A DNA stretch of 47,307 nt from Collimonas antrihumi. GTDB taxonomy: Bacteria; Pseudomonadota; Gammaproteobacteria; Burkholderiales; Burkholderiaceae_D. Below the pieces are notes generated by a model. It searched no databases, had not been told where the DNA came from, and saw nothing but the letters and a program-made list of their open reading frames with translations. Below are positions 1 to 47,307 of this stretch, piece by piece. Location: assembly GCF_018304965.1 (NCBI RefSeq), contig NZ_JAGQED010000032.1, forward strand, positions 1-47,307, given 5' to 3'. The number at the start of each line of letters is the position of its first letter. The stretch's first letter is position 1. The translations under genes were made by a program, and so were the position numbers.

Positions 1-62
1 TTGATCATTTTGACGACCTCAAGCTTAAAGCTGGGGTCGAAATTGCGGCGTTGCCTTGTCAT
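1..62 (-). CDS. IS3-family transposase OrfA, N-terminus (partial)
   Basis: The minus-strand frame starts with ATG at 62 and reads off the end of the window after about 20 residues. The peptide begins MTRQRRNFDPSFKLEVVK, a basic start followed by the FD-x-x-FK-x-E-VV pattern typical of the helix-turn-helix OrfA (InsE-like) of IS3-family elements. The ATG is preceded at good spacing by GAGGAG. In this family OrfA binds the element ends, and a frameshifted OrfAB fusion is the active transposase. OrfB is not in the window. The family assignment rests on a short peptide plus the terminus next to it. Confidence 0.75.
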   Translation of the reverse strand, partial: MTRQRRNFDPSFKLEVVKMI

Positions 63-126
63 GCAAATCTCCTCGGATGGTGGATTGTCCACCTATCGAG
101 GTGTCCGGGCAAATTAGACCACTACA
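1..126 (-). mobile_element. IS3-type insertion sequence, left end (partial)
   Basis: The first ~126 bases read on the minus strand as the beginning of an insertion sequence. A terminus near 126-130, beginning TGTAGTGGTCTAATTTG on the minus strand, is followed by a short leader, an AGGAG ribosome binding site and the start of an OrfA-type transposase gene. The element continues beyond base 1, so its size, its other end and any target duplication cannot be seen. The bases immediately outside it (from ~131) carry a hydrolase gene that lacks its beginning, so the insertion probably cut that gene. The exact last base is uncertain by about 4 bp. Confidence 0.75.
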
Positions 127-131
127 GTCCG

Positions 132-428
132 CGTCATCTTTACGCAGCGTCGCCATCTGCCATGGAACAAGAGATCCCGCTCCGGCCCGACGACAAGCCG
201 CCTGGCGGCAACGGTCCCCAAGGACCTGAGCGAACCAGCGCCAGAGGATCCGTCACGAATATCTCTCGTCCGCGCATGATTGTCTATCCTCCTGAACGGC
301 CCAACGGCAGTGCGGTGCTGGTGATTGCCGGCGGCGGCTACGCGCATATCGAGCGCGGTTTGGAAAGCATTCCGGCCGCCCGTTGGCTGCAGTCGATCGG
401 ATTTACCGTATTTGGCGTCGAGCAAAAC
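132..428 (+). pseudogene. alpha/beta hydrolase (esterase/lipase-like) internal fragment
   Basis: About 99 codons of a frame resembling the N-terminal half of secreted BD-FAE/acetyl-xylan-esterase-like alpha/beta hydrolases. Recognisable are the stretch IPLRPDDKPPGG, then ISRPRMIVYPPERPNGSAVL and the oxyanion-region motif VIAGGGYAHIE, followed by ARWLQSIGFTVFGVEQ. There is no start codon or signal peptide, because the frame runs straight out of the IS3-type end. Similarity stops near 428, before the GxSxG nucleophile region, so no active enzyme can be made. Bases ~430-628 hold only unrecognised sequence and the upstream region of the next gene. It is a remnant broken at both ends. Confidence 0.75.
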
Positions 429-628
429 CTGTGGCACCAGAGCCGGGGTAGTCGTCGTCATGGGAAGATCGAGAAAGTGCAAGCGGGCTGTCAGTATAGT
501 CTGAGCATCATTTCGTGGCACCATTAAATATATATGATGTGGCACTTTTAAAGGATCCACGAAGCGCTTACTTTAGCACATGCCGACACACATCTAACTT
601 CATGTAGCTTGGAATCGAGGAACCATTT

Positions 629-1354
629 ATGCCCAACATTGTGAATCCATACCAGCAGCCGACCGGCGAACCTGTACCCGGCTGGGCCGCACGCCCGAAG
701 CCGCCGCGCACCGTGATCGAAGGCCGCTACTGCCGCCTGGAACCACTGGATCCGCAGCGCCACGCAGCAGATCTCTATACCGCCTACAGCACAGCGCCGG
801 ATGAGCGCGACTGGACATATTTATCAGTCGGCCCGTTTGCCGATGCGGCGAGTTACCGCGACTATGCCGAGCGCGCTGCAGCCAGCCCGGATCCTTTGCA
901 CTACGCAGTCATCGAACTCAAGACGGGCCGTGCAGTCGGCACCTTGGCACTGATGCGGATCGACCCGGCTAACGGTGTCATCGAAGTCGGGTTCGTGACG
1001 TTCTCGCCGCTTCTGAAGCGCACCCCGGTTTCTACCGAGGCCCAGTACCTGCTGATGAAGCACGCCTTCGATCAACTGGGCTACCGGCGCTACGAGTGGA
1101 AGTGCGACAGTTTGAACGCGCCTTCGCGCCAGGCGGCCCAGCGCCTTGGCTTCCAGTTTGAGGGGATATTTCGCCAGGCCGTGGTCTACAAGGGACGCAA
1201 CCGTGACACCGCGTGGTTCTCCATCGTAGACCGTGAATGGCCTGCGTTGCGCACAGCCTTCGAGAGATGGCTGGCCCCAGAGAACTTCGACGCGCAAGGG
1301 CAGCAGCGCACATCGCTGACAGCGATGCGCGACGATCAATCAACCGCAAGCTAG
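629..1354 (+). CDS. GNAT family N-acetyltransferase (RimJ/RimL-like)
   Basis: A 241-residue acetyltransferase of the RimJ/RimL (Acetyltransf_3) type. The N-terminal ~35 residues precede the fold, which opens with RYCRLEPLDPQRHAADLY. The acetyl-CoA binding half is seen in AVGTLALMRIDPANGVIEVGFVTFSPLLKRTPVSTEAQYLL, and the C-terminal beta-bulge region in YEWKCDSLNAPSRQAAQRLGFQFEGIFRQ. Members move an acetyl group from acetyl-CoA to an amine (protein N-terminus, drug or small molecule); the substrate here cannot be told. The start ATG at 629 is preceded by GAGGAACC. The gene is convergent with the carboxypeptidase gene and the two stop codons overlap in the palindrome CTAG (1351-1354). Confidence 0.9.
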   Translation: MPNIVNPYQQPTGEPVPGWAARPKPPRTVIEGRYCRLEPLDPQRHAADLYTAYSTAPDERDWTYLSVGPFADAASYRDYAERAAASPDPLHYAVIELKTGRAVGTLALMRIDPANGVIEVGFVTFSPLLKRTPVSTEAQYLLMKHAFDQLGYRRYEWKCDSLNAPSRQAAQRLGFQFEGIFRQAVVYKGRNRDTAWFSIVDREWPALRTAFERWLAPENFDAQGQQRTSLTAMRDDQSTAS

Positions 1355-2964
1355 TTGCGGCTTTCCTTCGTTTTCATCGTCTGCAACGTCCGGATTCTGG
1401 CCATCGCCTGATGGTCAGAAGTAGCGGCGTCTATCATCGCCGCCACATCGGCTTTCAAGGCGGTGCGTGACCCGGCCTCCAGATACACCATGTGGCCCGA
1501 CGGGTAGAATTTGGCGCTCAGGTTCTTTCGCACGGCAGGATCGACCAGCGGCATTTTCTGCAGATCCATGACGGTCTGGTAGAACGGCGTGACGAAATCG
1601 TAATAGCCGTTGGCCGACAACACTTTCAAATCGACGTTCAAGCTCATCGTCGCGGCCAAATCACCGGCCGTGTACAAGATGATATTGCCCTTGGCATCGA
1701 TGCCCTTTTGCGCGCCGGTCGGATCGATATGGGTGAAATCCCAATTCTGGAACGCCTTGTCGTTCAGATCGGTGAAAGCCGAATTCGAGGTGAACTTCAA
1801 ACCGTCGTTCAGGTAGTAGTTCCACATCGCCGTATAGACGCCCGACACTGCTGTCATGCTCGGATCGTTGCCGCCTGAATTCGGTGAAATATCGGCGGCA
1901 ATCCCCGTATCGACGCCGGTGACGCGGCCGTCATAAGAGCCGAGCGCCAGCCCCTGGCTTTGCAACAGGCTGATCAGGAACAGCGTTCTGCCGTTGCCGT
2001 CGCCGGCGGTTATGTCTAGCCCCCAGGCGGTTAGCGTGGTTGGGTCGATGCCGGTGAAGTCGCTCAATTTTTGCAACGTCGCCGGATCGAACTTGGGGAA
2101 TTTCTCCAAAGCCGTAGCATAGTCGCCACGCGCAAATAGCGCCGCGCTTGCCATCAGTGTCGACAGGCTGGCCGGCGGCGGCGTCAGATGGGTTTTCTTG
2201 TGATACCAGGCGTCCGCTACTGCCGTCGGCAACGCGCCCACAGGATTGCCCGCTTGCGCGTAATCGAGGATCGATGATTGCAGGGTGATGCCGTTCAGAT
2301 CGATACCATCTTCGTGCAGCAGATACGACAGCACGGCGCTGCGTGGCGTGCCATAGGATTCGCCAAACAGGAATTTCGGTGAATTCCAGCGGTCATTCGC
2401 GGTGAGATAGCGCTTGATGAATTGCCGGATCGATTTGGCATCCTGGTCCACGCCCCAGAAATCCTTGTTCTTGTATGGCGCAATGGCGGCGGAATAACCG
2501 GTGCCGACCGGATTGATGAATACCAGGTCAGTCTTGTCGAGCAGGCTGTCTGGATTGTCTTCCAGGGTATAGGGCGCCGGCGGCGTGAAGCCTGGCATGG
2601 AGGTCTTGATGCGCTTAGGTGCGAACGATCCCAGCATGACGAACACCGAGGACGAACCCGGTCCGCCGTTATAGAAAAAAGTGACCGGACGGGTATTGAG
2701 ATCACCCCCGTCGACGGAAAACGCCACGTAGAATATTTTCGCGGCAGGCTGCGAATTATCGGCATCGACCGCCACCAGATGGCCCGCCGTCGCCGTGTAC
2801 GGATAGGCACGCCCGCTTATCGTTGTGCTGTGATGCGTGATAGCGGCATTTTCGCTCGCATCGGCGACCGAATCGCCTGGCCCGTTACCGTAGGCGGTGG
2901 AGTCAAAAAACGGCTGGTCTTGCGGTGAACCCGCAGCCTTGATCGACGCAAAATTGAAGCTCAT
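1351..2964 (-). CDS. Serine carboxypeptidase-like peptidase, family S10
   Basis: A 537-residue protein of peptidase family S10, serine exopeptidases that take residues off peptide C-termini and work best at acid pH. The oxyanion/substrate motif FFYNGGPGSSS lies near residue 100 and the nucleophile motif FLFGESYGTPRS puts the catalytic Ser at about 203. The expected Asp is in NGYYDFVTPFYQ and the His in YPSGHMVYLEAG near the C-terminus. No signal peptide or membrane anchor is visible, which is unusual for a secreted-type enzyme. A GTG at 2970 is also possible, but ATG at 2964 is better spaced from AGGAAG. The sedolisin gene lies 82 bp upstream on the same strand, so the two could be co-transcribed as an endo/exo peptidase pair. 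Confidence 0.9.
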   Translation of the reverse strand: MSFNFASIKAAGSPQDQPFFDSTAYGNGPGDSVADASENAAITHHSTTISGRAYPYTATAGHLVAVDADNSQPAAKIFYVAFSVDGGDLNTRPVTFFYNGGPGSSSVFVMLGSFAPKRIKTSMPGFTPPAPYTLEDNPDSLLDKTDLVFINPVGTGYSAAIAPYKNKDFWGVDQDAKSIRQFIKRYLTANDRWNSPKFLFGESYGTPRSAVLSYLLHEDGIDLNGITLQSSILDYAQAGNPVGALPTAVADAWYHKKTHLTPPPASLSTLMASAALFARGDYATALEKFPKFDPATLQKLSDFTGIDPTTLTAWGLDITAGDGNGRTLFLISLLQSQGLALGSYDGRVTGVDTGIAADISPNSGGNDPSMTAVSGVYTAMWNYYLNDGLKFTSNSAFTDLNDKAFQNWDFTHIDPTGAQKGIDAKGNIILYTAGDLAATMSLNVDLKVLSANGYYDFVTPFYQTVMDLQKMPLVDPAVRKNLSAKFYPSGHMVYLEAGSRTALKADVAAMIDAATSDHQAMARIRTLQTMKTKESRN

Positions 2965-2990
2965 GATCACTTCCTTTCCGAGACGTTTGC

Positions 2991-3012
2991 GATAGGTTTG
3001 CGATAGGTTTGC
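2991..3012. repeat. Tandem 11-bp repeat between the two peptidase genes
   Basis: Two perfect head-to-tail copies of GATAGGTTTGC, preceded by a partial copy, lie in the 82-bp gap between the sedolisin stop and the carboxypeptidase start. It may be replication slippage or part of a regulatory site; nothing else identifies it. Confidence 0.7.
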
Positions 3013-3046
3013 AAAACGCTAGCGGCTGGCCGGCCGCCACAGCACA

Positions 3047-4651
3047 TCAAAGCACGCTTGCCAGCTTCTTGCCGTCAGGGCTGCCCAGCCCGGTGCATGC
3101 ATCCCATCCCGGCGCAGCGGCATAGTAGCCGTTATTACCTTGAGTGACGTCGTGGAAGGCGGCCTGTTGCTGATACAGTGTCGGATTGACGAAACCGACC
3201 GCACTGCCCTTCGCGGTATTGATACGTGCGAACAACGCTGCCCACAGCGGCGCCACCGCACTGGTCCCGCCTACCACCGCATCGCTGCCGTCGATATAGA
3301 CCTGGTAACCGGTGACCGGGTCGGCGTTGCCGGCGACGTCAGGCACGCCGCGTTTCAATAGCGGCCGGTTGTTGCCGTTGCTGCCAGTCAGGATGAGGTT
3401 CTGCTGCCAGGGCGGCAAAGCGAAAACCGCGCTGACACCACCGCCGCCGGCGCCGCCTTGCGTGCCGTCATTCCATACCACCTCGCTCTCGATCGCATTA
3501 CCCGCAGCGAGCAGCCTGGTGCCGCCGCAAGCCAGGGCATACGGACTGGATGCCGGGAAATCGACATTGTTCCCGCTTGCCACGCCGTCGCCGGAGCCGC
3601 TGTCACCGGAGGCAACGCATACTGTTACCCCCATCGCGGCGGCAGCTTGCAGCGCTGTGTTGAAGGCTTGCATGGCTTGCTGCGTCCAGCGCGGCTCGGC
3701 ACTGCCCCAGCTGATCGAGATGACAGATGGCTTGTTGACGTTGTCATGTACCGCGCTGTTGAGCGCATTTAGAAAACCGGCATCGGTATTGGTCGAAAAA
3801 TACACCACGATATGCGCTTCCGGCGCCAACGCGCCGATGATTTCGATGTCCAGCACCACTTCACCGTCGGCGCCGTTAGGATCGCCGCTCGGCTGGTTTC
3901 CGGGGCCGTTTACCGCGACCGAAGTGACGTCGGGAAGTGCAACGCCGAGCTTTGAAAAATAAGTTTGCAGATCGGCGGCCTGGTAGCCCCCGCCTAGTTC
4001 GATGATGCCGATGCACTGGCCTTTACCGAGGTTATCGGGAAAATCATACAACGACGCCAGCTGCGTCGGCACGAAGGAAGTGGAAACTTTGTGCGCTGCA
4101 AAACGGAACGGCGGCTGCAGACGAAAATGTGCATGGGCCTGTGGCCGGTCGTCGAGACCGATGACCGCCGTCACGATATCTTGCAGCTCGGCAGGAATCT
4201 TGACGACACCGGTACGTCCGCGATAGTTGCCAAGATGCGATTCATAACGCTGCAGATCGACATCGAATGCTTGATTGAACTGCGCCACCGAGCCGGATAG
4301 GGTAACGGTGCTGCAGGCTGGATTCTCGCGCACCACCTGCAACCCGTGATCACGCGCAAACGTGACGACCCTGGCGATGTTCTGTGGCGTGGCGGAAAAT
4401 TTTCTGGCGAATTCTTCACGTGAAAGATGTGCTGCCTGTGTTGCTTCAGGCGCGCCGGCACGCTCACTTGCACTCTGACTATCGACGATATCGCATAACT
4501 CCTGGTCCGCATTGCAGCGCATCACAATCGTCACTTCAATTTGCTCGGAGGGCACTGCTGCGCCGATACATCGGGCTCCGGAAACAATGCTGCGTTCGCT
4601 GCCGGCTAGAGGAATCTTGGGAACGTTCTGGACTTTCGGGATTTTTGCCAT
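3047..4651 (-). CDS. Sedolisin (kumamolisin-like) serine-carboxyl peptidase, family S53, with pro-domain
   Basis: A 534-residue pro-enzyme. Residues ~60-170 form the Pro-kumamolisin activation domain and ~190-534 the subtilisin-like catalytic domain. The catalytic tetrad can be assigned: Glu264 and Asp268 in GEVVLDIEIIGALAP, oxyanion Asp350 in VASGDSGSGDG, and Ser464 in GGTSAVAPLWAA. The spacings (4, 82 and 114 residues) equal those of kumamolisin (E78, D82, D164, S278). The C-terminal DVTQGNNG...GWDACTGLGSP region is the calcium-binding loop of the family. Sedolisins are endopeptidases active at acid pH that self-cleave the pro-domain. No Sec signal is visible, as in several bacterial kumamolisins. 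ATG 4651 has only GAGG two bases away, so the start is less certain. It is divergent from the Mop gene. Confidence 0.93.
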   Translation of the reverse strand: MAKIPKVQNVPKIPLAGSERSIVSGARCIGAAVPSEQIEVTIVMRCNADQELCDIVDSQSASERAGAPEATQAAHLSREEFARKFSATPQNIARVVTFARDHGLQVVRENPACSTVTLSGSVAQFNQAFDVDLQRYESHLGNYRGRTGVVKIPAELQDIVTAVIGLDDRPQAHAHFRLQPPFRFAAHKVSTSFVPTQLASLYDFPDNLGKGQCIGIIELGGGYQAADLQTYFSKLGVALPDVTSVAVNGPGNQPSGDPNGADGEVVLDIEIIGALAPEAHIVVYFSTNTDAGFLNALNSAVHDNVNKPSVISISWGSAEPRWTQQAMQAFNTALQAAAAMGVTVCVASGDSGSGDGVASGNNVDFPASSPYALACGGTRLLAAGNAIESEVVWNDGTQGGAGGGGVSAVFALPPWQQNLILTGSNGNNRPLLKRGVPDVAGNADPVTGYQVYIDGSDAVVGGTSAVAPLWAALFARINTAKGSAVGFVNPTLYQQQAAFHDVTQGNNGYYAAAPGWDACTGLGSPDGKKLASVL

Positions 4652-4956
4652 GGCCTCAATACTCCGTGTCTGATTTCTTTATGACCGAGGTTTGGAGAGA
4701 CAGTTCATTTCCACTTAGAAATATTCTACAGCGAAAGATCGGCCGGCCCTATAACGTCATTTCCAAATCCCTGTCCGAAACAAATTACAGATCCCGTCGC
4801 AAAGCCGCGTATTGCTGCAAGGCTATAGGTAGTAACATCAGGATGTGATTCCCATGATTTCGCAGCAAGGTAAGATAAAACTCCGCCGCTATTTTCTGCC
4901 AAGCCCCCGGGCTGGCGCTCAACGTAATTTCGACACAAATCAAGGAGTACAACAAC
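4652..4956. other. Divergent intergenic region (sedolisin / di-Mop gene)
   Basis: About 300 bp without a coding region, between the minus-strand sedolisin gene and the plus-strand Mop gene. It should hold both promoters. AAGGAG ahead of ATG 4957 is the ribosome binding site of the Mop gene. I see no clear palindrome, riboswitch or RNA gene. Confidence 0.5.
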
Positions 4957-5385
4957 ATGCTGACTAGTGCACGCAATGAATTCGCAGGCAAGGTTACCGC
5001 CATTAACGAAGGCGCCGTCAACGACGAAGTGGAGATCACGCTCGCCGGCGGCGACCGCATCGTTGCGGTCATCACCCGGGAAAGCACCAAATACCTCGAG
5101 CTGAAGCCAGGTACGGAAGCGCTGGCGCTGGTGAAAGCGCCATGGGTGATTTTGTTCAACCCTGATGCCGGCATCAAATTTTCTACGCGCAACCGCCTGC
5201 AAGGCACCGTCACGGCAGTGAAGACCGGCGCGGTGAATACCGAAGTAGCGGTCAGCCTCAACGGCGGCGCAACGCTGACTGCCATCATTACCCAGGAAAG
5301 CGCAACGGCGCTGGGCTTGGCGGCCGGTAAGCCGGTAGTGGCGATTTTCAAAGCCTCGCACGTGATCGTCGGCGTCAAGGGCTGA
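4957..5385 (+). CDS. Molybdopterin/molybdate-binding protein with two TOBE (Mop) domains
   Basis: A 142-residue molbindin with two successive ~70-residue Mop/TOBE domains. The repeats are evident: FAGKVTAINEGAVNDEVEITLAGGDRIVAVITRES in the first and LQGTVTAVKTGAVNTEVAVSLNGGATLTAIITQES in the second, each followed by a turn ending in a VKAPWVIL- or FKASHVIV-type strand. Molbindins bind molybdate or tungstate oxyanions at subunit interfaces in the cytoplasm and serve as a metal store or buffer. The gene starts at ATG 4957 behind AAGGAG and stands alone. No modABC transporter, ModE or molybdoenzyme gene is nearby. Confidence 0.92.
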   Translation: MLTSARNEFAGKVTAINEGAVNDEVEITLAGGDRIVAVITRESTKYLELKPGTEALALVKAPWVILFNPDAGIKFSTRNRLQGTVTAVKTGAVNTEVAVSLNGGATLTAIITQESATALGLAAGKPVVAIFKASHVIVGVKG

Positions 5386-5785
5386 AGACCTGAAGGCCGG
5401 AGAATAGCCACTTCAATTCAGTACGACAGCATCCACCTCCCCTGCAACAGCGGCAACCCTCCTGCCAGAGGGCAGGCCGCTGCGGTTCGCTCTTTGCGGT
5501 ATCTCGTCGCATCATCTCCTGGTTGCCAAATAAATACTATACTGAAGGCAACTGCCGGGTCTCGGGGGCAAATCGGTCCGGGAAAAGTGGTTTAAGCAAA
5601 CCTTAAGTAAAGCCAAGTAGAATTAGTCAAATTGAACGCTTGTCCAGCGTGCCGGTCAAATTGCACCGTGCCGGGCCTTCCGGCAGAGATTCCCGTGGGC
5701 AATCTTGATGTAATGGGAAAAAATAGCGGGAAAAATCAATGCACTTGCTGCTCAAATCATCACCGAACATCGAATTGAAGGTTAT
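5386..5785. other. 400-bp intergenic region before prc
   Basis: No coding region recognised. It contains the hairpin at 5448-5482 just after the Mop gene, then an AT-richer part (5520-5780) that probably carries the prc promoter. GAAGG precedes ATG 5786. No RNA gene or conserved riboswitch structure was recognised. Confidence 0.45.
5448..5482 (+). terminator. Hairpin downstream of the Mop gene, possible terminator
   Basis: A two-part stem: outer arms CAGCGGC/GCCGCTG flank inner arms CCTGCC/GGCAGG around a short loop. It sits 62 bp after the Mop stop. The following bases (GGTTCGCTCTTT) are only weakly T-rich, so it may be an imperfect intrinsic terminator or just a stable mRNA end. Confidence 0.4.
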
Positions 5786-7942
5786 ATGCGCCTAAGAAAT
5801 AGTCTGTTATGTGTACTGTTGGCAATTTCCACCGCCGCCTATGCGTTGGAAGCCGGCCCACCTCCGGCCTTGGCGCCGTTGCAGCAGCAAGCGCAAGCGG
5901 CTCACCTGAGCGCGCAATTCCTGAGTCGTTTCCACTACAAACCGGTGCCGCTGGACGACGCCTTGTCCGCGAAGATCATCAATCGCTATATCAAGCTGCT
6001 CGATCCGGAAAAATTCTTTTTCATACAAGCGGATATCGATCAATTTACCGCTCAGCACAATAAGCTCGACGACGCAATTTATCGCGAAGACCTGCAAATT
6101 CCTTTCGCCATTTTCAACCTGTATGAACAGCGCATAGTGGAACGCCTGACCTATGCGCGTGAATTGCTCAAACAAGGTTTCGACTTTAGCCAGAAAGAAG
6201 ATTATTCCTTCGTGCGCGATAAGGAGCCTTGGCCGAAAACCACAGCAGAAAGCCGCGAACTGTGGCGCAAGCGTGTCAAGAACGACTGGCTGCGCCTGAA
6301 ACTGGCCGGCAAGAAAGACCAGGCGATTCGCGAAACGCTCAGCAAGCGTTACGAAAATTCCCTGACGCGCGCCTACAAGTACAAGAGCGACGACGTGTTC
6401 CAGATTTTCATGAACGCTTATGCGACATCGATTGAGCCGCATACCGATTATCTGGGTACGACTGCTGCGGCAGATTTCGATATCTCCATGAAGCTTTCCC
6501 TGGTCGGCATCGGTGCTGTGCTCCAGGAGCGGGATGAATACACGACCATACGCGAACTGGTAGCAGGCGGTCCGGCGCAATTGTCCGGCAAGCTTGCCGT
6601 CGGCGACCGGATTGTCGGCGTGGCGCAAGGCGAAAAAGGCGTCATGACAGATGTGGTCGGCACGCGGATTGACGATGTCGTCAAACAGATTCGTGGCGCC
6701 AAGGATACGGTAGTGCGCCTGGACATATTGCCGGCCGATGCCGGTCCGGATGGCAAGCACAAACTGATCAACCTGGTGCGTAACAAGATCAGCCTGGAAC
6801 AACAGGCGGCAAAAAAATCCATCATCACCACCAAGAACGGCGACGCCACCCGCAAAGTGGGCGTGATTACCTTGCCAGCCTTCTATGAAGATTTTGATGC
6901 GCGACGCAAGGGCGACAAGAATTTCAGGAGCGCCAGCCGCGATGTGGCGGCACTCCTGGCCGATCTGAAAAAGGAAAAGGTCGACAGCGTCCTGATCGAT
7001 TTGCGCAATAACGGCGGCGGTTCGCTGACTGAGGCGGTCGACCTGACCGGCCTGTTTGTCGGCAAGGGACCGATCGTGCAGCAACGCAACGCGCGCGGCG
7101 ACGTCAACGTCGAAGCCGACGACCGTCCGACTCCTGCCTGGACCGGCCCGCTGGCAGTACTGATCAATCGCGGCTCGGCCTCTGCCTCGGAAATTTTTGC
7201 GGCGGCAATCCAGGACTATGGACGCGGCATCATTATCGGCGAAGGCAGTTTTGGCAAAGGCACCGTGCAGACCATGGTCAATCTTGACGAGCTGACGCAT
7301 AACGATAAGCCGAAGTTCGGTGAACTGAAGATGACCATCGCGCAATTTTTCCGGATCAACGGCGGCACCACCCAGTTGCGCGGCGTAACGCCGGACATAA
7401 GCTTGCCCGGCTTCTCGGATCCCGAAGCCTTTGGCGAGTCGAGCTACGATAACGCCCTGCCGTGGTCGCAAGTCAAGGCGGCGGATTATGTGCCTTACGG
7501 CGATCTGAAAAGCCTGGTGCCGCAGATCCAGAGCCGGCATGATGCGCGCGTGGAAAAAAACAAGGACTTCCAGCGTTTCCTGGAAGATGTGAGCGAGTTG
7601 AATGTGCAACGCAAGAAGCGCGTCATCTCTCTCAACGAAGCTGACAGGCGTGCCGAGATGGCACAGCAGGAAGCGCGTCTCAAGGCACGCGGCAAAGCTG
7701 AGGATAGCAGTGCTAAAGACAAGGACGATGCTGCTGTCGACGCCGAGTTGAATCGCCAGGACGACGGTCTGCAAGCCAACGAACGCAGCCTGAGTGCCGA
7801 CATCGCGGCGGAAAAAGCGCTGAAGAATGCGAAGGACGTACTGCTGAACGAAGCGGCGCAGATACTTGGCGATGAATCGGATCTGCTCAAGTCCAATGTC
7901 AAATTCGCGGTGCAGCAACCAGCTGCCGCCGTGCAGAAATAA
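5786..7942 (+). CDS. prc: Carboxy-terminal processing (tail-specific) periplasmic protease Prc
   Basis: A 718-residue S41A protease, slightly longer than E. coli Prc (682). An N-terminal Sec signal peptide (MRLRNSLLCVLLAISTAAYA) sends it to the periplasm. Then come the N-terminal helical domain (~40-230), a PDZ domain (~240-330, with LVGIGAVLQERDEYTTIRELVAGGPA and GKLAVGDRIVGVA), the S41 protease core and a C-terminal DUF3340-type helical tail rich in Lys, Glu and Ala. The Ser-Lys dyad is Ser466 in NRGSASASEIF and Lys491 in GEGSFGKGTVQ, 25 residues apart as in E. coli (S452/K477). Prc degrades or trims periplasmic proteins from non-polar C-termini, for example FtsI and peptidoglycan hydrolases. 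It is a single gene, convergent with the IclR gene. Confidence 0.96.
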   Translation: MRLRNSLLCVLLAISTAAYALEAGPPPALAPLQQQAQAAHLSAQFLSRFHYKPVPLDDALSAKIINRYIKLLDPEKFFFIQADIDQFTAQHNKLDDAIYREDLQIPFAIFNLYEQRIVERLTYARELLKQGFDFSQKEDYSFVRDKEPWPKTTAESRELWRKRVKNDWLRLKLAGKKDQAIRETLSKRYENSLTRAYKYKSDDVFQIFMNAYATSIEPHTDYLGTTAAADFDISMKLSLVGIGAVLQERDEYTTIRELVAGGPAQLSGKLAVGDRIVGVAQGEKGVMTDVVGTRIDDVVKQIRGAKDTVVRLDILPADAGPDGKHKLINLVRNKISLEQQAAKKSIITTKNGDATRKVGVITLPAFYEDFDARRKGDKNFRSASRDVAALLADLKKEKVDSVLIDLRNNGGGSLTEAVDLTGLFVGKGPIVQQRNARGDVNVEADDRPTPAWTGPLAVLINRGSASASEIFAAAIQDYGRGIIIGEGSFGKGTVQTMVNLDELTHNDKPKFGELKMTIAQFFRINGGTTQLRGVTPDISLPGFSDPEAFGESSYDNALPWSQVKAADYVPYGDLKSLVPQIQSRHDARVEKNKDFQRFLEDVSELNVQRKKRVISLNEADRRAEMAQQEARLKARGKAEDSSAKDKDDAAVDAELNRQDDGLQANERSLSADIAAEKALKNAKDVLLNEAAQILGDESDLLKSNVKFAVQQPAAAVQK

Positions 7943-7978
7943 TTAGTCGCTGAACAAAACTGGCAACTGATCTGATAT

Positions 7979-8704
7979 CTAATCAAATGACAGAGAGCCG
8001 CCCAGGCTCTCTGTCATGTCCACCGCGGCCTTTCTCAGCGCTGCTTCGTGCTTTTTCTGAAAACGCGTGGCCGGCATGGTCAGCGTGATAGCCCCCACCA
8101 GCTTGTCGCTCGCATCGAATACCGGCGAGGAAATTCCCGCCACGCCCTCAGAGCGGTCGCCAATCATCGACACCAGTTTTTTCTTGCGGATTTCATCGTA
8201 CAGTTTGCCGCTCGCGCCGCTGAACGCCATGATGACATGCGCCCCTACGCCCTTATCCAGAGGCAACAGATCGCCGGCCTTTATGTGATCGCGTATCGGT
8301 TGCGGTGAATCGACCCGGTACAGCACCAGCCTTTGCGCACCCTGCCTGACATGCAGCGATGCGCTCTCATGTGTCACCTCCACCAGTCGCTGCATGATCG
8401 GCAGCACCACCGCGGCCAGCGAAAACGAAGCCGAATAACCCCCGTACAGGCGCGCAATCTCTGGACCCAACGCATAGCGGCCTTCGTCGGTTCGCTGTAT
8501 CAGCCGGCCATGTTCAAGCGATGCCAGCAGGCGCAGCACGGTGCTTTTGTATAGCTGCGTCCGCTCTGCTATCTCCGCCAGGCTTTGCACCGATGTCGCA
8601 GCGCTAAAAGTGGCCAGTATCGACAATGCGCGGTCAACCGCGGCCGCGCCGCCGGGAGCGGAATCGGCGTCGGCCAGTGAGGGTTGGGCGGCTTTCTTGG
8701 GCAT
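7979..8704 (-). CDS. IclR family transcriptional regulator
   Basis: A 241-residue IclR-type regulator counted from ATG 8704 (MPKKAAQPS). Upstream in-frame codons to 8767 would add 21 residues unlike the family. The N-terminal winged helix is AAVDRALSILATFSAATSVQSLAEIAERTQLYKSTVLRLLASLEHGRLIQRTDEGRYALG. The C-terminal effector domain includes the SLHVRQGAQRLVLYRVDSPQPIRDH and GISSPVFDASDKLVGAITLTMPATRF segments. IclR proteins bind short palindromes as dimers and sense small acids or aromatic compounds. It is divergent from the lyase/CoA-transferase genes with a perfect inverted repeat in between, so it probably controls them and itself. Its 3' end holds a perfect 13-bp hairpin. Confidence 0.93.
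   Translation of the reverse strand: MPKKAAQPSLADADSAPGGAAAVDRALSILATFSAATSVQSLAEIAERTQLYKSTVLRLLASLEHGRLIQRTDEGRYALGPEIARLYGGYSASFSLAAVVLPIMQRLVEVTHESASLHVRQGAQRLVLYRVDSPQPIRDHIKAGDLLPLDKGVGAHVIMAFSGASGKLYDEIRKKKLVSMIGDRSEGVAGISSPVFDASDKLVGAITLTMPATRFQKKHEAALRKAAVDMTESLGGSLSFD
7987..8017. repeat. Perfect 13-bp inverted repeat inside the 3' end of the IclR gene
   Basis: Arms 7987-7999 (ATGACAGAGAGCC) and 8005-8017 are exact reverse complements around the loop GCCCA. The hairpin lies wholly within the last ~13 codons of the regulator. On the minus strand it is followed by TTTGATTAG, a weak T-tract, so it may terminate or stabilise the iclR transcript. It also faces prc transcription from the other side. 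Confidence 0.7.
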
Positions 8705-8771
8705 TTTTAGAATTTTCCAAAAGAATTGGGATTGACAGCCGTATTTTACATGGCCATAATAATTCATAAAT

Positions 8772-8786
8772 TAGAACTTAGTTCTA
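8772..8786. promoter_or_regulatory. Candidate IclR operator, perfect inverted repeat
   Basis: TAGAAC-TTA-GTTCTA is a perfect 6-bp inverted repeat with a 3-bp spacer, located 28 bp upstream of the lyase start codon and 68 bp upstream of the regulator start. Size and position in the divergent promoter fit the short palindromes that IclR dimers bind. The assignment to this regulator is inferred from position. Confidence 0.6.
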
Positions 8787-8813
8787 TCTTACAGAATTAA
8801 AACGGAGATGTCA

Positions 8814-9740
8814 ATGTCCTTCATTCTAGTCAGCGAGGTCGGTCCGCGAGACGGCTTGCAAGCGCTCAAGCGCACCATGCCTAGCACCGGCAAGCATCGC
8901 TGGATCGCCGCCCTGGCCGATGCCGGTCTCAGGGAGATCGAAGTCGGCTCCTTCGTGTCGCCCAAATTGCTGCCGCAAATGGCCGATATCAATGCGGTCG
9001 TGACCCAGGCAAAAACCATCAAGGATCTGCATGTGACCGCGCTGGCGCCCAACCTGAAGGGCGCTTTGAATGCGTTTGAGGCCGGGGTCCGCAAGATCAC
9101 GCTGCCGGTTTCGGTCAGCGAATCGCATTCGATCGCCAATGTGCGCAAAACCCACGCAGAGATGATCGAAGAAGTGCGTGCAGTAATCGCACTGCGTAAC
9201 CAGCGTTTTCCAGGCATCGACGTCGAAGCCGGCTTATCGACTGCATTCGGCTGCACGCTGCAGGGTGTGGTGACGGCAGATGAAACAATCAGGATGGCGG
9301 AGCTGATGGCAGCCTGCGGCGTCGACGAAATCGGGCTCGCAGATACCGCTGGCTATGCCAATCCGGCCCAGGTCAAACGTCTTTTCCTGCGCTTGCAAAC
9401 AGCAGTCGGCAACAAGGCCGGCGGCGCCCATTTTCATAATACCTATGGTCAGGGCCTGGCCAATGTGGTGGCCGCGCTCGATGCCGGCGTGACCACTTTC
9501 GACTCGAGCATGGGCGGCATAGGCGGCTGCCCCTATGCCCCTGGCGCCACCGGTAATATCGTCACGGAAGATCTGGTGTTCCTGCTGGAATCCATGCAAT
9601 ACGACACCGGCATCGACATCGAAAAACTGCGCCACGCCAGGACTGTTCTATTGGAAGAACTACCTGGCCAGGAACTGTACGGCTACGTCGCCGGCATCGG
9701 CTTGCCCAAGGGTTTTGTATATGGAGACGGCCGCGCATGA
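8814..9740 (+). CDS. Hydroxymethylglutaryl-CoA lyase family protein
   Basis: A 308-residue DRE-TIM metallolyase of the HMG-CoA lyase type. The family's active-site elements are all present: VSEVGPRDGLQ (Arg12, Asp13), the metal-ligand pair in AHFHNTYGQ (His206, His208) and the mobile-loop Cys239 in GGIGGCPYAPGATGN, as in human HMGCL. Family members cleave 3-hydroxy-3-methyl-glutaryl-CoA to acetyl-CoA and acetoacetate, or related 3-hydroxyacyl-CoAs. The exact substrate is open. The second ATG (8814) is chosen because CGGAG lies 6 bases before it, whereas ATG 8808 touches the ribosome site. Its stop overlaps the CoA-transferase start by 4 bp (ATGA), so the two are translationally coupled. Expression is probably under the divergent IclR. 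Confidence 0.9.
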   Translation: MSFILVSEVGPRDGLQALKRTMPSTGKHRWIAALADAGLREIEVGSFVSPKLLPQMADINAVVTQAKTIKDLHVTALAPNLKGALNAFEAGVRKITLPVSVSESHSIANVRKTHAEMIEEVRAVIALRNQRFPGIDVEAGLSTAFGCTLQGVVTADETIRMAELMAACGVDEIGLADTAGYANPAQVKRLFLRLQTAVGNKAGGAHFHNTYGQGLANVVAALDAGVTTFDSSMGGIGGCPYAPGATGNIVTEDLVFLLESMQYDTGIDIEKLRHARTVLLEELPGQELYGYVAGIGLPKGFVYGDGRA

Positions 9741-10951
9741 ATATGACAACGAATACGAATACGACAGCCGAAGCAGCGCTGCCATTGGCCGGAATCCGTG
9801 TGGTCGAGTTTGCCCACATGGTGATGGGCCCTACCTGCGGCCTGGTATTGGCCGATCTGGGCGCGGAAGTGATCAAGATCGAACCGGCGTCCGGCGACAA
9901 TACACGCCGGCTGACCGGTTCCGGCGCCGGTTACTGGGTGACTTATAACCGCAACAAGAAAAGTCTCGCGGTCGACCTCAAATCCGCGGCCGGCCTGGAG
10001 GTGCTTACCAAACTGATTCAAAGCGCCGACGTCTTGACCGAGAACTTCCGGCCGGGCGCCATGGAAGGCATCGGCCTTGGTTACGAGGACGTCAAGAAGA
10101 TCAAGGCCGACATCGTCTATTGCTCGATGAAGGGCTTTCTGCCCGGCCCTTACGATCAACGCACCGCGCTGGACGAGGTAGTGCAGATGATGACCGGCCT
10201 CGCCTACATGACCGGCCCGGAAGGCAAGCCTCTGCGCGCCGGCGCCTCCGTCAACGACGTCATGGGCGGTATGTTCGGTGCGGTCGGCATCCTGGCGGCG
10301 CTGTTGGAAAAACGCAGCAGCAGCAAAGGCCAGCTGGTGCGCGCCGGGCTGTACGAAAACTCGGTCTTCCTGGTGGCCCAGCACATGATGCAACAGCGCG
10401 TCACCGGCAAAGAGGTATCGCCGATGCCAAGCCGCATTTCCGCCTGGGCCATCTACGACGTGTTCGATACCGTCGATGGTGAGCAAGTCTTTGTCGGCGT
10501 AGTAAGCGATACCCAGTGGATCTTGTTCTGTAAAGCATTCGGACTGACGGAGCTGGCCGCGAATACCGAACTGGCTTTGAACAACCAGCGCGTCGCCAGC
10601 CGCGACCGGTTTCTGCCGTTCATTCGGCAACGCTTCCTCCAGATGAGCAAGCAAGAACTGATGGAAAAATGCGATCTGGCCGGCCTGCCGTACGCACCGA
10701 TCAAGAAGCCGGCTGACTTGTTCGACGATCCGCATTTGCTGCAGTCGCGCGGAATGACCGAGATCACGCTGCCGGACGGGCGAAGCACCCAGATTCCGGT
10801 GTTGCCGGTAGAAATGGATGGGCGCCGTTTCGGCACTCGCCTTGATGTACCCGTTACCGGCCACGACACGGTGGATATTTTGCGAGAACTCGGCTATTCA
10901 CGCGACCAGATCAGCCAGCTCGGCGCTGAAGGCGTGCTGACCGGTGTTTAA
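9737..10951 (+). CDS. CaiB/BaiF (class III) CoA-transferase
   Basis: A 404-residue class III CoA-transferase, a normal size. N-terminal CoA-binding signature: VVEFAHMVMGPTCGLVLADLGAEVIKIEP, then VTYNRNKKSLAVDLKS and ENFRPGAMEGIGLGY. These enzymes move CoA between carboxylic acids through an Asp-bound acyl intermediate. Where formyl-CoA transferase has its nucleophile (VDVSMQDA, Asp169) this protein reads VRAGLYENSV, placing Glu207 at the Asp position by eye alignment. The partner lyase suggests it activates a hydroxy-diacid which the lyase then cleaves; that is inference. It starts in the ATGA overlap. Downstream the operon is interrupted by the IS1111-type element. Confidence 0.92.
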   Translation: MNMTTNTNTTAEAALPLAGIRVVEFAHMVMGPTCGLVLADLGAEVIKIEPASGDNTRRLTGSGAGYWVTYNRNKKSLAVDLKSAAGLEVLTKLIQSADVLTENFRPGAMEGIGLGYEDVKKIKADIVYCSMKGFLPGPYDQRTALDEVVQMMTGLAYMTGPEGKPLRAGASVNDVMGGMFGAVGILAALLEKRSSSKGQLVRAGLYENSVFLVAQHMMQQRVTGKEVSPMPSRISAWAIYDVFDTVDGEQVFVGVVSDTQWILFCKAFGLTELAANTELALNNQRVASRDRFLPFIRQRFLQMSKQELMEKCDLAGLPYAPIKKPADLFDDPHLLQSRGMTEITLPDGRSTQIPVLPVEMDGRRFGTRLDVPVTGHDTVDILRELGYSRDQISQLGAEGVLTGV

Positions 10952-10972
10952 GTATCTGAATTCAATTTACCG

Positions 10973-11000
10973 AATCAAGTCAATCTAATCAAGTCAATCT
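10973..11000. repeat. Tandem 14-bp duplication
   Basis: Two perfect adjacent copies of AATCAAGTCAATCT lie between the CoA-transferase stop and the insertion element. No function is evident. A slippage product in the former intergenic leader is the simplest view. Confidence 0.75.
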
Positions 11001-11026
11001 AATACGACGTAACACAGGAGAATGAA

Positions 11027-12475
11027 ATGGACGCCTCCCTCCTAATGAGTAAAGTTGCGACGCCGAGGGATGGAAAATGATTGCGCAATGGAGGGATCCC
11101 CACGGTGTACCAACGGCATCGGAGTGCCTAAAGTGGAAGTGCAGTACTTCCCAGGTAACCGGAGGATCCATCATGAATGCTACTACCAAAACCGTGGTCG
11201 GGGTAGATACGGCCAAACAGGTGTTCCAGCTTCATTGGGTTGATGTCGAGACAGGCGAAATGTTCAGCAAGCAGCTTAAACGGGCCAAGTTCCTGGAGCA
11301 CTTCGTGAATAAGGCGCCGTGCCTGATCGGGATGGAGGCCTGCGGTGGTTCGCAGCATTGGGCGCGACGCCTTCAAGAGATGGGGCATGAGGTAAAGCTG
11401 ATGCCAGGCAAGACGGTAAAAGCATTCGTGACGAGCAACAAGAACGACGTCGCCGATGCGCGCGCAATCTGGCTTGCAGTACAACAAAGAGGCGTGCGTG
11501 CGGTGGCGGTGAAGAGTGAGGGACAACAGGCGGTGTTGGCCTTGCACCGGATGCGACAGCAACTGGTGAAATTCCGCACGATGCAAAGCAACGGCTTGCG
11601 CGGCTTGCTGGGCGAGTACGGCGAAGTGACACCGGTCGGCCGCGCCGCCCTGAACCGGGGCATGAAGGAGGCGCTGGAGCGACTGGCGGAGCGATTGCCG
11701 GCGGTGCTGATCGACACCCTGCGCGAGCAATGGGACATGCTGGCCCGGCTTGACGAGCAAATCGTGCGGATCGAACAAAGGTTGCTGGCATGGATGCGGC
11801 AAGACCGAGCCAGCAAGACGATCGCCGCGATTCCCGGAGTTGGGCTGCTGACGGCGACGGCGGCGGTGGCGACGATGGGCGACGCCAAGGCGTTCCGGTC
11901 TGGGCGGGAGTTCGCGGCCTGGCTGGGATTGGTGCCCGCCCAGACCGGGACAGGAGGGCGAGTCAAGCTGCTGGGGATCAGCAAGCGCGGCGACACCTAC
12001 CTGCGTACGCTGCTGATCCACGGCGCCCGGGCCGTCTTGATGCACACCAAGGAACCGGGCACGTGGTTGCAGGACTTAGGCAAGCGCCGACCGCCGAACG
12101 TGGTGACGGTGGCATTGGCCAACAAGATGGCAAGAACGATCTGGGCGCTGCTCGCGCACAGTCGGGAGTATGACAACGAGCATGTCAGTGTCAGGCCGAT
12201 ATAGCAAACCGGACACCAGATTGACTAACTAACATAAGGATGGCACGTCGAAAGGTTGCGCGAGGTATTGAGTGTGATGACAAACAGGTCAGACCGGGAC
12301 TTACTAAACCTGAATGGCGTGTTGGGCTGTTAGCCCGCCAGGAGAATGAGGTGTAGGTCAGCGGATTTCATCGAGGCCAGCAGGGAAATACCCACTGCAA
12401 CAAGGCCGGATATAGAACTGCAGCCTAGCCTGTCAAATTCACACAGAAACACCTTGGCAAACGGGAGACGTCCAT
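11027..12475 (+). mobile_element. IS110 family (IS1111-type) insertion sequence, complete
   Basis: About 1.45 kb. The left inverted repeat 11027-11039 (ATGGACGCCTCCC) and right repeat 12463-12475 (reverse complement ATGGACGTCTCCC) match at 12 of 13 positions. Short subterminal repeats of this kind distinguish the IS1111 subgroup from classical IS110. The element has one transposase gene and ~270 bp of non-coding right end; no clear target duplication is seen, as usual for the family. It lies between a ribosome-binding-site-like AGGAG (11016-11020) and the first codons of the ABC ATPase gene. It therefore separates the enzyme genes from the transporter genes. The outermost bases are uncertain by ~10 bp. 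Confidence 0.85.
11173..12204 (+). CDS. IS110/IS1111 family transposase
   Basis: A 343-residue transposase with the two family domains. The N-terminal DEDD RuvC-like domain shows VVGVDTAKQVFQLHWVD (first Asp), LIGMEACGGSQHWARRL (Glu) and TSNKNDVADARAIW (Asp-x-x-Asp). The C-terminal Transposase_20 domain shows IAAIPGVGLLTATAAVA and FRSGREFAAWLGLVPAQ, including the conserved Ser. The start is ATG 11173 (MNATTKTVV), seven bases after GGAGG; the open frame extends upstream but that part is non-coding left end. All motifs are intact, so the element may be active. Confidence 0.95.
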   Translation: MNATTKTVVGVDTAKQVFQLHWVDVETGEMFSKQLKRAKFLEHFVNKAPCLIGMEACGGSQHWARRLQEMGHEVKLMPGKTVKAFVTSNKNDVADARAIWLAVQQRGVRAVAVKSEGQQAVLALHRMRQQLVKFRTMQSNGLRGLLGEYGEVTPVGRAALNRGMKEALERLAERLPAVLIDTLREQWDMLARLDEQIVRIEQRLLAWMRQDRASKTIAAIPGVGLLTATAAVATMGDAKAFRSGREFAAWLGLVPAQTGTGGRVKLLGISKRGDTYLRTLLIHGARAVLMHTKEPGTWLQDLGKRRPPNVVTVALANKMARTIWALLAHSREYDNEHVSVRPI

Positions 12476-12486
12476 ATAGACAGGCC

Positions 12487-13335
12487 ATGGAGATGCACTC
12501 CTCACCAAAAGCCGTAGAGCTGAAAAATGTGGCGGTGAAGTTTGGTAATTTCACCGCGATAGAAAATGTCAATCTGACCGTCGAAGACGGTGAATTCGTT
12601 GCCGTAGTCGGGCCGACCGGCTGCGGCAAATCGACCATTCTCAATCTCGTTACCGGTCTGTTGCCAGCCGCTGCCGGCGAAGTTGGCATATTCAGCAAGA
12701 CACTGTCCGGCCTCAATAGCGAATCGGGCTACATGCTGCAGCAGGAAGCGCTGCTGCCGTGGAAAACCGCGCTCGATAATGTCGGCCTGGGCATGGTATT
12801 CCAAGGGCATTCGATCACCGCCGCCAGAGAGCGCGCTGCGCCATGGATGGCTAAAGTCGGCCTGAAAGGTTTCGAACACCGTTATATACACCAGCTGTCC
12901 GGCGGCCAGCGCAAGCGTGTGGCCATGGCGCAAACCCTGATCATGGCGCCGAAAATCGTCTTGATGGATGAGCCGTTTTCGGCGCTCGATGTGCATACCC
13001 GGCGCCTGATGCACCGGATCTTGCTAAAGCTGTGGCAGGAAGAACGGCGTTCCCTGATTTTCATTACCCACGACCTGGAAGAAGCGATCGCTCTCGCGGA
13101 CCGGGTGGTGGTCATGTCCGCCGGCCCGGCAGCGCGGATTGTCGGCGAAGTCAGGATTACCTTGCCGCGGCCGCGCGACGTCAGCACCTTGGCGACCACC
13201 GATGAATTCTTGAGTTTGTATCGCCAGCTGTGGAGTTTGCTGGGCGCGGAAGTGGAGAAGAGCTATCGCAATCAGGATGTACAGATAGAACCGCTGAACG
13301 AAGCGGTAGAAATAGAAAAAACCGTAGAGGCATGA
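12487..13335 (+). CDS. ABC transporter ATP-binding protein (NitT/TauT/SsuB type)
   Basis: A 282-residue cytoplasmic ATPase. Walker A GPTGCGKST is at ~42-50, then the Q-loop MLQQEALLPWKTALDNV, signature LSGGQRKRVAMAQ, Walker B IVLMDEPFSALD and the switch His in IFITHDLEEAIALADR. The LLPW Q-loop is typical of nitrate/sulfonate/taurine/thiamin-precursor importers. It energises the permease encoded next (1-bp gap). The native start is probably ATG 12487 or 12493. Neither now has a good ribosome site, because the IS element lies directly upstream. The frame is open back to 12346, through IS sequence, so an IS-derived N-terminal extension is also possible. Expression is likely altered by the insertion. 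Confidence 0.9.
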   Translation: MEMHSSPKAVELKNVAVKFGNFTAIENVNLTVEDGEFVAVVGPTGCGKSTILNLVTGLLPAAAGEVGIFSKTLSGLNSESGYMLQQEALLPWKTALDNVGLGMVFQGHSITAARERAAPWMAKVGLKGFEHRYIHQLSGGQRKRVAMAQTLIMAPKIVLMDEPFSALDVHTRRLMHRILLKLWQEERRSLIFITHDLEEAIALADRVVVMSAGPAARIVGEVRITLPRPRDVSTLATTDEFLSLYRQLWSLLGAEVEKSYRNQDVQIEPLNEAVEIEKTVEA

Positions 13336-13336
13336 C

Positions 13337-14128
13337 ATGAAACGTAAAGACAAAATCCGCGCTACCCAACTTGGCCTGCTGGTGCTCTCGCTAACTCTGT
13401 GGGAAGGCGGCGCGCGTTTCGGCTGGATCGATCCGTTTTTCTTTCCTAGCCCGCTGAGCATTCTCCAGCGGCTGATGGAGTGGTTCTCCAGCGCGCAAAT
13501 CTGGTACGACCTCGGCGTCACCCTGCTGGAGACCGTGCTGTCCTTTATTTTCGGTATCAGCGGCGGCATCTTGCTGGGACTATGGCTAGGGCTGAGTCCG
13601 TTCGCCGCCAGCGTGCTGAATCCCTTCATCAAAGTCTTCAATGCGATTCCGCGGGTCTTGCTGGCGCCGATCTATGTGCTGTGGTTTGGCCTCGGTCTGA
13701 CCTCAAAAGTGGCGCTGGGCTTGACCCTGGTGTTTTTCGTTGCCTTCTTCAATACCTTGCAGGGTGTGCGCGAAGTCAACCCGGTGGTGCTGGCCAACGC
13801 CAGGCTGCTGAAGGCCAGCCGGATGGCTTTGCTGAAACATGTGTACTTGCCGTCGGCCGCCAGCTGGATCATTTCCAGCTTGCGGGTCTCGGTCGGCCTG
13901 GCGGTGCTGGGCGCGGTGGTCGCCGAATATCTGGGATCGTCGGTCGGGCTTGGCCACATGATCGCGCAGGCCGAAGGCGTGATGGATGCGACCGGCGTGT
14001 TTGCAGGACTGGTGCTGTTGTCCGCCTTTGTGGTGGCCCTGGATGCCCTGGTCGACCGTCTCGAAAAGCGCCTGCTGGTATGGCGTCCTCGCGAGAATGA
14101 AGAAGAAACGGCCTTGGCCGCCCGCTAA
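13337..14128 (+). CDS. ABC transporter permease (NitT/TauT/SsuC type)
   Basis: A 263-residue inner-membrane protein with about six hydrophobic segments and the BPD_transp_1 fold. The N-terminal segment ends in FFFPSPLSILQRL, a typical SsuC/TauC feature. The cytoplasmic EAA-like loop that contacts the ATPase is EVNPVVLANARLLKASRMALLKHVYLPSAASWI. The late GLAVLGAVVAEYLGSSVGLGHMI segment is also standard. It forms the membrane channel with the ATPase upstream and works with the binding protein downstream. The start at 13337 follows the ATPase stop by 1 bp, implying coupled translation. The substrate cannot be deduced from sequence. Confidence 0.92.
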   Translation: MKRKDKIRATQLGLLVLSLTLWEGGARFGWIDPFFFPSPLSILQRLMEWFSSAQIWYDLGVTLLETVLSFIFGISGGILLGLWLGLSPFAASVLNPFIKVFNAIPRVLLAPIYVLWFGLGLTSKVALGLTLVFFVAFFNTLQGVREVNPVVLANARLLKASRMALLKHVYLPSAASWIISSLRVSVGLAVLGAVVAEYLGSSVGLGHMIAQAEGVMDATGVFAGLVLLSAFVVALDALVDRLEKRLLVWRPRENEEETALAAR

Positions 14129-14183
14129 TTTAATCAACAACAATAATCACAATAATAAGCCCTAACAAACCCAGGAGACGTTC

Positions 14184-15209
14184 ATGTTGAAGAGCATTCT
14201 AAATTCGGTATTGGCCGCCACGGCTTTATTCGTGGCCTGCAGCGCAGCTTTTGCAGCGGAGCCGGAAAAGCAGGATATTTCGATGGCGGTCGGCTCATCG
14301 ATTCTCGGTTATACCCCGGTGCCGCTGGCGCAAAATCTCGGCTTCCTGAAAGCCGAGGGTTTGAATGTCACCTTCGAAAATTTCCAGGCCGGCGGCAGCA
14401 AGGCGCTGCAGGCATTGATCGGCGGTTCGGTCGACGTCGTGGTCGGCTCGTACGACCATACCATCCAGATGCAAGCCAAGGGCAAGGAGATCGTCGGCGT
14501 ATTCTTGCTGAATGAAGTGCCAGGCATCACCCTGGAAGTGCGCACCGACCTCGCCGACAAGGTCAAGAGCGGCAAGGATCTGAAAGGATTGCGGCTGGGG
14601 ATTACAACACCCGGATCATCGACCGACATGATCGCCCGCTACTACGTCAAGAAATCGGGCCTGGCCGAGAGCGATGTCAAAATCATCGGCGTCGGCTCCG
14701 GTGCACCCGGCATGGTGGCGCTGACGGCGAAAAATATCGACGCCCTGTTCTCCTATGATCCGGTATCCACCCAGCTGGTACGCAAAGGCGAAGCCAAACT
14801 GTTGTTTGACGCCCGTACCGTAGAAGGCTCCAAGCTGGCATTCGGCGGCCCCTATCCGTTTGCCTGCGTGTATGTAACGCGCAGTTTTCTGGAAAAAAAT
14901 CCTGAAACCGTACAACGCATCGCCAACGCCTTCCTGCGTACGGTGCGATGGATCGCCGCCTCGTCGCCGCAAAAAATCGTCGAGACCCTGCCAGCGACGT
15001 CCAAACTGGGTGATGCCGAACTCAACGCAGCAATCTGGGCCGCATCCAAAGGCATGTTCTCTACCACCGGCCTGTTCAACGCCGAAGAAGTGAAAACGCC
15101 GCTGGCCGTGCTGTCCGGATTTGATCCGTCCATCGCGAGCAAAAAAATAGATTTGTCCAAGACCTACACCAACCGCTTTGCCGAAGCCGCGGCACAGCGC
15201 GTCAAGTAA
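14184..15209 (+). CDS. ABC transporter substrate-binding protein (NMT1/SsuA-like)
   Basis: A 341-residue periplasmic binding protein. The signal peptide MLKSILNSVLAATALFVACSAAFA is followed by the mature chain AEPEKQDISMAVG. The type II binding fold of the NMT1/SsuA/TauA family is visible in YTPVPLAQNLGFLKAEGLNVTF, GGSKALQALIGGSVDVVVG and LRLGITTPGSSTDMIARYYVKKSGL. It delivers the ligand to the adjacent permease. Related proteins bind sulfonates, nitrate, pyrimidine precursors, phthalate-type or other small acids, so the ligand is open. AGGAG lies 55 bp after the permease stop, upstream of ATG 14184. Confidence 0.92.
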   Translation: MLKSILNSVLAATALFVACSAAFAAEPEKQDISMAVGSSILGYTPVPLAQNLGFLKAEGLNVTFENFQAGGSKALQALIGGSVDVVVGSYDHTIQMQAKGKEIVGVFLLNEVPGITLEVRTDLADKVKSGKDLKGLRLGITTPGSSTDMIARYYVKKSGLAESDVKIIGVGSGAPGMVALTAKNIDALFSYDPVSTQLVRKGEAKLLFDARTVEGSKLAFGGPYPFACVYVTRSFLEKNPETVQRIANAFLRTVRWIAASSPQKIVETLPATSKLGDAELNAAIWAASKGMFSTTGLFNAEEVKTPLAVLSGFDPSIASKKIDLSKTYTNRFAEAAAQRVK

Positions 15210-15215
15210 GGAGAC

Positions 15216-16142
15216 ATGATGTATCTTGAGTCGACGCCGGCCGTTATAGAAACGCAGGTGTACACCGCGATGCCCGAACGGTTTCGCAAAAAAGACAGCT
15301 TCTCGCCATGGGCCAGCGCCAACAAGAGTGGCCAGGCGGTGGATTGTTTCATCGAAGGGCCATCGTTCGACGCCGCCGGCAACCTGTATGTGGTCGACAT
15401 CCCCTATGGCAGAATCTTCCGCATCAGCGCGCAGCGGGAGTGGACCCTGGTGGCTGAATACGAGGGGCAACCGAATGGCCTGAAGATCCATCCAGACGGC
15501 CGCATCCTGATCGCCGACTATGTCAATGGCCTGCTTGAACTTGATCCGCAATCCGGCCGCATCAAGGTTCTCCTAGGCGGCCGCAACGGCGAATCGTTCA
15601 AGGGAATCAACGACCTCAACATCGCCTCGAACGGCGACATCTACTTTACCGACCAGGGACAAACCGGCTTGCACGACCCCAACGGCCGCGTCTATCGCCT
15701 GAATACCGATGGCAGGCTAGACTGCTTGCTGGATACCGGTATCAGCCCGAATGGTTTGGCCCTCGACCGCAACGAAACCGTGCTGTACGTCGCCATGACC
15801 CGCGACAATGCGGTATGGCGCATGCCTTTGACCAGCCAGGGCGGCACGGCCAAGGTCGGGCGCTTTTGTTCAATGTTCGGCGCCAGCGGCCCGGACGGCA
15901 TGGCCATGGATGAAGCCGGCAATCTGGCAGTAGCCCACGCATCGCTGGGACAGGTATTCCTGTTCGCGCCGAACGGCGAACTGATTGCACGCGTGAAATC
16001 CTGCGCCGGCCCTACCTGCACCAATGTGGCGTATGGCGGCAAAGATCGGTGTCAGCTCTTTATAACGGAATCCCACTCAGGATCGATTTTGGTTGCTGAC
16101 ATGCCCCATCCAGGTATCGCGCAGCCCCGCCAAAGAACCTGA
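15216..16142 (+). CDS. SMP-30/gluconolactonase/LRE family protein
   Basis: A 308-residue six-bladed beta-propeller hydrolase of the SMP-30 type. Metal-site motifs: FIEGPSFDAAGNLYVVDIPYG (Glu ligand), GIVDLNIA-like GINDLNIASNGDIYFTDQG (Asn), NGLALDRNETVLYVA (Asn) and GPDGMAMDEAGNLAVAH (Asp). Members open lactones such as gluconolactone with a divalent metal. No signal peptide is seen, so it should be cytoplasmic. It starts six bases after the binding-protein stop behind GGAG, so it belongs to the transporter operon. The context suggests it hydrolyses a lactone form of the imported compound or an intermediate; that is inference. Confidence 0.9.
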   Translation: MMYLESTPAVIETQVYTAMPERFRKKDSFSPWASANKSGQAVDCFIEGPSFDAAGNLYVVDIPYGRIFRISAQREWTLVAEYEGQPNGLKIHPDGRILIADYVNGLLELDPQSGRIKVLLGGRNGESFKGINDLNIASNGDIYFTDQGQTGLHDPNGRVYRLNTDGRLDCLLDTGISPNGLALDRNETVLYVAMTRDNAVWRMPLTSQGGTAKVGRFCSMFGASGPDGMAMDEAGNLAVAHASLGQVFLFAPNGELIARVKSCAGPTCTNVAYGGKDRCQLFITESHSGSILVADMPHPGIAQPRQRT

Positions 16143-16309
16143 CAGGCGGGGCGCCGCTTTCAACATCTTGAATTTGAACACGCAGACCTCGCGGTCGGTC
16201 GTCGCGCCCCCGCTCGCCCTACTTCGCCGACATTCTCGAAACAAGAGAATGCGGGAAGCACTGCAGTAAAGCAGAATTTTGATACTTAACAACTCAGGAG
16301 ACGGCACAA

Positions 16310-17428
16310 ATGATAAATAAAAAACAAGTTGCAATATTAGGAGCGGCCGCAGCACTATGTGGCACAGCATCTGCACAAACCAGCAATGTCCAGATATACG
16401 GTTTGATCGACACCACCATTTCCCATATCAATCACGCCGACGCTAAAGGCAACTCCCTTACCGGCTTCCAGGTGCCATGGTTCAGCGGGAGCCGATGGGG
16501 TCTGCGCGGTACCGAAGATGTGGGTAACGGCTTGAATGTGGTGTTCAAACTTGAAAGTGAATTCGTCACCCAGACCGGGGAAATGGATACCCCGGGCGTG
16601 TTGTTCAATCGCGATGCATGGGTCGGGTTTACCAGTAATGATCTTGGCAAGTTGACATTCGGCCGACAGAATGCCGTCGGTCGCGATGTGTCAGGGATAT
16701 ATTCGGATCCATATACCAGTGAAGCCGTGAGTACGGAGGAGACCGGATACACCAACACCAACAACTTCAAGCAACTGGTGTTTTACGCCGGTAGTGCCAC
16801 AGGGACGCGGATGGATAACGGTGTGGTCTGGAAAAAACTCTGGGATGGCAAGTTTCTTACGGCTGTCGGTTATCAATTCGGCGAGGTTCCCGGTTCGTTC
16901 TCCAAAAATACATCCGTCACCGGAGCGGTCGGGTACAACGGCTCGAATTATCATCTTTCCGCGTACGTCGTACAGGCAAATCAGGCTGGTTTCACCGACC
17001 GTTCATACTCACTCGGCGGAAACGTCATACTCGGTGATGTCCGCTTGAATGCTGGTTATTATCGCTACAAGGGCGACCAGGGTATTTTAGGAAACAGGAC
17101 CGACAATGCGTATACCGTATCGGCAAAATACGCGCCGAGAGGGGCATTCGATTATGAACTTGGATACCAGATCATCAAGGCCCACAATGCCGCGTTCAGT
17201 GCATCGGGCAGTACCTTGAATCCATTCGCAAATGTTGCGCTGGCAACCGCTACTGGCAGCGGCAAGAAGTCGACCATATACGGATCCGCGTTTTATCATA
17301 TTTCGAAACGGACCGAATTTTATGTTGCGGCCGACTACATGAAACTGAACGATCAGTATGTGGCGGCGCAGTCTAACGGCTTTAGAAACCAGACGGAACT
17401 GGCGATGGGCATGCGTACGCGCTTCTAG
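16310..17428 (+). CDS. Gram-negative porin (OmpC-like, Burkholderiales type)
   Basis: A 372-residue outer-membrane porin. The signal peptide MINKKQVAILGAAAALCGTASA is followed by QTSNVQIYGLIDTTISH, the usual first strand of Porin_4 proteins. Constriction-loop-like and strand motifs include GSRWGLRGTEDVGNGLNVVFKLE and FNRDAWVGFTSNDLGKLTFGRQ. The C-terminus ends in MRTRF, with the terminal Phe needed for outer-membrane assembly. It is a trimeric beta-barrel for small hydrophilic solutes. GGAG precedes ATG 16310, 167 bp after the lactonase gene, so it may have its own promoter, and a strong terminator follows. Its place after the ABC genes suggests it admits their substrate. Confidence 0.93.
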   Translation: MINKKQVAILGAAAALCGTASAQTSNVQIYGLIDTTISHINHADAKGNSLTGFQVPWFSGSRWGLRGTEDVGNGLNVVFKLESEFVTQTGEMDTPGVLFNRDAWVGFTSNDLGKLTFGRQNAVGRDVSGIYSDPYTSEAVSTEETGYTNTNNFKQLVFYAGSATGTRMDNGVVWKKLWDGKFLTAVGYQFGEVPGSFSKNTSVTGAVGYNGSNYHLSAYVVQANQAGFTDRSYSLGGNVILGDVRLNAGYYRYKGDQGILGNRTDNAYTVSAKYAPRGAFDYELGYQIIKAHNAAFSASGSTLNPFANVALATATGSGKKSTIYGSAFYHISKRTEFYVAADYMKLNDQYVAAQSNGFRNQTELAMGMRTRF

Positions 17429-17449
17429 CGGTCCAATAGATGCGCAGGT

Positions 17450-17490
17450 AAAAAGACAGGCTCTACAGACTCTTACCTGTCTTTTTATTT
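17450..17490 (+). terminator. Rho-independent terminator after the porin gene
   Basis: Arms AAAAAGACAGG (17450-17460) and CCTGTCTTTTT (17476-17486) form an 11-bp perfect stem with a 15-base loop, running into TTTTTATTTT. It lies 22 bp after the porin stop and ends the transporter/lactonase/porin transcription block. Confidence 0.9.
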
Positions 17491-17616
17491 TCCTGCAGGT
17501 TGATTTAACCTTGAATGCGTTTCGGTGACACTGATTTTTGGTAAATTCAAAACAACTTTGCGGGAGGATGCTTACTTGTTGACGTTTGCCTTGCCGAATT
17601 TTTTTCTTTCATATAA

Positions 17617-17928
17617 CTACGGCACATTTGGCAACGTCTCCATGCGGACATCGACGCCGTCGGCATCGATAATCGTATCGGAGTAGTGGCTGCGGTAGCA
17701 GGACGTTGGATTTTCCAGTTCCGATTGCAAGTTCTCGATGCCGCGTACGGTTATCTTCGCCTTGCCGCCGGTGGCTCTGCGTCGTCTGTCCCAACCTGGC
17801 GCTTGCTGCGGCGACGTGGCATCCAGTAGCAGTACCTTGCGATGGTTAAGCGCGCAATGCGCTGCCAAATTGAGGGCGATTATTGACCGTTTGGCAAATC
17901 CGTTTTCGCCGAAAATCGTGATGATCAT
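17617..17928 (-). pseudogene. ParA-like ATPase, short and degenerate
   Basis: A 103-residue frame with the layout of a ParA/MinD ATPase N-terminal half: MIITIFGENGFAKRS, ALNLAAHCALNHRKVLLLDA and later SHYSDTIIDADGVDVR, corresponding to Walker A, Walker A' and Walker B. The deviant Walker A (KGGxGK[ST]) is degraded: GENGFAKRS has Glu in place of the signature Lys and Ala/Arg in the loop, so ATP hydrolysis is unlikely. Family members are ~210-260 residues, and this one stops soon after the Walker B strand. No parB or plasmid gene is nearby. It could be a decayed partition-like gene or a small non-catalytic protein; the first is more likely. Confidence 0.6.
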
Positions 17929-18354
17929 GATAAAACCTGCGCAGCTGTCTCCGATGAATCCAGTGTGGGGAAGCGCGCATAAAGATGTCGTAAAAATACG
18001 GGCGGATCGTATAAACGGCAGCTAAAAAATTCTTTCACGGATGACCGATAAACAACGGTAAAAATAGGAAGGACGTAGGGTGGGCACGCTTTTGTGCCCA
18101 CGCGTGAACTCACATCACGTACATGGCTATTTCCGCTCCGCGGAGGCTCTTGCTCCGGTTATCGCGGTCTACATCAGGCCGAAGTCCAGCTGGGACAGGC
18201 GCAGCGACTGCGCGGGTTGAAAGCCAGCGTCATTTTCAAAAGAGCAGCATAGTGATCTGTAACCCGTATCTGTAATCTGCAAAATTCTTGTTGACTTCAA
18301 GTTCACTTTAACTTGCATACTGGGTTCATCTACCACTGATCCGGAGCCAATGAC
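17929..18354. other. Intergenic region with dispersed hairpin repeat
   Basis: No gene recognised over ~425 bp apart from the hairpin repeat at 18080-18101. The last 80 bases upstream of ATG 18355 should hold the promoter of the questin-oxidase-like gene. Confidence 0.4.
18075..18104. repeat. Short dispersed-type palindromic repeat
   Basis: GTGGGCAC (18080-18087) and GTGCCCAC (18094-18101) form a perfect 8-bp stem with loop GCTTTT, framed by CGTAGG and GCG. Sequences of the form GTAGGGTGGGCAC...GTGCCCACGCG are widespread intergenic repeats in proteobacteria. Only one copy is in this window, so the repeat status is from general knowledge. Confidence 0.6.
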
Positions 18355-19398
18355 ATGAATCAACGACTGCGCGAACCAACCCTGCACCGCCTGCTCGACG
18401 AAAACGTCCGCTTTGCAGCTGACAGCAATGGCATGACCAACCACTGTCCGATGGCGCTTTGCGCATTAGCCGGCATGGGCGCGCAGCCAGCGCGCCTGCA
18501 GGAATTTTTCGATAAGTGGGAAAGCCGTTTCGCGGCGCCAGCCAAACCCGTCATCAAGCCGGTCAGCCGAGATTCGTGGCCGTTATCCGTGGGCGATGCC
18601 AGCGCTTTTACCGCCCTGCGCGGATACTTTGAAGAATGGATCTGGCGCGCCGGCGCGGACGCCGTCCTCGAGCAAGTGCTGAGCCGGATACCGTTTGCTC
18701 CCGCGAGCGGTGCCTTTCACGCCTTGATCCGGCTCGGATATGGCCTGGAAGCAGAACACGTCGGCGAAATCGCCGCCGGGCTGGCGGCGCTTGTCAGCGG
18801 TAATCTGCACATAGATATGGGATCGCAGCAACGGGTACCCGCCACTTCAGTGAATCAGGGCTTGGCGGTATTGTCGCGCGCGATGGGCGGCACGAAATTC
18901 ACTGGCGATTGGATTGTCGTACGCCTGCGGGCGGCGAGCGGCAATCCGTCGTTTTATGCAACGCTGCCGGCAGCACCGCCGCAACCGCAACTGCTCGACC
19001 ACATGGCACAGGCGGCAATTGCCTTGTATTGGCAAACCAATAATTTCACTGCCCTGCATATGGTCACCGGCCTGCATGCGGCGCGCCGTGTCCTGGCGTC
19101 TTTGCCGGTAGCGCTGGCGCACCGTTTGCCGCCGGATTTGTGGATAGCGTTTTGTGCCGCTTATGTGTCGATAGGTGCGCCGCCGCTGGCCACCTCGCAT
19201 GTCACGCTGTCGGCGAAAGAGATCCTGGCCGACAGCGCGGACACCTGGCAAGACCTGTTCACCACCGCCATCGCTTCCGACGACGACCACGTGATCAAGA
19301 TGGTGTACACCTGCTATTGCGAAAACCTGCGTGCGCCGTCACCGCTGTATCTGGCTGCAGCTGCCCGGCGAGCGGGCCGCGTGTTTCAGATGCATTAG
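18355..19398 (+). CDS. Questin oxidase-like (DUF4243) family protein
   Basis: A 347-residue protein with the pattern of the questin oxidase-like family: LHRLLDENVRFAADSNGMTNHCPMALCALAGMGA near the N-terminus, GAFHALIRLGYGLEAEH in the middle, LHMVTGLHAARRVL, and the C-terminal DDDHVIKMVYTCYCENLR. The conserved His residues in these motifs (NH, FH, H-x-VT-x-x-H) are those seen across the family. Fungal GedK is a Baeyer-Villiger-type questin oxidase in geodin synthesis; the role of bacterial homologues is not known to me. No signal peptide. It is convergent with garD, leaving 7 bp between stops, with no functional link evident. Confidence 0.75.
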   Translation: MNQRLREPTLHRLLDENVRFAADSNGMTNHCPMALCALAGMGAQPARLQEFFDKWESRFAAPAKPVIKPVSRDSWPLSVGDASAFTALRGYFEEWIWRAGADAVLEQVLSRIPFAPASGAFHALIRLGYGLEAEHVGEIAAGLAALVSGNLHIDMGSQQRVPATSVNQGLAVLSRAMGGTKFTGDWIVVRLRAASGNPSFYATLPAAPPQPQLLDHMAQAAIALYWQTNNFTALHMVTGLHAARRVLASLPVALAHRLPPDLWIAFCAAYVSIGAPPLATSHVTLSAKEILADSADTWQDLFTTAIASDDDHVIKMVYTCYCENLRAPSPLYLAAAARRAGRVFQMH

Positions 19399-19405
19399 AG
19401 CTGAG

Positions 19406-20992
19406 TCAGGTGATAGGCGCCGGATTGAACAGCGTCAACGCGTTGTGCAATTTGTGATGCTCCGCCCAAGTCTTCTTGCGGCCGCTGGCGACATCCAGCA
19501 TGAGATGGAACATCTCCCAGCCGACGTCTTCGATGCTGGCTTCGCCGCTGGCAATGCGGCCGGCGTTGATATCCATCAGATCGTGCCAGCGCCGCGCCAG
19601 GTCGTTTCGCGTCGCCACTTTGATAACCGGTACTGCAGCCAAACCGTAGGGAGTGCCACGGCCGGTGGTGAATATGTGCAGGTTCATGCCAGCCGCCAGT
19701 TGCAAGGTGCCGCAGACAAAATCACTGGCCGGCGTGGCCGCATACATCAAACCCTTTTGCTTGAGCTTGTCGCCAGGTGAAAGCACGCCGGAGATGACGC
19801 TGCTGCCGGATTTGACGATCGAGCCCATGGCTTTTTCGACGATATTGGCGAGGCCGCCCTTTTTATTTCCGGGCGTGGTGTTGGCGCTGCGGTCGACGCC
19901 ACCGCGGGTGAGATAGTCGTCGTACCAGGCCATCTCGCGGATCATGGCTTGCGCCACCTCGGCATTGGCGGCGCGCGCGGTCAGCTGGTCGATACCGTCG
20001 CGCACTTCGGTGGTTTCGGAAAACATCACCGTGGCGCCGGCGCGCACCAGCAAATCGCTGGCAAAGCCGACTGCCGGATTGGCGGTGACGCCGGAGAAGG
20101 CATCGCTGCCGCCGCACTGGACGCCGACGATCAGATCCGATGCCGGGCAAGAGACACGGCGGCGCTTATTCAATTCGCTCAATTGCTCTTCTGCGGTAGC
20201 CATGATCGATGTGATCATCGACTCGAAGCCGACGTGCTCCGCATCTTGCAAGCACACTACGCGCAAGCCGTCTTCCTTGCCGCCGGTGCTTTGAATCGGA
20301 ATCGAGCCTTGCGGGAACAACCGGCCCGGTTGCAATTTCTCGCAACCCAAACTAACCACCATCGCCTGGCCGCCGAAGTTGGGATTCATGCTGATGTTAC
20401 GCAAGGTGCGGATCGGAATCTCGGCGCCTGGCGCGTCAATCGCCACGCCACAGCCGTAAGTATGTTCAAGGCCGATGACATCGTCGACGTGCGGGTAGCG
20501 GGGCAGCAGTTCTGCCTTGATGCGTTTGACCGCATGTTCCACCACGCCGGATACACATTGCACGGTGGTGCTGATCGCCAGGATATTGCGGGTGCCGACC
20601 GTGCCGTCGGCATTGCGGTAACCTTCGAAGGTATACCCGTCCAACGGCGTTGCCGCTGCCGGAACCTTGGTAGCAATCGGCAAATTGGTCAGCTCCCGTG
20701 CCGGTGGCATCCGCACCAGCGATTCTTCGATCCAGCTTCCTTGCGCAATCGGCCGTTGCGCATATCCGATCACCACGCCGTAGCGCACGATGGATTCGCC
20801 TTCCGCCAGATCGCGCAGTGCCACTTTATGGCCCTGCGGTACTTTGTCGCGCAGCGCCAGCCCGCACGGGAAGATCGTGCCGGCCGGCAAACCGCCGTCA
20901 TTGGCGACAATCGCAACGTTATCCTGCTCCTGCATGCGGATGTACAATGGCGTATTGTTGTCTTTATCGACAACCGGTGCTGCCTTGGTCAT
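19406..20992 (-). CDS. garD: Galactarate dehydratase
   Basis: A 528-residue UxaA/GarD-family dehydratase, close to E. coli GarD (523). The N-terminal SAF domain (~15-100) is followed by the catalytic part with [64 protein letters not shown] and the C-terminal [11 protein letters not shown], matching GarD rather than altronate dehydratase. It removes water from D-galactarate (meso) to give 5-dehydro-4-deoxy-D-glucarate, using Fe2+. The start ATG 20992 has GGAG seven bases before it and overlaps the permease stop by 4 bp, so the two are one operon. Control is probably by the GntR/FadR-type protein encoded divergently at 22710. Confidence 0.95.
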
Positions 20993-22410
20993 GATTCCAC
21001 TCCAGATAATTTCTTGTATGGCTGTCCTGCATCGTCAAGCGGCTTGAGTTCGACGCGCTTGATGTCTTTCACAATCACGAGGTAGCTGATCACAGCTAGC
21101 AGGGCATTGGCGCCGACATACACCAGCGCCCACTCGAAGGAGCCGGTTTCCTTGATGATATAGCCGATCACGATCGGTGCGGTGATGCCGGCGATATTGC
21201 CGAACATGTTAAACAGGCTACCGGTAAGGCCGATGATCTCTTTCGGTGAAGTATCAGCCACAACGGCCCAGCCCAACGCGCCGACGCCCTTGCCGAAGAA
21301 AGCCAGCGCCATGATGCCGACCACCATCCATTGGGTATCGACGTAATTGCACAAGATCATGGTGGTCGACAACAGCAAGCCGGCGACGATAGGAATCTTG
21401 CGGGCCCAGGTCAGCGAGAAGCCGCGTTTGATCAGCCGGTCCGAAATCATGCCGCCCAATACGCCGCCGAGAAAGCCGCAAATCGCCGGCAATGATGCCA
21501 CGATGCCCGCTTTCAGAATCGACATGCCGCGTTCCTGCACCAGGTAGATCGGGAACCAGGTCAGGAAGAAGTAGGTAATCGTATTGATGCAGTATTGACC
21601 GAGATATACACCGGCCAGCATGCGATTGCTGAGCAATTGCTTGAGATAACCCAGCTTGACGCCGCGGTTGATCTTGCTGGCCGCGCTACCCTTTGCAGCT
21701 GCGCTCTTGCCGCCACCCAGGCCCTGGTCCATGTCGACCAGGCCGCCGCCGTCGCGGATATGCGCCAGCTCCGCCGAAGTCATGCCAGGATGATCCTTCG
21801 GGCTATGCATCATCCGCATCCAGATCATGCTCAGCACCATGCCCGCAGCGCCCATCACGACAAACGTTTGCGACCAGCCGTAGGCATGCGTGATCCAGGC
21901 CATCAAGGGAGCGAACAACACGGTGGCAAAATATTGCGCCGAATTGAAAATTGCCGAAGCGGTGCCGCGTTCAGTTGTCGGAAACCAGGCGGCGACGATA
22001 CGGCCGTTGGCGGGGAAGGAAGGCGCTTCGGCCAGACCGACCATGAAGCGCAACATGAATAGCGCCGGCACTGCCCACAGCGCACCGAGAAAATGCACTC
22101 CGCCTTGCATCAGGGTGAATAGCGACCAGATGAAGATGCTGGCGGCGTACACGCGCTTCGAGCCGTAGCGGTCTAGCAGCCAGCCACCCGGCAATTGCCC
22201 CAGCACGTAAGCCCAGCTGAAGGCCGAAAAGATGAACCCCATGGTGACAGCGTCGAAGCCCAGTTCGCTCTTCATTGCGGTACCTGCAATGGATAGGATG
22301 GCGCGATCGGCATAATTGAAAGTGGTCACCATGAACAGCATGAACAAAATCGTGTAGCGCAGCTTGCCACGTTGAGCCGATGCCGGCCCAGTCGTTTTGT
22401 TGATATTCAC
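20989..22410 (-). CDS. MFS transporter, D-galactarate/D-glucarate permease type (GudP/GarP-like)
   Basis: A 473-residue inner-membrane carrier of the anion:cation symporter (ACS) family with 12 hydrophobic segments and a charged central loop (~200-250). Family features: [23 protein letters not shown] in segment 1, [58 protein letters not shown] and [27 protein letters not shown]. It imports a sugar diacid with protons. The start is GTG 22410, six bases after AGGAG. It is translationally coupled to garD by an ATGA overlap, which argues that galactarate is a substrate. A 20-bp operator candidate lies ~212 bp upstream of its start. Confidence 0.92.
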
Positions 22411-22621
22411 CTACGTCTCCTGTCTTTTTTCCAGAGTCAGCGCTTGCAATGAAGCCGCTTGATACACTGCAGATCCCCACCATCCGAACTCGTCACCGCG
22501 TACTTTGCGGATCGGGGCCGGATTGCCGGCTGTTGTTTGTCGGTTATCGCCTGCCCGTTATTGCTTGCTGCAGGGCGCCGTTCTTATTGTTATTGATGTT
22601 TATGTGTACTAGACTACAGTT

Positions 22622-22641
22622 GTTATCAGTCATCCTACAAC
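22622..22641 (-). promoter_or_regulatory. Candidate operator A for the galactarate regulator
   Basis: On the minus strand this reads GTTGTAGGATGACTGATAAC. The same 20 bases, with one mismatch, occur upstream of the 5-dehydro-4-deoxyglucarate dehydratase gene at 23687-23706. The ends GTTrT...AyAAC are partly symmetric. Here it lies between the divergent permease/garD operon and the regulator gene. A TATAAT box at 22653-22658 for the regulator lies 12 bp away, so a bound protein would cover that promoter's -35 region. Confidence 0.75.
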
Positions 22642-22709
22642 TTGAATCGTAGTATAATCACCGAAAAATAATTTAGCAACTAGATTTACTTTTCCCGCGG
22701 CCCCATCCA

Positions 22710-23468
22710 ATGAATACACCGCTCAATGCTCTGCCCGCTCCAAGCGCCCCGCCGAAAAAACATCGCAACCTGGCGCAGAGCGTGGTCGCCAATATTGCCG
22801 AAAGCATTCGCAGCGGCATCAGCAAACCCGGGGACAAGCTGCCGACCGAATCCGAACTGATGCGCACGCAGGGCGTCAGTCGCACCGTGATACGCGAGGC
22901 GATTTCGCATCTGCAAGCCTCGGGACTGGTAGAGACGCGGCACGGCATCGGCACCTTTGTGTTGGCGGCAAGCAACTCCAGCAATTTCGACATCGATCCG
23001 GAAACCGTGATCACCATGCGCGATATCCTGGCCATCCTGGAATTGCGCATCAGCCTCGAAGCGGAAGCCGCCGGACTGGCGGCCGCACGGCGCAACGACG
23101 AGCAGCTAGCGCAAATGCGGATGGCGCTGGATGCCTTTCAGAAAAGCGCCAACGAGCATGGCGACTCGGTTGCGGCCGATGTGCAGTTCCATTTGCACAT
23201 CGCACAAGCCACCGGCAACCGCTATTTTGTGGATATCCTGACCCACCTTGGCACCACCATCATTCCGCGCACCCGGATCAACTCCGCCAAACTGGCGCAT
23301 GACGATCCGGCGGCCTATCTGGACCGCGTACACCGTGAGCATGAAGATATCTACAATGCCATCGTGCGCCAGGATCCGGAGACGGCGCGGGCAGCAATGC
23401 GCACACATCTGAGTAATAGCCGCGAGCGTTTGCGCAAGGTGCAGGACAGCATGGCGTTGCAGTCGTAA
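22710..23468 (+). CDS. FadR/GntR family transcriptional regulator (FCD domain)
   Basis: A 252-residue regulator. The N-terminal winged helix (~20-90) shows NLAQSVVANIAESIRSGISKPGDKLPTESELMRTQGVSRTVIREAISHLQASGLVETRHGIGTFV, the GntR signature. The C-terminal FCD effector domain has the metal/ligand-type residues D-x-x-x-H in VAADVQFHLHIAQATGN and H in VHREHEDIYNAI and MRTHL. Proteins of this type repress sugar-acid genes until a pathway intermediate binds. It sits between the garD/permease operon (divergent) and the dehydratase gene (same strand), with a repeated 20-bp sequence at both promoters, so it is the likely pathway regulator and autoregulated. TATAAT at 22653. No strong ribosome site is seen before ATG 22710. 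Confidence 0.93.
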   Translation: MNTPLNALPAPSAPPKKHRNLAQSVVANIAESIRSGISKPGDKLPTESELMRTQGVSRTVIREAISHLQASGLVETRHGIGTFVLAASNSSNFDIDPETVITMRDILAILELRISLEAEAAGLAAARRNDEQLAQMRMALDAFQKSANEHGDSVAADVQFHLHIAQATGNRYFVDILTHLGTTIIPRTRINSAKLAHDDPAAYLDRVHREHEDIYNAIVRQDPETARAAMRTHLSNSRERLRKVQDSMALQS

Positions 23469-23667
23469 GCGGATGACAGGCTGACAACGAACCGACTGCA
23501 ATCAAACAAAATCGAATAATCAAGCTGCCGGCATGTCCGGCAACGCCACAAACTCCGAAAAAAAACCTCCCGGCGACGCACTGCCTGCCGCCCGTTTTGC
23601 CACGGATCTTCCCCGTTTTTAATACCCAGCTTCGCCCTCCTGAATAAAACACATAGCATTTTCCGGC
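23469..23667. other. Non-coding stretch after the regulator gene
   Basis: The gap between the regulator stop and the dehydratase start is ~320 bp. The first ~200 bp hold no recognised gene or hairpin terminator. The last ~120 bp hold the promoter/operator described at 23668-23706. Confidence 0.4.
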
Positions 23668-23706
23668 TTGCATACTGCAAATCTTTGTTGTACGATGACT
23701 GATAAC
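23668..23706 (+). promoter_or_regulatory. Promoter and candidate operator B of the dehydratase gene
   Basis: TTGCAT (23668-23673) and TACGAT (23691-23696), 17 bp apart, make a plausible sigma-70 promoter. The sequence GTTGTACGATGACTGATAAC (23687-23706) covers the -10 box and is 19/20 identical to operator A read on the other strand. Binding here would block transcription, consistent with repression by the FadR-type protein encoded upstream. Confidence 0.7.
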
Positions 23707-23788
23707 TTAAATCCCCGAACGCCAACAAGCCCATCTGCGCGGCAAAGGCGATCAATCATAAACCGCAGCACTACACGATACCGAGACC

Positions 23789-24700
23789 ATGAATCCTCAA
23801 GAACTCAAACAAGTACTTTCCTCCGGCTTGCTGTCTTTCCCGATTACCGATTTCGATGTGCAGGGCAATTTCCGCCCGAGCACCTACGCGGAACGACTTG
23901 AATGGCTGGCTCCCTACGGCGCGAGCGCCTTGTTTGTCGCAGGCGGCACAGGTGAGTTCTTTTCGCTCACGACCTCCGAATATTCCGACGTAGTACGGCT
24001 GGCGGTAGAAACCTGCCATGGTAAAGTACCGATCCTGGCCGGCGCCGGCGGCCCGACCCGCACCGCCATCGCGTCCGCACAAGAAGCCGAACGCCTGGGC
24101 GCGCAAGGCATCCTGCTGATGCCGCATTACCTGACCGAAGCATCGCAAGACGGTTTGGTAGCCCACGTCGAAGCCATCTGCAATTCAGTCAAATTCGGCG
24201 TCGTCGTGTACAACCGCGGCATCTGCCGCCTGAATGCGGATTCGATGGAGTTGCTGGCCGCACGCTGCCCTAACCTGATCGGCTTCAAGGACGGCATCGG
24301 CGACATCGAACTGATGGTATCGATACGCCGCCGCCTCGGCGATCGCCTGACTTATTTGGGCGGCTTGCCGACTGCAGAATTGTTTGCCGCACCGTACAAG
24401 GCACTCGGCGTACCGGTTTATTCGTCAGCCGTATTCAATTTCCTGCCGAAGATGGCGATCGATTTTTATACTGCAGTCAAGAACGATGACCACGCCACCA
24501 CAGAACGTTTGATAGATAGCTTCTTCCTGCCTTACCTGGCAATCCGCAACAAGAAAGCCGGTTATGCGGTCAGCATCGTCAAAGCCGGTGCAACCATTGT
24601 CGGTCATGATGGTGGTCCGGTGCGTACGCCGTTGATTGATCTGAATGCGGAAGAATGTGAACAATTGAAGGCATTGATTTTGGCGCAAGGGGCGCAGTAA
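23789..24700 (+). CDS. kdgD: 5-dehydro-4-deoxyglucarate dehydratase
   Basis: A 303-residue TIM-barrel enzyme of the DHDPS/NAL family with the glucarate-pathway signature: [15 protein letters not shown] at the N-terminus, [14 protein letters not shown] for substrate binding, Tyr141 in VVVYNRGIC and the Schiff-base Lys167 in IGFKDGIGD. It converts 5-dehydro-4-deoxy-D-glucarate to 2,5-dioxopentanoate (2-oxoglutarate semialdehyde) with loss of water and CO2. That is the step after GarD and before the dehydrogenase encoded next. The protein is cytoplasmic. The ribosome site is weak (GAGACC before ATG 23789). Expression probably responds to operator B. Confidence 0.95.
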
Positions 24701-24742
24701 TTAACAAACAGGCAACGGCGTTTACTCCGTGGCCCGTTAAAA

Positions 24743-24794
24743 GGGGTCAGAGTAATTTACGACGATACGACTGACGTAAAAAAACTCTGACCCC
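24743..24794. repeat. REP/MITE-like inverted repeat
   Basis: GGGGTCAGAGT (24743-24753) and ACTCTGACCCC (24784-24794) are a perfect 11-bp inverted repeat. An inner pair TTACG/CGTAA gives a ~50-base hairpin. Elements with GGGGTCAGAGT ends are common dispersed repeats in beta-proteobacterial genomes and may be moved by REP-associated transposases. It lies between the dehydratase and dehydrogenase genes and could end or stabilise their shared transcript. Confidence 0.75.
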
Positions 24795-24877
24795 ATTTAA
24801 CTACGTTTGCGGCGGGGCGAAGTAACTGCTTTTGCGGTGACGCAAAAAATCGAACATTTGTATATCGAGGAAAATAA

Positions 24878-26455
24878 ATGAACATCACTGGTGAAATGCT
24901 TATCGGCCAATCCAGCGTACGCGGCGCCGAAGGCACGCTACGCGCAATCAATCCCGCCACCAATGAAAAGATCGGCCCCGATTTCCGCGTCGGCGGAGCC
25001 GCAGAGGTAGACCGCGCCTGCACCCTGGCGCAACAAGCTTTCGACATCTATCGCGAAACCACCCCGCAACAACGCGCAGAATTCCTCGAAGAAATCGCCA
25101 ACGGCATCCTGGCGCTCGGACCAGCGTTAATCGAACGCGCAGCGCAAGAGTCCGGCCTGCCAACCGCCCGCCTGGAAGGCGAACGCGGCCGCACCGTAGG
25201 CCAGTTACGCCTGTTCGCCACAGTAGTACGCGCCGGAAACCACCTAAGCGCCACCCTCGATTCAGCACTACCCGACCGCACCCCGCCACGCTCCGATCTA
25301 CGCCTGCGCAAGATCGCCATCGGCCCGGTCGCCGTATTTGGCGCCAGCAATTTCCCGCTAGCATTCTCGGTAGCCGGCGGCGACACCGCCGCGGCATTCG
25401 CCGCCGGCTGCCCGGTGGTAGTCAAGACGCACAACGCCCATCCAGGAACCTCGGAACTGGTCGGCCGCGTAATTCAACAGGCAGTCGCTACCTGCAAAAT
25501 GCCTGAAGGCGTGTTCTCCCTGATCATCGGCAACGGCAACGAAGTCGGCCACGCATTAGTCAGCCACCCAGCCATCAAAGCAGTCGGCTTTACCGGCTCG
25601 CGTCAAGGCGGCCTGGCGCTGATGCGCGCAGCAGCACAACGACGCGAACCGATTCCCGTGTACGCCGAAATGAGCAGTATCAATCCCATGTTCCTGCTGC
25701 CGCATGCATTAGCGGCACGGGCATCGCAAATCGGCAGCGCTTTCGTCGATTCGCTGACCATGGGCGTAGGACAGTTCTGCACCAATCCGGGTCTGGTAAT
25801 CGGCTTGGCAGGGGAACACCTGTCGCAGTTTCAAGAAGCCGCATCGCATGCACTACAAGCCAAGGCCGCCGGCACCATGCTCACACCTGGCATCCACAGC
25901 GCCTATGTCACCGGCGTCGAACGCATGAGCGCAGTTGCCGGCGTCACCACTCTCGGCCAAGGTCTGCCGGCAGGTGCCCCATGCGCCGCCCAGGCTACAT
26001 TGTTTGCCACCGATGCCGCAACCTTCCTGGCGACCGGACAGCTGGAAGATGAAATCTTCGGCCCCAGCTCATTGATTGTCGCCTGCCAGAACGAAGAAGA
26101 AATGCGCGCCGTAGCCGAACACCTGGCCGGCCAGCTGACCGCCACGCTGCAGCTCGATAATGAAGATCACGCACTGGCCAGGAAACTGCTGCCAACACTG
26201 GAACGCAAAGCCGGCCGCATCCTGGTGAACGGTTATCCAACCGGCGTTGAAGTGTCTTACGCGATGGTGCATGGCGGCCCGTTCCCCGCAACTTCGGACA
26301 GCCGCAGCACCTCAGTCGGCGCCAGCGCCATCGATCGCTTCCTGCGGCCGGTGTGCTATCAGGACTTTCCCGCAGATTTACTGCCGACAGCCGTGCAAGA
26401 CGGTAACCCCCTTGGATTGACGCGACTGATGGATGGGAACTTGATCAAGCTCTAA
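24878..26455 (+). CDS. 2-oxoglutarate semialdehyde dehydrogenase (NADP+-type aldehyde dehydrogenase)
   Basis: A 525-residue aldehyde dehydrogenase of the KGSADH type III group. Catalytic Cys301 is in VGVGQFCTNPG, general-base Glu264 in YAEMSSINP, oxyanion Asn158 in GASNFPLAFS, and cofactor Lys183 in VVKTHNAHP. The N-terminus TLRAINPATNEKIGPDF and the long C-terminal part (HGGPFPATSDSRSTSVG) fit this subgroup. It oxidises 2,5-dioxopentanoate to 2-oxoglutarate, feeding the TCA cycle and completing the galactarate pathway. The start ATG 24878 follows GAGG at 7 bp. The first half uses many A-ending codons (GTA, CTA, TTA) compared with its neighbours. A strong terminator follows. Confidence 0.93.
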   Translation: MNITGEMLIGQSSVRGAEGTLRAINPATNEKIGPDFRVGGAAEVDRACTLAQQAFDIYRETTPQQRAEFLEEIANGILALGPALIERAAQESGLPTARLEGERGRTVGQLRLFATVVRAGNHLSATLDSALPDRTPPRSDLRLRKIAIGPVAVFGASNFPLAFSVAGGDTAAAFAAGCPVVVKTHNAHPGTSELVGRVIQQAVATCKMPEGVFSLIIGNGNEVGHALVSHPAIKAVGFTGSRQGGLALMRAAAQRREPIPVYAEMSSINPMFLLPHALAARASQIGSAFVDSLTMGVGQFCTNPGLVIGLAGEHLSQFQEAASHALQAKAAGTMLTPGIHSAYVTGVERMSAVAGVTTLGQGLPAGAPCAAQATLFATDAATFLATGQLEDEIFGPSSLIVACQNEEEMRAVAEHLAGQLTATLQLDNEDHALARKLLPTLERKAGRILVNGYPTGVEVSYAMVHGGPFPATSDSRSTSVGASAIDRFLRPVCYQDFPADLLPTAVQDGNPLGLTRLMDGNLIKL

Positions 26456-26488
26456 AAGGGCAATTCGACTCGAACTCGATCGTGCATG

Positions 26489-26525
26489 CGGGACTACGCG
26501 AAATTCTTTCGCGCAGTCCCGTTTT
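26489..26525 (+). terminator. Rho-independent terminator after the dehydrogenase gene
   Basis: CGGGACTACGCGAAA pairs with TTTCGCGCAGTCCCG (one A-C mismatch), with loop TTCT-like bases, followed by TTTT (26522-26525). The 14-of-15-bp stem lies 33 bp after the stop and closes the galactarate locus. It may also serve the opposing small membrane-protein gene, which ends at 26535. Confidence 0.88.
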
Positions 26526-26534
26526 AACACAGCA

Positions 26535-26810
26535 TCAGGAATTTTCAATTTCCGAGACAGTGAATTCAATACCGCCAACCCATTTTGCAATGAGGTTGTA
26601 AATCCATGCGCCAATCGCTGTGAAAATGAAACCGAAGATTGCATAAAGAAACGGCAGTATGAACATCACGCCCGTCGGTGCTTTAGGTCCGGGCATAAAT
26701 GCATAAAGCAAACTCATGAGAGCAATCATCGGCAAAGAAATAGCGAAATAAAGAATTGCCAAGACTTTGGCGGTTTGAAACGGTGAAATACTGGAAATTT
26801 GTTTTTTCAT
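26535..26810 (-). CDS. Small integral membrane protein (DUF3566-like)
   Basis: A 91-residue protein. After SISPFQTAKVLAILYFAIS comes a first hydrophobic segment (~14-40), then a Pro/Gly linker (FMPGPKAPTG) and a second segment (~46-75, FILPFLYAIFGFIFTAIGAWIYNLIA), ending KWVGGIEFTVSEIE. This two-segment layout with the KxxGGIEF ending is common to small bacterial membrane proteins of unknown function, and both ends should face the cytoplasm. It starts at ATG 26810, with A-rich sequence and AGGGAAAAA before it. No functional link with its neighbours is visible. Confidence 0.75.
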   Translation of the reverse strand: MKKQISSISPFQTAKVLAILYFAISLPMIALMSLLYAFMPGPKAPTGVMFILPFLYAIFGFIFTAIGAWIYNLIAKWVGGIEFTVSEIENS

Positions 26811-26877
26811 GCTTTATTTTTCCCTTTTAAATGCCCGGATCGACCTTGCGATAAACGCCGATCCGGAACTTGCACGA

Positions 26878-28020
<1,143 letters not shown>

Positions 28021-28088
28021 TTGTATCTCCCTTGGTATGGATGGTTGATCAGCTTGCTACTGGTCTGCTAGTTGGTTGCATTGGTTAC

Positions 28089-29009
28089 TTAACTTGCACC
28101 CGGTTTAAAAGGCTTGCCCAACGAAGCCGGCATGTTCAGGCGAATCCAGTCCGGATTACGTGAAATCAACGCCAGCACCACGATGGTTGCTACATACGGC
28201 AGCATCGACAAGATTTGCGAAGGCAGCGTCACTCCTATGCCCTGCAGGTAAAACTGCAGAATGGTGACACCACCGAACAGCAGTGCGCCGAGCAGCACAC
28301 GGATCGGACGCCAGGTGGCAAACGCAGTCAAGGCCAGTGCAATCCAGCCACGGCCGGAAACCAGGCCTTCGACCCACATCGGCGTATACACCAGCGACAG
28401 ATAGGCGCCGGCCAGCCCGCAGCAAGCGCCACCGAACATCAGCGCGGCAAACCGGATCCAGCGCACCGGATAACCCAGGGCATGCGCCGATTCCGGCGAT
28501 TCACCGACGGCGCGCAGGATCAGGCCGGCACGGGTGCGGTAAATGAACCAGGCAATCGCCGCACACAACAGCAGCGACAGATAGCTCATCCAATGCTGCT
28601 GGAACAGTGCCTGGCCTAGAAACGGGATGTCCTTGAGTACAGGGATAGACAGCGTTTGCGACGGTAACGCCAGGCCGACAAAGCGCTGGCCGATAAAGGC
28701 CGACAAGCCGGCGCCGAAAATCGACAGCGCCAACCCGGTGGCAACCTGGTTGGTCGCCAGTACCAGCGCCAGCCAGGAAAACAGCGCCGCCATCAAGACC
28801 CCGCTGAGCGCGCCGGCCATGAACCCGAGCATCGGGCTATGCGTGGTGTAGCCGACCGCGAAGCCGGCGATGGCGGCGACCAGCATCATGCCTTCCGCGC
28901 CGAGATTGAGGACACCCGCACGCTCGTTGATCAGCAGGCCGAGCGCCGCCAGCAGCAACGGCGTTCCAGCATTGATCGAGGCGGCGATAAGAGAAGCGAA
29001 TTGTTCCAT
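28089..29009 (-). CDS. ABC transporter permease (BMP/nucleoside type, second subunit)
   Basis: A 306-residue integral membrane protein of the BPD_transp_2 family with about eight to nine hydrophobic segments. Characteristic are LINERAGVLNLGAEGMMLVAAIAGF, GALSGVLMAALFSWLALVLATNQVATGLALSIFGAGLS and LGYPVRWIRFAALMFGGACCGLAGAYLSL. These match the shorter permease (YufQ/NupQ-like) of nucleoside importers. It pairs with the permease encoded 2 bp upstream. The start ATG 29009 immediately follows that gene's stop, so they are translationally coupled. Confidence 0.93.
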   Translation of the reverse strand: MEQFASLIAASINAGTPLLLAALGLLINERAGVLNLGAEGMMLVAAIAGFAVGYTTHSPMLGFMAGALSGVLMAALFSWLALVLATNQVATGLALSIFGAGLSAFIGQRFVGLALPSQTLSIPVLKDIPFLGQALFQQHWMSYLSLLLCAAIAWFIYRTRAGLILRAVGESPESAHALGYPVRWIRFAALMFGGACCGLAGAYLSLVYTPMWVEGLVSGRGWIALALTAFATWRPIRVLLGALLFGGVTILQFYLQGIGVTLPSQILSMLPYVATIVVLALISRNPDWIRLNMPASLGKPFKPGAS

Positions 29010-29011
29010 GT

Positions 29012-30100
29012 TTAAACCTCGACTTTCCGGCGCAGACGATAATCGATCAAGGTATCGCTGGCCAACAGCAGGAACAGCAACATGCCCTGGAACACGCCGG
29101 TGATTGCCGATGGCAGGCCGAGCCGCGATTGCGCCAGTTCACCGCCCAGATAGAGTAGCGACATCACCAGCCCGCCCAGCACCGCGCCGACCGGATGCAG
29201 ACGCCCGATAAAGGCGACGATGATGGCGGCGAAGCCGTAGCCCGGCGACACCGACGGCAGCAACTGGCCGATCGGACCGGCAATTTCAAACGCTCCCGCC
29301 AGGCCGGCGAAACTGCCGGAAATCAACAACGAGGTCCACAATGCGCTACGGCTGGAAAAACCGGCATAACGCGCCGCGTGAGGTGCGGTGCCGCCGACAA
29401 ACAGCGAAAAGCCGCGCAAGCTGCGCGTCACGAACACCGTCATCACGGCCGCCAGCACCAGCGTGACGACAAAGCCGATATGCAGGCGTGTCCCGCTGAT
29501 CAGTTCCGGCAGCATGAACTCGCTGGAGAACACTTTCGATTGCGGGAAGTTCATGCCGTTCGGATCTTTCAACGGCCCGTTGACCGCATACATCAGCAGT
29601 AATTGCGCGACGTAGGTCAGCATCAGCGAAACCAGGATTTCGTTGGCGTTGAAACGGTCACGCAACAACGCCGTAATACTGGCCCAGAAAGCGCCGCCGA
29701 AAATACCGGCGACGATCATCAGTAACAAGCCGATGCCGCCGGGAATCGCATGCCCAGGCACATCGATCAGCACCAGCGCGCCGCCGGCAAACAGCGCGCC
29801 GACAGTGAATTGTCCTTCGGCGCCGATGTTCCAGACATTGGCGCGAAAGCATACCGCCAGGCCCAGCGCACACAATATCAGCGGGATCGATTTCAGCAGC
29901 AGCTCGCTGATGGCGCGCTTGCCGTTGAAAGGATCGATCAGGAATACTTTCAAGCCGGCCAGCGGATCCTTGCCCAGCGCAATGAACAGCAATGCGCCAA
30001 GCAACATGGTCATCACAATCGCAATCAGCGGCGACAGATACGTCATCGAACGCGATGGCGTGCCGCGCAGCTCCAGTTTCCATGGCCACAAATTACGCAT
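29012..30100 (-). CDS. ABC transporter permease (BMP/nucleoside type, first subunit)
   Basis: A 362-residue BPD_transp_2 permease (YufP/NupP-like) with about nine hydrophobic segments after the N-terminal MRNLWPWKLELRGTPSRSMTYL. Family motifs: LLKSIPLILCALGLAVCFRANVWNIGAEGQFTVGALFAGG, FNANEILVSLMLTYVAQLLLMY and GYGFAAIIVAFIGRLHPVGAVLGGL. ATG 30100 is chosen because AGGAGG lies six bases before it. The open frame runs to 30142, but that part is inside the ATPase gene and unlike the family. It overlaps the ATPase stop by 8 bp. Confidence 0.93.
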   Translation of the reverse strand: MRNLWPWKLELRGTPSRSMTYLSPLIAIVMTMLLGALLFIALGKDPLAGLKVFLIDPFNGKRAISELLLKSIPLILCALGLAVCFRANVWNIGAEGQFTVGALFAGGALVLIDVPGHAIPGGIGLLLMIVAGIFGGAFWASITALLRDRFNANEILVSLMLTYVAQLLLMYAVNGPLKDPNGMNFPQSKVFSSEFMLPELISGTRLHIGFVVTLVLAAVMTVFVTRSLRGFSLFVGGTAPHAARYAGFSSRSALWTSLLISGSFAGLAGAFEIAGPIGQLLPSVSPGYGFAAIIVAFIGRLHPVGAVLGGLVMSLLYLGGELAQSRLGLPSAITGVFQGMLLFLLLASDTLIDYRLRRKVEV

Positions 30101-31640
30101 GCGCGGCCTCCTGACCATCTGGCCCGTCCTGCCACAGGCCACTCATCCACAAACCGACTTGCTCACGGGTAGCCTGCTCGATCTGGATCGACGGTGACAG
30201 TTTGCCCTTGGCAATCACGTGCAGCCGGTCGCACAGGGCAAACAATTCATCGAGCTCTTCAGAAATGATCAGCACCGCACAACCTTCCTTTTTCAACGCC
30301 AGGATTTCCGCGTGAATTTGCGCCGCGGCGCCCACATCCACGCCCCAGGTCGGCTGCGCCACGATGAATACGCTCGGCTTGCGGTCCAGCTCGCGGCCGA
30401 CGATGAATTTCTGCAGATTGCCGCCGGACAGACTTTTAGCCAGCGCATCGGGGCCGCTCGCCTTGACTTTGAAGCCTGTAATGATAGCTGCGGCAGCATT
30501 GCGGGTGTAAGCAAAATCGATCATGCCGCGTTTGACGTAAGGGGTCTTCTGATGCGACAACAGCATGTTGGCGGCCAGCGACATGGTCGGCACCGCACCG
30601 CGGCCCAGTCTTTCCTCCGGCACCAGTCCGAGGCCGAGCGCGCGGCGCGGGTTAGGTGCAAGGTGACCGGCGGCACGACCGGCCAGCATCAGCATAGTGG
30701 GCGCAGCGCGCTGATCTTCGCCGGACAGCGCAGCCAGCAATTCCTGCTGGCCGTTGCCGGAGACACCTGCGATACCGACGATCTCACCGGCCCGCACTTC
30801 GCATTCGATATTGTGCAGCTCGGTGGCGAACAGATGCGCTTTCGGCAAACTAAGGCGGTTGATATGCAGCTTGCGCTCGCTGCGTTGCGAATCTGGATTA
30901 CGTTCGCGCTGCAAGCGCACCAGCTCATCGCCAATCATCATGCGCGACAAACCGGCGCTGGTTTCGTTGCGCGGATCGCAGTTACCGGTGACCCTGCCGT
31001 TGCGCATCACCGTGGCGATGTGGCACAGGGCGCGGATTTCATCGAGCTTGTGGCTGATGTAGAGTATGCTGCAGCCTTCGGCGGCCAGCTTGCGCAGGGT
31101 GACGAACAGTTTGTCTACCGCCTGTGGCGTCAATACTGAGGTTGGCTCATCAAGGATCAGCAGTTGCGGATTGGTCAGCAAAGCGCGTACGATTTCCACC
31201 CGCTGGCGTTCGCCTACCGACAGCGTATGCACATGGCGATGCGGCTCCAGCTCCAAACCGTATTTTTCGCCGGTCTGTCGGATTTGCGCGACCAACTCCG
31301 GCATGCTGACATCAGATGCCATGCCGAGAGCGATGTTTTCCGCCACGGTCAGCGTATCGAACAAGGAAAAATGCTGGAACACCATGGCGATGCCGAGCTT
31401 GCGCGCCACATGCGGATTGGCGATATGCACTTGCTCGCCGTTCCAGAAAATCTCGCCGGCATCCGGTTTCACCGTGCCGAAAATAATCTTCATCAAGGTC
31501 GATTTACCGGCGCCGTTCTCGCCGAGAACAGCATGAATTTCGCCGGGGGCAACGCACAGATTGATATCGTCATTCGCCAGCACGCCTGGATAGGCTTTGC
31601 GGATATGGGCGATTTCCAGACGCGGTATGGTTGAAGTCAC
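30093..31640 (-). CDS. ABC transporter ATP-binding protein with two ATPase domains (BMP/nucleoside type)
   Basis: A 515-residue tandem ATPase. Domain 1 has Walker A GENGAGKST, Q-loop VFQHFSLFDTLTVAENIALG, signature LSVGERQRVEIV, Walker B LLILDEPTSVLTP and switch ISHKLDEI. Domain 2 has a degenerate Walker A (VSGNGQQELLAAL), signature LSGGNLQKFIVGREL and PSVFIVAQPTWGVDVGAA, as in sugar and nucleoside importers where one site is catalytically weak. It drives the two permeases encoded after it. The start is GTG 31640 (MTSTIPRLEI) with a poor ribosome site (AAAGAAAG). It is the first gene of the operon, divergent from a GntR regulator. Confidence 0.93.
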   Translation of the reverse strand: MTSTIPRLEIAHIRKAYPGVLANDDINLCVAPGEIHAVLGENGAGKSTLMKIIFGTVKPDAGEIFWNGEQVHIANPHVARKLGIAMVFQHFSLFDTLTVAENIALGMASDVSMPELVAQIRQTGEKYGLELEPHRHVHTLSVGERQRVEIVRALLTNPQLLILDEPTSVLTPQAVDKLFVTLRKLAAEGCSILYISHKLDEIRALCHIATVMRNGRVTGNCDPRNETSAGLSRMMIGDELVRLQRERNPDSQRSERKLHINRLSLPKAHLFATELHNIECEVRAGEIVGIAGVSGNGQQELLAALSGEDQRAAPTMLMLAGRAAGHLAPNPRRALGLGLVPEERLGRGAVPTMSLAANMLLSHQKTPYVKRGMIDFAYTRNAAAAIITGFKVKASGPDALAKSLSGGNLQKFIVGRELDRKPSVFIVAQPTWGVDVGAAAQIHAEILALKKEGCAVLIISEELDELFALCDRLHVIAKGKLSPSIQIEQATREQVGLWMSGLWQDGPDGQEAAHA

Positions 31641-31938
31641 TTTCTTTTGCCTGTACCAGTAAAAGACTGTTGCAAAATGATTCCAGCGTTGCTGCAGCGT
31701 TGTTACCTTACCGTCCTGCGTGCGCGTTTCAGCGCATGCGATGCTAGCAACATGCTACATCAATTCCTATGCTTATCGCCGACTTAAAATGCAATGATTT
31801 GCCGGCATAAAGTCCTTACAAAAGCAAACTGCATGCCAGAGGCCGATACGGGAAGGCTGAAAGCATCTGGCGCGGTTTGTGCCTGTGATTTTGCGGTAGC
31901 ATGAGCACAGGCTTGCAATCCAAACGGAAATGAGACCC
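31641..31938. other. Divergent promoter region (transporter operon / GntR gene)
   Basis: About 300 bp that must hold the promoters of the BMP transporter operon (minus) and the GntR regulator (plus). I found no clear palindromic operator or hairpin. The TGTATACA palindromes found after the regulator gene do not occur here. Confidence 0.4.
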
Positions 31939-32676
31939 ATGAAAAAAAAGTCTGGTAAGTCTGGCGACGCGGCTTCCGCGCCGGCCAAAGCCGTCACCAA
32001 ACGCGGCAGCGGCATTGTCGACCAAAAGATTTACGACTCCGTCCTGAAAGCGGTGATGAGCCAGCGCCTGCCGCCTGGAACCAAGCTGACCGAATCCAGC
32101 CTGTGCGACCTGTTTGCCGTCAGCCGGACCATCGTGCGCAAGGCGATCCAGCGTCTGGCGCACGATCATATTCTCGAATTGCGCCCCAACCGCGGCGCCA
32201 TCATTGCCCAGCCGACGCCTCAGGAAACGCGCGAAATCTTCGCCGCGCGGCGTGCTATCGAAGCAGCGATCGTGCCGCTGGCGGCAACCAACGCCACCCG
32301 CGCGCAAATCACTCGCTTGCGTCAGATCGTGAGAGAAGAACATGCGTCCTTTCATTCCGGCGATCACGCCAAATGGATACGCCTGGGCGGCGAGTTCCAT
32401 ATCCTGTTGTCCGAGAGCGCCGGCAATCCGGTGCTCACCCGCTTCCTGCGCGAACTGGTATCGCGCTGTTCCCTGATCATCGCGCTGTATCAGGCGCCGG
32501 GCAAGACTGCCTGCCCGAACGACGAACACGAACAACTGATCGACGCGATTGCCGCCGGCGATGCCGCGCAGGCCGTCAAAATGATGAATCACCATCTGCT
32601 CGATATCGAGCGCGCCCTGCGCCTGAGCGACGACGAACACGACGTGGACCTGGCTGAAATACTCGATATCGCATAG
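31939..32676 (+). CDS. GntR family transcriptional regulator (FCD domain)
   Basis: A 245-residue regulator. After a Lys/Ala-rich N-terminus (KKKSGKSGDAASAPAKAV) comes the winged helix IYDSVLKAVMSQRLPPGTKLTESSLCDLFAVSRTIVRKAIQRLAHDHILELRPNRGAIIA, then the FCD effector domain with EIFAARRAIEAAIVPLAA, GGEFHILLSESAGNPVLTRFL and DEHEQLIDAIAAGDAAQAVKMMNHHLLDIE. The His/Asp metal-site pattern is present. ATG 31939 is preferred over 31930 for its GAGA spacing. It is divergent from the BMP transporter operon, so it may control it in response to a purine-like ligand. TGTATACA palindromes lie just after its stop and 200 bp further on. Confidence 0.92.
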   Translation: MKKKSGKSGDAASAPAKAVTKRGSGIVDQKIYDSVLKAVMSQRLPPGTKLTESSLCDLFAVSRTIVRKAIQRLAHDHILELRPNRGAIIAQPTPQETREIFAARRAIEAAIVPLAATNATRAQITRLRQIVREEHASFHSGDHAKWIRLGGEFHILLSESAGNPVLTRFLRELVSRCSLIIALYQAPGKTACPNDEHEQLIDAIAAGDAAQAVKMMNHHLLDIERALRLSDDEHDVDLAEILDIA

Positions 32677-32696
32677 ATACCGCAGCCTCTTTAAAG

Positions 32697-32704
32697 TGTA
32701 TACA
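32697..32704. promoter_or_regulatory. TGTATACA palindrome, copy 1 (possible GntR-type site)
   Basis: A perfect 8-bp palindrome within AAGTGTATACAACTT, 20 bp after the GntR stop. TGTATACA cores are common operators of FCD-type GntR regulators. An identical copy lies exactly 200 bp downstream. Confidence 0.45.
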
Positions 32705-32714
32705 ACTTATTAAA

Positions 32715-32736
32715 ATGTGTCGCTATTCCGACACAT
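32715..32736. terminator. Perfect 8-bp hairpin after the GntR gene
   Basis: ATGTGTCG and CGACACAT pair around a 6-base loop (CTATTC). On the minus strand it is followed by TTTTAATAA, so it would act better as a terminator for leftward transcription. On the plus strand it has no T-tract. Its role is uncertain. Confidence 0.45.
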
Positions 32737-32896
32737 CGATACGCACTAATCCGGCTCTTTCCTGATCCCGGCATCCCTAATTTGGCGCGGGACTCACCAA
32801 TAAACAGCGTTATTTTTCGCCAATTATGGCCCTGCCTTGAACAACTCCAATTGCCGTTGATGCATCGCGGTCTGGCATCAAAAACGGCTTTTCATA

Positions 32897-32904
32897 TGTA
32901 TACA
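32897..32904. promoter_or_regulatory. TGTATACA palindrome, copy 2, upstream of the sigma-54 site
   Basis: The second exact copy, in ATATGTATACAATATATT, 72 bp upstream of a sigma-54-type promoter. This places a possible GntR-type site in the control region of a gene that has since been lost. Confidence 0.45.
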
Positions 32905-32975
32905 ATATATTTTCGATATAAATCGTAATTCGATTTCTTCACCATTTCTTCCATGATTCCTGCCTGGAAAAATTC

Positions 32976-32990
32976 TGGCACGGTCTTTGC
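32976..32990 (+). promoter_or_regulatory. Sigma-54 (RpoN) promoter sequence
   Basis: TGGCACGGTCTTTGC matches the sigma-54 consensus TGGCACG-N4-TTGC exactly, with GG and GC at the right spacing. The only thing it could drive is the truncated TonB-receptor remnant starting at 33122. No enhancer-binding activator gene is in the window. Confidence 0.7.
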
Positions 32991-33121
32991 GTTGACTGAA
33001 TCCGGTCCGGTCAATAGTCGAGATAGCTTCTCGATGATCTGATCTCAACTTGCGCGATGTAGGCACAACAAAAAAACAAGCAAGTTCGGTTTATCAATGT
33101 CGATACTACGGGAGTGGAAAA

Positions 33122-33314
33122 ATGGGGAAAAAAGCGAGGGCGCGCGCCCACATGCGTTGCGCACATAAAGTGGTCTTGACGCTGGGCGCAGCGCAAGGTC
33201 GAAAAGATCAAGGACGTACCGATCTCGGTGACCTTGCTCAAGGGTGAAACCCTCGATGTCCTCAACTCCGGCGGCCAGGATATTCGCGTGCTGGCGGCCA
33301 AAGTGAGCAGTTGA
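33122..33314 (+). pseudogene. TonB-dependent receptor, N-terminal remnant with deletion
   Basis: A GGGAG ribosome site precedes ATG 33122, which opens a basic, signal-like start (MGKKARARAHMRCAHKVVLTLGAA). After a frame change near 33190 the sequence in another frame reads KVEKIKDVPISVTLLKGE and LDVLNSGGQDIRVLAAKV, the plug-domain opening of TonB-dependent outer-membrane receptors. It hits a stop at 33312. More than 90% of a normal ~700-residue receptor is missing, with an internal deletion as well. It sits directly after the sigma-54 promoter, which presumably once drove it. Confidence 0.7.
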
Positions 33315-33538
33315 CAGCAGTCGGCGGCGCCTCCAACTCGATCATGCTGGGACTGGCGATATCTGCGGCATTACCCTCGCAGGCACAGGCAGCTCGACAA
33401 CCGTGGAGCGCGAAGTTAACGTGCCGCCCTTTGAAAAACTGATGATCAAACTGATGAACCAGCCGACGTCGCCTGCGCCAAAAGCGGCAGAGGCTGGGTC
33501 GGCCAAACGCTGATCAGTTCATCGCGGTGCCTGGCAGT
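33315..33538 (+). other. Unassigned, probably decayed sequence
   Basis: A plus-strand frame ending at TGA 33511-33513 reads ...GDICGITLAGTGSSTTVERE then VNVPPFEKLMIKLMNQPTSP. It has no clear start and I do not recognise it. A different frame contains a short stretch resembling a signal-peptide end (LAISAALPSQAQA). Together with the receptor remnant beside it, this looks like joined fragments left by deletions. Confidence 0.35.
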
Positions 33539-34078
33539 TTACGATTTGGCGGAGTAGAAACGATATATCGCTCGGTAAGGCACACGCGCTTCTTTGCCGA
33601 GCACGGCTTGATTGCAACCGTCCATCGGCGCCTTACCGCCAACCGTTTGCAACCGCTGGATGCTTTGCGTCTGGCCGAAGACACCGGTGCCGGAGGTCGC
33701 TTTTGCGCTTAGCAGCAACCACGTAATGGCATTGGCGTCGGGACCGGTGTTTTGCGCCTGCACTGCGCCAACCACCTTGCTGCCATCCGTCGATTCCCAG
33801 CTCGGACCGGCGTAATGCCAGCCTATCTTTTGCCCACCCTGGTCAAACAGATCGGCTTCCGGCGCCATAAACTGCCATTCGAATTTGGAAGCGTCGTTTT
33901 TTGCGGTGGCGCATTGATAAATTTGCACGCCGGTCGCCTTTAGTTCCAGCGACAAAGCCTGCGTCGGCGCTACATTCAGATTGGCGGGAACCTCTATCGG
34001 CTGCGGCCCGGCACAGCCGGCCAGAAACGCTGCGCAGCAGGTTGCTACTGTTGCCAGACCTAGCATTTTCCTTGCCAT
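33539..34078 (-). CDS. DUF3455 domain-containing lipoprotein
   Basis: A 179-residue exported lipoprotein. The signal MARKMLGLATVATCCAAFLAGC gives a lipidated Cys at 22. The rest matches DUF3455: VPANLNVAPTQALSLELKATGVQIYQCATA, WQFMAPEADLFDQGGQKIGWHYAGPSWESTDGSKVVG and ITWLLLSAKATSGTGVFGQTQSIQRLQTVGGKAP, ending in YRAIYRFYSA. The function of the domain is not known. ATG 34078 is preferred to the upstream ORF limit at 34117 because GGAGG stands seven bases before it and the signal peptide begins there. It is separated from the XRE gene by 91 bp on the same strand. Confidence 0.88.
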   Translation of the reverse strand: MARKMLGLATVATCCAAFLAGCAGPQPIEVPANLNVAPTQALSLELKATGVQIYQCATAKNDASKFEWQFMAPEADLFDQGGQKIGWHYAGPSWESTDGSKVVGAVQAQNTGPDANAITWLLLSAKATSGTGVFGQTQSIQRLQTVGGKAPMDGCNQAVLGKEARVPYRAIYRFYSAKS

Positions 34079-34169
34079 TTTGCTTCCTCCAGATAATTTT
34101 ATGGATGCGTTTGACAAATATATCGGGCTGAATCTTTTGCAGCGTCCTTATTGTAAAGCCATAGTTGGT

Positions 34170-35057
34170 CTAGGCACGGTTCTTGAACCATGCTGCCGTC
34201 GCTGCATCGGCGGGGAAAAATGATTCTATCCGCAACTCGTGGACAGTAACATCGTGCGGCGTTCCCATGGTGGCGATCGAGGTGAACAGATTCAATTCCA
34301 CATCATCCTTCCTGATCGTCATCGCCAGGAACGGCAAGACGCGGGTATCGAGATTCGGCGTCTGCGTGGCGGCCTTGATGCCTGCCAGCGCGATCAACTG
34401 TTCCAGCAGGCTGGTGGCCTCGCTGCCCGGACCGTCGCTCATGGCTTCGCGCTGTATCCAATGCAACAGATCGGCGCTGACATCCTGCCAATTCACCAAA
34501 TATTTCCGGATGGCTTGCGGATCCAGCATCAGCTTCAGAACGTTGATGCCTTCACGCGGAATCGGCTGGTTCTCCGGCAACTCCAGCAGCCACCTTATCA
34601 TCATGGCTGCCGGTCCGTTGCTCATCACCAGGTTCCACAAGCGGTCCACCACCAGTGCCGGATAAGGCGCTTGCTGGGCCAGCATGAAATCCAGCGCCTG
34701 CTTGACCGAGCTTAACTCAGGATCGGTCAATTTCCGCTCCTGGTAGGCCGGCGCGAAACCGGCTGCCAGCAACATCACATTGCGCTGCCGCAGCGGGATG
34801 TCGAGTACCGTCCCCAGCTTCAGGATCAATTCCCGGCTCGGCTGCGATCGCCCGCTTTCCAGGAAGCTGATGTGGCGCTGCGAGATCTGGCTTTCGGTAG
34901 ACAAGCGCAACTGGCTGTAGCCACGCTTGTCGCGCCAATAGCGCAATGCTGCCGCGAAGTCGTTGAAATAGCGATTCGGTGCAGCCGGTTCTGCGCCTTG
35001 TTTCACTACGACCGGCTTCACCGAGCCCGCCTTCACCATGGCTTGCTGTACGCCCAT
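34170..35057 (-). CDS. XRE family regulator with MmyB-like ligand-binding domain
   Basis: A 295-residue regulator. The helix-turn-helix (~30-90) is FNDFAAALRYWRDKRGYSQLRLSTESQISQRHISFLESGRSQPSRELILKLGTVLDIP. The C-terminal MmyB-like/PAS-type domain (~120-285) contains ALVVDRLWNLVMSNGPAAMMIRWLL, LHWIQREAMSDG and LNLFTSIATMGTPHDVTVHELRIESFFPAD. These regulators usually control an adjacent small dehydrogenase or SnoaL-like gene, and one lies 75 bp upstream on the same strand. GGAG lies seven bases before ATG 35057. A perfect inverted repeat upstream of the SnoaL gene is a possible binding site. Confidence 0.92.
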   Translation of the reverse strand: MGVQQAMVKAGSVKPVVVKQGAEPAAPNRYFNDFAAALRYWRDKRGYSQLRLSTESQISQRHISFLESGRSQPSRELILKLGTVLDIPLRQRNVMLLAAGFAPAYQERKLTDPELSSVKQALDFMLAQQAPYPALVVDRLWNLVMSNGPAAMMIRWLLELPENQPIPREGINVLKLMLDPQAIRKYLVNWQDVSADLLHWIQREAMSDGPGSEATSLLEQLIALAGIKAATQTPNLDTRVLPFLAMTIRKDDVELNLFTSIATMGTPHDVTVHELRIESFFPADAATAAWFKNRA

Positions 35058-35132
35058 AATTTGGCTCCAAAGGATTACCGGGCAGTTTATCTGGATATCG
35101 AAAAAACCGCCCGCGGTTCGCTGGAGACGGCT

Positions 35133-35540
35133 TCAAGCCGGCAAGTTCATCGCATCCAGGAAGCCCGTGACGCTGCTGATGCGTCCGTCTTCCGCCACCA
35201 CCACGATATCGGTGCCGTATGCAACCGGCTCTGCGCCATCGGCAGCCAGGGCCCAGGAAAAGCGGACGACATCATTATGGCCGTCTTGCTTGCCATGCAG
35301 TTTGAAGCGCAACCCGGCAAATTGCTGTTGCACTGCGCCGATCATGGCATCCAACCCGTCGTGGCCGGCGTTGCGCGTCATCGGATCGACATAGGTTGCT
35401 TCCGGGGTAAACACCGTCGCTATCAGCGCGCGGCGGCGGATGGCGTCCGGTTCGTCCCAGGCTGCGATATAGCGGCTGGCGATGGACGAAGCTTCATTTG
35501 CGATGTTCTTGGCGGTAGTGGAGTTGGTGGCGCTGGTCAT
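35133..35540 (-). CDS. SnoaL-like (NTF2 superfamily) protein
   Basis: A 135-residue cone-shaped alpha+beta barrel protein of the SnoaL-like type: SIASRYIAAWDEPDAIRRRALIATVFTPEATYVDPM, then DGLDAMIGAVQQQFAGLRFKLHGKQDGHNDVVRFSWALAADG and TDIVVVAEDGRISSVTGFLD. Members include isomerases, cyclases and hydrolases acting on small ring compounds, plus many of unknown role. The start at 35540 (MTSATNS) has GGAG seven bases before it; the frame further upstream is non-coding. The XRE/MmyB-like gene follows, and the two probably form a small regulated unit. Confidence 0.88.
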   Translation of the reverse strand: MTSATNSTTAKNIANEASSIASRYIAAWDEPDAIRRRALIATVFTPEATYVDPMTRNAGHDGLDAMIGAVQQQFAGLRFKLHGKQDGHNDVVRFSWALAADGAEPVAYGTDIVVVAEDGRISSVTGFLDAMNLPA

Positions 35541-35641
35541 GATCGTGCTCCATTCAAGGATAGGATAGGATTGGTTGGTTCGGGGAGAACTGCTTTGTCG
35601 TTGTCGACAGTTGCATTCTCCGCGCCAAACCAGGCACGGTC

Positions 35642-35660
35642 GATTACCTCTCAGGTAATC
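35642..35660. promoter_or_regulatory. Perfect 8-bp inverted repeat upstream of the SnoaL gene
   Basis: GATTACCT-CTC-AGGTAATC, 102 bp upstream of the SnoaL-like start. Perfect symmetry and the location suggest an operator, perhaps for the XRE/MmyB-like protein. The link is by position only. Confidence 0.5.
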
Positions 35661-35667
35661 AAATGAA

Positions 35668-35799
35668 GGCGGTGGCAAGCAGGCCGCCAAGCTGATCCCG
35701 CAATCGACGCTGATCGAGTTTGCCGGCCTCGGCCACGCGCCGCAAATGGAGCAGCCGGCCGAGTTTCATAAAACCTTGCCGGACTGGCTTGCCAGGTAA
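35668..35799 (+). pseudogene. alpha/beta hydrolase, C-terminal fragment
   Basis: Forty-odd codons without a start: GGGKQAAKLIPQSTLIEFAG then LGHAPQMEQPAEFHKTLPDW and a TAA stop. The LIEFxGLGHAPQxExPxxFH pattern is the catalytic-His end of alpha/beta hydrolases of the haloalkane-dehalogenase or esterase type. The rest of the gene is absent. It is not a continuation of the fragment at 132-428, which is a different hydrolase subfamily. Confidence 0.7.
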
Positions 35800-35824
35800 T
35801 AACCGGTAATCGTCGAGTCGCCGG

Positions 35825-37108
35825 CTAAGGCGTGACCAGTGCACTGAAATTCACGCGCGCCAGATAAGCCGCCGGTATCTCGTTAAGCATCACGCTATAG
35901 TTGATATCGACGGCGCCATCCTGAACCTCCTGCAAGTCTTGGTCGACATAGGTAGTTGCGGTGTCGCTCAGCTGCGCGATCTGCTTGCCGTCACGATAAA
36001 TCGTCAGCGGCATGCCGGATGGCGCATCTGGACCGCGCCACTGCAACGTGACACTTCGCGCAGTGTTATCGGCCTTGGCCGTCAGCTGCCGCACGCCGAG
36101 TGCGCCCGTCAGCGGTACGCCATCGACATGGTAATTGGCGGCATCCAGCTTGATACCCATATGTGCCAGCACGGTGGGTACGATATCGGCTTGCGTAGCG
36201 TTGCCGTACAGGCCATTGAAACTGCTGTCTGCGGGATCCTTGACCGGCGCATTGAGCTGGGCATTGGCGGTTTTGTTGATGGCGATGAAGGTGGTTTTTT
36301 CGCTTAAGGTCTGACCGCCATGATGATGGCCATCCGGCAAAGCACGGCCGTGGTCCGGTGTAACGATAACCAGCCAGTCCTCATCAGAATGCGTTTGCTG
36401 GCGACGGTGCAGCGCTGTCAGCACTTGTCCCACCTGGCCGTCGACAATCTGGATCGCGGCTTGATAGGCCGGAACAAAACCGACGGCGTGTCCCGTCTTG
36501 TCCGGTTCATCAAAGTGCGCGAACACAAAATCGAAATCACCGAAACGCAGCGCGCCGCTGGCCTTGTCGGCTACGCATTGATCGACGTCGTTGCATTTTT
36601 CTGCCAGATCTATATAGCCCAGATCAATATCGCGGGCAAAATTGTCGTTGATGGTATTCCAGCTGACGATACTGGCGGCACGCCGTGTGGCATCGGCATT
36701 TTTGATCAGCTTGAAGACGCTGTCGGCCTGGTTGCGTAGCTTGCCGTCGTTTGCCGTGACCTTGTGCCGATTCGCCCAGGCGCCGGTCAGGATGGTGGTC
36801 CAGCCCGGTCCGCTATAGGTAGCTTGTTCGGTCGGACTGCCGACGATGCCGCCGATATAAGTTTTAGCGACGTGGAATTTGGCGATATTCGGCGCCTGCC
36901 CGGCGGTGATGGCTTCTTGCAGCTTCTCGTATTGCATGCCGTCGACGCCAATTACCAACGCCTTGCGTTTGCTGAAATCGACATTGGCTGGCGGCGGGTG
37001 GCCAGCGTTAATTGCCTGGCCGCCGCCACAGCCACTCAATAATATTGCAACCGTTATGACCGATGCGGCCAAGCCGAGCCATCTTCCGCGACTATTCATT
37101 GCAAGCAT
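35825..37108 (-). CDS. Alkaline-phosphatase-superfamily lipoprotein (type I phosphodiesterase/nucleotide pyrophosphatase)
   Basis: A 427-residue exported protein. The signal MLAMNSRGRWLGLAASVITVAILLSGC has a lipobox Cys at ~27. The phosphodiesterase core is shown by metal ligands in ALVIGVDGMQYEKL (Asp), GPGWTTILTG (nucleophile-region Thr), HFDEPDKTGHAVGF (Asp, His) and IVTPDHGRALPDGHHHGG (Asp, His, His), a two-zinc site. The C-terminal ~100 residues (SVTLQWRGPDAPSGMPLTIYRDG) resemble a fibronectin-type beta domain. It probably hydrolyses phosphodiesters or phospho-substrates in the periplasm; the substrate is unknown. ATG 37108 is chosen for GAGG five bases upstream. It lies 69 bp after the oligopeptidase gene on the same strand. 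Confidence 0.9.
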   Translation of the reverse strand: MLAMNSRGRWLGLAASVITVAILLSGCGGGQAINAGHPPPANVDFSKRKALVIGVDGMQYEKLQEAITAGQAPNIAKFHVAKTYIGGIVGSPTEQATYSGPGWTTILTGAWANRHKVTANDGKLRNQADSVFKLIKNADATRRAASIVSWNTINDNFARDIDLGYIDLAEKCNDVDQCVADKASGALRFGDFDFVFAHFDEPDKTGHAVGFVPAYQAAIQIVDGQVGQVLTALHRRQQTHSDEDWLVIVTPDHGRALPDGHHHGGQTLSEKTTFIAINKTANAQLNAPVKDPADSSFNGLYGNATQADIVPTVLAHMGIKLDAANYHVDGVPLTGALGVRQLTAKADNTARSVTLQWRGPDAPSGMPLTIYRDGKQIAQLSDTATTYVDQDLQEVQDGAVDINYSVMLNEIPAAYLARVNFSALVTP

Positions 37109-37177
37109 GTTTTCCTCAAAATTGCATGACAATCCCGGGCAAATTGAATGGTTCTAATGATTTTTTCCGTGATCCGC

Positions 37178-39334
37178 TTAACGTTTACCAGGCTGTAGCA
37201 AGCCCCACTGCGACAGCATCCACGCCATCTCGAACGAACGCTCCTTGATGGCATCGTAGCGGCCGGAAGCGCCGCCGTGGCCGGCGCCCATATTGACCTT
37301 GAGCAGCAAGGTGTGATGGTCGGTTTTCATGGCGCGCAGTTTGGCGACATATTTGGCTGACTCCCAATACATCACCTGGCTATCGTTGAGGCCGGTAGTG
37401 ACCAGCATGGGAGGGTAGGCTTTGCGCTCGATATTATCGTACGGCGAATAGCTGCGCATGTAATCGTAGGCCGGCTTCTCGTTGGGGTTGCCCCATTCCA
37501 GATACTCGCCGGTGGTCAGCGGCAGGCTGGCATCCATCATGGTGTTCATCACGTCGACAAACGGCACCGCCGCGTGCACCGCATGGAACAGGTCGGGCCG
37601 CATATTGGTGACTGCGCCCATCAGCAGGCCACCGGCGCTGCCGCCTTCGATGATCAGGTGCTGCGGACTGGTCCAGCCCTGCCTGATCAAATATTCGGCG
37701 CTGTCGATGAAATCGTTGAAAGTATTCTTCTTGTGCATCAGCATGCCATCGTCATGCCAATGTTCGCCCATATCGTTGCCGCCGCGGATATGCGCTTCGG
37801 CGAATATGACGCCGCGATCCAGCAGGCTGACGCGGCTGTTCGAGAAACTCGCGTCGGCAGGAATGCCATACGAACCATAGGCATACAGCAGCAATGGCGC
37901 CGAGCCGTCCAGCTTGATGCCCTTCCTGGCGACGATCCAAAGCGGCACTTTGACGCCGTCACGCGCGGTGGCCCACAGGCGCCTGGTCTCATACAAAGCG
38001 GGATCGTAGCCAGGCACTTCCTGCTGCTTCAGTACTACGCGCTGACCGCTCGCCATGTCGACATCGAACACCGTCGACGGCGTAACCGGCGACTCGTACA
38101 TCAGGCGATATTGACGTGAGGTGAATTCCGGCGTGCCGCCAGGGTGCGAGGCGTATACCGCTTCATCGAACTGCACGGTCTTCCAGCTGTGATCGGCAAA
38201 ATTGTAGATGCGGGAACGCTCTTGCGCATCCGACTTTTCGCTGACCACCAGGAAATCACGGAACAGTTCGAACGATTCCAGCAACACCGCGGGATCATGC
38301 GCTACCAGTTCTTTCCAATGATCTGGACTCGGAGTTGTCAACGGCGCTGTCACCAGGCGGAAATTCTTGGCATCCTTGTTGGTCATGATGAACAGTTCGC
38401 CATCGCGATGATCGACATGGTAGCGATGCCCGGTTTCACGCCCCAGCACTGAATGGAAGCTGCCTTCCGGCTGGTCTGCCGGTAGCAGGCTGACTTCGGT
38501 GGTGTCGGTGCTTTGCGCTTCCAGTTCAATGAATTTGCGGTCGCCGCTGATGCCGACGTCCAGGTTGAATTGCTCCACCGCTTCGCGATACACCTCGACC
38601 GGCTTGCTGCCAAGCTTGAGACGCAGCAGCAGATCAGAACGCTTGGTGGTGGCGTCTTCCTGCACCAGGAACAAGGTCTGGCTGTCGGCGGCCCATGCCA
38701 GGCTGGTGACGCGCTCCACTGAATCGTCCAGCAATTGCCCGGTACGGAGATCCTTGATGTGCAACTGATATTGCCGATATCCGGTGGTATCGGTGGAGTA
38801 CGCCAGGTAGCGGTCATCGTGGCTGACTGAAAAACTCTCAACCTCAAAAAACTTCTTGCCCTTGGCCAGCTGGTTTTCATCCAGCAGGATTTCTTCCGTG
38901 GCGTTGGCGTCATAGGCAAAATCGGCGTCGGCCTTGGCAAGCCGACGGCAAATGATCGGATACTGCTGGCCGGCCTCGGTGCGGCTGTAATAGTAAAAAT
39001 TGCCGCGCCGGGTCGACACCGACAGATCTGTTTCCTTCATGCGGCCCTTTATTTCGCCGTAGAGTTTTTTCGACAGCGGCGCCAGCTCCTTGGTCATTGC
39101 CTGCGTATAGGCATTCTCCGCTTTCAGGTAGGAGATCACCCTCGGATCGGCTTTTTCACGCAGCCAGTGATAGTCGTCGGTGACGATTTCTCCATGCCGG
39201 GTTTCTTGCCATGCTTGCCTGGCAGCGACTGGCGGCGTTGGAAGGGGCGCTGCAAAAGTAGGGGTAGAAGTGGAAGTCATCAGAGCCAGGAAAAATGCGC
39301 TCAGGGTATGAGCGCGTTGCTGAAGGAAAGGCAT
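37178..39334 (-). CDS. ptrB: Oligopeptidase B (S9A family), exported form
   Basis: A 718-residue prolyl-oligopeptidase-family enzyme. The N-terminal signal-like segment (LSAFFLALMTSTSTPTFAA) is absent from classical cytosolic PtrB and suggests export. The N-terminal beta-propeller spans ~45-430 (DDYHWLREKADPRVISYLKAEN) and the C-terminal hydrolase domain carries Ser566 in IEGGSAGGLLMGA, Asp651 in TTGLNDSQVMYWE and His686 in NMGAGHGGASGR. It cleaves peptides after Arg or Lys. Specificity markers such as the Glu-rich GEYLEWGNP segment are present. It is divergent from the GNAT gene at 39456. Confidence 0.92.
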   Translation of the reverse strand: MPFLQQRAHTLSAFFLALMTSTSTPTFAAPLPTPPVAARQAWQETRHGEIVTDDYHWLREKADPRVISYLKAENAYTQAMTKELAPLSKKLYGEIKGRMKETDLSVSTRRGNFYYYSRTEAGQQYPIICRRLAKADADFAYDANATEEILLDENQLAKGKKFFEVESFSVSHDDRYLAYSTDTTGYRQYQLHIKDLRTGQLLDDSVERVTSLAWAADSQTLFLVQEDATTKRSDLLLRLKLGSKPVEVYREAVEQFNLDVGISGDRKFIELEAQSTDTTEVSLLPADQPEGSFHSVLGRETGHRYHVDHRDGELFIMTNKDAKNFRLVTAPLTTPSPDHWKELVAHDPAVLLESFELFRDFLVVSEKSDAQERSRIYNFADHSWKTVQFDEAVYASHPGGTPEFTSRQYRLMYESPVTPSTVFDVDMASGQRVVLKQQEVPGYDPALYETRRLWATARDGVKVPLWIVARKGIKLDGSAPLLLYAYGSYGIPADASFSNSRVSLLDRGVIFAEAHIRGGNDMGEHWHDDGMLMHKKNTFNDFIDSAEYLIRQGWTSPQHLIIEGGSAGGLLMGAVTNMRPDLFHAVHAAVPFVDVMNTMMDASLPLTTGEYLEWGNPNEKPAYDYMRSYSPYDNIERKAYPPMLVTTGLNDSQVMYWESAKYVAKLRAMKTDHHTLLLKVNMGAGHGGASGRYDAIKERSFEMAWMLSQWGLLQPGKR

Positions 39335-39455
39335 AGTGTACTGATCCTAGTATGGATAAGCATGAATGTACACCTGGCGCATCGGCATGGATTGAAAAAT
39401 TCGGATACGCATACCGGTTAGAATATCTTTCCGCCACTTACAGCAGCAAAACAAG

Positions 39456-40214
39456 ATGACAACACCGTCCGCGGATTTCGATCTCATCAGCTCACTTGAG
39501 GAACGTGCGTTTAATGCATGGCCGGCGCAAAAATCTGCGCTTTGCGGTGGCTGGTTATTACGTCTGTCCGAGGGATATACCAAGCGCGCGAATTCTGCCA
39601 ATGCCTTGCGTCCGACGGTGGCATTCGGCGAAACACTGCGGGTCGTAGAGAATTTCTATGCGAGACATGGCTTGCCAGCGATTTTTCGCTTATCGCCGCT
39701 GGCCGGCGCCGAACCGGACCGCGCACTCGACCAGGCAGGATATCGTAAAATCGACCGTACACTTGTCATGACTGCATCGCTGGCGACCTCGACACTAGCG
39801 TCGACTTCGCGCGATGTGGTGATTGAAGCCGCTGCAAACGATACGTGGAGTGCCGGTTTTTCGCAAGCAAACGGCGTCCCATCCGGCTCGCGGGCGGTGC
39901 ATGACCGTATGCTCGCGGCGATCACGATGCCAGCCGCGTTCGCCACGCTCATTGAGAATGAAACGCCGGTTGCCTATGCTCTGGCGGTAGCAGAGAATGG
40001 GATTGTCGGCCTGTTCGATATTGTCGTCGCGCCGGATGCACGCCGTCGTGGCGTTGCGACAAAGCTCGTTACAGCTCTGCTGGAGTGGGGACAGGCGCAA
40101 CGTGCTACACGCGCATATCTCCAGGTTGTTGCCGATAACCTGCCGGCAATTGCGCTGTATCGAAAACTCGGGTTCGATGAACAATATGAATATCATTACC
40201 GCATACGTCCATAA
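39456..40214 (+). CDS. GNAT family N-acetyltransferase
   Basis: A 252-residue acetyltransferase. The N-terminal half (FDLISSLEERAFNAWPAQKSALCGGWLLRLSEGYTKRANSANAL) is the extra domain found in a bacterial GNAT subgroup. The C-terminal acetyl-CoA fold is visible in LFDIVVAPDARRRGVATKLVTALLEWGQ (motif A, RxxGxA) and AYLQVVADNLPAIALYRKLGFDEQYEYHYRI. The amine substrate is unknown. The hydratase gene starts 3 bp after its stop, so the two, and the SNF2 gene that overlaps the hydratase, probably share a transcript. Confidence 0.9.
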   Translation: MTTPSADFDLISSLEERAFNAWPAQKSALCGGWLLRLSEGYTKRANSANALRPTVAFGETLRVVENFYARHGLPAIFRLSPLAGAEPDRALDQAGYRKIDRTLVMTASLATSTLASTSRDVVIEAAANDTWSAGFSQANGVPSGSRAVHDRMLAAITMPAAFATLIENETPVAYALAVAENGIVGLFDIVVAPDARRRGVATKLVTALLEWGQAQRATRAYLQVVADNLPAIALYRKLGFDEQYEYHYRIRP

Positions 40215-40217
40215 AGC

Positions 40218-40988
40218 ATGACTTCTCAAACTCATAACTCCCTGCCCGCCGCAGCCATCCTCGCAGAACGGCGCCGATCCGGCACGCGCGGCGCACGCCT
40301 GCCGCCCTCCTTGCGACCACTGGATGCTGCGGCAGCGCTCGCAGTGCAGGCTCTCGTGAGTGAACAGCTGGGCGACAAGATCATCGCGTGGAAATGCGGA
40401 TTGCCTGTCGATGGACAACCCGTGCTGGCCCCCATCTATGCCCGCACCGTCTACAGCGGTGGCGCGTGCGCGGCGTGGGTACGCGACGGCCAGGTCCGGG
40501 TTGAACCGGAACTGGCTTTCGTCCTCGCTCAAGATCTGCCGACGCGATCTTCGCCCTACTCGGCAACGGAAATTGATGCTGCTATCGGCGGTACCTACCT
40601 TGCACTCGAGCTGATAGACAGCCGCTACAGCGAACCGGATGAAGCGGGTTTTATTGAAAATCTGGCTGACGGTTTACTCAACCAAGGGTTGTACCTCGGC
40701 CCGCTGGCGGATGCGGAAGCTGCGCATGCTGCTACCGAATTAGCGATCCGAATCAGCATTGCAACCCAGGAAACAAACCAGCTAAGTGGCCGCCATCCTG
40801 CCGTCAATCCACGCGCTCCGCTGTACTGGCTGGTAGAGTTCCTGCGCGCTGCGGGGCAGGGATTGCAGGCCGGACAAGCCGTTATCACCGGCTCCTACAC
40901 CGGCAGTTTCGGCTTGCCGGTGGCGCAGGACATCGCAATACGCTACGGCGATCTGGGCGAACTAGCCGTCCGTTTTTCGCCGAGATGA
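40218..40988 (+). CDS. 2-keto-4-pentenoate hydratase-like (MhpD/FAH family) protein
   Basis: A 256-residue protein with the MhpD-type hydratase/decarboxylase fold. GDKIIAWKCGLPVDGQPVLAPIYARTVYSGG, VEPELAFVLAQDLP (Glu metal ligand), YLALELIDSRY and the C-terminal VITGSYTGSFGLPVAQDIAIRYGDLGELAVRF are family markers. Relatives add water to 2-hydroxypenta-2,4-dienoate in meta-cleavage pathways, but no ring-cleavage genes are nearby. Its real substrate is therefore open. It overlaps the SNF2 helicase start by 4 bp (ATGA). Confidence 0.82.
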   Translation: MTSQTHNSLPAAAILAERRRSGTRGARLPPSLRPLDAAAALAVQALVSEQLGDKIIAWKCGLPVDGQPVLAPIYARTVYSGGACAAWVRDGQVRVEPELAFVLAQDLPTRSSPYSATEIDAAIGGTYLALELIDSRYSEPDEAGFIENLADGLLNQGLYLGPLADAEAAHAATELAIRISIATQETNQLSGRHPAVNPRAPLYWLVEFLRAAGQGLQAGQAVITGSYTGSFGLPVAQDIAIRYGDLGELAVRFSPR

Positions 40989-43468
40989 ATGTCGTTGCAG
41001 ACACCGTCGGCCACTTCCGGCCGCGCCTGACGCTGCAAACCCTGGGACGCGGCGACGGCCTCCTGGGAATGCGCCCTTCCGGTCCGTTCGGCCCGCGCGG
41101 CCCCAACGTGACAGTGGCGCAAATCACTTGGACGTATGTCACCGACGATGGCTTGCAGTGGGAGACTGCAGCACCTACCACGCTGCTGAATCGCCGCCCG
41201 GCATCGGCGCAAACGGTGGAAGACAGCCAAGGTCGACGCCTGTTGCTGCGCGACCTGGGGGCTGAAGCCGACGCCTTGGACCTGGTGTGGGACCTGGGCT
41301 TGCACCCGCTGCCGAGCGATACTCTGCAATGGCGCACGGAAAGCGCTGCGCAGGACGCGGGGCAAACGCTGGCGTCGCTTTGGACTTTGGTGCAGGAAGA
41401 TTTTTTCGGCGATTTCTGGGCGGAGCAATTGCCGGATCTGCAGGCAAAAGGCTGGGCTATCGTGGTACGTCCCGGTTTTGCGCATGAAAGCGTGCCGGTG
41501 GATGTCTGGCACCTGATCGTAAGCCCCGAGACCGGCCAGGTACTTGGCAAGGAAGTTGCTGCGCGCATGCGGGGTCGCGAGCAGATGGTAACCGCCTTGG
41601 GTCTGCCTGCCGGCGAAGGCTCGTGGTTGCTGACCCTGGGCATTGAAATCGAAGGCGAGATGGTGGATCTGGTGCCGTTGCTGGCCCATCTGCTGCAACG
41701 CGACGGGCGCTGGCTGGACGCCAAACAGATTGCCTTGATCGACGATCACGCCTTGATCAAGCTGCGAGCACCGGGCGGCAAACGCATTGAAGCCCGGGCG
41801 GCGCCGCTCAAGGCAATAATCGGCAGCATGCTGGAGTTGCTGACCGACCCTCAACGCAAAGACGGTCCGCTGCTGCTGTCATCCTGGGACGCCTATCGGC
41901 TCGAGACAATGCGCCTGAGTTTGCTGGATACGCAGCGCGAACGCGCCGGCAACCACGGCAGCTGGCAATTGCAAGGCGACGCCGGCCTGCGCGCGCTGGC
42001 GCAACGACTGCAAGGCGCCGGCACACCGCCGGCCATCGTAGCGCCGAGCGGCCTTGGCGTTACCCTGCGCCCCTATCAATTACACGGCGTGGCTTGGCTA
42101 CAATACCTGCGTGAGCATCACTTGGCCGGCATCCTGGCCGACGATATGGGTCTCGGGAAAACCGCGCAAGCGCTGGCTCACTTGCTAATCGAGAAACAGG
42201 CAGGCCGTCTCGACCTGCCCGCACTGGTTGTGTTGCCGACTTCTCTGATCTTCAACTGGCAGGCCGAAGCCAGGCGCATGGCGCCCGATTTGCGTGTGCT
42301 TGCGCTGCAAGGGCCGGAGCGCCATCGCGATTTTTCTCGCATGGCTGAGTACGACCTGATCCTAACTACTTACCCGTTGCTATGGCGCGACCGCTCCACG
42401 CTAGAAGCACAGCCGTTTCACATGCTGATCCTGGACGAAGCGCAGACCGTGAAAAACGCCACCGCCCGCAGCGCCGGCGCCGTGCGGCGTTTGCGCGCGC
42501 GGCATCGATTGTGCATCACCGGGACGCCGCTGGAAAATCACCTGGGAGAACTGTGGACCCAATTCGATTTCCTGATGCCCGGTTTCCTCGGCGACATGCG
42601 AAGCTTCACGCGCTTGTGGCGCAAACCGATCGAGTATGGTGGTCAAACCCTGCGCGCGCAATTGCTGGCGCAAAGAGTCAGGCCGTTCATCCTGCGCCGC
42701 CGCAAAGATGAAGTAGCGAGCGAACTGCCGCCACGCAGCGAGGCAATCAAGCGCGTGCAATTGCAAGGTCGGCAACGCGATCTTTACGAAAGCGTCCGTT
42801 TGGCCGCCGACGAACAGGTACGCGGCGTCCTCAAACGCAAAGGCTTTGCCGGCGGACAAATCACGATTCTCGACGCCCTGCTCAAGCTACGGCAGGTATG
42901 CTGCGATCCGTTCCTGCTGAAAGGCATGGAACACCCGGCGAGCATGGAACGCGCCAAACTGGAACTGCTGCGCGACATGCTGCCGGCACTGGTGGCGGAA
43001 GGCCGGCGTATTCTGGTGTTTTCTCAATTTACCGAAATGCTGGACTTGATTGCGGTCGAACTCGATGCTTTGCAACTTCCGTGGCTGGCCTTGACCGGCA
43101 AGACGCCGCCGGCAAAACGCGGCGAGCTGGTAGCGCAATTCCAGAGCAAAACCGTACCCTTACTGTTGATCAGCCTCAAAGCCGGGGGCGTCGGCCTCAA
43201 CCTGACCGCCGCCGACACCGTGATCCATATCGACCCGTGGTGGAACCCCGCAGTGCAGGAACAAGCCACTGCCCGCGCCCATCGTATCGGCCAGGAGCAG
43301 ACAGTGTTCGTCTACAAGATCGTGGTTGAAGGCAGCATTGAGGAACGCATTATTGAGCTGCAGGCGCGCAAGGCCGCGTTGGCGGAAGGTGTGCTGGGTA
43401 GCGATGCGGCGTTGGCGATCAAGTTTAGTAGTGAGGATTTGCAGTTGTTGTTGGCGCCGTTGGTTTGA
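40985..43468 (+). CDS. SNF2-family DEAD/DEAH helicase-like ATPase (HepA/RapA-related)
   Basis: An 827-residue bacterial Swi2/Snf2 ATPase. The N-terminal ~330 residues are a bacterial SNF2-associated region. The motor follows: motif I ILADDMGLGKTAQAL, Ia VVLPTSLIFNWQAEA, II MLILDEAQTVKN, III CITGTPLENHLGELW, then lobe 2 with RILVFSQFTEMLDLI, V LISLKAGGVGLNLTAADTVIHIDPWWNP and VI EQATARAHRIGQEQTVFVYKIV. Such proteins move along duplex DNA or remodel protein-DNA or RNA polymerase complexes. No SWIM zinc finger is seen. It is translationally coupled to the hydratase gene, an odd functional pairing, and RhlE follows 111 bp later. Confidence 0.92.
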   Translation: MNVVADTVGHFRPRLTLQTLGRGDGLLGMRPSGPFGPRGPNVTVAQITWTYVTDDGLQWETAAPTTLLNRRPASAQTVEDSQGRRLLLRDLGAEADALDLVWDLGLHPLPSDTLQWRTESAAQDAGQTLASLWTLVQEDFFGDFWAEQLPDLQAKGWAIVVRPGFAHESVPVDVWHLIVSPETGQVLGKEVAARMRGREQMVTALGLPAGEGSWLLTLGIEIEGEMVDLVPLLAHLLQRDGRWLDAKQIALIDDHALIKLRAPGGKRIEARAAPLKAIIGSMLELLTDPQRKDGPLLLSSWDAYRLETMRLSLLDTQRERAGNHGSWQLQGDAGLRALAQRLQGAGTPPAIVAPSGLGVTLRPYQLHGVAWLQYLREHHLAGILADDMGLGKTAQALAHLLIEKQAGRLDLPALVVLPTSLIFNWQAEARRMAPDLRVLALQGPERHRDFSRMAEYDLILTTYPLLWRDRSTLEAQPFHMLILDEAQTVKNATARSAGAVRRLRARHRLCITGTPLENHLGELWTQFDFLMPGFLGDMRSFTRLWRKPIEYGGQTLRAQLLAQRVRPFILRRRKDEVASELPPRSEAIKRVQLQGRQRDLYESVRLAADEQVRGVLKRKGFAGGQITILDALLKLRQVCCDPFLLKGMEHPASMERAKLELLRDMLPALVAEGRRILVFSQFTEMLDLIAVELDALQLPWLALTGKTPPAKRGELVAQFQSKTVPLLLISLKAGGVGLNLTAADTVIHIDPWWNPAVQEQATARAHRIGQEQTVFVYKIVVEGSIEERIIELQARKAALAEGVLGSDAALAIKFSSEDLQLLLAPLV

Positions 43469-43579
43469 GTGATGTCAAACGTTTGTCGAGTACCGGCGCA
43501 CGTCTCCACGGAGTAGCAAACGTATTAATCAACGCAAATGGTAAGATAGCTACCCCTCAAGCTGTCAAGGCCCACCATC

Positions 43580-44839
43580 ATGTCATTCTCCAACCTGGGC
43601 CTGTCCCCCGCCATCCTGCAAGCCATCAGCACACGCGGCTACACCACGCCAACCCCGATCCAGGTAGCGGCAATCCCCGAAATCCTGCGCGGCAACGATG
43701 TACTGGCAGCAGCCCAAACCGGCTCCGGAAAAACCGCCGCATTCGCCCTACCGCTACTGCAACTAATACTAGAAACCCCTACCGAAAAACCGCGCCGGCT
43801 AAGAACCCTGATCCTGGTCCCAACCCGCGAACTAGCTCAGCAAACCGCAGAATCCATCCGCACCCTCGCCCAAACCAGCCCGCAACCGCTAAAAATCGCC
43901 GCCCTGTTCGGCGGCGTATCGATCAATCCACAAATGATGGATCTGCGCGGCGGCGTCGACATCGTGGTCGCAACACCCGGCCGCCTGCTTGACCTGATTG
44001 ATCACAACGCCCTCAGCATCGCGACGGTATCCTCACTGGTGCTGGACGAAGCAGACCGTCTGCTCGACATGGGATTCGCCGACGAAATCGGACGCATCCT
44101 GGCATTGCTGCCCAAGCAACGCCAAAACCTGTTTTTCTCAGCAACGTTCCCACCCGCAGTCCACGCACTCGCCGCCAAGATGCTGCACCAGCCGGCCCGC
44201 ATAGCCATTCCTGCACTAGAACAAAACCAGCCAGCCATCCAGCAACGCGCGATACAAGTCGACGCCGGCCGCCGCACCCAATTGCTGCGGCATCTGCTAC
44301 GCGAAAACAACTGGGGCCGGGTACTGGTTTTCGTCGCCACCAAATACGCAGCGGAACACATTGCGGAAAAACTCCATCGGGCAGGCATCAAAGCCGCCGC
44401 CTTCCATGGCGAGTTCAGCCAAGGCGCACGCGACGAGGTATTGGCGGATTTCAAAGCCAGCAAAGTGCAAGTGCTGGTAGCCACCGACGTCGCCGCCCGC
44501 GGTATAGACATTGCACAATTACCGGTGGTCCTGAACTACGATCTGCCACGCTCGGCGGTGGACTACACCCATCGCATCGGCCGTACCGGCCGGGCTGGCA
44601 AAAGCGGCATCGCCATCAGCTTCATCAGCGCCGATACCGAAGCCCATTTCCGCCTCATAGAAAAGCGCCATCATCTGAGATGCGAGCGCGAGCAGATTGC
44701 CGGGTTCGAGCCTGTCGTCACTGCAGTTTCAGCCAGCACTGAATCGCCCACCGACACCGCCAACGGCGGCATCAAAGGCAAAAGAAAGAGCAAAAAAGAC
44801 AAGTTGCGTGAGGCGGCAGCGCGGGATTCAACTGACTAA
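43580..44839 (+). CDS. rhlE: ATP-dependent RNA helicase RhlE
   Basis: A 419-residue DEAD-box helicase. The N-terminal FSNLGLSPAILQAISTRGYTTPTPIQVAAIP is the Q motif region. Motif I is AAQTGSGKTAAF, Ia PTRELAQQ, Ib TPGRLLDL, II VLDEADRLLDMGF, III FFSATFP, IV VLVFVATK, V ATDVAARGIDI and VI HRIGRTGRAG. The basic C-terminal tail (KGKRKSKKDK) is usual for RhlE, which unwinds short RNA duplexes during ribosome assembly and RNA turnover. The gene uses more A-ending Leu, Pro and Thr codons than the SNF2 gene before it. The ribosome site is weak (AAGG). Confidence 0.95.
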   Translation: MSFSNLGLSPAILQAISTRGYTTPTPIQVAAIPEILRGNDVLAAAQTGSGKTAAFALPLLQLILETPTEKPRRLRTLILVPTRELAQQTAESIRTLAQTSPQPLKIAALFGGVSINPQMMDLRGGVDIVVATPGRLLDLIDHNALSIATVSSLVLDEADRLLDMGFADEIGRILALLPKQRQNLFFSATFPPAVHALAAKMLHQPARIAIPALEQNQPAIQQRAIQVDAGRRTQLLRHLLRENNWGRVLVFVATKYAAEHIAEKLHRAGIKAAAFHGEFSQGARDEVLADFKASKVQVLVATDVAARGIDIAQLPVVLNYDLPRSAVDYTHRIGRTGRAGKSGIAISFISADTEAHFRLIEKRHHLRCEREQIAGFEPVVTAVSASTESPTDTANGGIKGKRKSKKDKLREAAARDSTD

Positions 44840-44884
44840 ACTGGTTTAGCTAAAAACCAACATTTGCTGAGCAACCGCACCATA

Positions 44885-45181
44885 TCAGGCCGCCTGCAGT
44901 TGCTTGATGGCTGCCAACTCCTCTGTCATTTGCGCGCGGCGCGTTTCCAGATCGTAATGCGATTGCAGGTTGCTCCAGAAATCCGCAGACATGCCAAAAT
45001 ACTGGCCGAGGCGCAACGCTGTATCGGGCGTGATGGCTCGCCCATGCTTGATGATCTCGTTGATACGTCGAGCCGGTACATGCACGGCTTTTGCCAGGGC
45101 GTATTGGCTGATATTCATCGGTAATAGAAACTCTTCATTGAGAATTTCGCCGGGTGTTGCGAGAGCAATTTGCCTGGTCAT
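44885..45181 (-). CDS. HigA family antitoxin (XRE-type)
   Basis: A 98-residue addiction-module antitoxin: MTRQIALATPGEILNEEFLLPMNISQYALAKAVHVPARRINEIIKHGRAITPDTALRLGQYFGMSADFWSNLQSHYDLE. This is the VapI/HigA helix-turn-helix pattern, including the GEIL...EEFL start and TALRLGxYFGxSxxFWxNLQ. ATG 45181 is selected because GAGG lies six bases upstream. It binds the module's operator and neutralises the HigB-like RNase encoded just before it (toxin-first order). The toxin appears 5'-truncated, so the antitoxin may now be unpaired. Confidence 0.9.
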   Translation of the reverse strand: MTRQIALATPGEILNEEFLLPMNISQYALAKAVHVPARRINEIIKHGRAITPDTALRLGQYFGMSADFWSNLQSHYDLETRRAQMTEELAAIKQLQAA

Positions 45182-45192
45182 GGTGGACCTCA

Positions 45193-45423
45193 TCAATGAT
45201 AGTCGACAATTTCAACATGGCTTGCACTGCCATTCGTAAAACGAAAGCAGATACGCCACTGATCGTTGACGCGAATACTGTACCGTCCCTTACGCCCGCC
45301 TTTCAAGGCTTCCAACCGATTGTTCGGCGGCACTCGCAAGTCATTTATATTGTGCGCCGCATGCAGCATCTGCATTTGAAATGCAGGCTTTAATTGGCAG
45401 TTTAAATGATTAGCAATTGCCAT
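45193..45423 (-). pseudogene. HigB-type toxin, N-terminally truncated
   Basis: A 76-codon frame whose C-terminal ~55 residues are a clear HigB/RelE toxin: MLHAAHNINDLRVPPNNRLE, then ALKGGRKGRYSIRVNDQWRICF and VEIVDYH. Family members are ~92 residues and begin MIxSFxxKxTxxLF. Here those first residues are missing, and the upstream frame has no such sequence before a stop. The first ~20 codons (MAIANHLNCQLKPAFQ) do not resemble the family. Its stop is 12 bp from the antitoxin start. It is probably inactive, though a short product cannot be excluded. Confidence 0.7.
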
Positions 45424-45462
45424 TAAGGCAATTTCTATAAGGTATACCGGAACAAACCATTG

Positions 45463-45476
45463 AACTCAATTGAGTT
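45463..45476. promoter_or_regulatory. 14-bp perfect palindrome upstream of the toxin frame
   Basis: AACTCAATTGAGTT is perfectly self-complementary and lies 40 bp upstream of the remaining toxin frame. HigA-type antitoxins bind such palindromes, so this may be the module's operator. Confidence 0.5.
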
Positions 45477-45811
45477 TCACATAGCGATAAATTACACTCT
45501 CACCTGCGTGACACAATCACGGCCTCACCCGTTGACCGGCGCCAACCCGCCGCAAACACCCGTATCACTGACCTTAACCCCTGGAGTCTATCGGGCTGAG
45601 GTGATCGGCTGCAAAAATAGCTGAACGGTCCATATTTCACCGGCTTCTTGGTCAATAGCTAGGCTATTGACACTGCGAATCCGGCAAAATCTGTCCTCGC
45701 CCAGCTATTTTTTCGCTTCGATCCCCTCAACCCGACAGACTCCGAAGATAACGGAAAACCATAGCCCGCCCTACCCGGACGAGTGAATGCTATCCGCACG
45801 GAGCCAAAAGC
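45477..45811. other. Leader region of the amino-acid dehydrogenase gene
   Basis: About 335 bp without a gene. It holds two inverted repeats, described at 45610-45712, and CGGAGC before ATG 45812. No tRNA or known riboswitch was recognised. Confidence 0.45.
45610..45712 (+). repeat. Nested inverted repeats upstream of the dehydrogenase gene
   Basis: The inner repeat 45651-45671 is perfect: GTCAATAGC-TAG-GCTATTGAC. An outer pair, GCAAAAATAGCTG near 45610 and CAGCTATTTTTT near 45700, is complementary over 11 bases and the second arm ends in a T-tract. The layout could be an attenuator-like leader or operator sites for a regulator such as Lrp/BkdR; no direct evidence decides. Confidence 0.55.
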
Positions 45812-46843
45812 ATGAGTACCTTCATTTTTAATGAATTGAATTTCGACAACCACGAGCAAGTGGTCTTCGTTTCCGAAGAAAAATCCGGCCTCAGAGGCAT
45901 CATCGCTGTCCACAACACCAACCTCGGCCCGGCCATGGGCGGTTGCCGCATGTGGGACTACGCCAGCGAAGCCGTCGCCGTCAACGATGTGCTGCGCCTG
46001 TCGCGCGGCATGACCTACAAGAATGCAGTTGCCGGCCTGCCTATCGGCGGTGGCAAAAGCGTGATTATCGGCAATCCTAAAACCGCCAAGACACCCGCCT
46101 TGTTCGAGGCCATGGGTGAAGCCCTGGAACGCCTCGGCGGCCGTTACATCACGGCGGAAGATGTCGGCACCAGCCCGGCCGACATGGCGCACATCGCCAC
46201 CAAGACCAAATACGTCGCCGGCCTCGGCGCCAGCGGCGATCCTTCGCCGTTCACCGCACTGGGTTGTTTTGTCGGCGCGCAAGCCGCGGTCAGGCATTAC
46301 CTGGGACGCGACTCGCTGGAAGGCTTGACGGTTGCGGTACAAGGACTGGGCAATGTCGGTTACGACTACGCGCGCCGCCTGCATGCCGCCGGCGCCAAGC
46401 TGATCGTCACCGATATCGATCAGACAGCGCTAGAACGTGCGCGCACCGAGTTTGGTGCCGAAGTAGTGGCAACCGACGCCATCTATGACGTACAAGCCGA
46501 CATCTACGCACCATGCGCACTGGGCGCCACGCTCAACCCGGCGACCCTGTCGCGCCTGAAAGCCAAGATCGTTGCCGGCGCTGCCAACAACCAGCTGGCC
46601 ACCGCTGAAGTGGGCGAACTGCTGCGTCGCAAAGAAGTGTTGTACGTGCCGGACTTCGTGATCAACGCCGGCGGCATCATCAAGGTTTGCTACGAGTACT
46701 ACGACAAACCGGAAGCCGATGTCGAAGCCCACGTGCGTGAAATCGGCGTGACCCTGGGCGAGATTTTCAAACGCGCCGACGCGGAAGGTTTGCCGACCAG
46801 CGTGGTAGCAGACAAGCTGGCTGAAGCGCGCTTCAAGCACTAA
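45812..46843 (+). CDS. Leucine/valine-type (Glu/Leu/Phe/Val) amino-acid dehydrogenase
   Basis: A 343-residue NAD-dependent dehydrogenase, shorter than glutamate dehydrogenases and right for the Leu/Val/Phe group. The substrate half has [38 protein letters not shown] (catalytic Lys in GGGKS) and [12 protein letters not shown] (catalytic Asp). The Rossmann half has [30 protein letters not shown] and the C-terminal CALGATLNP...AGAANNQLA and [18 protein letters not shown]. It oxidatively deaminates a branched-chain amino acid to the 2-oxo acid, or the reverse. Exact specificity is not readable. It is a single gene with a strong terminator after it. Confidence 0.92.
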
Positions 46844-46865
46844 GCAATGTAGTGTTTTGGACTGG

Positions 46866-46904
46866 CAGGGTGGAAAGCGCCATATGCTTGCGCCCTGTTT
46901 TTTT
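46866..46904 (+). terminator. Rho-independent terminator after the dehydrogenase gene
   Basis: CAGGG (46866-46870) pairs with CCCTG (46893-46897), with an inner AAGC/GCTT stem, and is followed by seven T (46898-46904). It lies 23 bp after the dehydrogenase stop; the T-tract touches the stop of the opposing small gene. Confidence 0.8.
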
Positions 46905-47091
46905 ATTTGCGTCGTTTTGGTGACATTTTCCGATAGCGGTTCCCGCAAAAAATTGCAGCGATGCCAGTCACTATAAGAACTGGAATTTCAAGACGGTCTC
47001 CTAAGTGAATTCGCGTCGAGTAGCTAATAAGAATTCCTTCGAAAAGACCGTATACAAACAAGAACACGAGAAAGCTGATAACGTAATGCAT
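46903..47091 (-). CDS. Small membrane protein, unknown
   Basis: A 62-residue frame with two hydrophobic segments (VISFLVFLFVYGLFEGILI and IPVLIVTGIAAIFCG) and a basic tail (NRYRKMSPKRRK), suggesting two membrane passes with a cytoplasmic C-terminus. I do not recognise a family. It begins at ATG 47091, about 90 bp from the IS256-type end. Membrane-protein character and a positively charged end favour a real gene. Confidence 0.5.
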   Translation of the reverse strand: MHYVISFLVFLFVYGLFEGILISYSTRIHLGDRLEIPVLIVTGIAAIFCGNRYRKMSPKRRK

Positions 47092-47180
47092 GCAATTCGC
47101 ATTGCCGTGACGATCGGATGTGCCAGCATACCCGTCGGTTCACGATAAGGAAATTTTCGATTCCATATAAAAAATATTGG

Positions 47181-47307
47181 GGACCTGTCAGGAATTCTGT
47201 GTGCGGGATCAGAATTTCATAGTTAGTCAATTGCGTTGGTAAAGCGTTCGCCGAACATGATGGCGAATTGGTTGGCTGCCAGCTTCCATGTTCGCTGTGG
47301 CATCTTC
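47181..47307 (-). mobile_element. IS256-type insertion sequence end (partial)
   Basis: From about 47179-47181 (GGACCTGTCAGGAATTCTGTGTG) to the window end. The boundary sequence resembles the terminal repeat of IS256-family elements and is followed, reading right, by the stop and C-terminus of a minus-strand transposase gene. The bulk of the element lies outside the window. Confidence 0.65.
47224..47307 (-). CDS. IS256-family transposase, C-terminus (partial)
   Basis: The minus-strand frame enters the window open and ends with ...AAANQFAIMFGERFTNAID and TAA at 47224-47226. The ANQFAIMFGERF ending is typical of the C-terminus of IS256/Mutator-type transposases. Only 27 residues are visible, so completeness cannot be judged. 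Confidence 0.75.

Follow-up and report, generated by a model that had tools for sequence, protein, structure and literature searches.

According to the section of PMC5507952 that deals with it, GguR is a GntR-family regulator of the genes for galactarate and glucarate use in Halomonas, and of those for Udh, Gli, and Gci. A 26-bp DNA containing the GguR site of Polaromonas sp. JS666 is printed in a passage of PMC8376909, which credits it to Bouvier et al. (2019). The oxidative uronate pathway and its lactonases are treated in an excerpt of PMC6353982. The corresponding part of PMC12288454 presents E. coli DgoR as a GntR/FadR-family repressor of a sugar-acid operon, with two inverted repeats overlapping the promoter. 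Searches of the open-licence PMC text, made with the operator letters and with Collimonas plus pathway terms, returned no paper on the Collimonas regulon described here among the matches listed; for the operator letters, the only match among those listed was in work on an E. coli small RNA.

We analyzed a 47,307-nucleotide stretch of the Collimonas antrihumi genome (hereafter the window), in which two nearly identical 20-mers flank a gene for a GntR/FCD regulator. The best explanation of the observations as a whole, to which we assign a probability of roughly 0.88, is that the 20-mer is the operator of the regulator encoded between the two copies, and that this protein would be a GguR-type repressor of hexaric-acid catabolism.

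Results

Genes of the locus

The regulator gene (22710–23468, plus strand) encodes a GguR-like protein of 252 amino acids. It belongs to the GntR/FCD (FadR-type) proteins, with scores of 73.2 bits for PF00392 (cut-off 27) and 95.5 bits for PF07729 (cut-off 24.3), and its closest named relatives, among the best 80 of 107, are from Collimonas and share 97–98% identity with it. To its left, on the minus strand, is an operon whose first gene encodes an MFS permease of the galactonate-transporter type (20989–22410; TIGR00893 above cut-off) and overlaps by 4 bp with garD, the gene for galactarate dehydratase (19406–20992; TIGR03248 above cut-off). To its right, on the plus strand, are kdgD, encoding 5-dehydro-4-deoxyglucarate dehydratase (23789–24700; TIGR03249 above cut-off), and an aldehyde dehydrogenase gene (24878–26455; PF00171). 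None of the 25 NCBIfam families compared reached its cut-off with the aldehyde dehydrogenase; judged from the pathway, it is probably a 2-oxoglutarate semialdehyde dehydrogenase. The neighborhood of a GguR regulon, with garD, a permease gene, kdgD, and an aldehyde dehydrogenase gene beside the regulator, is therefore present in the window, and it was found in two Comamonadaceae relatives as well. Between kdgD and the aldehyde dehydrogenase gene, inspection by eye revealed an inverted repeat (ggggtcagagt ... actctgacccc, 24737–24800) that looks like a small repeat element.

Two 20-mers flank the regulator gene

Candidate operator copy 1, GTTGTAGGATGACTGATAAC, is located at 22622–22641 on the minus strand, and copy 2, GTTGTACGATGACTGATAAC, at 23687–23706 on the plus strand, where it covers the −10 box predicted for kdgD. 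The first-pass annotation had described the two as identical at 19 of 20 positions and had placed copy 1 between the permease-garD operon and the FadR-type gene; coordinates and strands were exact, and a single base differs between the copies. It had also considered such a pair unlikely by chance, and 100 dinucleotide shuffles of the window yielded no match. When the window was scanned with GTTGTANGATGACTGATAAC, allowing up to 3 mismatches, only copies 1 and 2 matched. Comparison of the two intergenic regions with each other gave a best 20-mer match of 19/20, as against 13–16 in 15 mononucleotide shuffles. The operator is an imperfect dyad, in which 5 of 10 pairs are complementary in the Collimonas copy and 8 of 10 in the Duganella form.

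In the whole assembly of the same genome (4.72 Mb in 83 contigs), this 20-mer had two perfect matches, which were copies 1 and 2, and two matches with 3 mismatches; there was no further copy within 2 mismatches anywhere in the 4.72 Mb. A genome scan for scattered copies had been set beforehand as a check on the proposal, and in its own genome the 20-mer was not scattered at unrelated genes. One of the matches with 3 mismatches (C11:110789) precedes a second kdgD and looks like a real further target. The other (C83:127393) was rejected; it lies inside an ORF on the opposite strand, and its neighbors are unrelated by eye. A scan of this genome with the degenerate sequence GTYRTMNGATRACNNAYRAC at up to 2 mismatches gave 17 matches, 14 of them at exactly 2. 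Because the reversed control gave 21, the matches with 2 mismatches were taken as noise.

Conservation within Collimonas

An orthologue of the regulator was present in 13 of the 14 other Collimonas genomes searched, the exception being a genome of 1.7 Mb (G001). With position 7 left free, both 20-mers were perfect in 12 of the 13 orthologous loci; at the thirteenth (L009), copy 1 was perfect and copy 2 had four changes. For the footprint alignment we used 14 sequences, the window included. All 20 columns of copy 1 were invariant, which ranked it 2 of 281 windows in an alignment with a median 20-bp window identity of 0.72. Copy 2 ranked 1 of 500 windows, with 16 of 20 columns invariant and all of the variation contributed by L009. 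The base that separates the copies was G in 14/14 copies 1 and C in 14/14 copies 2, the decayed L009 copy included. Because this base is fixed by position, the two copies have been maintained separately.

At the C. silvisoli locus (L098, 8757–9000) there was no kdgD match downstream of the regulator gene, and by eye an aldehyde dehydrogenase-like scrap remains there. The C. silvisoli site, where kdgD was lost, is changed at four positions, positions 6 and 10 among them.

Conservation beyond the genus

The best 80 of the 107 relatives were used, and the 7 from Collimonas were left out of the matrix test, which was thus performed on 73 loci. A matrix built from 13 Collimonas sites was applied to 300 bp upstream and 600 bp downstream, and 15 bits was taken as the mark. 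This mark was reached in 28/73 upstream and 46/73 downstream non-Collimonas regions, with 45/73 and 27/73, respectively, falling below it. It was reached in 0/73 reversed upstream regions (highest score 14.6 bits) and in 0/73 coding segments of 300 bp (highest 8.8 bits). In the two Comamonadaceae relatives (58.6% identity), the motif flanks the regulator gene on both sides. Alignment of orthologous promoters, a second check set beforehand, thus found the 20-mer conserved both in Collimonas and beyond it.

Presence of the downstream site followed the presence of kdgD, which was scored as directly downstream when a kdgD match began 0.6–2 kb after the regulator's start. Among the 80 loci, a plus-strand site of at least 15 bits lay downstream of the regulator in 47/47 with kdgD and in 3/33 without it. 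The three site-bearing loci without kdgD are the C. silvisoli locus (L098) and two loci that lie near contig ends (L115 and L172).

Some lineages have no recognizable site. The Pandoraea loci missed 15 bits on both sides in 17/17 cases, with a best upstream score of 7.3, and upstream regions below 15 bits were also found in 3/3 Castellaniella and 2/3 Thauera loci. All 17 Pandoraea loci (within L116–L141) carry the 20-mer TACATACGACRACCGATAAG at 67–111 bases upstream of the regulator gene; it is possibly a diverged operator. Four plasmid loci were examined: in those of Diaphorobacter and Comamonas the regulator gene was flanked by sites, that of Sphaerotilus had one site, ahead of TRAP genes, and that of Caballeronia (L197) had no match of at least 9 bits near the regulator gene.

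Co-occurrence of site and regulator

We scored 245 family genomes for the site, defined as GTTGTAYGATGWCNNAYRAC with at most 1 mismatch, and for the regulator, defined by E ≤ 1e-50. The site was found in 95 genomes and the regulator in 100; both were present in 90, the regulator only in 10, the site only in 5, and neither in 140, leaving 15 discordant genomes. Site and regulator gene clearly occur together across the family. The Fisher value for the association was 1.5e-48, which is not an honest probability because the genomes are related and their independence is overstated.

Eight of the 10 regulator-only genomes were examined, and each had a degenerate site near the regulator gene, with best scores of 19.7–27.5 bits from a matrix trained on 14 sites that included G035's own. 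Four of the five site-only genomes were examined (G074, G178, G027, and G105), and none had a pathway link. By eye, the sites in G074 and G178 lie inside transposase-like and transporter-like ORFs, respectively, and the site in G027 is intergenic with no visible link. In G105, which has no orthologue of the regulator, a close match to the site (L177, 2193–2212) precedes a gene that by eye encodes a different GntR-type regulator, which hints that a paralogue recognizes a similar motif. One genome that has the regulator (G008) contained a further one-mismatch match at an unrelated-looking place, among the matches listed.

The G105 site is what would be expected if another regulator, for example a paralogous GntR/FCD protein, bound these sites and the adjacent regulator gene were merely linked to them. 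Candidates for such a protein are present, since the C. antrihumi genome has 22 matches to the regulator at E ≤ 0.001, itself included. However, the sites track the adjacent regulator gene across the 245 genomes and adjoin it in several families, Comamonadaceae included, and the best paralogue in the same genome (38% identity), which was the one examined, had no match above 5.3 bits in the surrounding 5.5 kb. We consider binding by another regulator very unlikely. Conservation at orthologous loci and co-occurrence with the regulator across genomes instead support the proposal of the first-pass annotation that the 20-mer is the binding site of the adjacent regulator.

Position of the sites relative to predicted promoters

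The placement of copy 2 over the −10 box of the dehydratase promoter, also put forward in the first-pass annotation, agreed with the predicted promoter. The predicted −35 hexamer of kdgD, TTGCAT (23668–23673, plus strand), is followed after 17 bp by the predicted −10 hexamer TACGAT (23691–23696, plus strand), which is identical with operator positions 5–10. Relatives were compared by means of 43 non-Collimonas kdgD-side sites from the 73 loci, all on the plus strand and scoring at least 13 bits, many of them from closely related Duganella. TTG was located exactly 19 bases before the site in 43/43, and at other positions of the 30 bases it occurred in 3 or fewer. Because TTG lies outside the matrix, it is independent of the way in which the sites were selected; its location 19 bases ahead points to TAYGAT, operator positions 5–10, as the −10 box after a 17-bp spacer. 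The third site in the C. antrihumi genome has the same geometry (TTGCGA-17-TACGAT).

The operator bases A at position 6 and T at position 10 correspond to what we take to be the positions mattering most for sigma-70. Both were fixed at kdgD-side sites, in 33/33 distinct sequences, as compared with 22/32 for A6 and 20/32 for T10 at regulator-side sites (p = 3.6e-4 and 5.6e-5). Because the left half of the operator coincides with the predicted −10 box, promoter occlusion is the likely mechanism at kdgD.

The predicted promoter of the permease-garD operon (22651–22679, minus strand) consists of TTGCTA (22679–22674), a 17-bp spacer, and TATACT (22656–22651). It scores 9/12, and one such match against a mean of 1.2 in shuffles does not rise above the shuffles. 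The copies differ in placement: copy 2 covers the predicted −10 of kdgD, and copy 1 lies nine bases beyond the predicted −10 of the permease operon; the latter arrangement recurs at three other loci (L102, L106, and L107). A predicted −10 for the regulator's own promoter, TATAAT (22653–22658, plus strand), is invariant in the 14 Collimonas sequences, and copy 1 lies over the putative −35 region of this promoter. Given this position at both divergent promoters, one dimer on copy 1 would keep both the permease operon and the regulator gene repressed.

The sign of control is not readable from sequence alone, and the regulator might therefore use these sites to activate the genes. However, the predicted −10 is covered by the site at kdgD and precedes it at the permease operon, and to our knowledge neither placement is usual for an activator. 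Moreover, DgoR, a related protein of the GntR/FadR type, acts as a repressor, and its repeats overlap its promoter, according to the relevant part of PMC12288454. Activation thus seems to us improbable. The near identity of copies 1 and 2 might also suggest a repeat, duplicated or mobile, without any function in regulation. This is highly improbable: the genome has no other copy within 2 mismatches, the base at which they differ goes with location (G in 14/14 copies 1, C in 14/14 copies 2), the conservation extends to other families, and the footprint already contradicts it.

Probable further targets of the regulator

The reading of the 20-mer as a binding site in the first-pass annotation held, but the locus is not the full extent of the regulon, as a third site stands at a kdgD-glucarate dehydratase operon elsewhere in the genome. 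This site, GTTGTACGATGACCGACATC (C11:110789–110808), ends 60 bases before the second kdgD, kdgD2; on L094 it occupies 5790–5809, and kdgD2 starts at 5870. Next after kdgD2 are a gene for glucarate dehydratase (848.6 bits, cut-off 828.7) and then one for an MFS permease. Of the 14 genus genomes that have a close glucarate dehydratase gene, three (G000, G002, and G014) have it at such a site. In the remaining 11, the gene (82–84% identity) lies elsewhere and the scan found no site there, so the case for control of glucarate use by this regulator holds for this sub-lineage only.

A second, weaker site-like sequence was present 166–168 bp upstream of the third site (L094 5622–5641, on C11; L077 3022–3041; L086 2273–2292). 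It scored 13.8 bits in C. antrihumi (L094) and 20.8 and 19.9 bits in the two congeners, and the spacing could suit DNA looping.

Seven congeners (G003, G004, G005, G006, G009, G012, and G013) have further sites 4–8 kb from the regulator. Exactly those seven of the 15 genus genomes contain an orthologue (81–100%) of a Udh-type protein that resembles solved uronate dehydrogenases, and the start of the udh gene was within about 250 bp of the extra sites in 7/7 of the congeners having the close orthologue. The other seven regulator-bearing genus genomes have no close Udh orthologue and no site at that place; four of them have a relative with 35–38% identity. Some congeners have additional sites ahead of an SMP-30-type gene and of TRAP transporter genes. 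The C. antrihumi genome itself has no Udh orthologue (best match 31%) and no close SMP-30 relative, its best full-length match being 39% and one partial match of 44% containing an internal stop. The regulon therefore looks like a hexarate core that hexuronate oxidation genes have joined in the genomes that have them.

Two other arrangements were noted in the congeners. A gene for a small DUF4440 protein (L082, 1982–2431), divergent from udh, has a pair of operator-like sites in common with it, and by eye similar small ORFs adjoin the sites at L075, L080, and L084. In five genomes (G006, G007, G008, G010, and G011), a distant Udh-like gene (35–38%) lies about 1.7–2.3 kb from the glucarate dehydratase gene, and no site was found there; together the two genes possibly form a second, separately controlled sugar-acid cluster.

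Discussion

The two sites are conserved, hold a fixed position relative to promoter-like hexamers, and are linked with the genes of the regulator and of the pathway, all of which points to repression by the GguR-type protein encoded between them. From these observations we infer the binding, the sign of control, the transcription starts, and the inducer. In the absence of inducer, a dimer bound to copy 2 would cover the −10 box of kdgD and exclude RNA polymerase. At copy 1, a bound dimer would sit immediately past the permease-garD −10 and cover the −35 region of the divergent regulator promoter; transcription of the permease operon would be blocked early, and the regulator would repress its own gene. 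The third site would place glucarate use under the same control, through the kdgD2-glucarate dehydratase-permease operon. The repressor would then be released when its FCD domain binds a hexarate or an intermediate of the pathway. Co-repression of both arms of the pathway, which the first-pass annotation had also proposed, is what the geometry of the sites suggests.

We lean toward a more specific view of the kdgD promoter, in which promoter and operator form one composite element and the left half-site, TTGTAYGAT, also serves as the −10 box. Across Burkholderiales families, the −35 keeps the same distance from it (43/43 sites). This view also draws on the bases A6 and T10, fixed only at the kdgD side and both altered in C. 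silvisoli, where kdgD is gone. The other positions of the site could then vary and so adjust repression, and the regulon could grow by placement of the element before gained hexuronate genes.

The analysis would give one hexaric-acid regulon in Collimonas its regulator, its operator, and three operons, and would tie the use of galactarate to that of glucarate in this genome. The operator and the predicted −10 box overlap in the same way in many species, which also offers natural variants with which to test how one sequence serves both a sigma factor and a repressor. Biologically, the arrangement is an expected one.

Comparison with known systems

The regulator belongs to the same GntR superfamily as ExuR, UxuR, LldR, and PdhR and has detectable similarity to them; these identities were rejected by the NCBIfam equivalog cut-offs (97.2 bits against 396, 101.1 against 442, 114.7 against 311, and 93.6 against 330, respectively). 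DgoR is likewise of the GntR/FadR family, and its repeats overlap its promoter, as described in the section of PMC12288454 that concerns them. The core of its IR1 as given there is compact, TTGTAGTACAA, whereas the half-sites found here are wider, being TTGTA and TACAA separated by 8 bp in the Duganella form.

The closest correspondence is with GguR, to judge from the passages on Halomonas and Polaromonas cited above, in which a GntR-family regulator adjoins galactarate/glucarate genes as it does here. In reverse complement, 15 of the 17 core bases of the Polaromonas site printed in the PMC8376909 passage align with the operator, and 13 of these 15 match the window site; the two mismatches are at positions 6 and 7, two of the positions at which regulator-side sites differ from one another. 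The same 15 bases of that printed site occur verbatim upstream of the orthologous regulator gene in Janthinobacterium sp. FT58W (L107) and in genome G029 (L020/L090). The 17-base core of the printed site had an exact match in 0/399 genomes of the order, two of its bases being outside the motif and Polaromonas perhaps being unsampled. In contrast to the GguR systems, the Collimonas genome analyzed here combines an MFS permease with garD, has a second, unlinked kdgD-gudD operon, and lacks a Udh orthologue. What sequence shows of this regulator and its operators agrees with GguR, a kind of regulator and site already described; the Collimonas regulon is a well-supported but ordinary case.
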